From NCBI GenBank assembly GCA_017471365.1, contig JAFUUC010000076.1:1-46743 (forward strand): a DNA stretch of 46,743 bases, in the 5' to 3' direction. Position 1 is the stretch's first letter, and each line of letters begins with the position of its first letter. Source of the stretch: a bacterium. Its GTDB lineage: Bacteria > Cyanobacteriota > Vampirovibrionia > Gastranaerophilales > Gastranaerophilaceae. The position numbers and the translations under genes were made by a program. This document shows positions 1 through 46,743 of this stretch, in pieces. Below the pieces are notes generated by a model. That model was not told the DNA's origin. It was given only the letters and a program-made list of their open reading frames with translations, and made no database searches.

Positions 1-4
1 TAAA

Positions 5-26
5 TCCCTCCCTAACTAGGGAGGGA
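5..26. repeat. Palindromic intergenic repeat, copy 1
   Basis: The arms TCCCTCCCTA and TAGGGAGGGA flank a 2-base centre, giving a 10-bp near-perfect hairpin. The same unit recurs at 267-286 and 421-442, so it is a dispersed repeat rather than a one-off terminator. It lies in a gene-free segment at the window edge. Confidence 0.85.
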
Positions 27-39
27 AAGATTGATAAAG

Positions 40-114
40 ATCCTGAAACAGCCCTGCATACAGGCTCACACGTCCTCGCTCCGCTGCGGCGGTTCGCTTT
101 GTAAAGTTCAGGAT
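40..114. repeat. 75-bp element bounded by inverted ATCCTGAA / TTCAGGAT
   Basis: ATCCTGAA at 40-47 and TTCAGGAT at 107-114 are perfect inverted copies. They enclose a GC-richer core with a CCGC/GCGG mini-hairpin near 81-89. The base composition is clearly unlike the surrounding AT-rich genome, which suggests a small mobile or dispersed repeat unit. No ORF is visible inside. Confidence 0.6.
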
Positions 115-194
115 GACAAGTATTGTGGATCAAGAAAAACCACTCACCCGAATTTCTAATGCTCAGTTTTCGCATTGAAATTCTTCCCTCTCCC

Positions 195-264
195 GTCGGG
201 AGAGGGTTGGGGAGAGGGGACGGACTTATATTTGACCTTTGTGCTAGATCGAACCACCCACCCT
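195..264. repeat. 70-bp direct repeat, copy 1
   Basis: The segment beginning GTCGGGAGAGGG and ending CCACCCACCCT recurs at 348-417 with only two substitutions that I can see. The two copies are 153 bp apart and are each followed by one of the TCCCTCCC palindromes and a CACCCTGAA hairpin. This indicates duplication of a composite unit. Confidence 0.85.
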
Positions 265-266
265 AA

Positions 267-286
267 CCCTCCCTAACTAGGGAGGG
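267..286. repeat. Palindromic intergenic repeat, copy 2
   Basis: CCCTCCCTAACTAGGGAGGG, the same palindrome as at 5-26 and 421-442, lies just after the first 70-bp direct repeat. Confidence 0.85.
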
Positions 287-297
287 AAGTTTTTGCT

Positions 298-325
298 GTC
301 ACCCTGAATTTATTTCAGGGTCTAT
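298..325. repeat. CACCCTGAA hairpin repeat, copy 1
   Basis: ACCCTGAA and TTCAGGGT form an 8-bp stem with a short AT loop. The 28-bp unit recurs at 452-479 with one difference. Confidence 0.75.
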
Positions 326-347
326 GCATTAGATCGTTAACGATGTG

Positions 348-417
348 GTCGGGAGAGGGTTGGAGAGAGGGGACGGACTTATATTTGACCTTTGTGCAAG
401 ATCGAACCACCCACCCT
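348..417. repeat. 70-bp direct repeat, copy 2
   Basis: Second copy of the unit at 195-264, differing at about two positions (G to A near 364 and T to A near 398). It is followed by the palindrome at 421-442, as copy 1 is followed by 267-286. Confidence 0.85.
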
Positions 418-420
418 TGA

Positions 421-442
421 TCCCTCCCTAACTAGGGAGGGA
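421..442. repeat. Palindromic intergenic repeat, copy 3
   Basis: Third copy of the TCCCTCCC-TAACTA-GGGAGGGA palindrome, identical over 22 bases to copy 1. Confidence 0.85.
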
Positions 443-451
443 AATCTTAAT

Positions 452-479
452 GTCACCCTGAATTTATATCAGGGTCTAT
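452..479. repeat. CACCCTGAA hairpin repeat, copy 2
   Basis: Second copy of the 298-325 hairpin. Its last bases overlap the stop codon of the MntA-like gene (476), so it may also serve as the 3' end structure of the toxin-antitoxin transcript. Confidence 0.7.
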
Positions 480-775
480 TTATCTATTGCTTTGACTAAA
501 TCAACTTTTATTAATTCGTAAAAATCTTTATCAATATTGTTGTAATCTGTAAGGTTCACAATGTAAGGCAAGTTACTGTTATCAAAAAGAGTTTTAATTA
601 GGCTCAAATCATCTTGCGAAACGTCGCCTTTTACGAGTATATCAAGATCAGACATCGGGCGGAAATTACCCTTGACCCGCGAGCCGTAGTAATAAAACTC
701 GTATTTATGCATAAATATACCAAGTATTGAATCGATAATGAATTGCTCCGAATCCGCTACGCCCTTAATTTTCAT
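476..775 (-). CDS. mntA: MntA-like minimal nucleotidyltransferase (antitoxin)
   Basis: This 99-residue protein has the nucleotidyltransferase signature GSX10DXD: G31-S32, ten residues, then D43-L44-D45. In the MntA/HepT family the small nucleotidyltransferase neutralises its partner HEPN RNase by AMPylating a tyrosine in the HEPN active-site motif. Its start overlaps the end of the upstream hepT-like gene by 11 bp, so the two are translationally coupled. The protein is about the usual length for minimal nucleotidyltransferases. The family and motif are clear; the antitoxin role is inferred from the pairing and from known MntA/HepT systems. Confidence 0.85.
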   Translation of the reverse strand: MKIKGVADSEQFIIDSILGIFMHKYEFYYYGSRVKGNFRPMSDLDILVKGDVSQDDLSLIKTLFDNSNLPYIVNLTDYNNIDKDFYELIKVDLVKAIDK

Positions 776-1172
776 CTGACTCCTTATTCAATTTATCAAT
801 AAAATACCTTACATCAGCTAAAAAGCTTGGAATAGTTAAAATCAGAGTTCTTGATTTGTCAAAATCATATTCATGAGCCGTATTATTACGCTTTTGGTAA
901 TAATTTTTCCAATTTTTCCAATTCAGGGTATATCCGTACCCTTCCATAAACCTGAATATATTATTCATAGAAAGCTCTTCTTCATTTTTACCATATTTTT
1001 GAATAAGAACTTTTTTTGCAAGCTTCCAAGCCACTTCAAGTGTATACTCAAATCGCTTTACGCACGCATCTGTGATGTATTCAATAAATACAGATTGAGG
1101 GTTATTTGCGTAATCCTCGTAGCACTGATTTAATGATTTGTATGCTTTTATCAGATTGTTATATTTAATCAT
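765..1172 (-). CDS. hepT: HepT-like HEPN-domain toxin (HI0074 family)
   Basis: An all-alpha 135-residue protein of the nucleotidyltransferase substrate-binding (HI0074) / HEPN class. It carries the HEPN ribonuclease motif RX4HXY: R95, H100, Y102. In characterised systems this motif cleaves RNA, and the tyrosine is the residue AMPylated by the partner MntA. A Shine-Dalgarno GAGG lies 7 bases before the ATG. The gene precedes mntA in the same operon. Whether it is active as a toxin cannot be told from sequence, but the motif is intact. Confidence 0.85.
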   Translation of the reverse strand: MIKYNNLIKAYKSLNQCYEDYANNPQSVFIEYITDACVKRFEYTLEVAWKLAKKVLIQKYGKNEEELSMNNIFRFMEGYGYTLNWKNWKNYYQKRNNTAHEYDFDKSRTLILTIPSFLADVRYFIDKLNKESDEN

Positions 1173-1213
1173 CCAAAAACCTCACACCTGATAATACCAC
1201 GAATATTAAAAAA

Positions 1214-1243
1214 TTGCCATACAAGTCAAATACTTTTTATAAT
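1214..1243 (+). promoter_or_regulatory. Sigma70-type promoter giving a leaderless mRNA
   Basis: TTGCCA (1214-1219), an 18-bp spacer and TATAAT (1238-1243) form a near-consensus promoter. The expected transcription start falls on the ATG at 1250, six bases after the -10 box. An in-frame TTG at 1214 is the -35 box and not a likely start codon. Confidence 0.75.
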
Positions 1244-1249
1244 AGTGAT

Positions 1250-2500
1250 ATGGTATTCTACGATGTGATAATTCTTGGCGGCGGAACAGCAGGGTGTAGT
1301 ACTGCCTGGAATTGTGCAAAATTGGGATTAAAAACGCTATTAATTGAAAAAAAAACTTATCTTGGCGGGACTATGACAGCAGGACTCGTTGTTCCTGTTA
1401 TGAAATCCGGCGAAAATCAAATAAATACTGATTTTTATACTAAACTCACCGCCAGAATGCACGCAGCAGGCGGTCAAGTGACCTACCAAAATAACCACGG
1501 CTGGTTTAATCCTATTATACTTAAATCGGTTTTAGAACAAATGCTACTGGATGTTGGTGTTAACATCCAATATAATACATTATCGGTATCTAACGATAAG
1601 ATACATACTGATAATAATCTAATCTTAGGAGTAGATATTTTATCGGAATATATCGAAGCGAAGTATTTCATAGATGCGACAGGGAATTTAGATTTTTGCA
1701 AAGAATTAGGATGTCATTTTTTACCACAACCGGAAGCATTTCAGCCAATGAGTTTACGGTTCATTATGTCCGGGATTGATTTAGATAAATTTGCACAATG
1801 GCTTCTCAGAATGGATAACGACAGAGAGGTTACAACGGTTGAATATATTAATAGTGTTGTTCACTTATCTACGGCTTATACGTGGGACAGTGATAAAAAT
1901 TGGGCTTTAGCACCATTATTTGATGGTGCGGTTTCTAAAAATATTATAAAAGACACTGATCGAAACTATTTTCAAGTATTTTCAATTGCAGGAATGCCTG
2001 ATTCACTTGCGTTTAACTGCCCCCGCATAGTAGAAAACCTTAATCCTAACATTGATTCAGATATTCAAAAGGCTTATGAGATTGGAAAAGCCGCTATTTA
2101 CAGGTTAGAAAAATTCTGTAAAATATACTTTCCGGGATTTGAAAATTCTTACGTTTCAAAAATCGCAGATCAAGTTGGGATAAGGGCTTCAAGGCAAATT
2201 CGTGGTAAATACATTTATACAATTGATGATTTACGTTCCGGCAAAAAATTCAAACATCCCGCTGTCATTTCAAATTATCCGGTAGATGTTCATAGTGGTA
2301 AAAAAGATAGTTCAAGGCTTGAAAAGACCGGCGAATACCAACTTCCGATAGAAAGTTTGATGTCTATTGATTATGATAATCTGTTTGTAGCAGGACGCGG
2401 TTTGAGTGCAGATTCACTTGCACAAGGTGCATTGAGAGTTCAAGCAAGCTGTTTTTCTATGGGTGAAGCTGTCGCAAAATATTTAGCAGCGATTGGATAA
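1250..2500 (+). CDS. FAD-dependent oxidoreductase (FAD_oxidored type)
   Basis: The protein begins with an N-terminal Rossmann fold carrying the dinucleotide-binding motif GGGTAG, followed by an acidic end of beta-2 (LLIEKK) and a GGTMTAG loop typical of this flavoprotein family. A C-terminal FAD-contact region reads LFVAGRGLSADSLAQGALRV. At 416 residues it is a single-domain enzyme, and its substrate cannot be predicted. The ATG at 1250 is chosen because an ideal promoter ends six bases upstream and no ribosome binding site exists, so translation is probably leaderless. Its 3' end overlaps the convergent disulfide-reductase gene by 18 bp. Confidence 0.8.
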   Translation: MVFYDVIILGGGTAGCSTAWNCAKLGLKTLLIEKKTYLGGTMTAGLVVPVMKSGENQINTDFYTKLTARMHAAGGQVTYQNNHGWFNPIILKSVLEQMLLDVGVNIQYNTLSVSNDKIHTDNNLILGVDILSEYIEAKYFIDATGNLDFCKELGCHFLPQPEAFQPMSLRFIMSGIDLDKFAQWLLRMDNDREVTTVEYINSVVHLSTAYTWDSDKNWALAPLFDGAVSKNIIKDTDRNYFQVFSIAGMPDSLAFNCPRIVENLNPNIDSDIQKAYEIGKAAIYRLEKFCKIYFPGFENSYVSKIADQVGIRASRQIRGKYIYTIDDLRSGKKFKHPAVISNYPVDVHSGKKDSSRLEKTGEYQLPIESLMSIDYDNLFVAGRGLSADSLAQGALRVQASCFSMGEAVAKYLAAIG

Positions 2501-3841
2501 TTTTGTACAAAGAATTTGGGCTGCATCTAATAGCGGATCGATCGTAGGTGAATAAGGAGGAGAATAAGTTAAATCATTATTTTTGAACTCTGCGACCGTC
2601 AGATGCCCAAGCAATGCACTCGTAAGAGTATTTATTCTCTTGTCTGCTCCTACTGCTCCGACAGCCTGTCCTCCTAGCAGTAGTCCTGTAATTTTGTCCG
2701 CAACTACCTTTATAGTAATTTCTCCGGCTTCCGGCATATAACCAACCATATCATTTTTTGTAATTGTTACCGAAACAGGTGTAAAACCAATTATTTTAGC
2801 TTCACGTTCTGTAATACCGGTCATTGCCATCGTAATTTTAAGGCATCTGGTGACAGTCGAAGCCAATACGCCATCAAATTCACAGTAAACCCCGGCAGCA
2901 TTCATCGCTGCACATCTTCCCTCCTTATTGGCTGTAGAACCCAAAGGAATCCAAACGTTTTGCCCGGAAACAATATGTGTCTTTTCAGCACAATCGCCAC
3001 AGGCATAGATGTTCTCAATATTTGTTCGCATAAGTTTGTTAACTTTTATCGCTCCGGTCGTTCCTATCTCAATCCCCGCATCCTCAGCAATTTCAACATT
3101 TGGACGGACTCCGGCACATAAAACCATCATGTCGGTATTAATAATTTTACCTGATGAAGTTACAACTTTTTCTAAATTATCCTCTTTCCCTATTAATTCA
3201 ACAACTTTCTCTCCTGTGAGAAATTCAAATCTGCCATTATTTATTTCTTCCAGCTTTTTCCTGATTAAATCAGACATGTCATCGTCATATGCCGGCATTA
3301 TCCTTTCTTTTTGTTCTATAATAGTGACTTTAAGATTATTTCTGACAAAAGATTCTAAAAGTTCTAACCCGATGTAACCGCTGCCGATAATTAGTGCGTG
3401 CTTTGATTCTAGCATTTTTTTTCTGATATTAATACCGTCTTCAACTGTCCTTACAGTGTAAATGTTTTTAAAATCTTTTATCCCTTTTATATATGGTACA
3501 AACGGGTTTGCACCTGTTGCTATTATTAATTTGTCGTAGTGTATCGGTGTCGTAAGACAGTCTCTGCATACAAGAATTTCGTTATCAGGCGGTACAATTT
3601 TTTCTACATTACAATTAAGATATACTTCTATACCGTCTTGTCTAAATTCTTCCGGAGAACGAACCAAAAGTGCTTTATAGTCAGCAAAGTTCCCGGCTAT
3701 GTAATAAGGTAATCCACAAGACGAATAAGAAACATGGTTATCTCTGGTAAAAATTTTGACACTGGCATCCGGAAGTAAACGTTTTATTTTAGCAGCGGCT
3801 TTAGCACCTGCTGCGACCGCACCTATTATGACTATATTCAT
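2483..3841 (-). CDS. CoA-disulfide reductase / NADH oxidase family flavoenzyme
   Basis: This 452-residue class I pyridine nucleotide-disulfide oxidoreductase belongs to the single-cysteine subgroup. An FAD-binding GxxxxG sits at residues 7-12, and the redox motif SYSSCGLPYYIAG has the single catalytic Cys42. A second Rossmann motif (IIGSGYIGLELLE) binds NAD(P)H, and a YACGDCAE segment contacts the flavin. CoA-disulfide reductases, NADH oxidases and peroxidases of this group all share these features and cannot be separated here. It probably works in thiol or oxygen/peroxide defence. The mRNA appears leaderless: TATATT lies six bases before the ATG. Confidence 0.85.
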   Translation of the reverse strand: MNIVIIGAVAAGAKAAAKIKRLLPDASVKIFTRDNHVSYSSCGLPYYIAGNFADYKALLVRSPEEFRQDGIEVYLNCNVEKIVPPDNEILVCRDCLTTPIHYDKLIIATGANPFVPYIKGIKDFKNIYTVRTVEDGINIRKKMLESKHALIIGSGYIGLELLESFVRNNLKVTIIEQKERIMPAYDDDMSDLIRKKLEEINNGRFEFLTGEKVVELIGKEDNLEKVVTSSGKIINTDMMVLCAGVRPNVEIAEDAGIEIGTTGAIKVNKLMRTNIENIYACGDCAEKTHIVSGQNVWIPLGSTANKEGRCAAMNAAGVYCEFDGVLASTVTRCLKITMAMTGITEREAKIIGFTPVSVTITKNDMVGYMPEAGEITIKVVADKITGLLLGGQAVGAVGADKRINTLTSALLGHLTVAEFKNNDLTYSPPYSPTIDPLLDAAQILCTKLSNRC

Positions 3842-3862
3842 AGCTAAAATATAAACAGCTAT
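3840..3862 (-). promoter_or_regulatory. -10 box within an inverted repeat, leaderless start
   Basis: On the minus strand the TATATT at 3853-3848 is followed by six bases and the ATG of the disulfide reductase. It is bracketed by the inverted arms ATAGCT and AGCTAT, which could be an operator. The -35 match is weak. Confidence 0.5.
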
Positions 3863-3888
3863 AAATAAAATTGTTATCCCCGCTCAGG

Positions 3889-4029
3889 CTAATTAACACC
3901 GTAAGTGTTCAAAATCATCTGACGCATAAATTCCGAATATGAGTCAATATCACTTTTTGCTTCCTCAGCCTTCTCAACAAGCTTTTTAAGTTCAATAATA
4001 ATATTGTTTCTGATTAAATCTTCATACAT
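3889..4029 (-). CDS. Small hypothetical charged helical protein
   Basis: A 46-codon ORF starting MYEDLIRNN and ending LNTYGVN. The centre is rich in Lys and Glu (LKKLVEKAEEAKSDID) and predicts an amphipathic helix. A weak AAGG lies about 11 bases upstream of the ATG. It sits in the otherwise empty 280-bp gap between the disulfide reductase and the ABC permease. I do not recognise the family. Codon use looks like that of its neighbours, so it may be real. Confidence 0.45.
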   Translation of the reverse strand: MYEDLIRNNIIIELKKLVEKAEEAKSDIDSYSEFMRQMILNTYGVN

Positions 4030-4124
4030 AACACATATACCTTATAACTCTCTACAAAATTGTAATTCGGCTAATGTAATAAAAAACTTTAATATTATGT
4101 ATAAATGTTAAGTATTATCTTAAA

Positions 4125-5006
4125 CTATTCTTCGTTATAAACAATTTTTTTACGTAGATTCCACTGTATAAGCGTTAGTACAAGTATAATTAAAAATAAA
4201 ACATACGCTATTGCACTTGCTTTTCCGACATTAAAATATTCAAATGCGTTGTTATAAATAGCATAGACCAGTACATTTGTACTATCAAAAGGACCACCTT
4301 GGGTCATTAAAAAAATTAAATCAAAAACCTGAAAAGCACTTATTGCCGTAATTATAATTACAAAAAATATTGTAGGTGCAAGCACCGGTATCGTAACATA
4401 CATAAATATTTGTCTATCATTAGCTCCGTCAATTTTTGCTGCTTCAAACAAATTTTGTGATATTGTAGATAGTCCCGAAAGAAATATTATCATATTGTAT
4501 CCGATAAGCTTCCATACTGAAACTATTATCAATGCCGGCATTGCAAAATTTGAATCGTAAAGCCAATTTATATTCAAATGTAAAAAGCGATTTAGAAATC
4601 CTATATTTGGATCAAATATCCAAGCCCAAACAACGCCAACAACAACCATAGGAGTGATAAAAGGTAAAAAATACGCTGTTTTAAAAAATTCACTTCCTCG
4701 AATTTTAGAATTTAGTATCGCCGCAAAAATTAATGGTAAAATTACACCCAAAATAGAAGTAGAAACAGCAAATATTATAGTATTCACGACTATTTTGAAA
4801 AATAATTCACTATGAAAAAGTTCTTTATAATTACTAAACCCTACAATTTGAATTGGATTTAGCAAATCCCACTTAGTAAAACTCAAACCAAAAGAGCAAA
4901 TGACAGGAATAATAATAAATATAAATATTCCAACAAGTGCCGGTAAAATAAATATCAATGCTGCATAATTTTCTTCATTTAAAACAGATTTGGTAGATAT
5001 TTTCAT
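4125..5006 (-). CDS. Sugar-type ABC transporter permease (MalF/UgpA family)
   Basis: This 293-residue inner-membrane protein has about six transmembrane helices. Its EAA loop EAAKIDGANDRQIFMYVTIP contacts the ATPase subunit in carbohydrate-uptake ABC importers. MalF/UgpA-type permeases normally pair with a second permease (MalG/UgpE type), a solute-binding protein and an ATPase. None of these lies next to it here, so the partners must be elsewhere or lost. The gene is divergent from the phosphohexomutase. There is no clear Shine-Dalgarno site; TATAAT lies 11 bases before the ATG, leaving a leader of only a few bases. Confidence 0.85.
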   Translation of the reverse strand: MKISTKSVLNEENYAALIFILPALVGIFIFIIIPVICSFGLSFTKWDLLNPIQIVGFSNYKELFHSELFFKIVVNTIIFAVSTSILGVILPLIFAAILNSKIRGSEFFKTAYFLPFITPMVVVGVVWAWIFDPNIGFLNRFLHLNINWLYDSNFAMPALIIVSVWKLIGYNMIIFLSGLSTISQNLFEAAKIDGANDRQIFMYVTIPVLAPTIFFVIIITAISAFQVFDLIFLMTQGGPFDSTNVLVYAIYNNAFEYFNVGKASAIAYVLFLIILVLTLIQWNLRKKIVYNEE

Positions 5007-5041
5007 GGTATGATAAAATTATAAAATAAAGGGAGTGTATT

Positions 5042-6466
5042 ATGCAAAAATATGAACACGCATTCGGGAAGAATGATATACGGGGAATTTACGGAGAAGA
5101 TATTACTGAAGAACTTTTTTACAATGTAGGAAAAGGCTATGTTGATTGGCTTTCTAACCAAAAAAACAAAAATTCTGACAGTCTTAGAATAAGTGTGTGC
5201 ATGGATGCCAGACTTCACTCATTGAGTCTTAAAACTGCTTTAATTAGAGGGTTAATTGATAGTGGAGTAAAATTTATTGAAGACTATGGCATAGCCCCTT
5301 CGCCTTTAGGGTATTACTCAGAATTTGCTCATAACCTTGATGGTGCAATGGTAATAACTGCAAGTCACAATCCCAAAGAATATAACGGTATGAAAATGAC
5401 CTGCAATCACCAAACATTGAATGAGTCACAAATAAAGGAATTAAAAGAGTATACATTTAAAAACTGGTCCGGTTTGCCAAATAATATTTCAAATCCAGAT
5501 TTTTCGGCTGAAATTATACCCGAATATATAGAAGATATGTCCGAACGATTTGCCGGCGTTGGTAATGGAGTTAAAGTTGTTGTTGATAGTGCAAATGGCA
5601 CCGGAGGAATTGTTGGTCCTGAATTATACAAGAAAATAGGTTGCGATGTAATTGAACTTTATTCTGAGCCTGATGGTAATTTCCCAAATCACCATCCAAA
5701 TCCGAGTTTGATATCATCGCTTGAAGTTATACGCAAGACTGTTGTTGAAAGTAATGCAGACTTGGGTATTGCGTACGACGGCGATAGTGACAGAATTGGT
5801 GTTATTGACTCAAAAGGTGTGCCTCTGACCGGCGATAAACTACTTTCTATATATGCACTTGATATTATTGACCAAAAACCAACTGTTGTTTCAGAGGTTA
5901 AGTGTTCGCAAGTTCTTTATGACACTATTAATGAAAAAGGCGGTAATGCTGTGATGTGTCGTACAGGACACGGCTTTATTAAAGAAAAAATGAAAGAAAC
6001 CGGTGCAGTTCTTGGCGGTGAAATGAGTGGACATACTTTCTTTAAAGATCGCTACTACGGCTATGATGACGCAGTTTATGCTGGTTGCAGAATTATTGAA
6101 ATAATTTCAAAAAATAAAAAATTAAATGAAAATTTTAGAATAGAGAACCTGCTTGAACCATTTAATAAGGTATTTACAAGTGATGAAGTTCGTTTTCCTT
6201 GTCCAAATCATTTGAAGAAAGAAGTTTTGGGTTGTTTTATGCACGATGTAGATTCAAATCCTGATATGTTTGGAGCAAAGATAAAAGAAATCGTAACTCT
6301 GGACGGTATGAGAATCGTTTTTGAGGGTGGTTTTGCATTAATTAGACAATCTAATACCGAACCGGTATTTACCCTTCGTTTTGAGGGCCGTAGCGAGTCT
6401 GAATGTAACCACTTTAAAGATGTCATGCTTTCAAGTTTGAATGAATGCTTAAAACTCAAAGTATAA
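5042..6466 (+). CDS. Phosphomannomutase / phosphoglucomutase
   Basis: A 474-residue alpha-D-phosphohexomutase that interconverts hexose-1- and hexose-6-phosphates for cell-surface sugar synthesis and glycogen metabolism. All four hallmark loops are visible. They are the phosphoserine loop TASHNPKEYNG (Ser108), the Mg-binding DGDSDR (Asp246, 248, 250), the sugar-specificity loop GGEMSGH and the C-terminal phosphate-binding RQSNTEP. GEMSGH is typical of bifunctional PMM/PGM enzymes. GGGAG lies about 7 bases before the ATG. A strong terminator follows immediately. Confidence 0.9.
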   Translation: MQKYEHAFGKNDIRGIYGEDITEELFYNVGKGYVDWLSNQKNKNSDSLRISVCMDARLHSLSLKTALIRGLIDSGVKFIEDYGIAPSPLGYYSEFAHNLDGAMVITASHNPKEYNGMKMTCNHQTLNESQIKELKEYTFKNWSGLPNNISNPDFSAEIIPEYIEDMSERFAGVGNGVKVVVDSANGTGGIVGPELYKKIGCDVIELYSEPDGNFPNHHPNPSLISSLEVIRKTVVESNADLGIAYDGDSDRIGVIDSKGVPLTGDKLLSIYALDIIDQKPTVVSEVKCSQVLYDTINEKGGNAVMCRTGHGFIKEKMKETGAVLGGEMSGHTFFKDRYYGYDDAVYAGCRIIEIISKNKKLNENFRIENLLEPFNKVFTSDEVRFPCPNHLKKEVLGCFMHDVDSNPDMFGAKIKEIVTLDGMRIVFEGGFALIRQSNTEPVFTLRFEGRSESECNHFKDVMLSSLNECLKLKV

Positions 6467-6467
6467 C

Positions 6468-6494
6468 AAAAAGCGGGTATATAACCCGCTTTTT
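6468..6494. terminator. Bidirectional rho-independent terminator
   Basis: AAAAAGCGGGT and ACCCGCTTTTT form an 11-bp perfect stem with an ATATA loop, so each strand has a T-run after the stem. It separates the convergent phosphohexomutase and rsfS genes, and the rsfS stop codon is inside it. Confidence 0.9.
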
Positions 6495-6879
6495 ATTTTT
6501 TATATTCACTATATTTTTTTGCAATTTCGTGCCACTCATCTTCTGTAATGCTGAATGCGTGACTCCAAAATTTTTCTAAGGCATAAGTCTCACGTTCTTC
6601 CTTATGAAGTATATGAATTACCACGTCACCGTAATCGAGCAAATTCCATCGGTTTTTTTGGTCATTTTCGGTACGAAGCGGAAGCTTAGAAAAAGTTTTT
6701 TTAACTTTATCTTTAACATTTTCCATTAATGCTTTAACCTGTGGTGTAGAATCACCGGTAGCAATTACGAAGTAATCTGCTAACGATGACACATGACTTA
6801 TATTTAAAATTTTGATGTCCTTGGCTAATTTATCATCTAAAAATTGTGCAGTTGCACAGGCAAATTCTCTTGTATCCAA
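6493..6879 (-). CDS. rsfS: Ribosomal silencing factor RsfS
   Basis: A 128-residue Iojap/RsfS protein with the family core ADYFVIATGDSTPQVKAL and the WNLLDYGDVVIHI strand. RsfS binds uL14 on the 50S subunit and blocks subunit joining during starvation. The length is normal for the family. It lies 12 bp downstream of rpiB in one operon, with GGAG about 10 bases before its ATG. Confidence 0.93.
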   Translation of the reverse strand: MDTREFACATAQFLDDKLAKDIKILNISHVSSLADYFVIATGDSTPQVKALMENVKDKVKKTFSKLPLRTENDQKNRWNLLDYGDVVIHILHKEERETYALEKFWSHAFSITEDEWHEIAKKYSEYKK

Positions 6880-6891
6880 ACTATTCTCCTA

Positions 6892-7326
6892 TTACTCCAA
6901 CATATCAACACGGCGTTTATGACGTCCACCTTCAAAACCTGTCTTTAACCAGATATCAACAATATCTAATGCTAAATGTTCACCGATAACTCTTTCACCT
7001 AGACATAAAACATTCGCATTGTTATGAGCTCTTGAAACCCTTGCAGAATAAGTATCACCACACAATGCCGCACGAATACCATGAACTTTATTTGCAGTAA
7101 TTGACATACCAATGCCGGTTCCGCAAATCAAAATGCCTCGGTTTGCCTCGCCAGAAATAACTTTCTCAGCGACTTTTCTAGCTATTATAGGATAATCGCA
7201 AGATTCCGGCGTATGCGTACCTACATCCACAAAATAAATATTTCTTGACTTTAAATAATCTATAACACTTTCTTTGTATCTGAACCCACCATGATCAGCA
7301 CCAATTGCCACTTTTAAATTTTCCAT
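6892..7326 (-). CDS. rpiB: Ribose-5-phosphate isomerase B
   Basis: A 144-residue RpiB that interconverts ribose-5-phosphate and ribulose-5-phosphate in the pentose phosphate pathway. Visible signatures are AIGADHGG at the N-terminus, the catalytic-cysteine loop ICGTGIGMSI, and the HNNANVLCLG segment. Length is as expected. It is the first gene of the rpiB-rsfS operon, with GAGG about 7 bases before the ATG and a good promoter upstream. Confidence 0.93.
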   Translation of the reverse strand: MENLKVAIGADHGGFRYKESVIDYLKSRNIYFVDVGTHTPESCDYPIIARKVAEKVISGEANRGILICGTGIGMSITANKVHGIRAALCGDTYSARVSRAHNNANVLCLGERVIGEHLALDIVDIWLKTGFEGGRHKRRVDMLE

Positions 7327-7355
7327 ATAACTACCTCACTAATATTTACAACTTA

Positions 7356-7384
7356 ATTGTACAAATTTTTTCACTTATTGTAAA
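7356..7384 (-). promoter_or_regulatory. Promoter of rpiB-rsfS
   Basis: On the minus strand TTTACA (7384-7379), a 17-bp spacer and TACAAT (7361-7356) lie about 30 bases upstream of the rpiB ATG. This unit has a conventional leader with a Shine-Dalgarno site. Confidence 0.7.
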
Positions 7385-7397
7385 GAGTTTTACAAAT

Positions 7398-7420
7398 AAA
7401 AAAGAGGCATAGAAGCCTCT
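7398..7420 (-). terminator. Terminator of the flagellar operon
   Basis: On the minus strand AGAGGC, a short loop and GCCTCT are followed by a T6 run, 30 bases after the stop of the flagellar rod/hook gene. Confidence 0.8.
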
Positions 7421-7449
7421 CAATATGGAGTTTAATACATGAAAATTAA

Positions 7450-8286
7450 TTATTGACTAACAAGCTGCATTGCTTGCTGCAAAAGTTCCTTATTTGATTT
7501 TATTAAATTATTTACAATGTCCATCTGGAGTTTTGCCATTTGATAGTATGAAATATTTTCTTTCAAACTTGAATTAGATAATTCTAAAAGTCCGGAACGA
7601 ATTTCACCATATCCGAGAACTGGTCTGCCTGATTCTTCAGTTTCTAAAAATTGACCTTCTTTAAACTCATATAACCCAGACGTATTGTGAAAATTTCTTA
7701 TCGTAATTTTGTACAGTGGAACAACTTTTTTACCGTTTTCAGCTTTCCCAACGATTGTACCGTCATTTTGAATCTCGTATTCATCATATTTGCCAAGATA
7801 TTTACCATTATTCGGATCAATCCACATTTTTATATTTGTTGTAGGTATATCTAATGAACCACCCTTTAGAGCAGTTTCTTGATATAAATCCGCAGTAATA
7901 GGTTTTGTACCCTGCATAATTTCACCCTTATCGTTTAAAATATAACCTTGAACCGTATTACCATTCTTGGCACGATAAACGCCCTCACCATCAAAAGTAA
8001 ATTCACCGAGTCTTGTGTAAATATTTTTACCTTCAGATGTTCTAGTCAAAAAGAAACCTTTACCTTCTAAAAATAAATTGTCTTTTGAGGTACCGGGGGT
8101 AGATTTACCCTGGTCTGCATTTTTTTCATAATCATCGGTAATAGCACCATTTAAAAAAGTTTTAAAATTAACCTTTTTTTCCCGATATCCTGGTGTGTAA
8201 ACATTTGTCATGTTTTCGGCTAAAACATCCATCCAGTTTACAGTTGCATACTGAGTATTCAGTGCTGTAATAAAAGCATCATTCAT
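7450..8286 (-). CDS. Flagellar hook-basal body protein (FlgE/F/G family)
   Basis: A 278-residue axial flagellar protein. The N-terminal flg_bb_rod-like stretch (WMDVLAENMTNVYTPGYRE) corresponds to the family ANNxANxxTPGF motif. The C-terminal GEIRSGLLELSNSSLKEN matches the family GxLExSNVxxxxE signature before the last coiled-coil helix. These two ends form the D0 domain of rod and hook subunits. The length fits FlgF/FlgG better than a full FlgE, but the position right after fliK is where flgD-flgE normally sit. No flgD is present here. Confidence 0.8.
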   Translation of the reverse strand: MNDAFITALNTQYATVNWMDVLAENMTNVYTPGYREKKVNFKTFLNGAITDDYEKNADQGKSTPGTSKDNLFLEGKGFFLTRTSEGKNIYTRLGEFTFDGEGVYRAKNGNTVQGYILNDKGEIMQGTKPITADLYQETALKGGSLDIPTTNIKMWIDPNNGKYLGKYDEYEIQNDGTIVGKAENGKKVVPLYKITIRNFHNTSGLYEFKEGQFLETEESGRPVLGYGEIRSGLLELSNSSLKENISYYQMAKLQMDIVNNLIKSNKELLQQAMQLVSQ

Positions 8287-8289
8287 GTA

Positions 8290-9129
8290 TTACTCTCCTT
8301 GTCTTTGCTGATTACGTCTACGCTCATTTTGCTGCTTGCTGCTATTTGAATAAGATAAATCCGAATATGGAAGGTCATTTTCATTAAAGGTATTTCTTAA
8401 TGAATCTATATTATTCCTTAAATACTGTTCAACTGCCTTATCACCCGGTATAAAATGAGCAGCAATTGTACCATTTTTACTTACTCGTAAAATAACAGAA
8501 ACATCCTTGTCAAAGTCTATACGTACAGGTTGACCATTCTCCCTGGCATTAGATAAGGCATTAAGCAAAGTTTGAGAAACTTTTACACTTTGCTGAACCT
8601 GCTGAGTTTGAACACCATTATCAATCATATTCTGAGCTTGTACATTGATAGATTCGATATTAACATTATCAGTCTTTGTTAAATTGATAAAAAATTGTGC
8701 GTCATCTTCATTCATAGAAAAAGAATTTTGGACAGTACCATCTTCTAATGATATTCCCCAAGACTTTATGTCAGATGTCGTATTCATCATCTGTAGAATA
8801 TCATCAGTCAAACGAGAATTGACATCTTGTAAAGCTAATCTATTCTGCTCATAAGATATTTGGATTAACTGTGTATCAGAGTTATCGATTTTTTGCTTCT
8901 CTGTTTTATTTTCTTTTTTATCTGTTTTTAATTCAGCCTTTTTATCATCTTTAGATTCTTCTTTTTTTTCTGCTTTAGGCGACTCTTTAGCTTCTTTAGT
9001 GTCGCTAACTTTTTCCATTTCATCTTTAAAGGATTCTGAAGATGTTTTTCTAGTTTGTGATGATGACTTAGTTGAATTTGTACTTACAGTTGCTGTAGTG
9101 GTAGTAGTTGTTGCTGCTTCAATACTCAT
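8290..9129 (-). CDS. fliK: FliK-like flagellar hook-length control protein
   Basis: This 279-residue protein has a low-complexity N-terminal half (poly-Thr at residues 7-12, then long Lys/Glu/Ser-rich runs), as expected for an unfolded ruler. Its C-terminal domain resembles the Flg_hook domain of FliK. The stretch DVSVILRVSKNGTIAAHF, an acidic/hydrophobic helix, and a Gln/Arg-rich tail follow the family pattern. FliK sets hook length and switches export specificity. It is shorter than typical FliK (about 400 residues). AAGGTG precedes the ATG. It lies 2 bp after fliJ and 3 bp before the hook/rod gene. The call rests on C-terminal pattern plus context. Confidence 0.7.
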   Translation of the reverse strand: MSIEAATTTTTTATVSTNSTKSSSQTRKTSSESFKDEMEKVSDTKEAKESPKAEKKEESKDDKKAELKTDKKENKTEKQKIDNSDTQLIQISYEQNRLALQDVNSRLTDDILQMMNTTSDIKSWGISLEDGTVQNSFSMNEDDAQFFINLTKTDNVNIESINVQAQNMIDNGVQTQQVQQSVKVSQTLLNALSNARENGQPVRIDFDKDVSVILRVSKNGTIAAHFIPGDKAVEQYLRNNIDSLRNTFNENDLPYSDLSYSNSSKQQNERRRNQQRQGE

Positions 9130-9131
9130 AA

Positions 9132-9587
9132 TTATTCACCTTTATCTTGTTGAATTGTTTCTTGTTTCTGCCTGTAAAATCTTGTTACACCCAGCTCTGA
9201 AAACTGTTTTAACTCTGAAGCTTTTTCTTCTTGAATATAAACTTCTTTGTTTTTGTCTTTGTGTTTCTCCAGAACCTTAACTGCCTGTTCGCATTTAACA
9301 AGTTTTTCCAGTTCTTCATCCAGAATTTTTTGTAGCTCTATTCGGATATTTTCGAGTCTTTCAGCTTCTTCCCACAAATGCTTGAGGTAATTATCGTAAA
9401 ACTCATACATTTCCGGAGCTGCCGTACGCATACCATTTTTAGTTTCTAATATTAATTGATTATTTCTTTTGATATCTTCCTCTGCTTTGTTGACTGCACT
9501 TTGTGCCTTTTGAACCCGCATTCTTTGTTCTTCTCGCTGATTTTCACGGTAGTTCAAAATCTTTTGGAGTCGATATCGAAATGGCAT
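9132..9587 (-). CDS. fliJ: Flagellar export protein FliJ
   Basis: A 151-residue, almost entirely alpha-helical coiled-coil protein. It opens with the FliJ-like FRYRLQKILNYRENQREEQ, and the length matches FliJ (about 147). FliJ is the central stalk of the FliI ATPase ring of the flagellar export apparatus. It starts the fliJ-fliK-flg operon. Its usual upstream partner fliI is not here. An AAGGA lies rather far (about 12 bases) from the ATG. Confidence 0.8.
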   Translation of the reverse strand: MPFRYRLQKILNYRENQREEQRMRVQKAQSAVNKAEEDIKRNNQLILETKNGMRTAAPEMYEFYDNYLKHLWEEAERLENIRIELQKILDEELEKLVKCEQAVKVLEKHKDKNKEVYIQEEKASELKQFSELGVTRFYRQKQETIQQDKGE

Positions 9588-9682
9588 GCTTACTACTCTT
9601 TCCTTAGGTATTATGGACTATTTTCTACCTGTAATAAACATCTAAATGTACGATATTCATTTAATATTTTTTTTATAAAAGT

Positions 9683-9716
9683 CAAAAAAAACACCGACAA
9701 TTTTTGCCGATGTTTT
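9683..9716 (-). terminator. Terminator of the ribosomal protein S1 gene
   Basis: On the minus strand AACATCGGCA and TTGTCGGTGTT pair (with two G-T pairs), followed by a T8 run. It lies 24 bases after the S1 stop codon. Confidence 0.85.
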
Positions 9717-9739
9717 TATTAATTGATTGTTCATTAAGA

Positions 9740-10801
9740 TTATTCTTCATCTGAAACTTGTGTATTTTCATTTACACTAAGTGAAATTCTTCTATCAGCC
9801 GGATTAAATTTAATTATGAAAGTATCAATTTTGTCACCAACTTGAAGTATAGATTTCTTTTCATTCTGATAATCAATAACTTCATTGTGAGGCAATAAAG
9901 CTTCCACACCAGGGAATACCTCTACAAAAGCACCAAAGTGTTTTAGCCTTGTAACTGTACCTTCTATTTTATCACCCTCTTTGATATTTTTTTCAGCTTC
10001 AACCCAAGGATCAGGTTCCAGGTTCTTCAAGCTTAGTGACACTCTCTGTTTATCTTCATCAACAGAGATAACTTCAACATCAATTCTGTCACCAACATTC
10101 AAAATATCAGTTGGATGATCAATCCAACGCCATGAAAGCTGAGATAATGGTAACAATCCGTCTATTCCACCAAGATCAATAAACGCACCAAAATCAGTTA
10201 TTCTAACAACTTCACCTTTTACAACTTGTCCCGGTTCGATCTGAGAAAATATATTCTTTCGACTTTCTTCCGCATTGTCATCATAAACTTTTTTGTTTGA
10301 AAGAATAAAATTGTTTTGTTGCGGATCTAAAGTCAAAATCTTAACTTCAATCTTTGAACCAACTTCAATATCAGTTTCTTTCGCTTTAAGCTGGCTTGTA
10401 GGTATAAAGCCTCTAACACCGGAAATTTCAACTAAAACACCACCCTTAACCGTACTTACAACAGTGCCTAAAATGGTATCATCAGCATCCTTAGCTTTTT
10501 CAAGTTCCTTCCAAGCATAAGCAAAATCAACTTTTTTCTTAGAAAGCAAAAATTGACCATCCTCATCTTCTTCCCGAATAATTAAAAATTCGTATTCTTC
10601 ACCTTTTTTAAACCTTTCTTCAGGTTTTTCATCCTTTTCAATTGCTTCATATGAAGGAACTTTCGCTGTAGTTTTGGCACCAATGTCTACTAACACGTCA
10701 TCACCTTCATAACCACAAACAATACCTTTTACAAGATCACCTTTTTGAAACTTGTAATCATACTTTTCAAGCAATTGTTCAAAATCCAAATCTTTTGTCA
10801 C
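9740..10801 (-). CDS. rpsA: Ribosomal protein S1 (four S1 domains)
   Basis: A 353-residue protein with four S1 OB-fold repeats at roughly residues 20-90, 105-175, 190-265 and 275-345. The third carries GEVVRITDFGAFIDLGG and the cyanobacterial-looking LSQLSWRWIDHP. E. coli S1 has six domains; cyanobacterial S1 has about this length. It recruits mRNA to the 30S subunit. GTG at 10801 is chosen because AAAGGGG sits 8 bases upstream; an in-frame TTG at 10837 has no such site and overlaps the -10 region. A sharp promoter and an overlapping inverted repeat lie upstream. Confidence 0.9.
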   Translation of the reverse strand: MTKDLDFEQLLEKYDYKFQKGDLVKGIVCGYEGDDVLVDIGAKTTAKVPSYEAIEKDEKPEERFKKGEEYEFLIIREEDEDGQFLLSKKKVDFAYAWKELEKAKDADDTILGTVVSTVKGGVLVEISGVRGFIPTSQLKAKETDIEVGSKIEVKILTLDPQQNNFILSNKKVYDDNAEESRKNIFSQIEPGQVVKGEVVRITDFGAFIDLGGIDGLLPLSQLSWRWIDHPTDILNVGDRIDVEVISVDEDKQRVSLSLKNLEPDPWVEAEKNIKEGDKIEGTVTRLKHFGAFVEVFPGVEALLPHNEVIDYQNEKKSILQVGDKIDTFIIKFNPADRRISLSVNENTQVSDEE

Positions 10802-10837
10802 TGTATTTACCCCTTTAACATACTCATTACACAGCAA

Positions 10838-10874
10838 ATTGTAACAAAGTTTTTACATTAAGTAAAGCTTTGTT
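10838..10874 (-). promoter_or_regulatory. S1 promoter overlapped by a large inverted repeat
   Basis: On the minus strand TTTACT (10866-10861), a 17-bp spacer and TACAAT (10843-10838) form the promoter. The spacer and -35 box are covered by AACAAAG-C-TTTAC-TTAAT-GTAAA-AA-CTTTGTT (10874-10843), an inverted repeat of about 12 base pairs. It could be an operator, or the end structure of the valS transcript. Confidence 0.65.
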
Positions 10875-10905
10875 AAATTTGCTTAATATTAGACTTAAAT
10901 AAAAA

Positions 10906-13578
10906 TTAACTCAGATTTGAAATCAAACTCATTATTCTTGCTTCTTGGTCTTTAATTTCAGCAATTCTTAATTTTGTTTGCTCCACAAGTTCCACTGGTG
11001 CATTTGCCATAAATTTTGGATTATTAATTCTTGCTTCTAAAGACTTACATTCTGCTATAAGCTTATCTACTTTCTTTTTCTGTCTCTGAACCTCTGTATC
11101 AAGGTCAATAAGATTTTCAAGTGGAATTATAATCTTAGAACCAAAAACAACTGCTGTAGCCGATTTTGGCGGTTGAGGAACGGATTCATCTTCATAAGTA
11201 ACACTATCAACTTTTGCCATCCGCTTTACGTAACTTTCAATTGCTTCAAAAATAGGCTTTTCATCCTCTGTTGCACGAATTTCTATATTAAAATTCAAAT
11301 TCATCGGAATATTAAAAGTTTGTCTAACATTACGGAGCGATTTAATTGTTTCAAATACAAGTTCCATTTCTTTCGCTTCTTTTGTGAAAACTAAATCTTC
11401 ACGATAAACCGGGTAAGGTGCCAGCATGATAGCAGAATTATTACCTTTTTTAGCAGAAACCAAAGTATCTTCCGTATGAGGAATCAACTGCCATACGCGT
11501 TCTGTAATATGAGGCATTATAGGATGTAAAAGCCTTAATGACATATCAAGCACATATCTCAATACTCTTTGAGTATTAAGTTTTAATGATTCATCCTTCA
11601 ATTGAACCTTTGCAATTTCAACATACCAATCGCAATAATAATTCCAGAAGAAATCATAAAGAACGTGTGCAGTTTCGCCGATTCTGTAATTTTTAATATC
11701 TTCATTAATTTCTTTTGCAACAGAATTTAATTTGTCTAAAATCCATTTATCAGCAATTGTAAGTTTTGATAAGTCAATATTACTATTATCAACGTCATCG
11801 AGATTCATTAAAACAAATCTTGAAGCATTCCAAATTTTATTTGCGAAGTTCCTTCCATACTCAAATCTTTCATCAGATATTTTTATATCCTGACCGCCAT
11901 AAGTACAAAGTGAAGTCATTGTAAAACGTAAAGCATCACATCCATACTTGTCAATAATTTCTACAGGATCAATTGTGTTACCCTTAGATTTTGACATTTT
12001 TTGTCCTTTTTCATCACGAATTAAACCGTGAATATACACTGTCGAAAAAGGTGCTTTTTGTGTAAACTCTAACCCCATAGTAATCATTCTTGCAACCCAA
12101 AAGAATATAATATCAAAGCCGGTTACAAGTGTTGTAGTCGGATAGAATTTTTTGAAATCATCGCTATCAATATTTGGCCAACCCATTGTTGAAAATGGCC
12201 ACAAACCGGAAGAAAACCAGGTATCAAGTACATCTGTTTCTTGTTCCCAAACGTTTGGATCAGGATTTTCTTTAGCAACAATCATTTCTCCTGTAACTTT
12301 GTGATGATAAGCCGGAATTTGATGCCCCCACCACAATTGACGAGAAATACACCAATCTCTAATATTTTCCATCCAGCCTAAGTAATTTTTCTCCCAACGT
12401 TCAGGAATAAATTTAATTCTACCGTCTTTAACGGCAGCAATAGCTTCTTCGGCTAATGGTTTCATTTTAACAAACCATTGTTCAGAAAGTAACGGTTCGA
12501 TAGTTGTACCGCATCTTTGACATTTGCCCACATTGTGTTCGTGTTCCCTTGTTCTTAGTAGGAATTTTTCGTATGAAAGCATACCTACCACTTTTTCTCT
12601 TGCTTCGTAACGATCCAAACCATGAAGTTCAGGAGGAACTTCACCACAAGCCTTCATTTTACCCTCACCATCAATAACCCAAATAGGTTTCAATCCATGG
12701 CGTTTCCCGACCTCAAAATCGTTAGGATCGTGTGCAGGTGTAATCTTTACAGCCCCGGTACCAAAGTTACGATCGACATACTCGTCCGCTATTATAGGGA
12801 TTTCTCTGCCTGACAGTGGAACAATTACTTTTTTACCAATTAACTCAGAATACTTATGATCTTGCGGATGAACGGCAATTGCAACATCACCAAAAATAGT
12901 TTCCGGACGTGTTGTTGCAACAATTATCGCACCTGATTCGTTCTTTAACGGATAAGAAATTTCCCACATATGTCCGTGTTCAGTAACATATTCGGTCTCT
13001 ACGTCAGAAATGGCACTACGGCAACGAGGACACCAGTTTACAATGTATTTACCTTTGTAAATCAGCCCTTTTTCATATAATTTAACAAAAACTTCTTTTA
13101 CAGCATTTGAACAACCTTCATCAAATGTAAATCTTTCTCTTGAGCGATCAAAAGATGCTCCTAATCTTTTACACTGATCTAAAATGCGTGATTTATGAGC
13201 ATTAGCCCAATCCCAAGTTTCTTCCAAAAATTTTTCACGACCCAAATCATAGCGAGAAATACCTTTTTCACGCAGTTTCTTTTCAACTACATTCTGAGTA
13301 GCAATGCCGGCATGATCTGTACCCGGTACCCATAAAGTTTCATAGCCGCTCATTCTGTGATAACGAACAAGTATATCTTGCAGTGTTTCGTCAAGAGCAT
13401 GCCCCATATGAAGCACACCTGTTACATTTGGAGGAGGAATTACTATGGAATAAGGAGGTTTTTGACTTTTAGCATCCGCCTTAAACATTTCGTTTTCTTC
13501 CCAGAATTTGTATATATTTTCCTCTGTTTCTCTAGCATCATAAACTGTAGGTAAATCTTGAATATTTCTTGTTAACAT
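10906..13578 (-). CDS. valS: Valyl-tRNA synthetase
   Basis: A class I aminoacyl-tRNA synthetase of 890 residues, the usual length. Visible are the HIGH-type motif HMGHA in PPNVTGVLHMGHALDE near residue 57 and the CP1 editing domain with TTRPETIFGD. KMSKSKGN lies near residue 526, followed by an anticodon-binding helical domain and the C-terminal coiled coil (roughly the last 65 residues) typical of ValS. GAGG precedes the ATG by about 9 bases. The gene stands alone upstream of S1. Confidence 0.96.
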   Translation of the reverse strand: MLTRNIQDLPTVYDARETEENIYKFWEENEMFKADAKSQKPPYSIVIPPPNVTGVLHMGHALDETLQDILVRYHRMSGYETLWVPGTDHAGIATQNVVEKKLREKGISRYDLGREKFLEETWDWANAHKSRILDQCKRLGASFDRSRERFTFDEGCSNAVKEVFVKLYEKGLIYKGKYIVNWCPRCRSAISDVETEYVTEHGHMWEISYPLKNESGAIIVATTRPETIFGDVAIAVHPQDHKYSELIGKKVIVPLSGREIPIIADEYVDRNFGTGAVKITPAHDPNDFEVGKRHGLKPIWVIDGEGKMKACGEVPPELHGLDRYEAREKVVGMLSYEKFLLRTREHEHNVGKCQRCGTTIEPLLSEQWFVKMKPLAEEAIAAVKDGRIKFIPERWEKNYLGWMENIRDWCISRQLWWGHQIPAYHHKVTGEMIVAKENPDPNVWEQETDVLDTWFSSGLWPFSTMGWPNIDSDDFKKFYPTTTLVTGFDIIFFWVARMITMGLEFTQKAPFSTVYIHGLIRDEKGQKMSKSKGNTIDPVEIIDKYGCDALRFTMTSLCTYGGQDIKISDERFEYGRNFANKIWNASRFVLMNLDDVDNSNIDLSKLTIADKWILDKLNSVAKEINEDIKNYRIGETAHVLYDFFWNYYCDWYVEIAKVQLKDESLKLNTQRVLRYVLDMSLRLLHPIMPHITERVWQLIPHTEDTLVSAKKGNNSAIMLAPYPVYREDLVFTKEAKEMELVFETIKSLRNVRQTFNIPMNLNFNIEIRATEDEKPIFEAIESYVKRMAKVDSVTYEDESVPQPPKSATAVVFGSKIIIPLENLIDLDTEVQRQKKKVDKLIAECKSLEARINNPKFMANAPVELVEQTKLRIAEIKDQEARIMSLISNLS

Positions 13579-13625
13579 TTTTAAAATCCTCTAATTCGTT
13601 ATACCATAATTTTATCACAAACATA

Positions 13626-13654
13626 TTGAAAAAGCTGAAAGAATATGTTATAAT
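13626..13654 (+). promoter_or_regulatory. Promoter of the first S74 prepilin gene
   Basis: TTGAAA (13626-13631), a 17-bp spacer and TATAAT (13649-13654) are near-consensus. They are followed by a 25-base leader with GGAG before the ATG at 13687. The very similar TTGAAT-N17-TATAAT upstream of the divergent prepilin pair suggests matched expression. Confidence 0.85.
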
Positions 13655-13686
13655 TTATTTATAAGTTTATATGCTGGAGATAGGGT

Positions 13687-15492
13687 ATGAAATCAATAGA
13701 TAAAAAGACAGGTTACACATTGGCTGAAATTATGATCGTTTTGCTTGTGTTGACGATTATATTTGCGGCGTTTGCTCCTCTTATAACAAAAAGAAGGACA
13801 GCGTCAACCCGTAGCAAGTATGCCGTATGGAATCCTGCTGCTACCTGGGATACAAATGGTAATGCCTATTACGATGTGGGTGACTCAAATTCAGATGCTA
13901 CTGCCTACTTTGGTGTAACTCCGGAATCTGAAGCTGATATTAGTACAAATTTTAAACCGAATGCAAAAGTTGTGATCCGCTCATTAAATAAGGTTGGTGG
14001 CTCCAATGTGCAAAGGCAGATACAGTTTCGTTATGGCGGAGCCGGTTTAACAAGCGGCACTCCTAATAGCAGTTTTGCCGGTTCTATGCTACTAGACGGT
14101 AGAAATATCCTGATTGGAGGCAAGTATGATAGTGTCAATTATTACGCAGATCAAGCTTACTTGGCGAAAGATAATATAGCATTTGGATATAATGCTATGA
14201 ACAATTTGAGAAGTGGTGTTAATACATTAGCGGCTCCTGCCATAGGCAATATTGCAATAGGTTATCAGGCCGGTAGAGGCATTACCATGAGTTCAAATTA
14301 TAGTACCTATGTTGGTTATATGGCCGGGAATTACGGTGTTAATCAAACTTTCATAGGTGCTTACTCCGGACAGTATGTTACAACCGGTAGTAACACTGCA
14401 ATTGGATATAAGGCCGGTCAGGGTGCTACTACTGGTGCTTCTGGAACTTATAATACTTTTATTGGTGCAGATACTGGGAAAAATTTTACCACAGGTAGTC
14501 GTAATTTGGGCATCGGCTACGATGCACTGGGAAGTCTAACTACAGGAAATTATAATGTTGCCGTTGGTTACAATGCACTAGGAAGGTTGACCACAGGCTC
14601 ACATAACGTTGCGATTGGTTACAATGCATGTTCTTACGTAACTACAGGATCTTATAAAACGTGTATTGGCTATAATTCTGGTCCTAAGTCTGGTACGACT
14701 TCTGATAAATTATTTAAAGCTGTTCAAGGTGGTGACGGTGCTAGAGGTGACAGTGTAGAGAGAACTTATATCGGCAGCACACCAAAAGGTGACTATGGCG
14801 GTGATGCTGTTCTCGAAATACATAATGTTAATTCTACTAATGCTTTTTTGTCCCCTCGTGGCAGGGGGGCTGGTGCTCCATCCGTTACATCCAATGTTAC
14901 AACCGTTATCAACGGTAATTTAATTGTAAGGGGGAAATTGTTTTTAACTTCTGGTAGTGAACTTCTTGTATTAACTAATAAAAATGTAAAGGCAATGACA
15001 AGTTTGGAATGGTTCCAGTCTGATATACCTAGGGCACTTGGTGTTCCAGGGGGGCGTGGATTTTCCGGACAGGCAAATTATGGATTTTCGAGTGATATAA
15101 ATTATCCGACTCTCCTCAGTGATCGCAGGTTAAAAAACATAACCTCGAAAAGTACAGCCGGGATTGAAAAAATTAAACAGTTAAAGGTTTACAATTACAA
15201 TTTTAAAAATGATAAAAACAAGTTGCCTCAGGTTGGTGTAATTGCTCAAGATTTGCAAAAAGTATTTCCTAATTCGGTGTTTGAAGGCTCGGATGGGTTT
15301 TTACGCATTTCTTGGGATGAGATGTTCTATGCTGTAATTAATGCGATTAAAGAACTTGATCAAAAAATAATCGCTCTTGTTAAACGAGCAACAACACTCG
15401 AAACTCAAATTACAAAACTTGAACAACAAAATTCAGAATTAAAACTTGAGATTGCTAAGTTGTCTTCAAGAGTTGAAGCTTTAAAAAAATAA
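13687..15492 (+). CDS. Prepilin / tail-spike chimera with S74 chaperone domain (1)
   Basis: A 601-residue chimera. Residues 1-35 are a class III (type IV pilin-like) signal: a basic leader, cleavage site G9-Y10, Glu at mature position 5 (E14), then a hydrophobic helix ending FAAFAPLITKRR. Residues 50-140 form a module shared with the other two copies (FGVTP, VVIRS, QIQFRYG). Residues about 160-345 are tandem 18-24 residue repeats of the NTAIGYxAGxxxTTG kind seen in phage tail fibres and trimeric adhesins. Then come VLEIHN and NGNLIVRG. Residues 478-601 are a peptidase_S74 intramolecular chaperone with the self-cleavage motif SDRRLK (Ser478), ending in a coiled coil. The assembly role is inferred; the function is unknown. 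Confidence 0.85.
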   Translation: MKSIDKKTGYTLAEIMIVLLVLTIIFAAFAPLITKRRTASTRSKYAVWNPAATWDTNGNAYYDVGDSNSDATAYFGVTPESEADISTNFKPNAKVVIRSLNKVGGSNVQRQIQFRYGGAGLTSGTPNSSFAGSMLLDGRNILIGGKYDSVNYYADQAYLAKDNIAFGYNAMNNLRSGVNTLAAPAIGNIAIGYQAGRGITMSSNYSTYVGYMAGNYGVNQTFIGAYSGQYVTTGSNTAIGYKAGQGATTGASGTYNTFIGADTGKNFTTGSRNLGIGYDALGSLTTGNYNVAVGYNALGRLTTGSHNVAIGYNACSYVTTGSYKTCIGYNSGPKSGTTSDKLFKAVQGGDGARGDSVERTYIGSTPKGDYGGDAVLEIHNVNSTNAFLSPRGRGAGAPSVTSNVTTVINGNLIVRGKLFLTSGSELLVLTNKNVKAMTSLEWFQSDIPRALGVPGGRGFSGQANYGFSSDINYPTLLSDRRLKNITSKSTAGIEKIKQLKVYNYNFKNDKNKLPQVGVIAQDLQKVFPNSVFEGSDGFLRISWDEMFYAVINAIKELDQKIIALVKRATTLETQITKLEQQNSELKLEIAKLSSRVEALKK

Positions 15493-15510
15493 TCCTCCAA
15501 ATGAATCATA

Positions 15511-15551
15511 AAAAGCGTGTGGTACATGTTTTGTTCCACACGTTTCTTATT
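15511..15551 (+). terminator. Terminator of the S74 prepilin gene
   Basis: CGTGTGG (15516-15522) and CCACACG (15536-15542) form a 7-bp stem flanked by A- and T-rich tracts (AAAAG before, TTTCTTATT after). It begins 18 bases after the stop codon. Confidence 0.75.
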
Positions 15552-15607
15552 AAAAATTAATAAAAAATTTGATTATTTGTATTTTTTACACTAGACTATA
15601 TAGAAAA

Positions 15608-15652
15608 ATGGAGTGCCGGGTTGGAATTAGAAGACTTACCGGCAAAGAATAA
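15608..15652 (+). promoter_or_regulatory. metK leader: hairpin and possible 14-codon uORF
   Basis: TGCCGG (15614-15619) and CCGGCA (15639-15644) can form a 6-bp stem, extendable by GTT/GAC across a 3-base bulge. It lies about 30 bases upstream of metK. The same stretch reads as a short ORF, ATG at 15608 to TAA at 15650-15652 (MECRVGIRRLTGKE). TATATA at 15597-15602 just upstream may be the -10. It does not match the SAM riboswitch classes I can recall, so regulation is only suggested. Confidence 0.45.
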
Positions 15653-15673
15653 AAATTAAGGAGAAAAAGAAAA

Positions 15674-16948
15674 ATGACAAGAAAGAACTTTTTGTTCACT
15701 TCCGAATCTGTTACGGAAGGACACCCCGACAAAGTATGTGATCAAATATCAGATGCTATTTTGGATGAATTTTTGACAAAGGACAATCGTTCCAGAGTTG
15801 CGGCAGAGACTACTGTTACAACAGGTATGGCTCTGGTTTGCGGTGAAATTACAGCTGATTGCTATGTTGACATTCCACAAGTAGTAAGAAGTACAATAAA
15901 AAATATTGGCTATAGTGGATCTTGCTCAGGAGGTTTTGACGCAGACACTTGTGCTGTTTTAACAAGTATCGATGAACAATCTACAGATATTGGCAGCGGT
16001 GTAAATAAAGCACTAGAATCAAGAAGCAGCAATTCTGATACATCGTCAACTGAAACTGAAGCTATTGGTGCAGGCGACCAGGGAATAATGTTTGGTTATG
16101 CATGCAACGAAACACCGGAACTAATGCCTTTGCCGATAAGTCTTGCACACAAGTTATCGTATAGACTTGCACAAGTTAGAAAACAAGGAATTGTTAACTA
16201 CCTTAGACCGGATGGCAAATCACAGGTTACAGTAGAATATGTCGATAACAAGCCAGCAAGAATTCATACAGTATTAATTTCTACTCAACATAATCCTGAA
16301 ATCAACGGAGTTTCTGATAACAAACAGGTTCAAGAGATTATTTCTTCTGATCTAAAAAAATATGTTATTGACTATGTATTTGCAAGTGAAGAAATAAAAC
16401 CTGATGCTAATACAATCATTTTAATTAACCCTTCAGGCAGATTTGTAATTGGAGGACCTCAAGGTGATTCAGGCTTAACAGGAAGAAAAATAATTGTTGA
16501 TACTTATGGCGGCTATTCAAGACACGGCGGTGGAGCCTTTTCAGGAAAGGATCCTACAAAAGTTGATCGCTCAGCAGCTTATGCCGCAAGATATGTGGCT
16601 AAAAATATTGTAGCAGCCGGTCTTGCAGATAAGTGTGAGATTGAACTTGCTTATGCAATTGGTGTAGCTGAACCTTTGTCAATCATGGTTGATACTTTTG
16701 GAACCGGTAAAATTTCTGACGAAGAAATTTCAAAACTGGTTTCATCAAATTTTGATTTAACTCCTGCTGGAATTATAAATAAGTTTGATTTAAGAAACCT
16801 ACCGGCAAAAAATGGAGGTAAATTCTACCAATTACTTGCCGCATACGGACATATGGGAAGAACAGACATAGATGTTCCATGGGAACACATTGACAAAGCT
16901 GAAACTTTGAAAGCTCAGTCACTTTCCTACGGTTGCAGCTGCGTATAA
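15674..16948 (+). CDS. metK: S-adenosylmethionine synthetase
   Basis: MetK makes S-adenosylmethionine from methionine and ATP. All three family signatures are visible: [11 protein letters not shown] with the catalytic His near the N-terminus, [12 protein letters not shown], and the P-loop-like [19 protein letters not shown]. At 424 residues it is somewhat longer than the common 380-400, with a short insertion around [19 protein letters not shown] lies about 11 bases before the ATG. A structured leader precedes it. It is flanked on both sides by S74 prepilin genes, an unusual neighbourhood for a housekeeping gene. Confidence 0.95.
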
Positions 16949-16970
16949 ATAATAAAATTCGCAAGAAATA

Positions 16971-16999
16971 AGACACCTTTGAAAAGAAGGTGTCTATTT
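16971..16999. terminator. Terminator between metK and the prepilin pair
   Basis: AGACACCTT and AAGGTGTCT form a perfect 9-bp stem with a 7-base loop, followed by ATTTTATT on the plus strand. It separates the convergent metK and second prepilin gene and may work in both directions. Confidence 0.8.
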
Positions 17000-17019
17000 T
17001 ATTAATAAATAAAATCCTG

Positions 17020-19110
17020 TTATTTTTCTAATTTGCTCAACTCACTCTCAAGTTCATCAAGCTTTTTAATAAGTTGAACATTTTCTTCTTTTAGGGCTTT
17101 TAGCCTTGCTTTGTCATTTTGAACTCTGACAATAAGATTTTCTACCTTAGTATTTAGTTCTTTAACGGCGTTAATTGCAGCATAAAACATCTCATCCCAA
17201 CGAATTTTGTAGAATCCGTCTTTGGTTTTTTGAACCGCAGTAGGGAAAATAGACTTCAAATCCTGTGCAATAACACCGACGTGTGCCAATTTATACGGAT
17301 CAGACTTAAATGTATAATTATAAACATTTAACTTTTTAATCTTCTCCAAGCCATCAGTAAATGGAGCCTCGACATTTTTTAATCTTATATCAGAGACAGT
17401 ATAGCCATGCCCCGTCGGTTCAACTAAAATCGGGCAACAAGAATATATTACACCGTTTTTTGAAGCATAATTAAATGTACTATCATGCAAGTTGTGAGCA
17501 CCGTTTAGAAAAATTTTATCATCAACAATAGTTGTATGACGATCGGTTACATCGACATTTCTCCAAACTTTAATATCCTGACCGAGGGACAAATCACGGT
17601 ATGGGGTATTAATATCATATTTGAAATTTGTACCATCAACAGTGACAGCACTGCCACCGGAATTTTTATTAAACCAGTCATAAGAAGTTATAGCACTTTG
17701 ATTAATAGCACATGAACATGCGGTATGTCCAATGTGTGTTTTATGCCACTTTCCTCTCTTACCCTTAACTGTATCGTCGACAGAACCATCATTTCCTGCC
17801 ATAACATAAAAACTTTTTCCGGCAGGTTTTGTTATTTTAAATGCCATTAATGCAGCACTAACATCCGTACTAGGCTTCAACAATTCTTTCAACTGATCAA
17901 CATAATATTCCAAATTAAGGAATTTGAACCATGTTCCTTCATCTATTTCCGGTGGAGCACCAAACATGTAATACTGACCTCTAACTATTAAATTGCCATT
18001 TATTACAACAGAAGGTGAATTATCAACATTGTGTACTTCCAATACCGCAACACCGCCAAGCTTTTTATTATCAGGAATAGTTACTGTTCCATTATTGTTT
18101 ATCGGTTTACCACCAATAAATACACGTTCGTTGCTATCATTTAATAGCCAATCGCCATCACTAATAGGTTCTTCTGAACCGGAATAAGAACCTATAAAAG
18201 TTTTGTAGCTCGTATTAAGACCTAAATTACCTGCATTATATCCAATTGCCGTATTGTAGCTGCCTGTTTGCAGACCAGATTTATCTGCATCACCTGAAGG
18301 ATAGATATAAGGTCCAACATAAGTATTACCTGTTCCGCTAGACAATTTTGACAGAGCTTGATAACCAAAAGCAGTATTACCCGTACCAGAAGCCAATTCA
18401 GATAAAGCAGTATGACCAACAGCAGTGTTTCTGGCTTGGGTAGAATTATATAATGCTTTTGTACCTATAGCGGTATTGTAATAAGCTTTTGCTAACCTGC
18501 CTGCTTCAGAGCCAATAAATGTCCCCCCTGTTGGAGTAGTAGAACTACCACCTGCATATGCACCAATAGCTGTATTAGCAGTAACTGAAGCTATTGAACT
18601 TAAAGCGTTAAAACCAACAGCAGTATTCATTGCACCTGTAGTTAAGCTGGTCAATGCACCGTACCCAAAAGCTGTATTGTCCTGAGCGGTAGAAATACGT
18701 CTATAAGGACCACCTAACATCATGTTGCCATTCCCAGCGAAAACAGAGGAAATAAGCACCCCCGTCCCGTTACCATAACGAAAATCAATCTGAGCCTGAC
18801 GTTTAGAAGAAGACAGAGCATTAGAAGATCTAATTATTACTTTTGAATACGGAGCATAAATACCGCTAATATCATTTGCCTTTGTTGGAGTAACACCAAT
18901 AAAAGATTCTGCCGGTAAAGACTTATTCACTTCATCAGAATAAGCATCATGCTGGGTATCTTCTTGAATAAATTTCCAAACTTCTTCTGAGGATGCATTA
19001 TTATAACGAACCGTAAAAACAGGTGCAAATGCCGCGAACAATACCGTCAGTATCGATATCATAACCAACAATTCCGCTATAGTAAAAGCTTTATTCTTTG
19101 ATAATTTCAT
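17020..19110 (-). CDS. Prepilin / tail-spike chimera with S74 chaperone domain (2)
   Basis: A 696-residue homologue of the protein at 13687. The prepilin signal has basic residues, then A8-F9 at the expected cleavage site (Ala rather than Gly at -1), Glu at mature position 5 (E13) and a helix ending FAAFAPVFTVR. The shared module follows (SFIGVTP, KVIIRSS, QIDFRYG, MMLGG). Clear tandem NTAFGY/NTAVGF/NTAIGA repeats fill about residues 142-312, then VLEVHN and NGNLIVRG. A unique ~200-residue stretch includes several cysteines. The S74 domain starts at SDIRLK (Ser573) and ends in a long coiled coil. It lies 16 bp after its paralogue in one operon, with GGAG about 11 bases before the ATG. Confidence 0.85.
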   Translation of the reverse strand: MKLSKNKAFTIAELLVMISILTVLFAAFAPVFTVRYNNASSEEVWKFIQEDTQHDAYSDEVNKSLPAESFIGVTPTKANDISGIYAPYSKVIIRSSNALSSSKRQAQIDFRYGNGTGVLISSVFAGNGNMMLGGPYRRISTAQDNTAFGYGALTSLTTGAMNTAVGFNALSSIASVTANTAIGAYAGGSSTTPTGGTFIGSEAGRLAKAYYNTAIGTKALYNSTQARNTAVGHTALSELASGTGNTAFGYQALSKLSSGTGNTYVGPYIYPSGDADKSGLQTGSYNTAIGYNAGNLGLNTSYKTFIGSYSGSEEPISDGDWLLNDSNERVFIGGKPINNNGTVTIPDNKKLGGVAVLEVHNVDNSPSVVINGNLIVRGQYYMFGAPPEIDEGTWFKFLNLEYYVDQLKELLKPSTDVSAALMAFKITKPAGKSFYVMAGNDGSVDDTVKGKRGKWHKTHIGHTACSCAINQSAITSYDWFNKNSGGSAVTVDGTNFKYDINTPYRDLSLGQDIKVWRNVDVTDRHTTIVDDKIFLNGAHNLHDSTFNYASKNGVIYSCCPILVEPTGHGYTVSDIRLKNVEAPFTDGLEKIKKLNVYNYTFKSDPYKLAHVGVIAQDLKSIFPTAVQKTKDGFYKIRWDEMFYAAINAVKELNTKVENLIVRVQNDKARLKALKEENVQLIKKLDELESELSKLEK

Positions 19111-19126
19111 TTACAAATTACTCCGT

Positions 19127-20971
19127 TTATTTTTTTTCAAGTTTTGCTGCTCTAGCGTTCAGATCTGAAACACGTTTCTGAATAGATTTGTTACTATCAC
19201 TTAAAGTATCAACATCTTGAACCATTTGAGCAACATCGTGTGCGATTTTTTCAACTCTTTCATTTATGTGTTTTACAGCATTAATTAAAGCATAAAACAT
19301 TTCATCCCAATGAATACGTAAATACCCGTCATCACCTTTTCTTACAGCATTTGGAAATATTTTTTGTAATTTCTGTGCTATAACACCAACCTGTGGGAGG
19401 CTGTTTTCATCAGCTTTAAAGGTATAATGATAAGATTCGATATTTAAAATTTTATCAATACCGTCATTATTGTTAGATAAATTCTCTTTTAACCTGATAT
19501 CAGATTTTAAATTAGGAAAACCATCAACATTAACAAAACCGTATGAAGATGCGTTAGTAACCCCACTATTCTGATCTCCAGATAAAAAATTATTTGATAC
19601 GGTAGATTTATTAAATAACGCCCAACCACCGGTTAAAGCACAACCCCAATATTTAAGGAGAAATCTATCACAAGTCCATATAGGATCTAAATAACCATAT
19701 GGACGATAACCATATCTTGCTAATTTGCCATCATAACCGGCTGTCTCAGGTGCAAAAAGTCTACCCCTGACAACAAGATTAGAATTTAAAACTACACTTG
19801 CATTAGGATCTTTACTAGTAGGACTAAATCCACCAGCAATATTGTGTACCTCTAGCACAGATCTACCGGCAAAGCCGCCATATGGAGTTCCACCCAAAAA
19901 TACGTAGTTGCCGGTATTTTCATTCATTGGATCCCCTGTTGCACTATTCGTACCATGAACTGCTGATGCAGACTTGTAACCAATACAAGTTCTTACACCA
20001 ACATCAGCCGTAAACGAATCACAAGCACCATATCCAACGGCAGTCATAAAAGACATTTCCGGATTTTTATTCACGTATGTACCGTAACCTAAAATTGTAT
20101 TTAACTGAGCAGTTGTACCATAATAACCTGAAGAACCAATAACATTGTATCCACCAGAAACTTTTGGATACGCACGGGAATTCGCAGACGCACGTCCGGT
20201 TAATCCATTACCTGTATTTGCACCTACAACAGTATTACCAGCACCCCATAAATTTGGTGAAAACAGTGAATTATAACCTACCCCAACACTTGTATCAGGA
20301 GCATTTTCGGTTCTACCGGCATTAGCACCAACAAATGTCGACCAAGAAGGAGTAGCATCGAAATCAAGCCCATAATCTCTAGCCGCATTTGTACCGATTG
20401 CCGTCAAAGAACTCCCGCCCCTGGCACTAGAATCAAACATCGTAAAAGAACCAACTGTTGTCATATTTTGATTTAATGCATTACTAGGTAAACGAAAAGT
20501 ATTTAAACCAAGTACGGTATTTCTTACAAAAGCATCACTTCCTGTATCATTTGATCTATTATAAAACCCTGTACCAAGAAGCATATTACCTCTATCAATA
20601 AATAGTGAACCCGTGTTTGCACCGGTATCACTACCATATCGGAATTGAATCATATGCTGCTTAGTCTTTGCTCTGATGGTTAATTTACCACCATAGTTAT
20701 AATCATTGGCATCAGTAAGATCACCTGGATTTACACCAATAAACGCAATTGAAGGCCAGGATGTAATTTGCGGATCAAAATATGAATCCCTATTAGGGTC
20801 ACCAGTTACATAATTCCAAACAGATTCATTAGACCAGTCCCCACCAACGACTTTCCTTTTTGTCATTATAGGTGCGAGTGCAGCAAACAGCACCGCTATG
20901 ATCATTAATACAATCAACAATTCCGTTAACGAAAAGGCAGATTTACTTCCCTTATTTATAATCATCCTCAT
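19127..20971 (-). CDS. Prepilin / tail-spike chimera with S74 chaperone domain (3)
   Basis: A 614-residue third paralogue. Its prepilin signal has A12-F13 at the cleavage site, Glu at mature position 5 (E17), and a helix ending FAALAPIMTKRK. The shared module has AFIGVNP, KLTIRAK, MIQFRYG and MLLGTG. The central repeats (about residues 145-330) are more degenerate than in the other two. VLEVHN and NSNLVVRG follow. The S74 chaperone starts at SDIRLK (Ser490), with the conserved PQVGVIAQKLQKIFPNAV and a C-terminal coiled coil. It is the first gene of the pair and has its own strong promoter. ATG at 20971 or the one two codons later are both possible; GGAG precedes them. Confidence 0.85.
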   Translation of the reverse strand: MRMIINKGSKSAFSLTELLIVLMIIAVLFAALAPIMTKRKVVGGDWSNESVWNYVTGDPNRDSYFDPQITSWPSIAFIGVNPGDLTDANDYNYGGKLTIRAKTKQHMIQFRYGSDTGANTGSLFIDRGNMLLGTGFYNRSNDTGSDAFVRNTVLGLNTFRLPSNALNQNMTTVGSFTMFDSSARGGSSLTAIGTNAARDYGLDFDATPSWSTFVGANAGRTENAPDTSVGVGYNSLFSPNLWGAGNTVVGANTGNGLTGRASANSRAYPKVSGGYNVIGSSGYYGTTAQLNTILGYGTYVNKNPEMSFMTAVGYGACDSFTADVGVRTCIGYKSASAVHGTNSATGDPMNENTGNYVFLGGTPYGGFAGRSVLEVHNIAGGFSPTSKDPNASVVLNSNLVVRGRLFAPETAGYDGKLARYGYRPYGYLDPIWTCDRFLLKYWGCALTGGWALFNKSTVSNNFLSGDQNSGVTNASSYGFVNVDGFPNLKSDIRLKENLSNNNDGIDKILNIESYHYTFKADENSLPQVGVIAQKLQKIFPNAVRKGDDGYLRIHWDEMFYALINAVKHINERVEKIAHDVAQMVQDVDTLSDSNKSIQKRVSDLNARAAKLEKK

Positions 20972-21001
20972 AAAACTCCAGCATATACTGTTAACAATAT
21001 T

Positions 21002-21030
21002 ATTATACCATAATAGTAAGTTTTATTCAA
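21002..21030 (-). promoter_or_regulatory. Promoter of the divergent S74 prepilin operon
   Basis: On the minus strand TTGAAT (21030-21025), a 17-bp spacer and TATAAT (21007-21002) lead to a short leader with GCTGGAG before the ATG at 20971. The leader element ATGCTGGAG also occurs before the prepilin gene at 13687. Confidence 0.85.
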
Positions 21031-21104
21031 CCGGAAATTAAAAATACCACCCTATGGAGTTATTTCAGCTATCACAAAACTTTACAAAATATCACCTTCT
21101 ATCA

Positions 21105-21113
21105 TGTTATACT
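21105..21113 (+). promoter_or_regulatory. Extended -10 promoter of the MFS gene
   Basis: TGTTATACT is an extended -10 (TG-N-TATACT). The ATG at 21123 starts nine bases later with no Shine-Dalgarno site, so the leader would be zero to two bases. Confidence 0.55.
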
Positions 21114-21122
21114 CAGTGCAGC

Positions 21123-22508
21123 ATGAAACAAATACGAATAAAATGGATAATTTGTTTATTTGTAATCTTGGGTAATTTTCTTGGAATGCTTGATTCAACT
21201 ACGGTACAATTGGCACTTTACCCGATTTCGCAGGGACTTGGTATTTCTCTTGTCCAAGTTCAATGGGTGATGATTGCTTATATGCTTGTATTAACTGTTT
21301 TTTTACCATTTTTTGGTAAACTCGGAGATATTTTCCCCAAAAATAAAGTTTATTCTTCAGGCTTTTTTATTTTTGCGTTAGGGGCTTTGCTCAATGTATT
21401 TACGCCGAATTTTACAACACTCATTGTTTTTCGCTGTATAGAAGCAATAGGTGCATCTATAATGATCGCCAACGGACCGGCAGTTATTGCAACGTTATTT
21501 AAAGGTGAAAATAGAGGTAAAGCTTTAGGGCTTAATGCCTGTTTAGTCGCGGTAGGAGGCATGAGTGGCCCGGCAATTGGAGGAGCATTTATACATTTTT
21601 TTGGCTGGAGAACAATATTTCTACCTTCGATTCCATTTGCAATTTTAGGCGGAATACTTTCTTATAGACTTTTGCCGACATTCGCTAAGAAAAAATATTT
21701 CAAATTTGATTACAAGGGTTTTATATATTTTTCAATTGCATTATTTGCTCTTTTATTAACAATTTCTGAAGGTCATAACTGGGGTTGGAAATCACTGAAA
21801 ATCATAATTTTAGGTATTTTAACATTATTATTTGGCGGTTTGTTTTATTTCAGAGATAAAAAAATAAATTATCCAATGATAAATTTTAATATGTTCAAAA
21901 TTAAATCATTCACTTTTGGCAATATAGCAGTTATGACCTCGTATATGACAATGTTTACTAACGGGATTTTACTACCGCTTTTTTTACAAGAAATAATGCA
22001 ACATAATGCTTTACTGACTGGTTTTTTAATATTACCATATTCAATTGCTTCTTCAGCAATAGCCCCTTTTGCCGGTGCTTATGCCGGTAAACACGGAAGT
22101 CGAAAACTTACTGCCATAGGATCAAGTATTTATATACTCGCACTGGTTATTTTTACAACTTTCAACACATCAACTCAAATTTGGCAAATTGTGTTTGCTT
22201 CTGTAGTAATGGGGTGCGGCAATGGATTTTTTCAATCCCCATCTAATACAGCTATAATAACAAGTGTCAACAAATCTGAACTTGGTATTGCAAGCGGAAT
22301 ACTCTCACTTTCACGGAACCTTGGTAACATTCTTGGAGTTGCAGTCACTATAACATTGTTTGATAATTTTAAAAATAATTTTTTGCAAAGTGGTGAAACT
22401 TACAAACAAGCTTTTTTAAATTCATACCATTTAACAATGTGTTTTGGTATGTTATTTGGGTTAATTTGTCTTTCTTCCTCCTTAATAGCTTACAAAAATA
22501 AAGCTTGA
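21123..22508 (+). CDS. MFS multidrug-type exporter (DHA2 / EmrB-QacA family)
   Basis: A 461-residue inner-membrane transporter, probably 14 transmembrane helices as in the drug:H+ antiporter-2 family. The first helix carries NFLGMLDSTTVQLALYPI, corresponding to the family LDxTIVNVALP motif. Helix 2-3 has GKLGDIFPKNKVYSSG (motif A, GxLaDrxGrkxxx), and motif C-like GPAIGGAFIHFFGWRTIF follows. The substrate cannot be predicted. An in-frame ATG at 21054 exists, but the -10 lies between it and 21123, so 21123 is preferred. Confidence 0.85.
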   Translation: MKQIRIKWIICLFVILGNFLGMLDSTTVQLALYPISQGLGISLVQVQWVMIAYMLVLTVFLPFFGKLGDIFPKNKVYSSGFFIFALGALLNVFTPNFTTLIVFRCIEAIGASIMIANGPAVIATLFKGENRGKALGLNACLVAVGGMSGPAIGGAFIHFFGWRTIFLPSIPFAILGGILSYRLLPTFAKKKYFKFDYKGFIYFSIALFALLLTISEGHNWGWKSLKIIILGILTLLFGGLFYFRDKKINYPMINFNMFKIKSFTFGNIAVMTSYMTMFTNGILLPLFLQEIMQHNALLTGFLILPYSIASSAIAPFAGAYAGKHGSRKLTAIGSSIYILALVIFTTFNTSTQIWQIVFASVVMGCGNGFFQSPSNTAIITSVNKSELGIASGILSLSRNLGNILGVAVTITLFDNFKNNFLQSGETYKQAFLNSYHLTMCFGMLFGLICLSSSLIAYKNKA

Positions 22509-22536
22509 TTTTATAAACTCATTGTTTTAATATACA

Positions 22537-22553
22537 AGTGTAAGAATTACACT
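22537..22553. promoter_or_regulatory. Perfect inverted repeat upstream of typA
   Basis: AGTGTAA-GAA-TTACACT is a 7-bp perfect inverted repeat with a 3-base spacer. It lies just upstream of TATAAC (22561-22566), the probable -10 of typA, so it occupies the -35 region like an operator. It has no T-run and is a poor terminator for the preceding MFS gene. Confidence 0.5.
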
Positions 22554-22580
22554 AAACGAATATAACGATTGGCGGTATGT

Positions 22581-24380
22581 ATGACAACTTGTAATGAAAA
22601 CATAAGAAATATAGCTATAATTGCACACGTTGACCACGGTAAAACAACGTTAGTTGACTGCTTACTTAAACAAGCGGGCGTTTTTAGGGATAATCAACAC
22701 GTAGAAGAACGTGTACTTGATAGTAATGAACTTGAAAAGGAGCGTGGAATAACAATCCTTTCTAAAAATATTTCGATAAATTACAAGGGGACAAAAATTA
22801 ATGTTGTTGACACACCGGGACACGCTGATTTTGGTGGCGAAGTAGAACGTGTACTTGGTATGGTAGATGGAGCTTTATTGATTGTTGATGCTGCCGAAGG
22901 TCCTATGCCACAGACAAGATTTGTGCTTTCAAAAGCTTTAGAACTGGGTTTAAAAATAATTGTTGTTATAAACAAAATTGATAAACCGGCTGCTGAACCT
23001 TTGACAGCTTTAGATAAGGTTTTTGATTTATTTACAGAACTAACCGAAAGACAAGATTTGATTGATTTTCCATTTATTTTTGCAAGTAGTTTGCAAGGTT
23101 TTGCGATAAATGATCTAGAAGATGAACGCAAGGATATGATACCGCTTTTGGATTGTATTTTAGAGAATATACAGCCTCCTGAAGGCGATGAAAACCTTCC
23201 TTTTCAATTTAGAGCCACAACTCTTGACTATAACGAATATGTGGGAAGGATAGTTATAGGAAGAATTGCACAAGGGAAAGTTCATTCGCAAGACATAGTC
23301 TGTCATATTCAAGCTGATGGAACTCAATCGAAAAGCAAAATCACAAAATTATTTGGCTTTCATGATCTTGGTAGAACAGAAATTCAAGAAGCAAGTGCCG
23401 GTGATATTGTTGGTATAGCCGGTTTTTCTGATATACAGATAGGAGAAACTCTTTGTGACCCTGAAAATCCTAAGGCTTTACCTTTAATAAAAGTTGACGA
23501 ACCGACCTTACAGATGAATTTTTCAGTAAATGACAGTCCATTTGCCGGTACAGAAGGGAAGTTTGTGACCTCACGTCAACTTAGGAAAAGACTTTATACA
23601 GAGCTTGAAAAAAATGTAAGTCTACGAGTTGAGGACACAGATTCTACTGACTGTTTTAAGGTTTCAGGTCGTGGTGAGTTACATTTGAGTATTTTAATAG
23701 AAACAATGCGTCGTGAAGGCTATGAATTTGCAGTTTCAAAACCTGAGGTTATATTTAAAAATATAAACGGAGAACAATGCGAACCATACGAAAATCTTAT
23801 TGTTGATGTTCCAGATGAGTATGCCGGCAGTTCTATCGAGCGATTGGCGGGTAGAAAGGCTGAAATGAAAGATATGCAATCGGCTAAAGGAAGAACTCAT
23901 ATGACATTCCACATTCCCGCACGTGGTTTAATTGGTTTTAGAGGTGAATTTATAAGAATGACTCGCGGTGAAGGTATAATGTACCATACATTTCTTCATT
24001 ACAGACCATATGCAGGAGATATAAATCGTCAACGCAGCGGCTCTATCATTGCTCATGAGCAAGGAGAAGCTATTCCTTATGCATTAGCACAGTTTGAAGA
24101 TCGTGGTGTTTTCTTTATTACCCCAAAAACCAAAGTTTATCGCGGTATGATTATAGGTGAAGGAAACAAACCTCAAGATATAACGGTAAATATTTGCAAG
24201 ACTAAAAAATTGACGAATATGAGAAGTTCTACAGCGGATGTGATGGTTACCCTGCAAGCACCAAGAATATTAACACTGGAAGAAGCTCTAGAATACATTT
24301 CTGATGATGAGCTTGTTGAGATTACTCCGGAAAATATTCGACTAAGAAAATCGGACTTGAATAAAAAAATCTATAATTAA
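22581..24380 (+). CDS. typA: Ribosome-associated GTPase TypA/BipA
   Basis: A translational GTPase of 599 residues. G1 is AHVDHGKTTL, the switch region has ERGITILSKN, G3 is DTPGHADFGGEVERVL, and G4 is NKIDKP. A C-terminal BipA domain has GRGELHLSILIETMRREGYEF and RGLIGFRGEF. TypA acts in 50S assembly and stress or cold adaptation. ATG at 22581 is preferred to the in-frame TTG at 22569; GGCGG sits 5 bases upstream. Its stop codon directly abuts that of the convergent dnaX. Confidence 0.95.
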   Translation: MTTCNENIRNIAIIAHVDHGKTTLVDCLLKQAGVFRDNQHVEERVLDSNELEKERGITILSKNISINYKGTKINVVDTPGHADFGGEVERVLGMVDGALLIVDAAEGPMPQTRFVLSKALELGLKIIVVINKIDKPAAEPLTALDKVFDLFTELTERQDLIDFPFIFASSLQGFAINDLEDERKDMIPLLDCILENIQPPEGDENLPFQFRATTLDYNEYVGRIVIGRIAQGKVHSQDIVCHIQADGTQSKSKITKLFGFHDLGRTEIQEASAGDIVGIAGFSDIQIGETLCDPENPKALPLIKVDEPTLQMNFSVNDSPFAGTEGKFVTSRQLRKRLYTELEKNVSLRVEDTDSTDCFKVSGRGELHLSILIETMRREGYEFAVSKPEVIFKNINGEQCEPYENLIVDVPDEYAGSSIERLAGRKAEMKDMQSAKGRTHMTFHIPARGLIGFRGEFIRMTRGEGIMYHTFLHYRPYAGDINRQRSGSIIAHEQGEAIPYALAQFEDRGVFFITPKTKVYRGMIIGEGNKPQDITVNICKTKKLTNMRSSTADVMVTLQAPRILTLEEALEYISDDELVEITPENIRLRKSDLNKKIYN

Positions 24381-26192
24381 TTACTCTATTAATTTTCCTT
24401 CAAACAAGTCCATAACCATATTTACATTATCGGAATGAAACGAACTATCCGGTCTTGTTTCCATTTTAGGCGTAATGGTATTGACTTTTTCATCCACAAA
24501 TTCATCTTCAGTTGAAGGATTAAAATTCAAAACTTTTGGAGGTACCGATTCTTCAACTTGTTGAGTATCAGACGAGAATGACTGTTCTTTTTTTAATTTA
24601 GCATCCCCTGCCTGTGGAGAACGTAAGGTTAATTTCGGTTCTGTATTGAATATTGCCTTTGCAGCCGCTGCAATGGACTTGTGATAATTATCTTCTTGAG
24701 TAAATTTTTTAAGCCAATTTTCACTTTTAACAGCAATAATAACTTCATCAGGCTTTATTACAATCGGAAAACCTTGCTGAGATAGAATTGCTCTTGTAGG
24801 AATACTCGAAATACTATCTAAAAATTTATTCCAAAGACTGTCTATATTATTAGTATTAACAGGACTTGAAATGCTTTCATTTGCTGGTTGCTTTGTAATT
24901 TCAGACACATTTTGTTGCGGCTGTTCAATTTTATCCGCAGACTTCACTGAAGGTTGTGGAGTTTGAAGCGGCTGTTTAAAAACTGGTGAAGGAGGAGTGT
25001 TATAAGCTGAAACATTCACCATTTTTGGAGCTTCACCACCCTCTAATGCAAACAATCTTGACTGCAAATCAGAAAGTTTTGTATTTTGTGCCAAATTCGC
25101 CATATCCAAAACTGCGATATCAAGCCAGAGTTTAGGATTTGAAGTTAATTTTAATTCTTTGATATAATTTGCACATTTGTCAGTCAAAGCAACAATTTGA
25201 TGAACTTCTATATTTTCTACCGACTTTACTGCAATAGAAATTTGAGACTCATTTATTTGAACTATTTTAGCAGAATCGCTTGCTCCAACAGACTTTATAA
25301 CCAAAACATTTCTAAGGTATTCTAAAAAATTAGAAAGAATTTGGACAGGCTCATTACCTTGATCGTATATAGAATTAAGGATTTCTAACGCTCCATTTTG
25401 ATCAGAATTTGCAATTTTTACGAACAAAGAATTAAGAAATTCAAAAGATAAACGCCCCAAAAGTTTATTTATATCATCGACTGAAATAGCTTCATCTATA
25501 GAATTTAAAACACTCAATTGATCCAATAATGCGATACTATCTCGCATACCACCGGCAGAGTTTTGAGCTATATAACTTAAAGCATCGTCAGTTATATTTA
25601 TATTTTCCTTATCTGAAATATAACGTAAATGTTTTGCGATATCTTCAGTAGTTATACGCTTAAAGTCAAATCTTTGACAGCGACTTTTTATAGTATCCAA
25701 GACCTTATGAACTTCAGTCGTTGCAAGTATGAATATAACATTTTCAGGTGGTTCTTCCAGAGTTTTTAATAGTGCGTTAAAAGCTTGCGGCGTAAGCATA
25801 TGAACTTCATCGATAATATATATTTTGTATCTGCTGTGAACAGGAGCCAACGCAACTTTTTGAATAATATCATCAGCATCATTAACAGAACGATTGCTGG
25901 CAGCATCAATTTCAATTACATCAATAGGAACCGAATTGGTTATATTTACACAATTTTCACACTCATTGCAAGGGGCAACCGTAGGACCATTTTTACAATT
26001 TAAAGACTTTGCGAATATTCTTGCCGTCGAAGTTTTGCCTGTGCCTCGCGGTCCGGTAAATAAATACGCGTGAGAAATTCTATCTGTTTGAATAGCATTA
26101 GAAAGTGCTTTTTTAATATGAGATTGCCCAACAATTTGTTCCAAAGTTTGTGGACGGTACTTCCTATACAAAGGGATGTAATTTTTATTCAT
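24381..26192 (-). CDS. dnaX: DNA polymerase III subunit gamma/tau
   Basis: The clamp-loader ATPase, 603 residues. The AAA+ core has Walker A GPRGTGKTS (from residue 47) and a zinc site of Cys66, 75, 78 and 81. It also has the Walker B IIDEVHML, a sensor segment and the arginine-finger region SRCQRFDF. After residue ~370 comes a Pro/Gln/Ser-rich linker, then a tau-like C-terminal domain. A TG-A-TATAAT extended -10 lies nine bases before the ATG and no Shine-Dalgarno is seen, so the mRNA is probably leaderless or nearly so. Confidence 0.93.
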   Translation of the reverse strand: MNKNYIPLYRKYRPQTLEQIVGQSHIKKALSNAIQTDRISHAYLFTGPRGTGKTSTARIFAKSLNCKNGPTVAPCNECENCVNITNSVPIDVIEIDAASNRSVNDADDIIQKVALAPVHSRYKIYIIDEVHMLTPQAFNALLKTLEEPPENVIFILATTEVHKVLDTIKSRCQRFDFKRITTEDIAKHLRYISDKENINITDDALSYIAQNSAGGMRDSIALLDQLSVLNSIDEAISVDDINKLLGRLSFEFLNSLFVKIANSDQNGALEILNSIYDQGNEPVQILSNFLEYLRNVLVIKSVGASDSAKIVQINESQISIAVKSVENIEVHQIVALTDKCANYIKELKLTSNPKLWLDIAVLDMANLAQNTKLSDLQSRLFALEGGEAPKMVNVSAYNTPPSPVFKQPLQTPQPSVKSADKIEQPQQNVSEITKQPANESISSPVNTNNIDSLWNKFLDSISSIPTRAILSQQGFPIVIKPDEVIIAVKSENWLKKFTQEDNYHKSIAAAAKAIFNTEPKLTLRSPQAGDAKLKKEQSFSSDTQQVEESVPPKVLNFNPSTEDEFVDEKVNTITPKMETRPDSSFHSDNVNMVMDLFEGKLIE

Positions 26193-26201
26193 GATAGAGT
26201 T

Positions 26202-26210
26202 ATTATATCA
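26202..26210 (-). promoter_or_regulatory. Extended -10 promoter of dnaX
   Basis: On the minus strand TGATATAAT reads as TG-A-TATAAT, nine bases before the dnaX ATG at 26192. It lies in the short divergent gap shared with ldcA. Confidence 0.55.
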
Positions 26211-26235
26211 GATAATTTTTAAAAAGGGTTAATAT

Positions 26236-27123
26236 ATGAACTTAATTAAACCAAAAAAGCTACAAGAAGGTGACACCATAAAAATTATTGCACCATCCGG
26301 CTATATTGAATATGAAAAAATTTTAAATGCAAAAAAATACTTTGAACTTCAGGGCTACAGAGTAAAAGTTGGGAAAAATATTCAAAAGAAACTCAGGTAT
26401 ATGTCAGGATCTGATGAAGAAAGATTAGCAGATTTACATGAAGCGTTTTTAGATAAAGATGTCAATGCGGTACTCTGTGCAAGAGGTGGCTATGGTGCAA
26501 TAAGATTATTAAACAAGATTAATTACGGCTTAATAGAAGCAAACCCAAAAATTTTCTGCGGATATTCAGATATTACGGCACTTTCTGCAATGATATTTAA
26601 AAGAACCGGTTTGATAACATTTTCAGGTCCAATGGTAAAAAGTGATTTTCAAACTGAAAGTATTGATAACTTTACAGTGTCGAATTTTTGGAACACATTG
26701 AAATCTAATATAATACAAATTACTCCTATGAGAAAAAATCCCTCTGAGTTCAAGTTTTCAGGAATTTTGATTGGAGGAAATCTTGCGACATTTGCATCTT
26801 TATCGGGTTTAGATTTCATTCCAAATGAATCTTTCATGTTTTTTGCAGAAGACTTAAATGAACCGATTTACAAAATTGACAGGTATTTTACACAGCTTTT
26901 TAACATTAAAGAATTTAAAGAAAATGTAAAAGTTATTATACTCGGGGAATTTCTTGATATTGAAGACACAGAACAGTTAACCGAACTATTTAATGAAATT
27001 GAAAAAGAACATAACATACCGGTAATAGGCTACTACCCTATATCTCACGGAAAGAAAAAAGTAACCGTCCCATATGGAGGAACAGCTACTTTGAAAAATG
27101 GTCTTTTAACAGTTGAGTACTAA
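26236..27123 (+). CDS. ldcA: LD-carboxypeptidase (peptidase S66, LdcA-like)
   Basis: A 295-residue murein-recycling peptidase that removes the terminal D-Ala from tetrapeptides. The serine-peptidase triad of family S66 is visible: Ser111 in CGYSDITAL, Glu205 in FAEDLNEP, and His271 in SHGKKKVTVPYGG. The family opening GDTIKIIAPSG and the GGYGAIRLL loop are present. No signal peptide is seen, so it is probably cytoplasmic. AAAGGG precedes the ATG. The stop overlaps the convergent stress-protein gene by 4 bp. Confidence 0.92.
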   Translation: MNLIKPKKLQEGDTIKIIAPSGYIEYEKILNAKKYFELQGYRVKVGKNIQKKLRYMSGSDEERLADLHEAFLDKDVNAVLCARGGYGAIRLLNKINYGLIEANPKIFCGYSDITALSAMIFKRTGLITFSGPMVKSDFQTESIDNFTVSNFWNTLKSNIIQITPMRKNPSEFKFSGILIGGNLATFASLSGLDFIPNESFMFFAEDLNEPIYKIDRYFTQLFNIKEFKENVKVIILGEFLDIEDTEQLTELFNEIEKEHNIPVIGYYPISHGKKKVTVPYGGTATLKNGLLTVEY

Positions 27124-27977
27124 GGGCGAATAATTAGAACATCTGAGTTAACATTTTCTAAAACCCTTTTGCTAACAGACGAAATAAAAAATCTTGAATA
27201 GTATTTTTTATTTCTAATTCCTGTAATGACAAGGTCAATATCATTGTTGTGTGCATATTTTACTATCATTTGATGCGGGTTACCTTTCAACGCCGCTTTT
27301 GTGTAAATTTTAAGTCCATAATCATTAAACATCTTTTCATATTTATCAAGCAAAGCTAGAGATTCTTGTTTTTGCTTTCGTTCAACATCAATTACCCAAT
27401 TTGAATCTACACTTCCTTCTAAAAATATGTATTCAGGAATTTCATACACCGTTAGTAAAGTTATAGATTTACCACTAAAATTCAATTTATTAAGACATTC
27501 TAAAACGACCTTTTCACTAAGCTCAGAAGCATCCAAAGTGAAAAGGACTCTATCATAATTAGCCAGACCTTTTGATATAAATATAGAAGAAGCAGATGCA
27601 CTCGCAATTTCTTGCGATACCGAACCTAACCACTTCTTAAACCCGCGTTTACCATTTGATCCCAAAACGATAAAGTCATATTCACCACATACTTCTTTTT
27701 CTAAAATTGAATCGACAGGTACACCACACATTTTTATTTTTTCACCAACTGAAATATTATTTTCAATCAAAAAGTTTTCGGCATAATCTAAAATGGAATC
27801 TGCGGAATTAGCACATTTTACAGCGAAATCAGTACCTTCAACCGTAACTGCATCGGGTAAAAAGCTCCAATCAGCAACACTAATAATGTCTACGGTTACA
27901 TCGTTTACCCAATGTAAAAAATCAGCAAGTGCATCAAAGCTTATTTTAGAACCATCTGTACAGAATAAAACTTTCAT
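27120..27977 (-). CDS. Tandem universal stress protein (UspA, two domains)
   Basis: A 285-residue protein made of two fused UspA folds. Domain 1 (about 1-140) keeps the nucleotide-binding pattern G-2x-G-9x-G-S (GSNGKRGFKKWLGSVS), so it may bind ATP. Domain 2 (about 143-285) has TGIRNKKYYSRFFISSVS in that place and lacks the glycines. An asymmetric active/degenerate pair is common in this family. A strong AAAGGAGG lies before the ATG. It is a single-gene unit. Confidence 0.88.
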   Translation of the reverse strand: MKVLFCTDGSKISFDALADFLHWVNDVTVDIISVADWSFLPDAVTVEGTDFAVKCANSADSILDYAENFLIENNISVGEKIKMCGVPVDSILEKEVCGEYDFIVLGSNGKRGFKKWLGSVSQEIASASASSIFISKGLANYDRVLFTLDASELSEKVVLECLNKLNFSGKSITLLTVYEIPEYIFLEGSVDSNWVIDVERKQKQESLALLDKYEKMFNDYGLKIYTKAALKGNPHQMIVKYAHNNDIDLVITGIRNKKYYSRFFISSVSKRVLENVNSDVLIIRP

Positions 27978-28031
27978 AATTTTCCTCCTTTTATACTGAG
28001 CATAAATTATGTTAAGGAAAATTACATTAGC

Positions 28032-28060
28032 TGGTCATATAAGAATTTTTCTGATAGAAT
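28032..28060 (+). promoter_or_regulatory. Candidate promoter of the sigma-gcvPB operon
   Basis: TGGTCA (28032-28037), a 17-bp spacer and TAGAAT (28055-28060), with TGA before the -10 making it partly extended. It leads to a leader of about 25 bases before the ATG at 28093. Confidence 0.5.
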
Positions 28061-28092
28061 GTAAACGTGAATAGTATTAGGGTTATTTTATA

Positions 28093-28710
28093 ATGCCAGT
28101 AGATATAAATGCGAAACTTAAGGATTACAAAGAGCTAATAGATGTTATAGCAAAAGTAGAGTACCAAAAGTTTTCATCATCTCATTTGATTGAGCTGCCT
28201 GAGCTTGTGAATATTGGAACATACGCACTTTACACGCTGTTTAAACATAATTCACCGGAAAGTTATAACAACACTTACCTTTCCACTGCCATAAAGTGGG
28301 CTATAAGAAACGAGGTTCGTCGCAGATACAAATGGTACACCTTAAAAAATAAAATCGATGACGATATTGAAGAAAAAGAAACCGCAGATGCAGAGTTAAG
28401 AGCTGACGTATATAAAAATATCCTTTCAATTGACGAACTTCAAGAAGCGGAAGTTCCCACTCAAATAAAATCTAACGACAGAACTCCTGAGGAAAATATA
28501 GCGTTTGCCGAACTGAAGCATGGAATACTAGAAGCTATAGAAAAGCTTCCTCCAAGAGAAAAAGAGCTTATTGAACAAAAGTTTTTTAAAGAGAAAAAAC
28601 TTAGAGAAATTGCAGAGGAATATAATATTTCTCAATCAAGAATATCAAGGATTATTCAAACAGGGCTTGATAGAGTAAAAAAAGATCTTGCAAGGCAGGG
28701 GGTTATATAA
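28093..28710 (+). CDS. Sigma-70 family RNA polymerase sigma factor
   Basis: A short (205-residue) sigma factor. Region 2 covers roughly residues 10-90, with a LPELVNIGTYALYTLF segment and an AIKWAIRNEVRRRYKW stretch matching regions 2.1-2.4. A 60-residue acidic linker takes the place of region 3. Region 4 (about 150-203) has LPPREKELIEQKF and the helix-turn-helix REIAEEYNISQSRISRIIQ. The layout resembles FliA/SigB-like alternative factors, but it is shorter, and I cannot assign it to flagella. It is the first gene of a five-gene unit, one base from gcvPB. Confidence 0.8.
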   Translation: MPVDINAKLKDYKELIDVIAKVEYQKFSSSHLIELPELVNIGTYALYTLFKHNSPESYNNTYLSTAIKWAIRNEVRRRYKWYTLKNKIDDDIEEKETADAELRADVYKNILSIDELQEAEVPTQIKSNDRTPEENIAFAELKHGILEAIEKLPPREKELIEQKFFKEKKLREIAEEYNISQSRISRIIQTGLDRVKKDLARQGVI

Positions 28711-28711
28711 A

Positions 28712-30139
28712 ATGAAAACCATTTTTGAAAAAAGCAACGGATCTAACGGGATTAATCTTGCAGATAACGTTGAGGACATTGATTTTATATCGAAAGAATT
28801 TTTCAGAGACAGTGAAATTGGACTTCCACAGGTTTCAGAACTTGAGGCTATGCGGCATTATAAAGAACTATCTGATCTAAATTTTTGTATTGAAAAAGGG
28901 TTTTACCCTCTTGGATCTTGTACGATGAAATATAACCCTAAGGTTAATGAATTTTTAGCATCACTTGAGGGTTTTAATATTCATCCTAATGTTGGTGATG
29001 ACAAAGCTCAGGGAGCATTGAAGTTGATGTATAATTTACAATCAGCCTTACTCAAAATTACTGGGATGGATGCTTTAACTCTGGCACCTTCTGCCGGTGC
29101 TCACGGTGAGATGACCGGCATGATGATTATTAAAAAATATTTTGATACAATCGGCGAAAACAGAAAAACGGTTATTATTCCGGATTCTGCACACGGTACT
29201 AATCCTGCCAGTGCTAAAATGGCGGGATTTGATGTTGTTTCAATTAAATCAAACGATAAAGGGCAGGTTGATATTGAAGCACTTAAAGAAGTTTTGAATG
29301 GTGATGTTGCGGCAATCATGATGACTAACCCTAACACCCTTGGACTTTTTGAAGAAGGTGTCGAAGAAATATCTAATCTGATGCATAAAAACGGATCCCT
29401 TTTATACTACGATGGAGCAAATTTTAATGCGATTATGGGCTATACGAACCCAAAACTCATGGGATTTGACGTAGTACATTTAAATTTACATAAAACTTTT
29501 TCGACTCCTCATGGAGGGGGTGGTCCAGGTGCCGGTGTTGTTGCCGTAACCGAGCGACTAAAGGATTATCTACCAACACCTTTGGTTGATTTTAATGGGA
29601 AAGAATATTTTAGAAATTACGATTTAAAACATACAATTGGTAGTGTAAAGGATTTTTACGGCAATTTTTCAGTATTTGTAAAAGCTTATGCATATATACT
29701 TATGCTTGGTAAAAATTTAAAAAATGCTTCAGAAAATGCTGTATTGAATGCGAATTATCTTAAAGAAAAATTAAAAACTTACTATGATTTACCGTATGAT
29801 GTTCCTTGCATGCACGAATTTGTATTGTCTGGAGAAAAACAAAAACATGAAAATGGTATTTCAACTTTGAATATTGCAAAAGCAATGATGGACTCAAATA
29901 CTCATCCACCTACGGTTTATTTTCCTCTAATTGTTCACGAGGCAATTATGATTGAACCTACGGAATCGGAAAACAAGGAGGTACTGGATGATTTTGTCAA
30001 TACAATGATAAAAATTGCTGATGAATGCAAAAATAACCCTGAATATATTTTGTCTTCACCCCATACCACACCGGTCCGAAAAATTGATGAAGTTACGGCG
30101 GCTCGTCACCCTGATTTAAAATTTACCGAAGGAAATTAA
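28712..30139 (+). CDS. gcvPB: Glycine dehydrogenase (decarboxylating) subunit 2
   Basis: The PLP-binding subunit of the two-subunit P-protein of the glycine cleavage system, 475 residues. The cofactor lysine lies in HLNLHKTFSTPHGGGGPGAG, and the LGSCTMKYNPK and SAGAHGEMTGM motifs of the family are visible. Decarboxylation of glycine needs GcvPA, GcvH and GcvT, none of which is here. ATG at 28712 is chosen over an in-frame TTG at 28688 because GCAGGGGG lies 9 bases upstream. It starts one base after the sigma-factor stop and is followed one base later by the next gene. Confidence 0.93.
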   Translation: MKTIFEKSNGSNGINLADNVEDIDFISKEFFRDSEIGLPQVSELEAMRHYKELSDLNFCIEKGFYPLGSCTMKYNPKVNEFLASLEGFNIHPNVGDDKAQGALKLMYNLQSALLKITGMDALTLAPSAGAHGEMTGMMIIKKYFDTIGENRKTVIIPDSAHGTNPASAKMAGFDVVSIKSNDKGQVDIEALKEVLNGDVAAIMMTNPNTLGLFEEGVEEISNLMHKNGSLLYYDGANFNAIMGYTNPKLMGFDVVHLNLHKTFSTPHGGGGPGAGVVAVTERLKDYLPTPLVDFNGKEYFRNYDLKHTIGSVKDFYGNFSVFVKAYAYILMLGKNLKNASENAVLNANYLKEKLKTYYDLPYDVPCMHEFVLSGEKQKHENGISTLNIAKAMMDSNTHPPTVYFPLIVHEAIMIEPTESENKEVLDDFVNTMIKIADECKNNPEYILSSPHTTPVRKIDEVTAARHPDLKFTEGN

Positions 30140-30140
30140 T

Positions 30141-31271
30141 ATGCCAGAACAAATTAAAAAGAAAAAAGTTTCATTTCCTCATATGGGAACAGTGAGTATA
30201 GCTTGGTCAGCAGCCTTGCGAATTATAGGTTGTGAACCTTACGTAGAACCGTATACAAGTAAAAAGACTCTCTCTTTGGGGACAAAACATTCGCCTGAAG
30301 CAATTTGTCTTCCGTACAAATTAATTTTAGGGAATTTTATAGAAGCAATTGATGGAGGAGCTGATTATGTTGCAATGCTGGCATCTCCGGGGTGTTGCAG
30401 ATTAGGAGAATATGGCAAATGTATTGCAAATGCATTGCATGACCTTGGGTATGAAACTAAATATGTTGAATTACAACTGTATGACGGTATTAAAGGGATG
30501 TATAACTTTTTAAAAACAGTTAGCGGTCGAAATAATCCTATTTTATTTTTGCATGCAATACTCATTGCAATGGTTAAAGTTTTTATGCTTGATAGCCTGG
30601 AAACAAAACATTCTTATTATCGTGCCAGAGAAATTCATACAGGAGATTCAGAAAAACATTACCTTAAAGCGATAAAATACATTGATGAAAATGATACCTT
30701 TAAAGGATTAAAACAAGCACAAAAGCTAGTTAATGATGAAATGGCAAAAGTTGAGATTGACCCTAAACGTGATGTACTTCATGTCGATATCACAGGTGAA
30801 ATATACGTTGTAAATGATGAATTTTCCAATCAAGGCATAGAAAGAGAACTTGGGAGAATGGGGGTTCAAGTTCGCAGAAGCTTGACAATTACAAGTTTTT
30901 TAAAGGATGCTATAATTCCTAAAATATTTAGGAAAGGTGAAACACATCTACAAAGAGCTATGCGACTTGCAAAGCCTTACCTTATGCGTGATATAGGTGG
31001 TGATTCACTAGAATGTGTTTCTGATGTTGCATATGCAAATGAGCGTGGTGCTGATGGAATTATACACATAAGCCCATTTACGTGTATGCCTGAGATTATG
31101 TCTCAGAATATTTTCCCTGCTATGCGTGAAAATTGCCAGATACCGATATTAACTTTGATTATGGATGAACAAACAGGTCGAGCTGGTTATATTACGAGAA
31201 TAGAGGCTTTTGTCGATCTTATGAGAAGACGTAAGAGAAAACAGCAAATGGAACAAAAGGCAAATGTTTAA
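30141..31271 (+). CDS. CoA-dehydratase-activase-like protein (COG3580-like)
   Basis: A 376-residue protein resembling the D-component-like partner of 2-hydroxyacyl-CoA dehydratase / activase proteins. Cysteines occur at the positions typical of this group: C31, C56 in SPEAICLPYKLILGN, C85-C86 in SPGCCRLGEYG, C94 and C315 in SPFTCMPE. They probably hold an iron-sulfur cluster. Family members of this free-standing kind have no settled reaction. No activase ATPase is adjacent. It is translationally linked to gcvPB (1 bp gap) and overlaps the next gene by 8 bp. Confidence 0.7.
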   Translation: MPEQIKKKKVSFPHMGTVSIAWSAALRIIGCEPYVEPYTSKKTLSLGTKHSPEAICLPYKLILGNFIEAIDGGADYVAMLASPGCCRLGEYGKCIANALHDLGYETKYVELQLYDGIKGMYNFLKTVSGRNNPILFLHAILIAMVKVFMLDSLETKHSYYRAREIHTGDSEKHYLKAIKYIDENDTFKGLKQAQKLVNDEMAKVEIDPKRDVLHVDITGEIYVVNDEFSNQGIERELGRMGVQVRRSLTITSFLKDAIIPKIFRKGETHLQRAMRLAKPYLMRDIGGDSLECVSDVAYANERGADGIIHISPFTCMPEIMSQNIFPAMRENCQIPILTLIMDEQTGRAGYITRIEAFVDLMRRRKRKQQMEQKANV

Positions 31272-32094
31272 ACTTTTCAAAAATTCTTTTTTTAAGACAA
31301 ATGATTGCATAATTCTGGTGGCACCGATGATTATATTTTTATCTATTATTGGCTGGTATAGCGGCTATGCAAGAATTTCTATTGACACTGTTCCCAAGCT
31401 TTTGGTCGGACTATGTACTTTTATAATCCTTATTAATGCTTTTTTATCTGCCTGGTTTTATATGGTAAAACAAGCGTTGAATTTGACTTCACATGTTTTT
31501 ATTTTTGATAAGGATAGAGCGAAAGCTTTAATAAATTTGATTCTTCATTTCCCTAAAGGCATTGGAAGGTTGTTTTTCCCTCTATGCGGGATATCTTTGG
31601 TACTTGTTGCAATTTATACAGTAGCAGCAACAATTATCAATTTTTTTGTATCTAAATACGTTAGTCCACTTGATTTGACGACTTTGGGTATTGGATACTC
31701 TTTTATGTCCAGTGAAGAAATTTTTAATGAAATAATGGAATTATCAAATGTACAACTTGTTGCGTTAAATTGTTGGTACATATTGTTAGGTTTGGTAACT
31801 TTATTTGTTTCATTTTTTGGACTTTTATGGATACCGGAAGTTGTTTATGGAGAAAAAGATCCATACAGAGCATTGAAAATTTCTATCCAAAAAATATTTA
31901 TGTTTAGTTGGGAATATACTTTATTATTTTCATTTTTGGTTATTTTATATATTGTTACTTGCGTTACAAATGCAATATTAATGATTAATCCGGTATTGTA
32001 TTTTATGGTGCTTATAATTTCTTATTATTTCATACTATACACTGTTGTGCTATTATTCTCTTACTATGAAACAATGTTCCTCAAAGAAGATTAA
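31264..32094 (+). CDS. Multi-pass membrane protein of unknown function
   Basis: A 276-residue protein with about six hydrophobic helices (near residues 15-35, 45-68, 105-130, 170-200, 215-240 and 245-268). Cytoplasmic loops are basic. A conserved-looking VVYGEKDPYRALKISIQK segment follows helix 4. I do not recognise a family with confidence. It overlaps the preceding gene by 8 bp and the following miaA by 29 bp, so it is a fixed member of this operon. Confidence 0.75.
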   Translation: MFKLFKNSFFKTNDCIILVAPMIIFLSIIGWYSGYARISIDTVPKLLVGLCTFIILINAFLSAWFYMVKQALNLTSHVFIFDKDRAKALINLILHFPKGIGRLFFPLCGISLVLVAIYTVAATIINFFVSKYVSPLDLTTLGIGYSFMSSEEIFNEIMELSNVQLVALNCWYILLGLVTLFVSFFGLLWIPEVVYGEKDPYRALKISIQKIFMFSWEYTLLFSFLVILYIVTCVTNAILMINPVLYFMVLIISYYFILYTVVLLFSYYETMFLKED

Positions 32095-32950
32095 AGTTAT
32101 TGCAATTGTTGGAGCTACGGCAAGCGGGAAAACTGCTTATTCAATCGAACTTGCAAAAAAAATTGATGGAGAAATAATATCTGCTGATTCCAGACTTGTT
32201 TATAAAGGGATGGACATTGGAACAGCAAAACCAACCAGCGACGAGCAATGCGGAATACCGCATTATATGATAGATATTGTAGAACCGGAATTTGAGTACT
32301 CTGTAGGGCTTTATCAAAAACAAGCTAAAGAAAAAATTTACGAAATAGCTTCTCGTGGAAAAACGCCCATAGTAGTAGGCGGTACTGGTCTTTATACTGA
32401 TATTCTACTAAAAAATTTTTCGCTTCCTAGTATTCCACCGAATTGGGATAAACGAAATGAACTAAACAATTATTCAAGTGAAGAACTATTTGAAATTCTT
32501 TCAAAAAAAGACCCAAAAGCAGCACAAGAGATTAAAAGTGCAGACAAAAAAAAGATTATTCGTGCATTAGAAATAATTGAAATTACAGGTCAAACTCTTG
32601 ACAAAGTTCGAGGTATAAAGGCTGCTGAATTTGATGTTCAGTGGATTGGAAGAAATTTTGACAGAGAAATACTTTATGAAAGAATTGAGCAACGTGTTGA
32701 TAAAATGATAGAAAATGGACTTATTGAAGAAACAAAAAAACTGATTAAACAACACGGGAAAATACATAATATTGTTAATACAATAGGATACAAAGAAATT
32801 CTATCGTACTTAGATAAGGAATGTTCTATAGATGAAGCTGTTAAAAAACTGAAACAAAATACACGTAATTATGCTAAAAGACAGCTAACCTGGTTTCGTA
32901 AAAATCCTGAAATAGAATGGAATATCTATCCGCAAAAGCTTAAGAAGTGA
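32066..32950 (+). CDS. miaA: tRNA dimethylallyltransferase MiaA
   Basis: A 294-residue enzyme that adds the isopentenyl group to A37 of tRNAs reading UNN codons. The P-loop GATASGKT opens the protein; ISADSRLVYKGMDIGTAKPT and VVGGTGLYTD are family motifs. The C-terminal QRQTWF-type motif appears as KRQLTWFRK. ATG at 32066 is preferred to TTG at 32045. It lies inside the end of the membrane-protein gene. The tRNA-Leu(CAA) in this window is a candidate substrate class. Its 3' end overlaps yhcH by 11 bp. Confidence 0.93.
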   Translation: MKQCSSKKIKVIAIVGATASGKTAYSIELAKKIDGEIISADSRLVYKGMDIGTAKPTSDEQCGIPHYMIDIVEPEFEYSVGLYQKQAKEKIYEIASRGKTPIVVGGTGLYTDILLKNFSLPSIPPNWDKRNELNNYSSEELFEILSKKDPKAAQEIKSADKKKIIRALEIIEITGQTLDKVRGIKAAEFDVQWIGRNFDREILYERIEQRVDKMIENGLIEETKKLIKQHGKIHNIVNTIGYKEILSYLDKECSIDEAVKKLKQNTRNYAKRQLTWFRKNPEIEWNIYPQKLKK

Positions 32951-33386
32951 TTTTCATCTTCACAACAACTTTCAAAACTTTCATACTTTCATTGAGGCTA
33001 ATTTGCGGTGCGTGTGCTTCGTGAGGAAACAGTACAACGAAATTTGAACCATCAAGTGTGATATAGGGAACATTTTCAACGTTATCAGAATAAAAAACTA
33101 TATCCCTATTTTCATCATAATTTTGTAAAATATTTAATTCATCTACGGGAGCATAAGAAATTTTCTCTTTCCCCTTCAATAAAATTTGAATATCAAGATA
33201 CTTTTTATGGGATTCAAACTTTGCATTTGTAACTTCTTTTGTAAAATATTCTTCAACATTAGCATAAATGTCATCAGATATAACGTACTTGCCTAAAGCC
33301 GTTTCAGAGCTTAAATTATTTACAAAATCTACAACTTCTTTTGGAAACTTATAGAAACTCAGATTATTCAATTTGTCACTAATCAT
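32940..33386 (-). CDS. YhcH/YjgK/YiaL family cupin-like protein
   Basis: A 148-residue member of the DUF386 / YhcH family, some of which act as N-acetylneuraminate anomerases. Candidate metal or substrate residues are in NAKFESHKKYLDIQ (Glu, His) and FPHEAHAPQI (two His, Glu), as in the family. ATG at 33386 is chosen because GAGG lies about 7 bases upstream; an upstream in-frame ATG at 33425 has no site and runs through a hairpin. No sialic-acid genes are nearby, so the substrate is open. Confidence 0.85.
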   Translation of the reverse strand: MISDKLNNLSFYKFPKEVVDFVNNLSSETALGKYVISDDIYANVEEYFTKEVTNAKFESHKKYLDIQILLKGKEKISYAPVDELNILQNYDENRDIVFYSDNVENVPYITLDGSNFVVLFPHEAHAPQISLNESMKVLKVVVKMKITS

Positions 33387-33403
33387 ACATACCTCACAAA
33401 ATC

Positions 33404-33423
33404 GTCCGAAATTACTTTCGGAC
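33404..33423 (-). terminator. Perfect hairpin between giant prepilin and yhcH
   Basis: GTCCGAAA-TTAC-TTTCGGAC is an 8-bp perfect stem with a 4-base loop, 21 bases after the prepilin stop and 18 bases before the yhcH ATG. On the minus strand it is followed by GATTTTGT, a weak U-tract, so termination or attenuation is plausible. Confidence 0.55.
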
Positions 33424-33443
33424 AATTATATAAACTATTGCTA

Positions 33444-35747
33444 TTACAAGAACGAATGTTTCTTTTTAACAGTAATGTAACATTTATTTGAAAAACAAGG
33501 ATTTGAACTAGGTCCATCCACCGGTCCGATATTGTTTTCCAGACAATATGGAGCATATTTGCTTATAATACCTGCCTTGCATACAGCCTGTGCATAAGAA
33601 ATCCCGGAATAAACAACTTCACGTTTTCTAGAAGATGTATCCGGCTTATAGTAGTATACACTTGAAGATAAAAATGCCGGATTATTACCACCTACATTAG
33701 CACCTGTTGCATCTAGCGGATACCCAGGGAAAACTCTGCCTGTAGTAGCTACATAGAATGGGAAAACGTCCTTCCAAAGTGTACCATCACCCTTATTACC
33801 ATTTATATCTACATAGATAACAAAACCGCTAATTGCCATAGCTCTATTATCAGCCTCACCTGTAGGAGTAACAAAAGATGAACAGCAATTCCTTGCATCG
33901 GTCATATCAGATAAACCATTTGCTAAAGTGAAGCAATGAAGCTCGTTACCGCAGAAATAACCGCTTGCAGCATTACAACCACCTTCTGTTGCTTTATCCA
34001 AATCCACACATATATTTTGATTTTTTGAAGTAATTGACGGGTCGAATGTCAATCCAGGTAAAGAAGCCATTCTATCAGCCAAAATCCACATCTTTAAGCC
34101 ATTTGAGAATACAATGTTTGGAGTTATCGAGTTAAATGCACCCTCTTTAGCATTTATAGAATTTAAGACATTTGAATCATAGGCAGAATTTTTTTGAGCA
34201 ACCGCATCATATAAATCTTTATAGAAATGCTCTCCATCCGAACCTTTATTAGAACTATTATCAAATATATCGCAGTGTTTTGATGAAATATTCCAGTTAT
34301 CTGCGACAAGATTACACAATTTTTTTGCTTCTAAAACAAACGGAGCCGGCACACAAGCCTGTGCTGTTTCATCGAATTTCATACCAGGAGGACAATCACC
34401 TGTTCTTACACATGCAGTTTCGGCTTCATTCATTTCAAAACCACGTACACACTTGCATTTATTTGAAGCTGCATCGTAATTTGAGTAATCAGGACAGCAG
34501 GTCTCGGTTGTATAATTAAAATCTCCTTTACAAGTCTTGCAAGTATTATCCGTATTCAAATAACCGTACGCAGTATAACCACTTGGAGGGGTTTGACAGC
34601 ACACACGACTGTTGTCGTACGAAGGTTCAGGGTGATTATTATCACACATACAGCTAACAGTAGCTTGTCCGCTTTTTATAGTTCCACCATCATTCACTGT
34701 TACCGTAGGAGCTCCATTTCTCATATTATAATAGCCATTGGTCGCAGAACAAGCATCAGCAGAAACAGCAGGTGGATAGTACGTTGCCCCATAATTATTA
34801 AATCCGGATGAGGCTGTAGAATATGTAACTTTGATCTTACAAACGTGAGTTGTTTCGGCATCATAATCTCCATCTTCGTCTGTACCACCTTCTGTAGTTT
34901 CTTCCTCATAAATAATATTAGATGCATCACCATTATCTTCTTTACAACGGGTAGCCATAATATTTTCACAATACTGCTTCGCAGTACTGTTACGCACAGA
35001 ATTTACCTCAGCTGAACTTAGCCCAACAAATACATCATTACCATCATCATCCTTTGCTGTTGTTATTTTATCACTCGGCATTGTACACTTTGAGTTAGAA
35101 TACAAAGATAATATATCCTGCTGAGCGATCTGAGCTGAAGTCATGTTCGCGTCAGTATAGTCATCAGACATATTGCCGTTTTCATCAATCGTACCAGTTC
35201 CTGGCTCACATCCAAAATCTTCCTTTGTATAATACTGTGCCGGAACATAATCTTCACTGCCTTCAGTACCCTGTGCTTCAGATTTTAGTATATCAGTTTT
35301 ATTATTTATGCACACATCGATTTCTATTTTCAAATCATCAAAAGATGACTCATCAAATACGTTTTCATATACAGTCTCATCAGCGTAAGCTTTTGGGAAC
35401 AATGTTTTAAAAATTATAAGTTCAGTATTTGCAATTTTTGAAGGTAAAGTTGCTATAAAAGAATGTAATTTGTTTTTATGAGTTTTTTTAGTTTTATTCA
35501 CAGACGCTATTTTTGAGGAATTACCCGGTAAATAAGACGTGTCATAATCCGGATCACCTAGTGCCGCAATTTGACCACCTATTTTCTCTACAGTTTTGTA
35601 AGCCAGATAATAGGAATATTCATCCGATTTTCCCATTTGACTACGAATAACAGGTAAAGTCACCGCCGTCAAAATTCCAACAATTAAAATTGCGATGGAA
35701 ATTTCCGTAAGCGTAAAACCGAACTTTTTATTTTTTAAAATACTCAT
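33444..35747 (-). CDS. Large Cys-rich prepilin-like protein
   Basis: A 767-residue protein with a canonical class III prepilin signal: basic leader, G10-F11 cleavage site, Glu at mature position 5 (E15), then a hydrophobic helix. It lacks the S74 domain. Residues about 200-460 contain many cysteines, including CxC, CC and spaced C pairs such as CMCDNN, VCCQTP, CKTCKG, TCCPD and CKCVRGF. These resemble EGF/GCC2-type disulfide modules, followed by CPPGMKFDETAQACVP. The C-terminal ~280 residues are globular with further cysteines. At five times normal pilin length it is probably a minor or tip pilin. Function is unknown. GAGG precedes the ATG. Confidence 0.8.
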   Translation of the reverse strand: MSILKNKKFGFTLTEISIAILIVGILTAVTLPVIRSQMGKSDEYSYYLAYKTVEKIGGQIAALGDPDYDTSYLPGNSSKIASVNKTKKTHKNKLHSFIATLPSKIANTELIIFKTLFPKAYADETVYENVFDESSFDDLKIEIDVCINNKTDILKSEAQGTEGSEDYVPAQYYTKEDFGCEPGTGTIDENGNMSDDYTDANMTSAQIAQQDILSLYSNSKCTMPSDKITTAKDDDGNDVFVGLSSAEVNSVRNSTAKQYCENIMATRCKEDNGDASNIIYEEETTEGGTDEDGDYDAETTHVCKIKVTYSTASSGFNNYGATYYPPAVSADACSATNGYYNMRNGAPTVTVNDGGTIKSGQATVSCMCDNNHPEPSYDNSRVCCQTPPSGYTAYGYLNTDNTCKTCKGDFNYTTETCCPDYSNYDAASNKCKCVRGFEMNEAETACVRTGDCPPGMKFDETAQACVPAPFVLEAKKLCNLVADNWNISSKHCDIFDNSSNKGSDGEHFYKDLYDAVAQKNSAYDSNVLNSINAKEGAFNSITPNIVFSNGLKMWILADRMASLPGLTFDPSITSKNQNICVDLDKATEGGCNAASGYFCGNELHCFTLANGLSDMTDARNCCSSFVTPTGEADNRAMAISGFVIYVDINGNKGDGTLWKDVFPFYVATTGRVFPGYPLDATGANVGGNNPAFLSSSVYYYKPDTSSRKREVVYSGISYAQAVCKAGIISKYAPYCLENNIGPVDGPSSNPCFSNKCYITVKKKHSFL

Positions 35748-35759
35748 TATTCCTCACTT

Positions 35760-36587
35760 TCATTTTAATTCCAATATAGCTTTTTCATAATCATCTTTTG
35801 ACGGAGCTTTTCCGTGCCAGCCAGCATTATTTTCCATAAAACTTACTCCCTTACCTTTTATTGTGTTGGCAACAATAACTGTAGGAGAATTTGCCTTTTT
35901 AGCATTTTCTATAGCATCAAAAATTTGGGCAATATTATGTCCATCAATTTCTATAACATTCCAGTTAAAAGCATGTAATTTATCTACAAGATTATCAAGC
36001 GGTTTTATATCTTCAGTACAACCATCAATCTGTAACCTGTTTCTATCAATTATAGCAATAATATTATCTAAATTTCTGGCAGGAGCCTGCATAAAAGCTT
36101 CCCAAACATTGCCTTCTTGTAGTTCACCGTCACCAAGTAGAACAAAAACTTTAGCCGGATTTTTGTCCATTTTCAAAGATAATGCAATCCCGCAGGCAAT
36201 AGATAATCCTTGCCCCAAAGATCCTGTTGCAACTTCAACACCTGGACACCATAAAGAAGGATGTCCCTGAAGTCTTGAACCAAGCATTCTAAAGGTTTTT
36301 AATTCAGATTTGTTTATAAAACCTAATTGTGACAACACTGAATAATATATGGGAGAAACATGACCTTTTGACAGTACAAAGCGATCTCTTTGATTATAAT
36401 CTTTAGACAACTTACCATTTAATGCATGCTTCATACATTTATGAAACAAAACAGTCATGATTTCACAAGAAGAAAGCGAACCGCCTATATGACCGGAAGC
36501 TGCCGTATAAACCATATCTAATATGTTTTTTCTATTTTCAAGACAAAGTTCTTCAATTTTCTTTATTTCGGATTCGCTTAATTTCAT
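35760..36587 (-). CDS. Transketolase, N-terminal (TPP-binding) subunit
   Basis: A 275-residue protein equal to the N-terminal half of transketolase. The TPP/Mg motif GDGELQEGNVWEA with downstream DRNRLQIDG is visible, as are SGHIGGSLSS and KGHVSPIYYS. Split transketolases work as a pair with a C-terminal subunit, normally the next gene. Here the next gene is the giant prepilin, so the partner must be elsewhere. The start overlaps the tagA stop by 4 bp (ATGA), showing translational coupling. Confidence 0.92.
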   Translation of the reverse strand: MKLSESEIKKIEELCLENRKNILDMVYTAASGHIGGSLSSCEIMTVLFHKCMKHALNGKLSKDYNQRDRFVLSKGHVSPIYYSVLSQLGFINKSELKTFRMLGSRLQGHPSLWCPGVEVATGSLGQGLSIACGIALSLKMDKNPAKVFVLLGDGELQEGNVWEAFMQAPARNLDNIIAIIDRNRLQIDGCTEDIKPLDNLVDKLHAFNWNVIEIDGHNIAQIFDAIENAKKANSPTVIVANTIKGKGVSFMENNAGWHGKAPSKDDYEKAILELK

Positions 36588-37303
36588 TTATTTTTACAAA
36601 ACCTTTCTTTTAAAACTCTTAAAACAAACAGCGGCAAAGTCGGGAAAATTCTCCTAAATCTCTTTGGCTCTTTTATTACCCTATAAAGCCACTCCAGACC
36701 CAAATTTTGATAAATTTTAGGAGCCCTTTCGACAACACCTGCCCACACATCAAAACTTCCACCGAGACCTATCATTGTCGTTTCAGGCATCCGTTTTTTA
36801 AGCTTATTTATAAAATATTCTTGTTTGGGAGAACCCAAAGCAACTAAAACCAGGTCAGCAGATGAACTTGAAACACTATCAAGTATTTGTTCATCATCGT
36901 CAAAATACCCGTCATGATAATAAACAATATTTATATTTTTAAATTCTTCATTAAGATTTTTTACAACAAGAGCAACAACCTCAGGCTTTGCACCTACTAA
37001 AGCAATACGTTTATTTTCTGTAAAAAACTTAATAATCAGTTCTCGACCCAACTCTATACCGGCAATTCTATGAACTTTATGCCCTAATATTCTTAAACCT
37101 AACTCAACACCAATACCATCAGGAACAACAAGTTCAGCATCACTAATTATTTTTGCAAAATCCGGATTTTTCAACGCAAATTCAATCATCTCCGGATTTA
37201 TCGTAACAACCTGACCGGGGTTATAAAATGCATAGTCAACAGCCTGCTCAAAGCTATACATATCCACATTAAATCCCAAAATATTTGCAAGATCCCTGCT
37301 CAT
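36584..37303 (-). CDS. tagA: TagA/WecG/CpsF family glycosyltransferase
   Basis: A 239-residue GT26 glycosyltransferase that adds an N-acetyl-mannosamine or related sugar to a lipid-linked acceptor on the cytoplasmic membrane face. Family motifs are PDGIGVELGLRILGH, the conserved LVALGSPKQEYFI, IGLGGSFDVWAG and the C-terminal RAPKIYQNLGLEWLYR with basic residues for membrane binding. It is first in an operon with the transketolase half. A TG-T-TATAAT extended -10 stands six bases before the ATG, so the mRNA is probably leaderless. Confidence 0.92.
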   Translation of the reverse strand: MSRDLANILGFNVDMYSFEQAVDYAFYNPGQVVTINPEMIEFALKNPDFAKIISDAELVVPDGIGVELGLRILGHKVHRIAGIELGRELIIKFFTENKRIALVGAKPEVVALVVKNLNEEFKNINIVYYHDGYFDDDEQILDSVSSSSADLVLVALGSPKQEYFINKLKKRMPETTMIGLGGSFDVWAGVVERAPKIYQNLGLEWLYRVIKEPKRFRRIFPTLPLFVLRVLKERFCKNK

Positions 37304-37309
37304 AAATTT

Positions 37310-37318
37310 ATTATAACA
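37310..37318 (-). promoter_or_regulatory. Leaderless promoter of tagA
   Basis: On the minus strand TGTTATAAT (TG-T-TATAAT) ends six bases before the tagA ATG at 37303. The whole divergent intergenic gap is 45 bp. Confidence 0.7.
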
Positions 37319-37333
37319 TATTATTTCAAATTA

Positions 37334-37342
37334 TGCTATAAT
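37334..37342 (+). promoter_or_regulatory. Leaderless promoter of the exported protein gene
   Basis: TGCTATAAT (TG-C-TATAAT) ends six bases before the ATG at 37349. It faces away from the tagA box in the same 45-bp gap. Confidence 0.7.
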
Positions 37343-37348
37343 TTGCGT

Positions 37349-38179
37349 ATGAAAGTAAAACTTTTGCAATTATTTTTTACTGTGTTGGTTTTAATATTAA
37401 CTCCGATAAAAACGTGGTCTGTACAATTTGATGTTCTGGTGCTTCCTACAAATTTATTTGAAGTTTGCGACAATTATTTTTGTTTTCCCGAAGCTTCAGA
37501 AATTGTTGCTCAGGATGTAGTAAATAATTTAAATTCATATAAAAATATTCAAGCAAACAACATTGCTTATATAAGATCTGTATTAAATAAAAACACAGAA
37601 TTGAAAAATAAAACAAAAAGCATGCTTGATAATTATAAAAATTTTAACAAGGTTGATTTTGAAACTCTAAAAATTTTGTCAGATACATTTGGGGGGAAAT
37701 CAACACTTCTGATTTCCTCATACTCAACAACAGACAAATCGACTATAAAACGTGATTTGTGGGATATACTTGAATTGTCAAGTGCATTTAAATTTACCTA
37801 TCCGTTTGAACTTAAAATAAATACCGTTTTAACAGATAACATAAATGGAATAATAATGTGGAGCGGTCATTACACAAAAAACGTATCTGACTCGAACGGT
37901 CACTTTAGTGCATCTAATCAAGCACAAGCAATATCACAATTTGAAAAAATAAAAGATTATTCAAAAAATAATGTATCTCAGAATATAAGCCAAAATGTTC
38001 ATCTTAGATTTTTCCCCCACGAAGTAAGGACTATTAACATTCCCCAAATAAAATCTGAACAAGAAACGAAATTTATGCCAAATGCCTTGGAAAAGCTTTC
38101 ACAGCCAAGAATGTTAAAAGAAATAGAAGATCGAGATAGGCATTTTGACTACACTAGAGAAGATATTTTTTCATTTTAA
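37349..38179 (+). CDS. Exported protein of unknown function
   Basis: A 276-residue protein with a Sec signal peptide (basic start, hydrophobic core LLQLFFTVLVLILTP, likely cleavage near TWS-VQF). The mature part has two early cysteines and no family I recognise. A stretch ITFG-type beta pattern (TLLISSYSTT, FKFTYPFELKINTVLT, GIIMWSGHYTKNV) hints at a beta-rich domain like that of lipoprotein-type surface proteins that build a NAME-by-index oligomer, but this is weak. The ATG at 37349 follows TATAAT-N6; the in-frame TTG at 37343 overlaps the promoter. Confidence 0.75.
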   Translation: MKVKLLQLFFTVLVLILTPIKTWSVQFDVLVLPTNLFEVCDNYFCFPEASEIVAQDVVNNLNSYKNIQANNIAYIRSVLNKNTELKNKTKSMLDNYKNFNKVDFETLKILSDTFGGKSTLLISSYSTTDKSTIKRDLWDILELSSAFKFTYPFELKINTVLTDNINGIIMWSGHYTKNVSDSNGHFSASNQAQAISQFEKIKDYSKNNVSQNISQNVHLRFFPHEVRTINIPQIKSEQETKFMPNALEKLSQPRMLKEIEDRDRHFDYTREDIFSF

Positions 38180-38258
38180 TCAGGCAGGTTTCAACGCCCA
38201 GCTTTTCAGCATCTGCTTGCAGATCGAACCGAATATATCCGTTCTTCACCATGACCAT
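38180..38258. other. Gene-free spacer of mixed composition
   Basis: This spacer between the exported protein gene and the tRNA terminator is less AT-rich than its neighbours. It contains a small perfect inverted repeat ATCTGC-TT-GCAGAT (38211-38224) without a T-run. I see no coding signal in it. The further gap 38381-38508 upstream of the next gene is very AT-rich and holds only promoter-like TATAA stretches. Confidence 0.4.
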
Positions 38259-38295
38259 AAACTAAAAAAGCCCCCAAAGGGAGCTTCTTTAGTTT
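38259..38295 (-). terminator. Terminator of tRNA-Leu
   Basis: On the minus strand AGCTCCC-TTT-GGGGGCT is followed by a T6 run. The flanks AAACTAAA and TTTAGTTT also pair, giving a long stem of about 17 bp that begins right at the tRNA 3' end. Confidence 0.85.
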
Positions 38296-38380
38296 GCCGG
38301 TGGTCGGGGTCGAACCGACACGAGGTGTGATCCTCACCAGATTTTGAGTCTGGCACGTCTACCAATTCCATCACACCGGC
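38295..38380 (-). tRNA. tRNA-Leu (anticodon CAA)
   Basis: An 86-base class II tRNA on the minus strand. The acceptor GCCGGTG pairs with CACCGGC, with discriminator A. The anticodon stem CCAGA/TCTGG holds the loop CTCAAAA, so the anticodon is CAA (reads UUG). The long variable arm with GAGGATCACACCTC and the T-arm GTCGG-TTCGACC-CCGAC are present. CCA is not encoded. Confidence 0.95.
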
Positions 38381-38508
38381 TTGACGTTCTATAATATAAT
38401 TCTAACAGAAAAATATTATTTTTCAAGAACTTTTTTAAATAATATTTGTTCATCATTATTAAACAATCGTCTAATATTTTTTTTTAACGAATATAAGATA
38501 TAAATTAT

Positions 38509-39303
38509 ATGAAAAAATACATTTACCTTTTAATTACTATACTAACATTTTCTCAAATGTCACTTGCAACAACCTATACCGGTGAAGTAACAAAAATTGA
38601 TCAAAACCAAAGCAATCAAGTAATTGACTCAAAAACAAAGAATGGAGTTGAATTTGCCAAAATAAGTATTCCTCAAAAAAATTTTCGTACTTACACTGAT
38701 GCAAATGGAAATTTTGAGCTTCCTAATGTACAAATACAGCAACCAACAATTTTAAACATAGAAAAAGAAGGTTACAGACCATTTTCTCTCACCATTAATA
38801 AAGGTTCTAACATAGCTGCAACCCCTATGAAAATTGAAATTGCCAAAAATGAGCCAATGGATATTGCTATTGACACTGAAATTTTACACCTCGGTGATGA
38901 CAGTTTTTCAAAAAATTCTGCCAATGCTGCTGATTTTAAACTAAAATCAATAGGACCATACTATTCGAAAGATTTTAATATGAACTCTGAAGCTAAACAC
39001 AGAGCAAATTATCTTGTAATAGGTTCAATCGTAGGGCTTGATACTAAGCTTGCAAAATCTATGGGACAAAATAGAATTACAACAAGAGCCTATGCTGAAC
39101 CCGCTCAAATATATTTTAATGGTAAAAAAATTGGGGAATTAACTATAAACGGCGATAACCAGAGAATAAAAATCCCGAACAGCTTGATAGTATCAAATGC
39201 TCCAAACCAACTTACGATTAAAACAGGACGTAACATGTTTGCCAAAGACCATATAGACTATGACGACATAGAAATTATGAACTTATCAATCCTGAGCGAA
39301 TAA
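38509..39303 (+). CDS. Exported protein with carboxypeptidase-regulatory-like domain
   Basis: A 264-residue protein with a signal peptide (MKKYIYLLITILTFSQMSLA). Residues about 25-110 resemble the carboxypeptidase-regulatory-like beta-sandwich: a variable start, then TYTDANGNFELPNV and ILNIEKEGYRPFSLTI, the usual (T/S)D.(N/D)G.F.(L/I) and K.GY...... pattern. The C-terminal half (about 160-264) is a separate beta-rich domain I do not recognise. No Shine-Dalgarno is visible; TATAAA lies close to the ATG, so a very short leader is likely. It probably acts at the cell surface or in the periplasm. A terminator follows. Confidence 0.75.
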   Translation: MKKYIYLLITILTFSQMSLATTYTGEVTKIDQNQSNQVIDSKTKNGVEFAKISIPQKNFRTYTDANGNFELPNVQIQQPTILNIEKEGYRPFSLTINKGSNIAATPMKIEIAKNEPMDIAIDTEILHLGDDSFSKNSANAADFKLKSIGPYYSKDFNMNSEAKHRANYLVIGSIVGLDTKLAKSMGQNRITTRAYAEPAQIYFNGKKIGELTINGDNQRIKIPNSLIVSNAPNQLTIKTGRNMFAKDHIDYDDIEIMNLSILSE

Positions 39304-39335
39304 AAAAAGCAAAGTATAAATCTACTTTGCTTTTT
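39304..39335. terminator. Bidirectional terminator before ftsZ 3' end
   Basis: GCAAAGTA and TACTTTGC form an 8-bp stem with A-run and T-run flanks (AAAAA before, TTTTT after), serving both the exported-protein gene and the convergent ftsZ. Confidence 0.88.
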
Positions 39336-39358
39336 AAGTTATGATAACATTCAACACA

Positions 39359-40528
39359 CTATCTTTTTAAAAAATCAGGAATTTCAATATTAGTGAAATT
39401 GCTGTTTGAGTTATCAACACTTGATTTCGGCTGATTATTAAAAGCACCTGCAAAGAAATCAGCTGCATTCAAAGATGAACTATCGCTGCCAACACCAAAT
39501 GAAGAAACAGACGAAGATAAGTTCGATTTCAACTCAAAACCTGTCGCAATAACAGTAATCTGTATTTCACCCTGAATTTTTTCATCAACCGCTGTACCAA
39601 TGATAACAGTCGCATCATCAAGCACTGCGTCATGTATAATACTAGCCGCATCACTAATTTCATGAATGCCCATATCCGGCCCACCTGTAATATTTACAAT
39701 TACACCGGAAGCACCGTTTATTGAAGATTCAAGCAACTGGGAATTAATAGCCTGTTGTGCAGCCTTAACAGCTCTACCCTCACCCTGAGCTCTACCAATA
39801 CCCATCAATGCAGAACCCGAAGACTGCATAACAGTTTTAACGTCTGCAAAGTCAACATTTATTATACCCGGAACAGTGATAATATCCGATATTCCCTGAA
39901 CTCCACGAAGCAAAACTTCATCAACTATAATAAATGACTCAGGTAGAGAAACCTGTCTATCAACAACCTGCAATAACTTATCGTTAGGAATAACAATTAC
40001 TGCATCCACAAATTCTTTCAACTTATCCAGTCCTGCATTAGCCTGGTTTTGTCTTTTCTTGCCTTCCCAAGAAAAAGGTTTTGTTACAACTGCAATCGTC
40101 AAAATTCCCAATTCTTTAGCGATTTTAGCAACGACAGGAGCAGCACCGGTACCGGTACCACCGCCCATACCAGCCGTAATAAATACCATATCAGAACCTT
40201 CGAGAGCTTGAGTTATTTCTTGTTGTGCCTCCTCAGCGGCTTTCTCGCCAACAACCGGATCCCCACCGGCACCAAGTCCCTGTGTGGAATTTGAACCTAG
40301 TTGAATACGATTTTTAGTCTGACCGGTATACAATACCTGCAAATCAGTGTTCATTAGCCAAAATTCAACACCCGAAAGTCCTGACTGAATCATGCGATTA
40401 ACAGCGTTACCGCCACCGCCGCCAACTCCTACTACCTTGATTTTTGTAGGATTAGCACCAGAACCAATAACTCTGTCTTGAACTGGACTTTCCTTGCTTG
40501 CAAATAGATCTGAAACGATATTTTCCAC
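39359..40528 (-). CDS. ftsZ: Cell division protein FtsZ
   Basis: A tubulin-like GTPase of 389 residues that builds the division ring. GGGGGNAVN is near residue 36, the tubulin signature GGGTGTG is at 122-128, and the T7 synergy loop reads NVDFADVKTVM. A short variable linker leads to the C-terminal conserved tail EIPDFLKR that binds FtsA/SepF-type partners. The start is a GTG at 40528 with AGAGGT 7-9 bases upstream. The usual fts/mur cluster is not adjacent; nadK is the upstream neighbour. Confidence 0.97.
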   Translation of the reverse strand: MENIVSDLFASKESPVQDRVIGSGANPTKIKVVGVGGGGGNAVNRMIQSGLSGVEFWLMNTDLQVLYTGQTKNRIQLGSNSTQGLGAGGDPVVGEKAAEEAQQEITQALEGSDMVFITAGMGGGTGTGAAPVVAKIAKELGILTIAVVTKPFSWEGKKRQNQANAGLDKLKEFVDAVIVIPNDKLLQVVDRQVSLPESFIIVDEVLLRGVQGISDIITVPGIINVDFADVKTVMQSSGSALMGIGRAQGEGRAVKAAQQAINSQLLESSINGASGVIVNITGGPDMGIHEISDAASIIHDAVLDDATVIIGTAVDEKIQGEIQITVIATGFELKSNLSSSVSSFGVGSDSSSLNAADFFAGAFNNQPKSSVDNSNSNFTNIEIPDFLKR

Positions 40529-40640
40529 TTTGTTTACCTCTTAATTTTATAGCTATTTCGATATGACAACATATTATTTTAAATAGAGAAAAAGTACAAG
40601 AAAATTAAATCAAATATGAACAAAATTTAATATAAGAAAA

Positions 40641-41429
40641 CTAGAAATTTGCAGGTGATGTTCCCCAATTTAATTTTGTCCTTAAAACTGTGAAAAAATT
40701 ATTATCTTTTAAAAGAACCAGATTAGCACAATTTTCAGATTTTCCAACCACAATTTTATTTGTAACAGAAAGTGATTTTTGCCCATCAGCACTAACACTA
40801 AAATTAGATGTTTTTATAGATGAAATTGCAATTTTACTATTAGAACTAACTACAATTGGTCGTGCAGAAAATGTATGCGGGCAAATTGGGATTATCGTAA
40901 TATTATCTAATTCTGGAGTCAAAATAGGACCACCCGCAGCCATTGAATAAGCTGTCGAACCTGTGGGAGTTGAAATAATCAGACCGTCTGCTAAATACTC
41001 ACAAACAAAACGTCCGTTAATCTCCAGTAAAAATCCTCCAAGCCTCGAACAATCTTCACCTTTGACCACAAAATCATTTAAAGCGACAATATTACCCGAC
41101 TTGAGCATAATACGTTTTTCAATTTTATAATCTCCAGCAAGAATTTGTCCGACGGCTGATTCTAAATTATCACCACCGGCTTGAGATAGAAAACCTAATC
41201 TGCCAAGATTAACACCAAAAATAGCGGTATTATACTCCGAATAAAATCGGGCAGACTTCAATATTGTACCATCTCCACCAATCACAAAAACTAAATCATA
41301 TCCCTTTTTCAGGTTATCAATATCTAAAATATCAACACTTTCATTGTATTTTTCCAAAATGGAAAGTAAATTTTGCATAGCTGCTTTTGATGAATCTATA
41401 TTCGGATTATAACAAAGTGCATATTTCAT
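40641..41429 (-). CDS. nadK: NAD kinase
   Basis: A 262-residue NAD kinase that makes NADP. The catalytic GGDGT is at residues 51-55, followed by NLGRLGF, and DGLIISTPTGSTAYSMAAGGPI holds the NAD-binding loop. The length is slightly short but complete. TATAAA lies eight bases before the ATG with no ribosome binding site, so the transcript is probably leaderless or has a 1-2 base leader. Confidence 0.94.
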   Translation of the reverse strand: MKYALCYNPNIDSSKAAMQNLLSILEKYNESVDILDIDNLKKGYDLVFVIGGDGTILKSARFYSEYNTAIFGVNLGRLGFLSQAGGDNLESAVGQILAGDYKIEKRIMLKSGNIVALNDFVVKGEDCSRLGGFLLEINGRFVCEYLADGLIISTPTGSTAYSMAAGGPILTPELDNITIIPICPHTFSARPIVVSSNSKIAISSIKTSNFSVSADGQKSLSVTNKIVVGKSENCANLVLLKDNNFFTVLRTKLNWGTSPANF

Positions 41430-41437
41430 ACGATTAG

Positions 41438-41443
41438 TTTATA
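41438..41443 (-). promoter_or_regulatory. -10 box of nadK
   Basis: TATAAA on the minus strand, eight bases before the nadK ATG, in the 47-bp divergent gap shared with the GIY-YIG gene. Confidence 0.5.
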
Positions 41444-41464
41444 TCAAATATTTAAGAAATAAAG

Positions 41465-41470
41465 TATAAT
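41465..41470 (+). promoter_or_regulatory. -10 box of the GIY-YIG gene, leaderless
   Basis: TATAAT followed by exactly six bases (AATAAA) and the ATG at 41477. The -35 region is weak. Confidence 0.6.
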
Positions 41471-41476
41471 AATAAA

Positions 41477-41740
41477 ATGCCCAAAGGTAATTTTGTATAT
41501 ATACTTTTAACCGAACACAATACCCTATACTGTGGCTATAGTGACGATGTTGAAAAAAGATTTGCCGAACATAAAGAAGGTAAAGGTGCAAAATATACAC
41601 GAGCATTCAAGCCAGTAAAAATTGTTTATACAAAAGAGTTTCCTACCAAATCTGAAGCTCTAAAAGAAGAATATCGTATTAAACATAAACTTAATAAGAA
41701 ACAGAAACTTGATTTAATATCAAACTCAAATAATGATTAA
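41477..41740 (+). CDS. GIY-YIG nuclease superfamily protein (UPF0213/YhbQ-like)
   Basis: An 87-residue single-domain protein. The YIG half of the motif appears as FVYILLTEHNTLYCGYS. It is followed by the family Arg/His helix VEKRFAEHKEGKGAKYTRAFKPVKIVY and a Glu in EALKEEYRIK that would bind metal. Small stand-alone members are of uncertain role, probably DNA repair or nucleic acid processing. It overlaps the convergent coiled-coil protein gene by 4 bp. Confidence 0.9.
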   Translation: MPKGNFVYILLTEHNTLYCGYSDDVEKRFAEHKEGKGAKYTRAFKPVKIVYTKEFPTKSEALKEEYRIKHKLNKKQKLDLISNSNND

Positions 41741-43068
41741 TTTTCCATTTTTTTAATTTTTTCATCAAGTTTATCAATTTTTTTCTGTTGTTTTTCAATT
41801 TGTTTATTCGTTTTTTCAATATCCTTATTCGCCTGATCAAGCAAATACTGATTGTATGCAGCTTCAAGCTCCGTTCCTGATGTCGATCCGGATAATGATC
41901 GAAGTTTTTTATAATTTTTGTAATCATCCTTATAATCAGCATCAAGATCTTTTAATTTATATTTATATTCGTCATTAATTGATTTTACGAGTTCTTTATC
42001 TGCATTTTTACTTTGTTTAATAAGAACTTTTGACTGTTGTTTAAGATATTTTTCTTGACTAACTACGGTCTGATATTCTTTTGCACCGTCTTTTAAAAGT
42101 TTAAAACCATTGGAAGAAACGGCCGGAACAGCATCTTTATCAAAACTTATTAACTGTGATTGGTTGCCCTTAATATCTATACTCCAAGCACCAAGATAAA
42201 TCGGAGTTTCACCCGTATACGCATAAGCCTGGACGGCAACTCTGTCAACATCTTCTCGCAAAAATCCCAAAGGATAAATATCCCAGCGTTTTGCATCAAG
42301 ATTAACTTTCATATATTCTTTCCAAAAATAAACTACAGCACCCCTTACATCGCTAAGATCATAAGTAAGTTTTGTATCAAAATCATAAATATAAATTTTC
42401 GTTTCCCATATACCATCTTCGCTGCTGCCTAATTTTTCCTTAACAAGCAATTTTTTCCCATCTTCAGAAAAATCAACCGGAGTAAGAGTTCTAAATGCTG
42501 CATAACTATTAATAGTTTTATCAGTAGACATTATAGGTTCAGGATTTTTTTTTGCCACATTTGCTCTTAACATTTTTGCAATATTATTTTCGCCTTCAAG
42601 CGGAATAACAAACAAATCTGTTGCGACTGCCGCACTATCAGGGTAATAGTAAACAGCCGGATAAACCAGCAAAGAAAAATCCGGAGAAGTAATACCTTGA
42701 GCATTTATCTGCCTTAAAGCAAACAAACGTTTACCAAGGGTCAATTCAGCTCTACCTGGCGGGTTATTATACCTGACAATTTTATACAAAGGCTGAGGAA
42801 CATATTTAAAATCTGAAGGAAGGTCCAATTGAGGTATAGGGAAATCTGTTTGAGTTTTATCCTTATATTCTGACGCCTTTTCATATTCCTCTACTGTCAT
42901 ATAACCGGAAGGTGTACGATTAAGAATTTTACTATTGCGTTCATTCTTTAAATCATTTTTCAAAACGCCATATTGATACTTAATTTCTCTGGAACGATAA
43001 TCCGAAGCTAAGACACAAATTGAGCAAAAAAACAAACAAATCAGTAGTAAAAAGCAACGCTTTAGCAT
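41737..43068 (-). CDS. Exported protein with C-terminal coiled coil
   Basis: A 443-residue protein with an N-terminal signal peptide (hydrophobic FLLLICLFFCSICVLA; a cysteine near the cleavage site makes a lipoprotein possible, though no clear lipobox is seen). Residues about 90-300 look like a beta-rich domain. Residues about 320-443 are Lys/Asp/Glu-rich coiled coil ending NKQIEKQQKKIDKLDEKIKK. I recognise no family. It lies 2 bp downstream of the response regulator, so it may be the output or a sensor accessory of that two-component system. Confidence 0.75.
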   Translation of the reverse strand: MLKRCFLLLICLFFCSICVLASDYRSREIKYQYGVLKNDLKNERNSKILNRTPSGYMTVEEYEKASEYKDKTQTDFPIPQLDLPSDFKYVPQPLYKIVRYNNPPGRAELTLGKRLFALRQINAQGITSPDFSLLVYPAVYYYPDSAAVATDLFVIPLEGENNIAKMLRANVAKKNPEPIMSTDKTINSYAAFRTLTPVDFSEDGKKLLVKEKLGSSEDGIWETKIYIYDFDTKLTYDLSDVRGAVVYFWKEYMKVNLDAKRWDIYPLGFLREDVDRVAVQAYAYTGETPIYLGAWSIDIKGNQSQLISFDKDAVPAVSSNGFKLLKDGAKEYQTVVSQEKYLKQQSKVLIKQSKNADKELVKSINDEYKYKLKDLDADYKDDYKNYKKLRSLSGSTSGTELEAAYNQYLLDQANKDIEKTNKQIEKQQKKIDKLDEKIKKMEN

Positions 43069-43070
43069 AA

Positions 43071-43748
43071 TTATACCAGTCCGTCTTTCATCGCTGTTGC
43101 AACTGCTTTTGAACGTGTTTTAACATAAAGTTTTTGCAAAATATTGTGAACGTGAGTTTTTGTTGTTGCTATAGTAATAACAAGCTTTTTTGATATTTGA
43201 GGGTTTTTTAACCCTTCCACAAGAAGTGCTAAAACTTCCATTTCACGCTCAGTCAAACCATAAAGATTTTTACCTTTTTGATAATTTATTTCACCGGAAC
43301 GTTTTTCATCAGTCTGGCTATTTTTTCTAATATTAGACAAAACAACTCTTGCAATAGCAGGATCTAACCAACCCACTCCTTCACTAACAGCCTTTATCGC
43401 GGCAATAGTTTGCTCAGAAGTAGCACCTTTAGTAATGTAACCGTCAGCACCTGCTGCAAAAGAATCCAAAATATCATCTTCATTATCACGCGATGTATTC
43501 ATCAAAACCTTTATATCAGGATTTTCATTTTTAATTTTTCGAGTAGCTTCTATACCGTCAATTGTAGGCAAACCAATATCCATAATAACAAGATTAGGTT
43601 TCAAACTCAAAGCCTGTTCAACACCTTCCGGACCGTCAGCATAAGCACCTAAAACTTCTATTGATTCATTCCTTGACAGTGCGAATGACAACCCCATTCT
43701 TGTCATATCGTGATCTTCTACTATAATAACTCCTATTTTTTTACTCAT
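43071..43748 (-). CDS. NarL/LuxR-family response regulator
   Basis: A 225-residue regulator with a receiver domain (acidic pocket E11-D12, phosphoacceptor D57 in VIMDIGLP, then Thr-region NTSRD and the conserved Lys in YITKGATSE). A C-terminal LuxR-type HTH reads LTEREMEVLALLVEGLKNPQISKKLVI. It is 10 bp after the histidine kinase gene and is almost certainly its partner. Phosphorylated NarL-type regulators bind DNA as dimers; targets are unknown. Confidence 0.93.
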   Translation of the reverse strand: MSKKIGVIIVEDHDMTRMGLSFALSRNESIEVLGAYADGPEGVEQALSLKPNLVIMDIGLPTIDGIEATRKIKNENPDIKVLMNTSRDNEDDILDSFAAGADGYITKGATSEQTIAAIKAVSEGVGWLDPAIARVVLSNIRKNSQTDEKRSGEINYQKGKNLYGLTEREMEVLALLVEGLKNPQISKKLVITIATTKTHVHNILQKLYVKTRSKAVATAMKDGLV

Positions 43749-43758
43749 AATATCCGCC

Positions 43759-45327
43759 TTAAACTCTTGCTGCTACTGCGACATTTGTTAATACAAAAGA
43801 AAACTCGCTACCTTTATTCATTTTGCTCTCAACCCAAATTTTTCCACCGTGAGCCTCAACAATCTGCCTCGATAAATATAAACCCAATCCGGTACCAGTA
43901 GAGCGTTTTTTGCTTGTTCCTTGGGAAAATCTTTTAAATAAATGTGGAATATCTTCTCGAGGAATACCATTGCCACTATCAACAACCGAAAATATAAAAT
44001 CACCATTCTGTGATTTTACATATACATCAATTGCTCCATCTTTATTTGTATAATTAACAGCATTACCGCATAAATTCATGATTACACGCTTAATTTCCGC
44101 CCTATCAGCATCAATTAAAAGTTCTTCGTCCAAATCGCCATGAAGAGTAAAATTAATATTCTTTTTTTGCGAGAGTGGTTCAAGTTCACTATAACACTGT
44201 TTAATCAAATCGTTTACGTTAAATACAGTTTTACAGAGATTTAATTTCCCGCTCTCAAATCTATAAACTTCGAGCAAAGCATTTACAAGCCCAAGCAAAT
44301 CCTCGTTACTTTGAAGCATAGTTGAAAGCAGAATTTTTTGCTGTTCTGATATATCACCAAGTGAGCCATCAAGGAAAAATTTTAAAGTCTGAATAGCAGC
44401 AAGAAGGGGAGTTCGCAAATCGTGTGTCAAAGTTGCAATAAAATCATCTCGCAAACGCTCTGTTTCTTTTTGGACACTACAATTTCTTATAACACCCACA
44501 AATTTTTCACCGGTATCATCTCCTGATAAAGAAGCAAAATTAATTTCAACAGGAATTGATTCACCATTAAGCGAATTTCTTATATACAAATCTCTAACAA
44601 GAAATTCAGAATTGTCCGATGAAAGTCCAAGAATAGTATTATTCACACCGGATCTATTCAAATCTGGATTATCAGAATATGCAATTTCTTGAATCTTCAT
44701 ATCCTTCAAAGCTGAAGCAGACAGCCCAACCATATTTTCACAAGCAGGATTAACCTCCTCAATATTACCTTGTGAATCAATAATTATAATTCCGTCCGCA
44801 CAATAGTTTATAATTCCTGATAACTTTTTATTCGCAAGAATAAGCTCTGAAGTTCGCTGAGCAACAAGATCTTCTAAGTTTTCGGAATATCTTTTAAGCT
44901 CAGACTTTGCCTGCTCAAGCTCAGAAATTTTTTGCCTTAAATCAGCAAGAAGATGACTTCTTTCAATTCCATTTTTTATATTTATTATTAAATCGTCATT
45001 ATCCCAAGGTTTCTCTATATATTTATAAACACCAATTTCATTAATTGTTTTTATCGCATTTTCTTTATCAGCGTAAGCTGTCAGCAAAATCATACTAATT
45101 TCAGGATGAAGTTTTTTTGCCTCACGAAGAAACTCCAGACCATTCATCTCCGGCATTAAAAAATCGGAAATAATCAGATCAGGAGCTTCAATTTTGAGAT
45201 ATTCTACGGCTTCAAGGGGATTATTGTAAATAACCACATCCTTGAAACCTTCAACTTTCATTAAGGTAGCAAAAGTTGAAGTTAACAATTTGTCATCATC
45301 AACATATAATATCTTCCCTAAACTCAT
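43759..45327 (-). CDS. REC-PAS-histidine kinase
   Basis: A 522-residue kinase with an unusual order. An N-terminal receiver (phosphoacceptor Asp55 in LIISDFLMPEMNG, Lys in YIEKPW) is followed by a coiled coil and a PAS sensor (about 175-285). A HisKA dimerisation domain has the phospho-His302 in LTHDLRTPL. The HATPase holds N- and G-boxes (MNLCGNAVNY, DSGNGI, GTGLGLYLS). No transmembrane segment is present, so it is cytoplasmic. The second in-frame ATG (45327) is chosen because TATTAT ends six bases upstream, the spacing seen at other leaderless genes; ATG at 45333 is the alternative. Confidence 0.9.
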   Translation of the reverse strand: MSLGKILYVDDDKLLTSTFATLMKVEGFKDVVIYNNPLEAVEYLKIEAPDLIISDFLMPEMNGLEFLREAKKLHPEISMILLTAYADKENAIKTINEIGVYKYIEKPWDNDDLIINIKNGIERSHLLADLRQKISELEQAKSELKRYSENLEDLVAQRTSELILANKKLSGIINYCADGIIIIDSQGNIEEVNPACENMVGLSASALKDMKIQEIAYSDNPDLNRSGVNNTILGLSSDNSEFLVRDLYIRNSLNGESIPVEINFASLSGDDTGEKFVGVIRNCSVQKETERLRDDFIATLTHDLRTPLLAAIQTLKFFLDGSLGDISEQQKILLSTMLQSNEDLLGLVNALLEVYRFESGKLNLCKTVFNVNDLIKQCYSELEPLSQKKNINFTLHGDLDEELLIDADRAEIKRVIMNLCGNAVNYTNKDGAIDVYVKSQNGDFIFSVVDSGNGIPREDIPHLFKRFSQGTSKKRSTGTGLGLYLSRQIVEAHGGKIWVESKMNKGSEFSFVLTNVAVAARV

Positions 45328-45333
45328 ACCCAT

Positions 45334-45339
45334 ATAATA
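45334..45339 (-). promoter_or_regulatory. -10 box of the kinase operon
   Basis: TATTAT on the minus strand ends six bases before the ATG at 45327, matching the -10-N6-ATG layout seen elsewhere in the window. The match to the consensus is one base short. Confidence 0.45.
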
Positions 45340-45388
45340 GAGTATTTTTAATTTTTAGACAAATTGTTTACAAAATTGCAATAATAAC

Positions 45389-45901
45389 TTAACTTTCATA
45401 AGTTTGGTGACTGTATTCCCTTTCACCAAGCTCTTTATCAAGCAAGTACAACGAAGCTTTTTCTGAGCCAAAAGCTTTAAATTTTGACAGGACTTTTAAA
45501 ACAGAAGATTCTTCTTCTATCTGTTCATTAAGATACCAGTCAATAAAATTCCTCGTAGCTAAATCGCACTCATCTTCAGTCAAATAAGCAACGCAATCAA
45601 TTGAAGACGTAATCATACGTTCGTGTTCGTAAATTTTTTCGCAAACTTCAACCGGACCTGAATACTCCTCATTATCGATTTGGATAGGCTTTAAAACAAC
45701 TTTTGCTTTGCGATCAAGAATGTACTTGTATAATATCATCGCGTGGTCAATTTCTTCGCGAGATTGCACCTCAGTCCAATGAGCAAAACCGTACAAACCA
45801 ATATCAGCCAAATAAGCAGACATCGCAAGATATATATACGCGGAACCCAATTCTTTGTTAATTTGTTCATTCAAAATTTCCCTTACTTTATCATTGATCA
45901 T
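45389..45901 (-). CDS. ftnA: Bacterial non-haem ferritin
   Basis: A 170-residue four-helix-bundle iron-storage protein. Ferroxidase-site residues are visible: Glu17 in EQINKELGSAYIYL, Glu50 and His53 in SREEIDHAM, then Glu near 94 in YEHERMI and Glu/Gln near 127 in NEQIEEES. It oxidises and stores iron in a 24-subunit shell. ATG at 45901 is chosen because AAGGAGG lies 6 bases upstream; the in-frame upstream start has no such site. It is 62 bp downstream of the XRE regulator. Confidence 0.93.
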   Translation of the reverse strand: MINDKVREILNEQINKELGSAYIYLAMSAYLADIGLYGFAHWTEVQSREEIDHAMILYKYILDRKAKVVLKPIQIDNEEYSGPVEVCEKIYEHERMITSSIDCVAYLTEDECDLATRNFIDWYLNEQIEEESSVLKVLSKFKAFGSEKASLYLLDKELGEREYSHQTYES

Positions 45902-45963
45902 AAAAAACCTCCTTATACGGGGATGATAAAGCAGAGTAAAATAAAAGACATTAGTCAAAAAGG

Positions 45964-46188
45964 CTAAGCACCAAGACGAATTTCATCAATGTCTATATAA
46001 ATTCTGTAACCTAAAATTTTACAAATCATTTTCATTTCAGTGTAACGTAAAGACTCTTTAGCAATCTTATGAGAAATCAAACTTTGCGAATAATTTTTCC
46101 CGCTAAGTTCAGTCATTCTGCGAGCAAGCTCAGTTATAGTCATACATCGCGACCCGAGCATAATCTTCACTTCTTCACGTACATTCAT
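45964..46188 (-). CDS. Small XRE/Cro-type helix-turn-helix regulator
   Basis: A 74-residue protein that is almost only a DNA-binding domain. The helix-turn-helix is MTITELARRMTELSGKNYSQ-SLISHKIA followed by a YTEMKMICKILGYRIYI wing-like end. ATG at 46188 is preferred to an upstream ATG at 46215 because TATAAT ends exactly six bases before it, so the mRNA is probably leaderless. It is divergent from a prepilin gene across 111 bp that holds several inverted repeats, candidate operators. It could control the prepilin, itself or the ferritin gene downstream. Confidence 0.75.
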   Translation of the reverse strand: MNVREEVKIMLGSRCMTITELARRMTELSGKNYSQSLISHKIAKESLRYTEMKMICKILGYRIYIDIDEIRLGA

Positions 46189-46194
46189 AATGCC

Positions 46195-46200
46195 ATTATA
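46195..46200 (-). promoter_or_regulatory. Leaderless promoter of the XRE gene
   Basis: TATAAT on the minus strand, followed by GGCATT and the ATG at 46188 (N6 spacing). A TTCATA 17 bases upstream may be the -35. Confidence 0.6.
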
Positions 46201-46208
46201 CATTCCTA

Positions 46209-46254
46209 TTGACACTATATGAAAATATATGTATATTCATGTATTATGTTCATG
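46209..46254 (+). promoter_or_regulatory. Promoter of the terminal prepilin with overlapping inverted repeats
   Basis: TTGACA (46209-46214), a 17-bp spacer and TATATT (46232-46237) give a near-perfect promoter. An imperfect palindrome ATGAAAATATATGTATATTCAT (46219-46240) covers the spacer and -10. CATG-N9-CATG (46238-46254) covers the start site. Both could be operators for the divergent XRE protein. More TATAAT boxes follow at 46264 and 46273. Confidence 0.65.
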
Positions 46255-46299
46255 ATATATGATTATAATTTATATAATGTAAAGAAAAGGAGAGAAAAT

Positions 46300-46743
46300 A
46301 TGACAAAATTTAGAAAAGGTTTTACTTTAGCCGAAATATTGATCACCCTTGCAATCATCGGCGTAGTCGCTGCATTAACTTTGCCAACACTGATTGCAAA
46401 AGTGAACGAAAAATTTGATCAAAATCAAATTAAAGTTACTCGTGCAAAGTTATTCCAGGGTATCAAAATGCTCGATCTGCACGGCGGAGTAAACAATACT
46501 TATTCTTCTACTGCTGAATTTGTGGAAGAATTATCTAAATACATGAAGATTACAAAGATCTGTGACGGTAGTACAACTTCATTTAGTGAATGTATTCCGT
46601 ACAGCGAGATAAAATATTTAGAAGATGAAGAAGAAAAAACTATAGAAGTTACAAAAATTGATGCAGCAGAAATGCTAAGTTTGGATAAGGTAGAGAATGC
46701 TGAATTTATGTCACCGGTAGCATTGGTATTGGGTGACGGGACA
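46300..46743 (+). CDS. Type IV prepilin-like protein, partial
   Basis: The first 148 codons run off the window end. A prepilin signal has G7-F8 at the cleavage site, Glu at mature position 5 (E12) and a helix continuing LITLAIIGVVAALTLPTL. The mature part then has the spacing VNEKFDQNQIKVTRAKLFQGIKML common in Melainabacteria-type pseudopilins. A pair of cysteines (KICDGSTTSFSEC) could form a short disulfide loop. AAGGAG lies about 7 bases before the ATG. It lacks S74 features so far. Confidence 0.85.
   Translation, partial: MTKFRKGFTLAEILITLAIIGVVAALTLPTLIAKVNEKFDQNQIKVTRAKLFQGIKMLDLHGGVNNTYSSTAEFVEELSKYMKITKICDGSTTSFSECIPYSEIKYLEDEEEKTIEVTKIDAAEMLSLDKVENAEFMSPVALVLGDGT

Follow-up and report, generated by a model that had tools for sequence, protein, structure and literature searches.

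Comparison of sequences and gene neighborhoods indicates that the 767-aa prepilin encoded in the window (the whole analyzed stretch of DNA, 46,743 nucleotides) is a conserved small pilin enlarged about threefold by inserts: about 400 residues separate helix alpha-1 from the globular domain, and about 60 more lie within that domain. The first-pass annotation, which described a giant cysteine-rich prepilin, had missed this relationship. We consider it rather probable that the protein is a type IV pilin in which a small chassis carries two inserted cysteine-rich blocks and presents a disulfide-stapled binding rod. Type IV pilins are usually small, since each must pack into a filament. The locus is a natural before-and-after pair: some genera have a near-bare chassis, and another has a version three times as large. 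With it, the load that a pilin can bear and the places where its fold tolerates inserts become testable, as does a role of disulfide rods as adhesins in the anaerobic gut.

The prepilin gene and its conserved slot

The open reading frame is present at the annotated coordinates (Table 1), on the minus strand, and the plus strand there is stop-ridden. The type IV pilin signal was confirmed by the canonical prepilin leader, MSILKNKKFG^FTLTEI. The NCBIfam prepilin domain TIGR02532 is above its cut-off (21.2 vs 16.3 bits), and Pfam N_methyl is slightly below its own on the 767-aa protein (19.9 vs 21.2 bits) and above it for the same frame in a six-frame scan (26.1 bits). Residue 10 is Gly or Ala and residue 11 is Phe in 31 of 31 orthologues, and Glu5 of the mature protein (E15) is likewise kept in all of them. 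The protein thus has a class III leader ending in G/A, a hydrophobic alpha-1, and Glu5. Its outsize length was also borne out: it is the longest of 90 prepilin-like frames of its own genome, collected by regular expression from 80 own-genome stretches and the window. Promoter and terminator scans stayed near shuffle level (23 vs 18.7 and 2 vs 2.6, respectively), and a tRNA was the only match to Rfam at gathering scores.

Table 1. Positions of the features discussed, in window coordinates unless a contig is named.
Feature	Position	Strand	Basis
Whole gene, 767-aa prepilin with inserts (P0001)	33444..35747	minus	Open reading frame; TIGR02532; N_methyl in six-frame scan
Leader peptide, residues 1-10 (MSILKNKKFG)	35718..35747	minus	Sequence; inferred prepilin-peptidase cut after G10
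Helix alpha-1 of chassis, residues 11-65	35553..35717	minus	Model helices 13-38 and 42-62 (low to middling confidence); small-pilin alignment
Insert 1, residues 66-469, 20 Cys, between alpha-1 and globular chassis domain	34341..35552	minus	
Residues 325-469 of insert 1 (its best-folded part), 14 Cys, short strands in tandem, read as hairpins	34341..34775	minus	AlphaFold2; cysteine conservation and co-loss
Chassis first part, residues 470-574 (C478/C492 pair, TPNIVFSNGL)	34026..34340	minus	Alignment; profile A3
Insert 2, residues 575-635, 6 Cys (C580, 591, 599, 605, 621, 622)	33843..34025	minus	
Chassis globular domain, residues 636-767, DxNGxxG...W.DVFPF motif, C723, 735, 751, 756	33447..33842	minus	
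Transketolase N-terminal gene (tktN), upstream neighbor	35760..36587	minus	Pfam Transketolase_N; synteny
YhcH/YjgK/YiaL (DUF386) gene, downstream neighbor	32940..33425	minus	Pfam DUF386; synteny
Template repeat (L247)	G000:C101:30278-30316	minus	Predicted; 0 mismatches

The gene lies in a slot between tktN and a DUF386 gene. The tktN gene adjoins the pilin in 38 of 42 loci of the orthologue set (it is absent at L058, L060, L074, and L083), and in six further genera (g7, g17, g20, g22, g27, and g38) there are 18 genomes in which both neighbors flank a pilin. This shared synteny supports orthology between the 767-aa prepilin and the slot pilins. In those 18 genomes the slot pilin, whose length was partly read from open frames, measures 258-347 aa in 14 cases and 417-666 aa in four (L027, L186, L229, and L233). 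The stretch from alpha-1 to the chassis was compared in 12 small slot pilins: in ten it spans 9-36 aa with 0-1 Cys, and in L038 and L231, both of g7, it spans 73-74 aa with 3-4 Cys. In the orthologue set the corresponding stretch is 257-503 aa long and holds 13-28 Cys (28 of 31 proteins measured). The insert lengths come from a regular-expression locator, which gave no value for 10 of 84 proteins; single values may be off, and some genes carry two labels. The short, cysteine-poor stretch of the small pilins in the same slot is the reason for reading the 767-aa protein as a small pilin plus inserts.

Sequence comparison of the chassis is consistent with this reading. BLAST against shorter prepilins of other genera aligned approximately residues 1-60 and 640-735, with the middle barely matched. 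The homology of the chassis to small prepilins is seen at the level of sequence; the whole-protein model is too poor to depict the globular beta domain. In an alignment of 27 proteins, C478, C492, C723, C735, C751, and C756 are present in all 19 chassis proteins that do not belong to the orthologue set. Each of the insert-2 cysteines (580-622) is found in 31 of 31 orthologues and in none of those 19 proteins.

Cysteine conservation and the fold of the inserts

The prepilin contains 32 cysteines (4.17%), compared with a mean of 1.12% over the 37 other frames of the window. The first-pass annotation had reported clusters of CC, CxC, and CxxC within a stretch of about 250 residues. The cysteine richness holds, with 16 cysteines in residues 200-450 and 18 in residues 220-469, and it extends toward the C-terminus, as 12 of the 32 lie beyond residue 470. 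The motif excess does not: CC occurs three times, CxC twice, and CxxC once, and this total of six was reached by 18% of 5000 shuffles. The observation of a cysteine module stands because the cysteines are conserved, not because of motif counts.

Matches to the prepilin at E<=1e-20 were found in 38 of 46 genomes of the same genus and in 32 of the 34 of good quality; the eight genomes without such a match, two of them of good quality, count against the favored explanation. A scan of the contigs of named genomes gave 12 loci, in RUG and RGIG metagenome assemblies and one 'Candidatus Gastranaerophilales' bin; one of these loci has a roe deer rumen source, and the RUG series is presumably rumen-derived. 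Forty loci provided 38 complete frames (two had none), and removal of seven duplicates left 31 distinct orthologues, the query counted, all of which are linked to the genus by handle or identical protein except L056 and L057. Identity to the query is 34-45% for the 13 orthologues compared. Across the 31 orthologues, retention between residues 140 and 500 was 84% of cells for cysteines, compared with 17% for the other query residues, and 17 of the 32 cysteine columns are invariant. Conservation in related genomes had been put forward earlier as a check on the module; the cysteines were not lost in homologues, and the description as a prepilin with a disulfide-type module can be kept. Two positions count against the favored explanation: C180 is found in the query alone and C221 in 5 of 31 orthologues.

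Several of the cysteines are lost in pairs, as expected of disulfides, and this pattern, drawn from few independent events, suggests that they are bonded to one another. C384 and C403 are missing together in seven sequences, with two single losses (C403 in L022 and L076); C368 and C383 in four, with one single loss (C383 in L085); C406 and C417 in two sequences of separate lineages, in both of which C418 and C431 are retained; and C478 and C492 in two. Fisher p values for these four neighbor pairs range from 1.4e-5 to 2e-3, with no correction for relatedness or for having picked the best pairs, and changes of the first cysteine on the tree number three for 384/403, three for 368/383, two for 406/417, and one for 478/492. 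Non-neighboring C260 and C303 are also lost jointly in two sequences, with one single loss, which counts against neighbor pairing. Eight module cysteines are invariant and give no information on pairing. Read from these losses, the module looks like hairpins stapled in sequence, a ladder.

The AlphaFold2 model of the full-length protein (10 sequences) has a mean pLDDT of 43, and residues approximately 361-450 are among its best parts (65-79). Residues 325-500 alone gave a mean pLDDT of 77.8 and a pTM of 0.51, with a chain of short strands. Foldseek with residues 325-500 returned no match at E<=0.001. The matches listed include Pfs25 (E 0.007), RSPO2 (0.027), the insulin receptor (0.07), RANK (0.11), and TNFR1 (0.16), and are mostly disulfide-rich extracellular modules; VIA-align of the same residues reached Z 2.5 at most. 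Structure matches of the full-length model, the best being RANK at E 0.21 and GnsA at Z 4.5 on the weak stretch 243-312, were set aside. A disulfide-rich extracellular class is plausible for the module, and the family is not assignable.

Resemblance to EGF or GCC2 modules had also been proposed in the first-pass annotation, and here the domain search gave a negative answer, with neither family on the query at E<=5; the module was accordingly not taken as an EGF family member. GCC2, GCC3, and TIL were found neither on the query at E<=5 nor among the ten families listed for ten members at E<=10. One alternative holds that the module consists of one or more true EGF-like domains, perhaps of eukaryotic origin, which bind protein ligands. 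The disulfide order of EGF is 1-3, 2-4, 5-6. Residues 431-446 fit C-x-C-x2-G-[FY]-x(4,8)-C, which we take to be the EGF signature, and Pfam on 10 orthologues matched cEGF in two (best 0.017), EGF_2 in two (best 0.058), and teneurin EGF in one (0.57). Weak matches to the EGF of factor X (E 0.88 in sequence; Z 2.4, rmsd 5.6, over 49 residues of 1hcg_B in structure) and the weak structural match to Pfs25 point the same way. On the other hand, besides the missing family match on the query, no Z exceeds 2.5, and furin-like and TNFR-type repeats are of similar rank. The joint loss of C406 and C417 in two lineages that keep C418 and C431 is ill-suited to pairing of 406-418 and 417-431, and co-lost pairs are mostly neighbors, unlike the EGF order, in the few independent events available. 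True EGF-like domains are therefore an unlikely account of the module.

Two motifs outside this cysteine pattern may be mentioned. A PKAxA-like motif lies in otherwise variable surroundings within insert 1 (residues 118-124, window 35376-35396, minus strand); among the 31 orthologues P118 is retained in 30, K119 in 27, A120 in 21, and A122 in 30. The motif resembles a site of cleavage or docking. The DxNG motif at 647-650 has D in 31 of 31 orthologues, N in 28 and D in three at its third position, and G in 31; our guess is that it resembles a calcium loop.

Pilus machinery, chassis paralogues, and other pilins of the genome

A PilB-like ATPase gene adjoins a PilC/GspF-like gene in this genome, both below NCBIfam equivalog cut-offs and above those of Pfam, and a PilT-family ATPase is above its cut-off. 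Because PilB-like, PilC/GspF-like, and PilT-family genes are present, retractile type IV pili are likely. The prepilin gene itself lies away from the pilus genes, which counts against the favored explanation. According to that explanation, prepilin peptidase would cut the leader after G10, and a PilB/PilC-like machine would polymerize the pilin, perhaps as a minor subunit, via alpha-1. A VKOR-DsbA enzyme would oxidize the inserts to give a rod of disulfide-stapled hairpins, and this rod would project from the filament and bind a ligand on the surface of host, feed, or microbes. The genome encodes a VKOR-DsbA fusion (L086), which is a plausible source of the oxidation. As described in the accessible text of PMC10191384, the tip-capping subunit lacks Glu5. 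Glu5 is kept in all orthologues of the 767-aa prepilin, and so the protein is no Glu5-less capping subunit; we propose that it sits beneath the cap or at positions along the filament.

The same genes bear on the alternative that the protein serves a type II secretion-like machine as a pseudopilin and grips secreted proteins, not surfaces, with its inserts. Its weak N-terminal matches include GspG, the models for GspE and GspF are also matched by the ATPase and platform genes at scores below cut-off, and GspK likewise has a domain inserted in its pilin module (accessible text of PMC8179133). However, the GspG match is limited to residues 10-85 (21.5 vs a cut-off of 88.85 bits), the ATPase scores higher as PilB than as GspE (560 vs 503 bits), the PilT-family ATPase is above cut-off, and Glu5 is invariant, unlike in the tip-capping subunit. 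We regard a pseudopilin as improbable. That the cysteines bind metal or do redox chemistry and form no disulfides, as the presence of CxC and CxxC motifs in a presumed gut anaerobe might suggest, is very improbable given their joint loss in pairs, the VKOR-DsbA gene, and motif counts no higher than in shuffles.

The chassis is shared well beyond the genus. Profile A3 of the chassis matches 46 of 142 family genomes, spread over 15 of 41 genera. In a phylum sample of 292 genomes it matches 74, without exception members of this family (both samples are draws of genomes, and the non-family share of the latter is not given). Genomes of g7 can carry several chassis paralogues; G227 has eight matches. 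Pairwise comparison of seven G227 paralogues gave 73-94% shared residues over the last 210 positions and 42-73% over the aligned middle; G203b and G203c break this pattern of diverging inserts, with a middle 88% alike and a chassis part 100% alike. Of 39 paralogue stretches taken, five were without a protein (G268b, G134b, and three of G038). Paralogues reach approximately 1068 aa and 98 Cys (L213 of G268). Read from sequence, the insert-1 site in one protein of G134 (genus g38) holds a lectin-like (CTLD) stretch; neither L219 nor L136 had a lectin match in Pfam. In G022 a cysteine-rich block seems to occupy the second insertion site, where the A3 profile match is split, and insert 1 is merely 31 aa. 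Pfam found no module common to six cysteine-rich paralogues. A 646-aa chassis paralogue of G044 (L228:494-2431, minus strand) has an insert that matches CXCXC repeats (39.5 bits, cut-off 15), a repeat family known from insect silk proteins.

The genome is rich in other pilins. A six-frame scan of the 1.81-Mb assembly (G000) gave 88 N_methyl (prepilin N-terminal) matches above the Pfam cut-off; among 117 family genomes, prepilin matches at E<=5e-4 range from none (4 genomes) to at least 64. Since 45 of the 90 extracted pilin frames run past the end of their stretch, usually a contig end, repeats of this family seem to break the assembly. The window contains three further large prepilins, at 13687-15492 (plus), 17020-19110 (minus), and 19127-20971 (minus). 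Two of them were scanned with Pfam, and both have Peptidase_S74 close to their C-terminal end, at 56.3 and 53.2 bits against a cut-off of 22. The Peptidase_S74 domain is, we assume, the entry IPR030392. That entry is named, with peptidase activity, among modular pilins in the accessible text of PMC8179133, so the S74 kind of prepilin has probably been listed already.

In another pilin family of this genome, of approximately 365 aa, the N-terminal parts are almost constant and the 3' ends vary; by our reading of the sequence these pilins are lectin-like (CTLD), and a truncated member lies at approximately 46300-46743 (plus) of the window. The 3'-end variation sits largely at codons ending in C or T, for which reason a retroelement template was predicted. 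A search of six genus genomes allowing up to three mismatches gave one match, in the genome itself, with no mismatch in 39 bases; there was none in the other five genomes and none for a reversed control. Ten pilin 3' ends, compared in alignments of 90 bases or more with shorter ones left out, differ from the template at 221 of 469 A positions, compared with 83 of 957 other positions, and the next gene after the template is bAvd-like (48.3 bits against a cut-off of 40). These patterns mark other pilins of the genome as targets of a diversity-generating retroelement. The G000 assembly showed no reverse transcriptase at E<=0.01; the gene may be unassembled, lost, or diverged, and one is present in 15 of 46 genus genomes. 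In G007, a reverse transcriptase gene (L245, 76.4 bits) stands beside two frames that share a similar G/N/S/R-rich stretch, and the region looks like another retroelement cassette with a non-pilin target. The accessible texts of PMC12632263 and PMC6642488 report retroelement-diversified tip pilins in type V pili of Bacteroides and putative pilin structures among retroelement targets, respectively.

A broader and distinctly tentative reading, which we hold to be possible rather than probable, joins these observations. One gut Cyanobacteriota/Melainabacteria family, as sampled, would possess a pilin display platform, made of a chassis with two fixed sites that exchange unrelated modules and with diverging binding parts, beside retroelement-diversified lectin-like pilins, which together would form a changing repertoire of surface binders. 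The exchanged modules would be cysteine ladders of up to approximately 780 residues and 90 Cys, or C-type-lectin-like domains.

Relation to known modular pilins

Little is reported on the pili of Gastranaerophilales/Melainabacteria in the open-access papers searched. In the accessible text of PMC5877343, pilA, pilB, pilC, pilT, and pilD are named in one genome, with partial pilus sets in earlier genomes. The open-access literature searched yielded no description of cysteine-rich insertion in a pilin whose slot holds a small orthologue elsewhere, of two insertion sites or paired cysteine loss in pilins, or of a type IV pilin combined either with cysteine-rich and EGF-like or with C-type lectin and diversity-generating. 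The words cysteine, disulfide, and EGF are absent from the main text of PMC8179133.

Modular type IV pilins as such are well known. According to the accessible text of Raynaud 2021 (PMC8179133), they comprise more than 1,200 proteins in 264 architectures, with PilB and PilC of Streptococcus sanguinis as examples, and modules grafted onto PilB-type pilins are presented for adhesion. The 767-aa prepilin resembles PilB and PilC in that a pilin bears a bulky extra module, here large inserts that match no named domain. In PilB, as described in that text, the module is joined to the pilin part by a short loop, whereas the blocks of the 767-aa prepilin precede and interrupt the globular domain. It also differs from the modular pilins in that its cysteine-rich blocks have no significant Pfam family and that the slot is occupied by a small pilin in sister genera. 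The type II secretion pseudopilin GspK is similar in that its extra domain is inserted into the pilin module and not appended; this insert is an alpha-domain, unlike those of the 767-aa prepilin (accessible text of PMC8179133). With the cysteine-rich repeats of EGF, furin-like, and TNF-receptor proteins, to whose class the leading structural matches mostly belong, the protein shares short disulfide-linked units in series, but it has no significant match to them, and its paired losses point to sequential disulfides. It may thus be regarded as a variant of the already known and widespread modular pilins, to which cysteine-rich insertion, two insertion sites, and paired loss of cysteines add new aspects.
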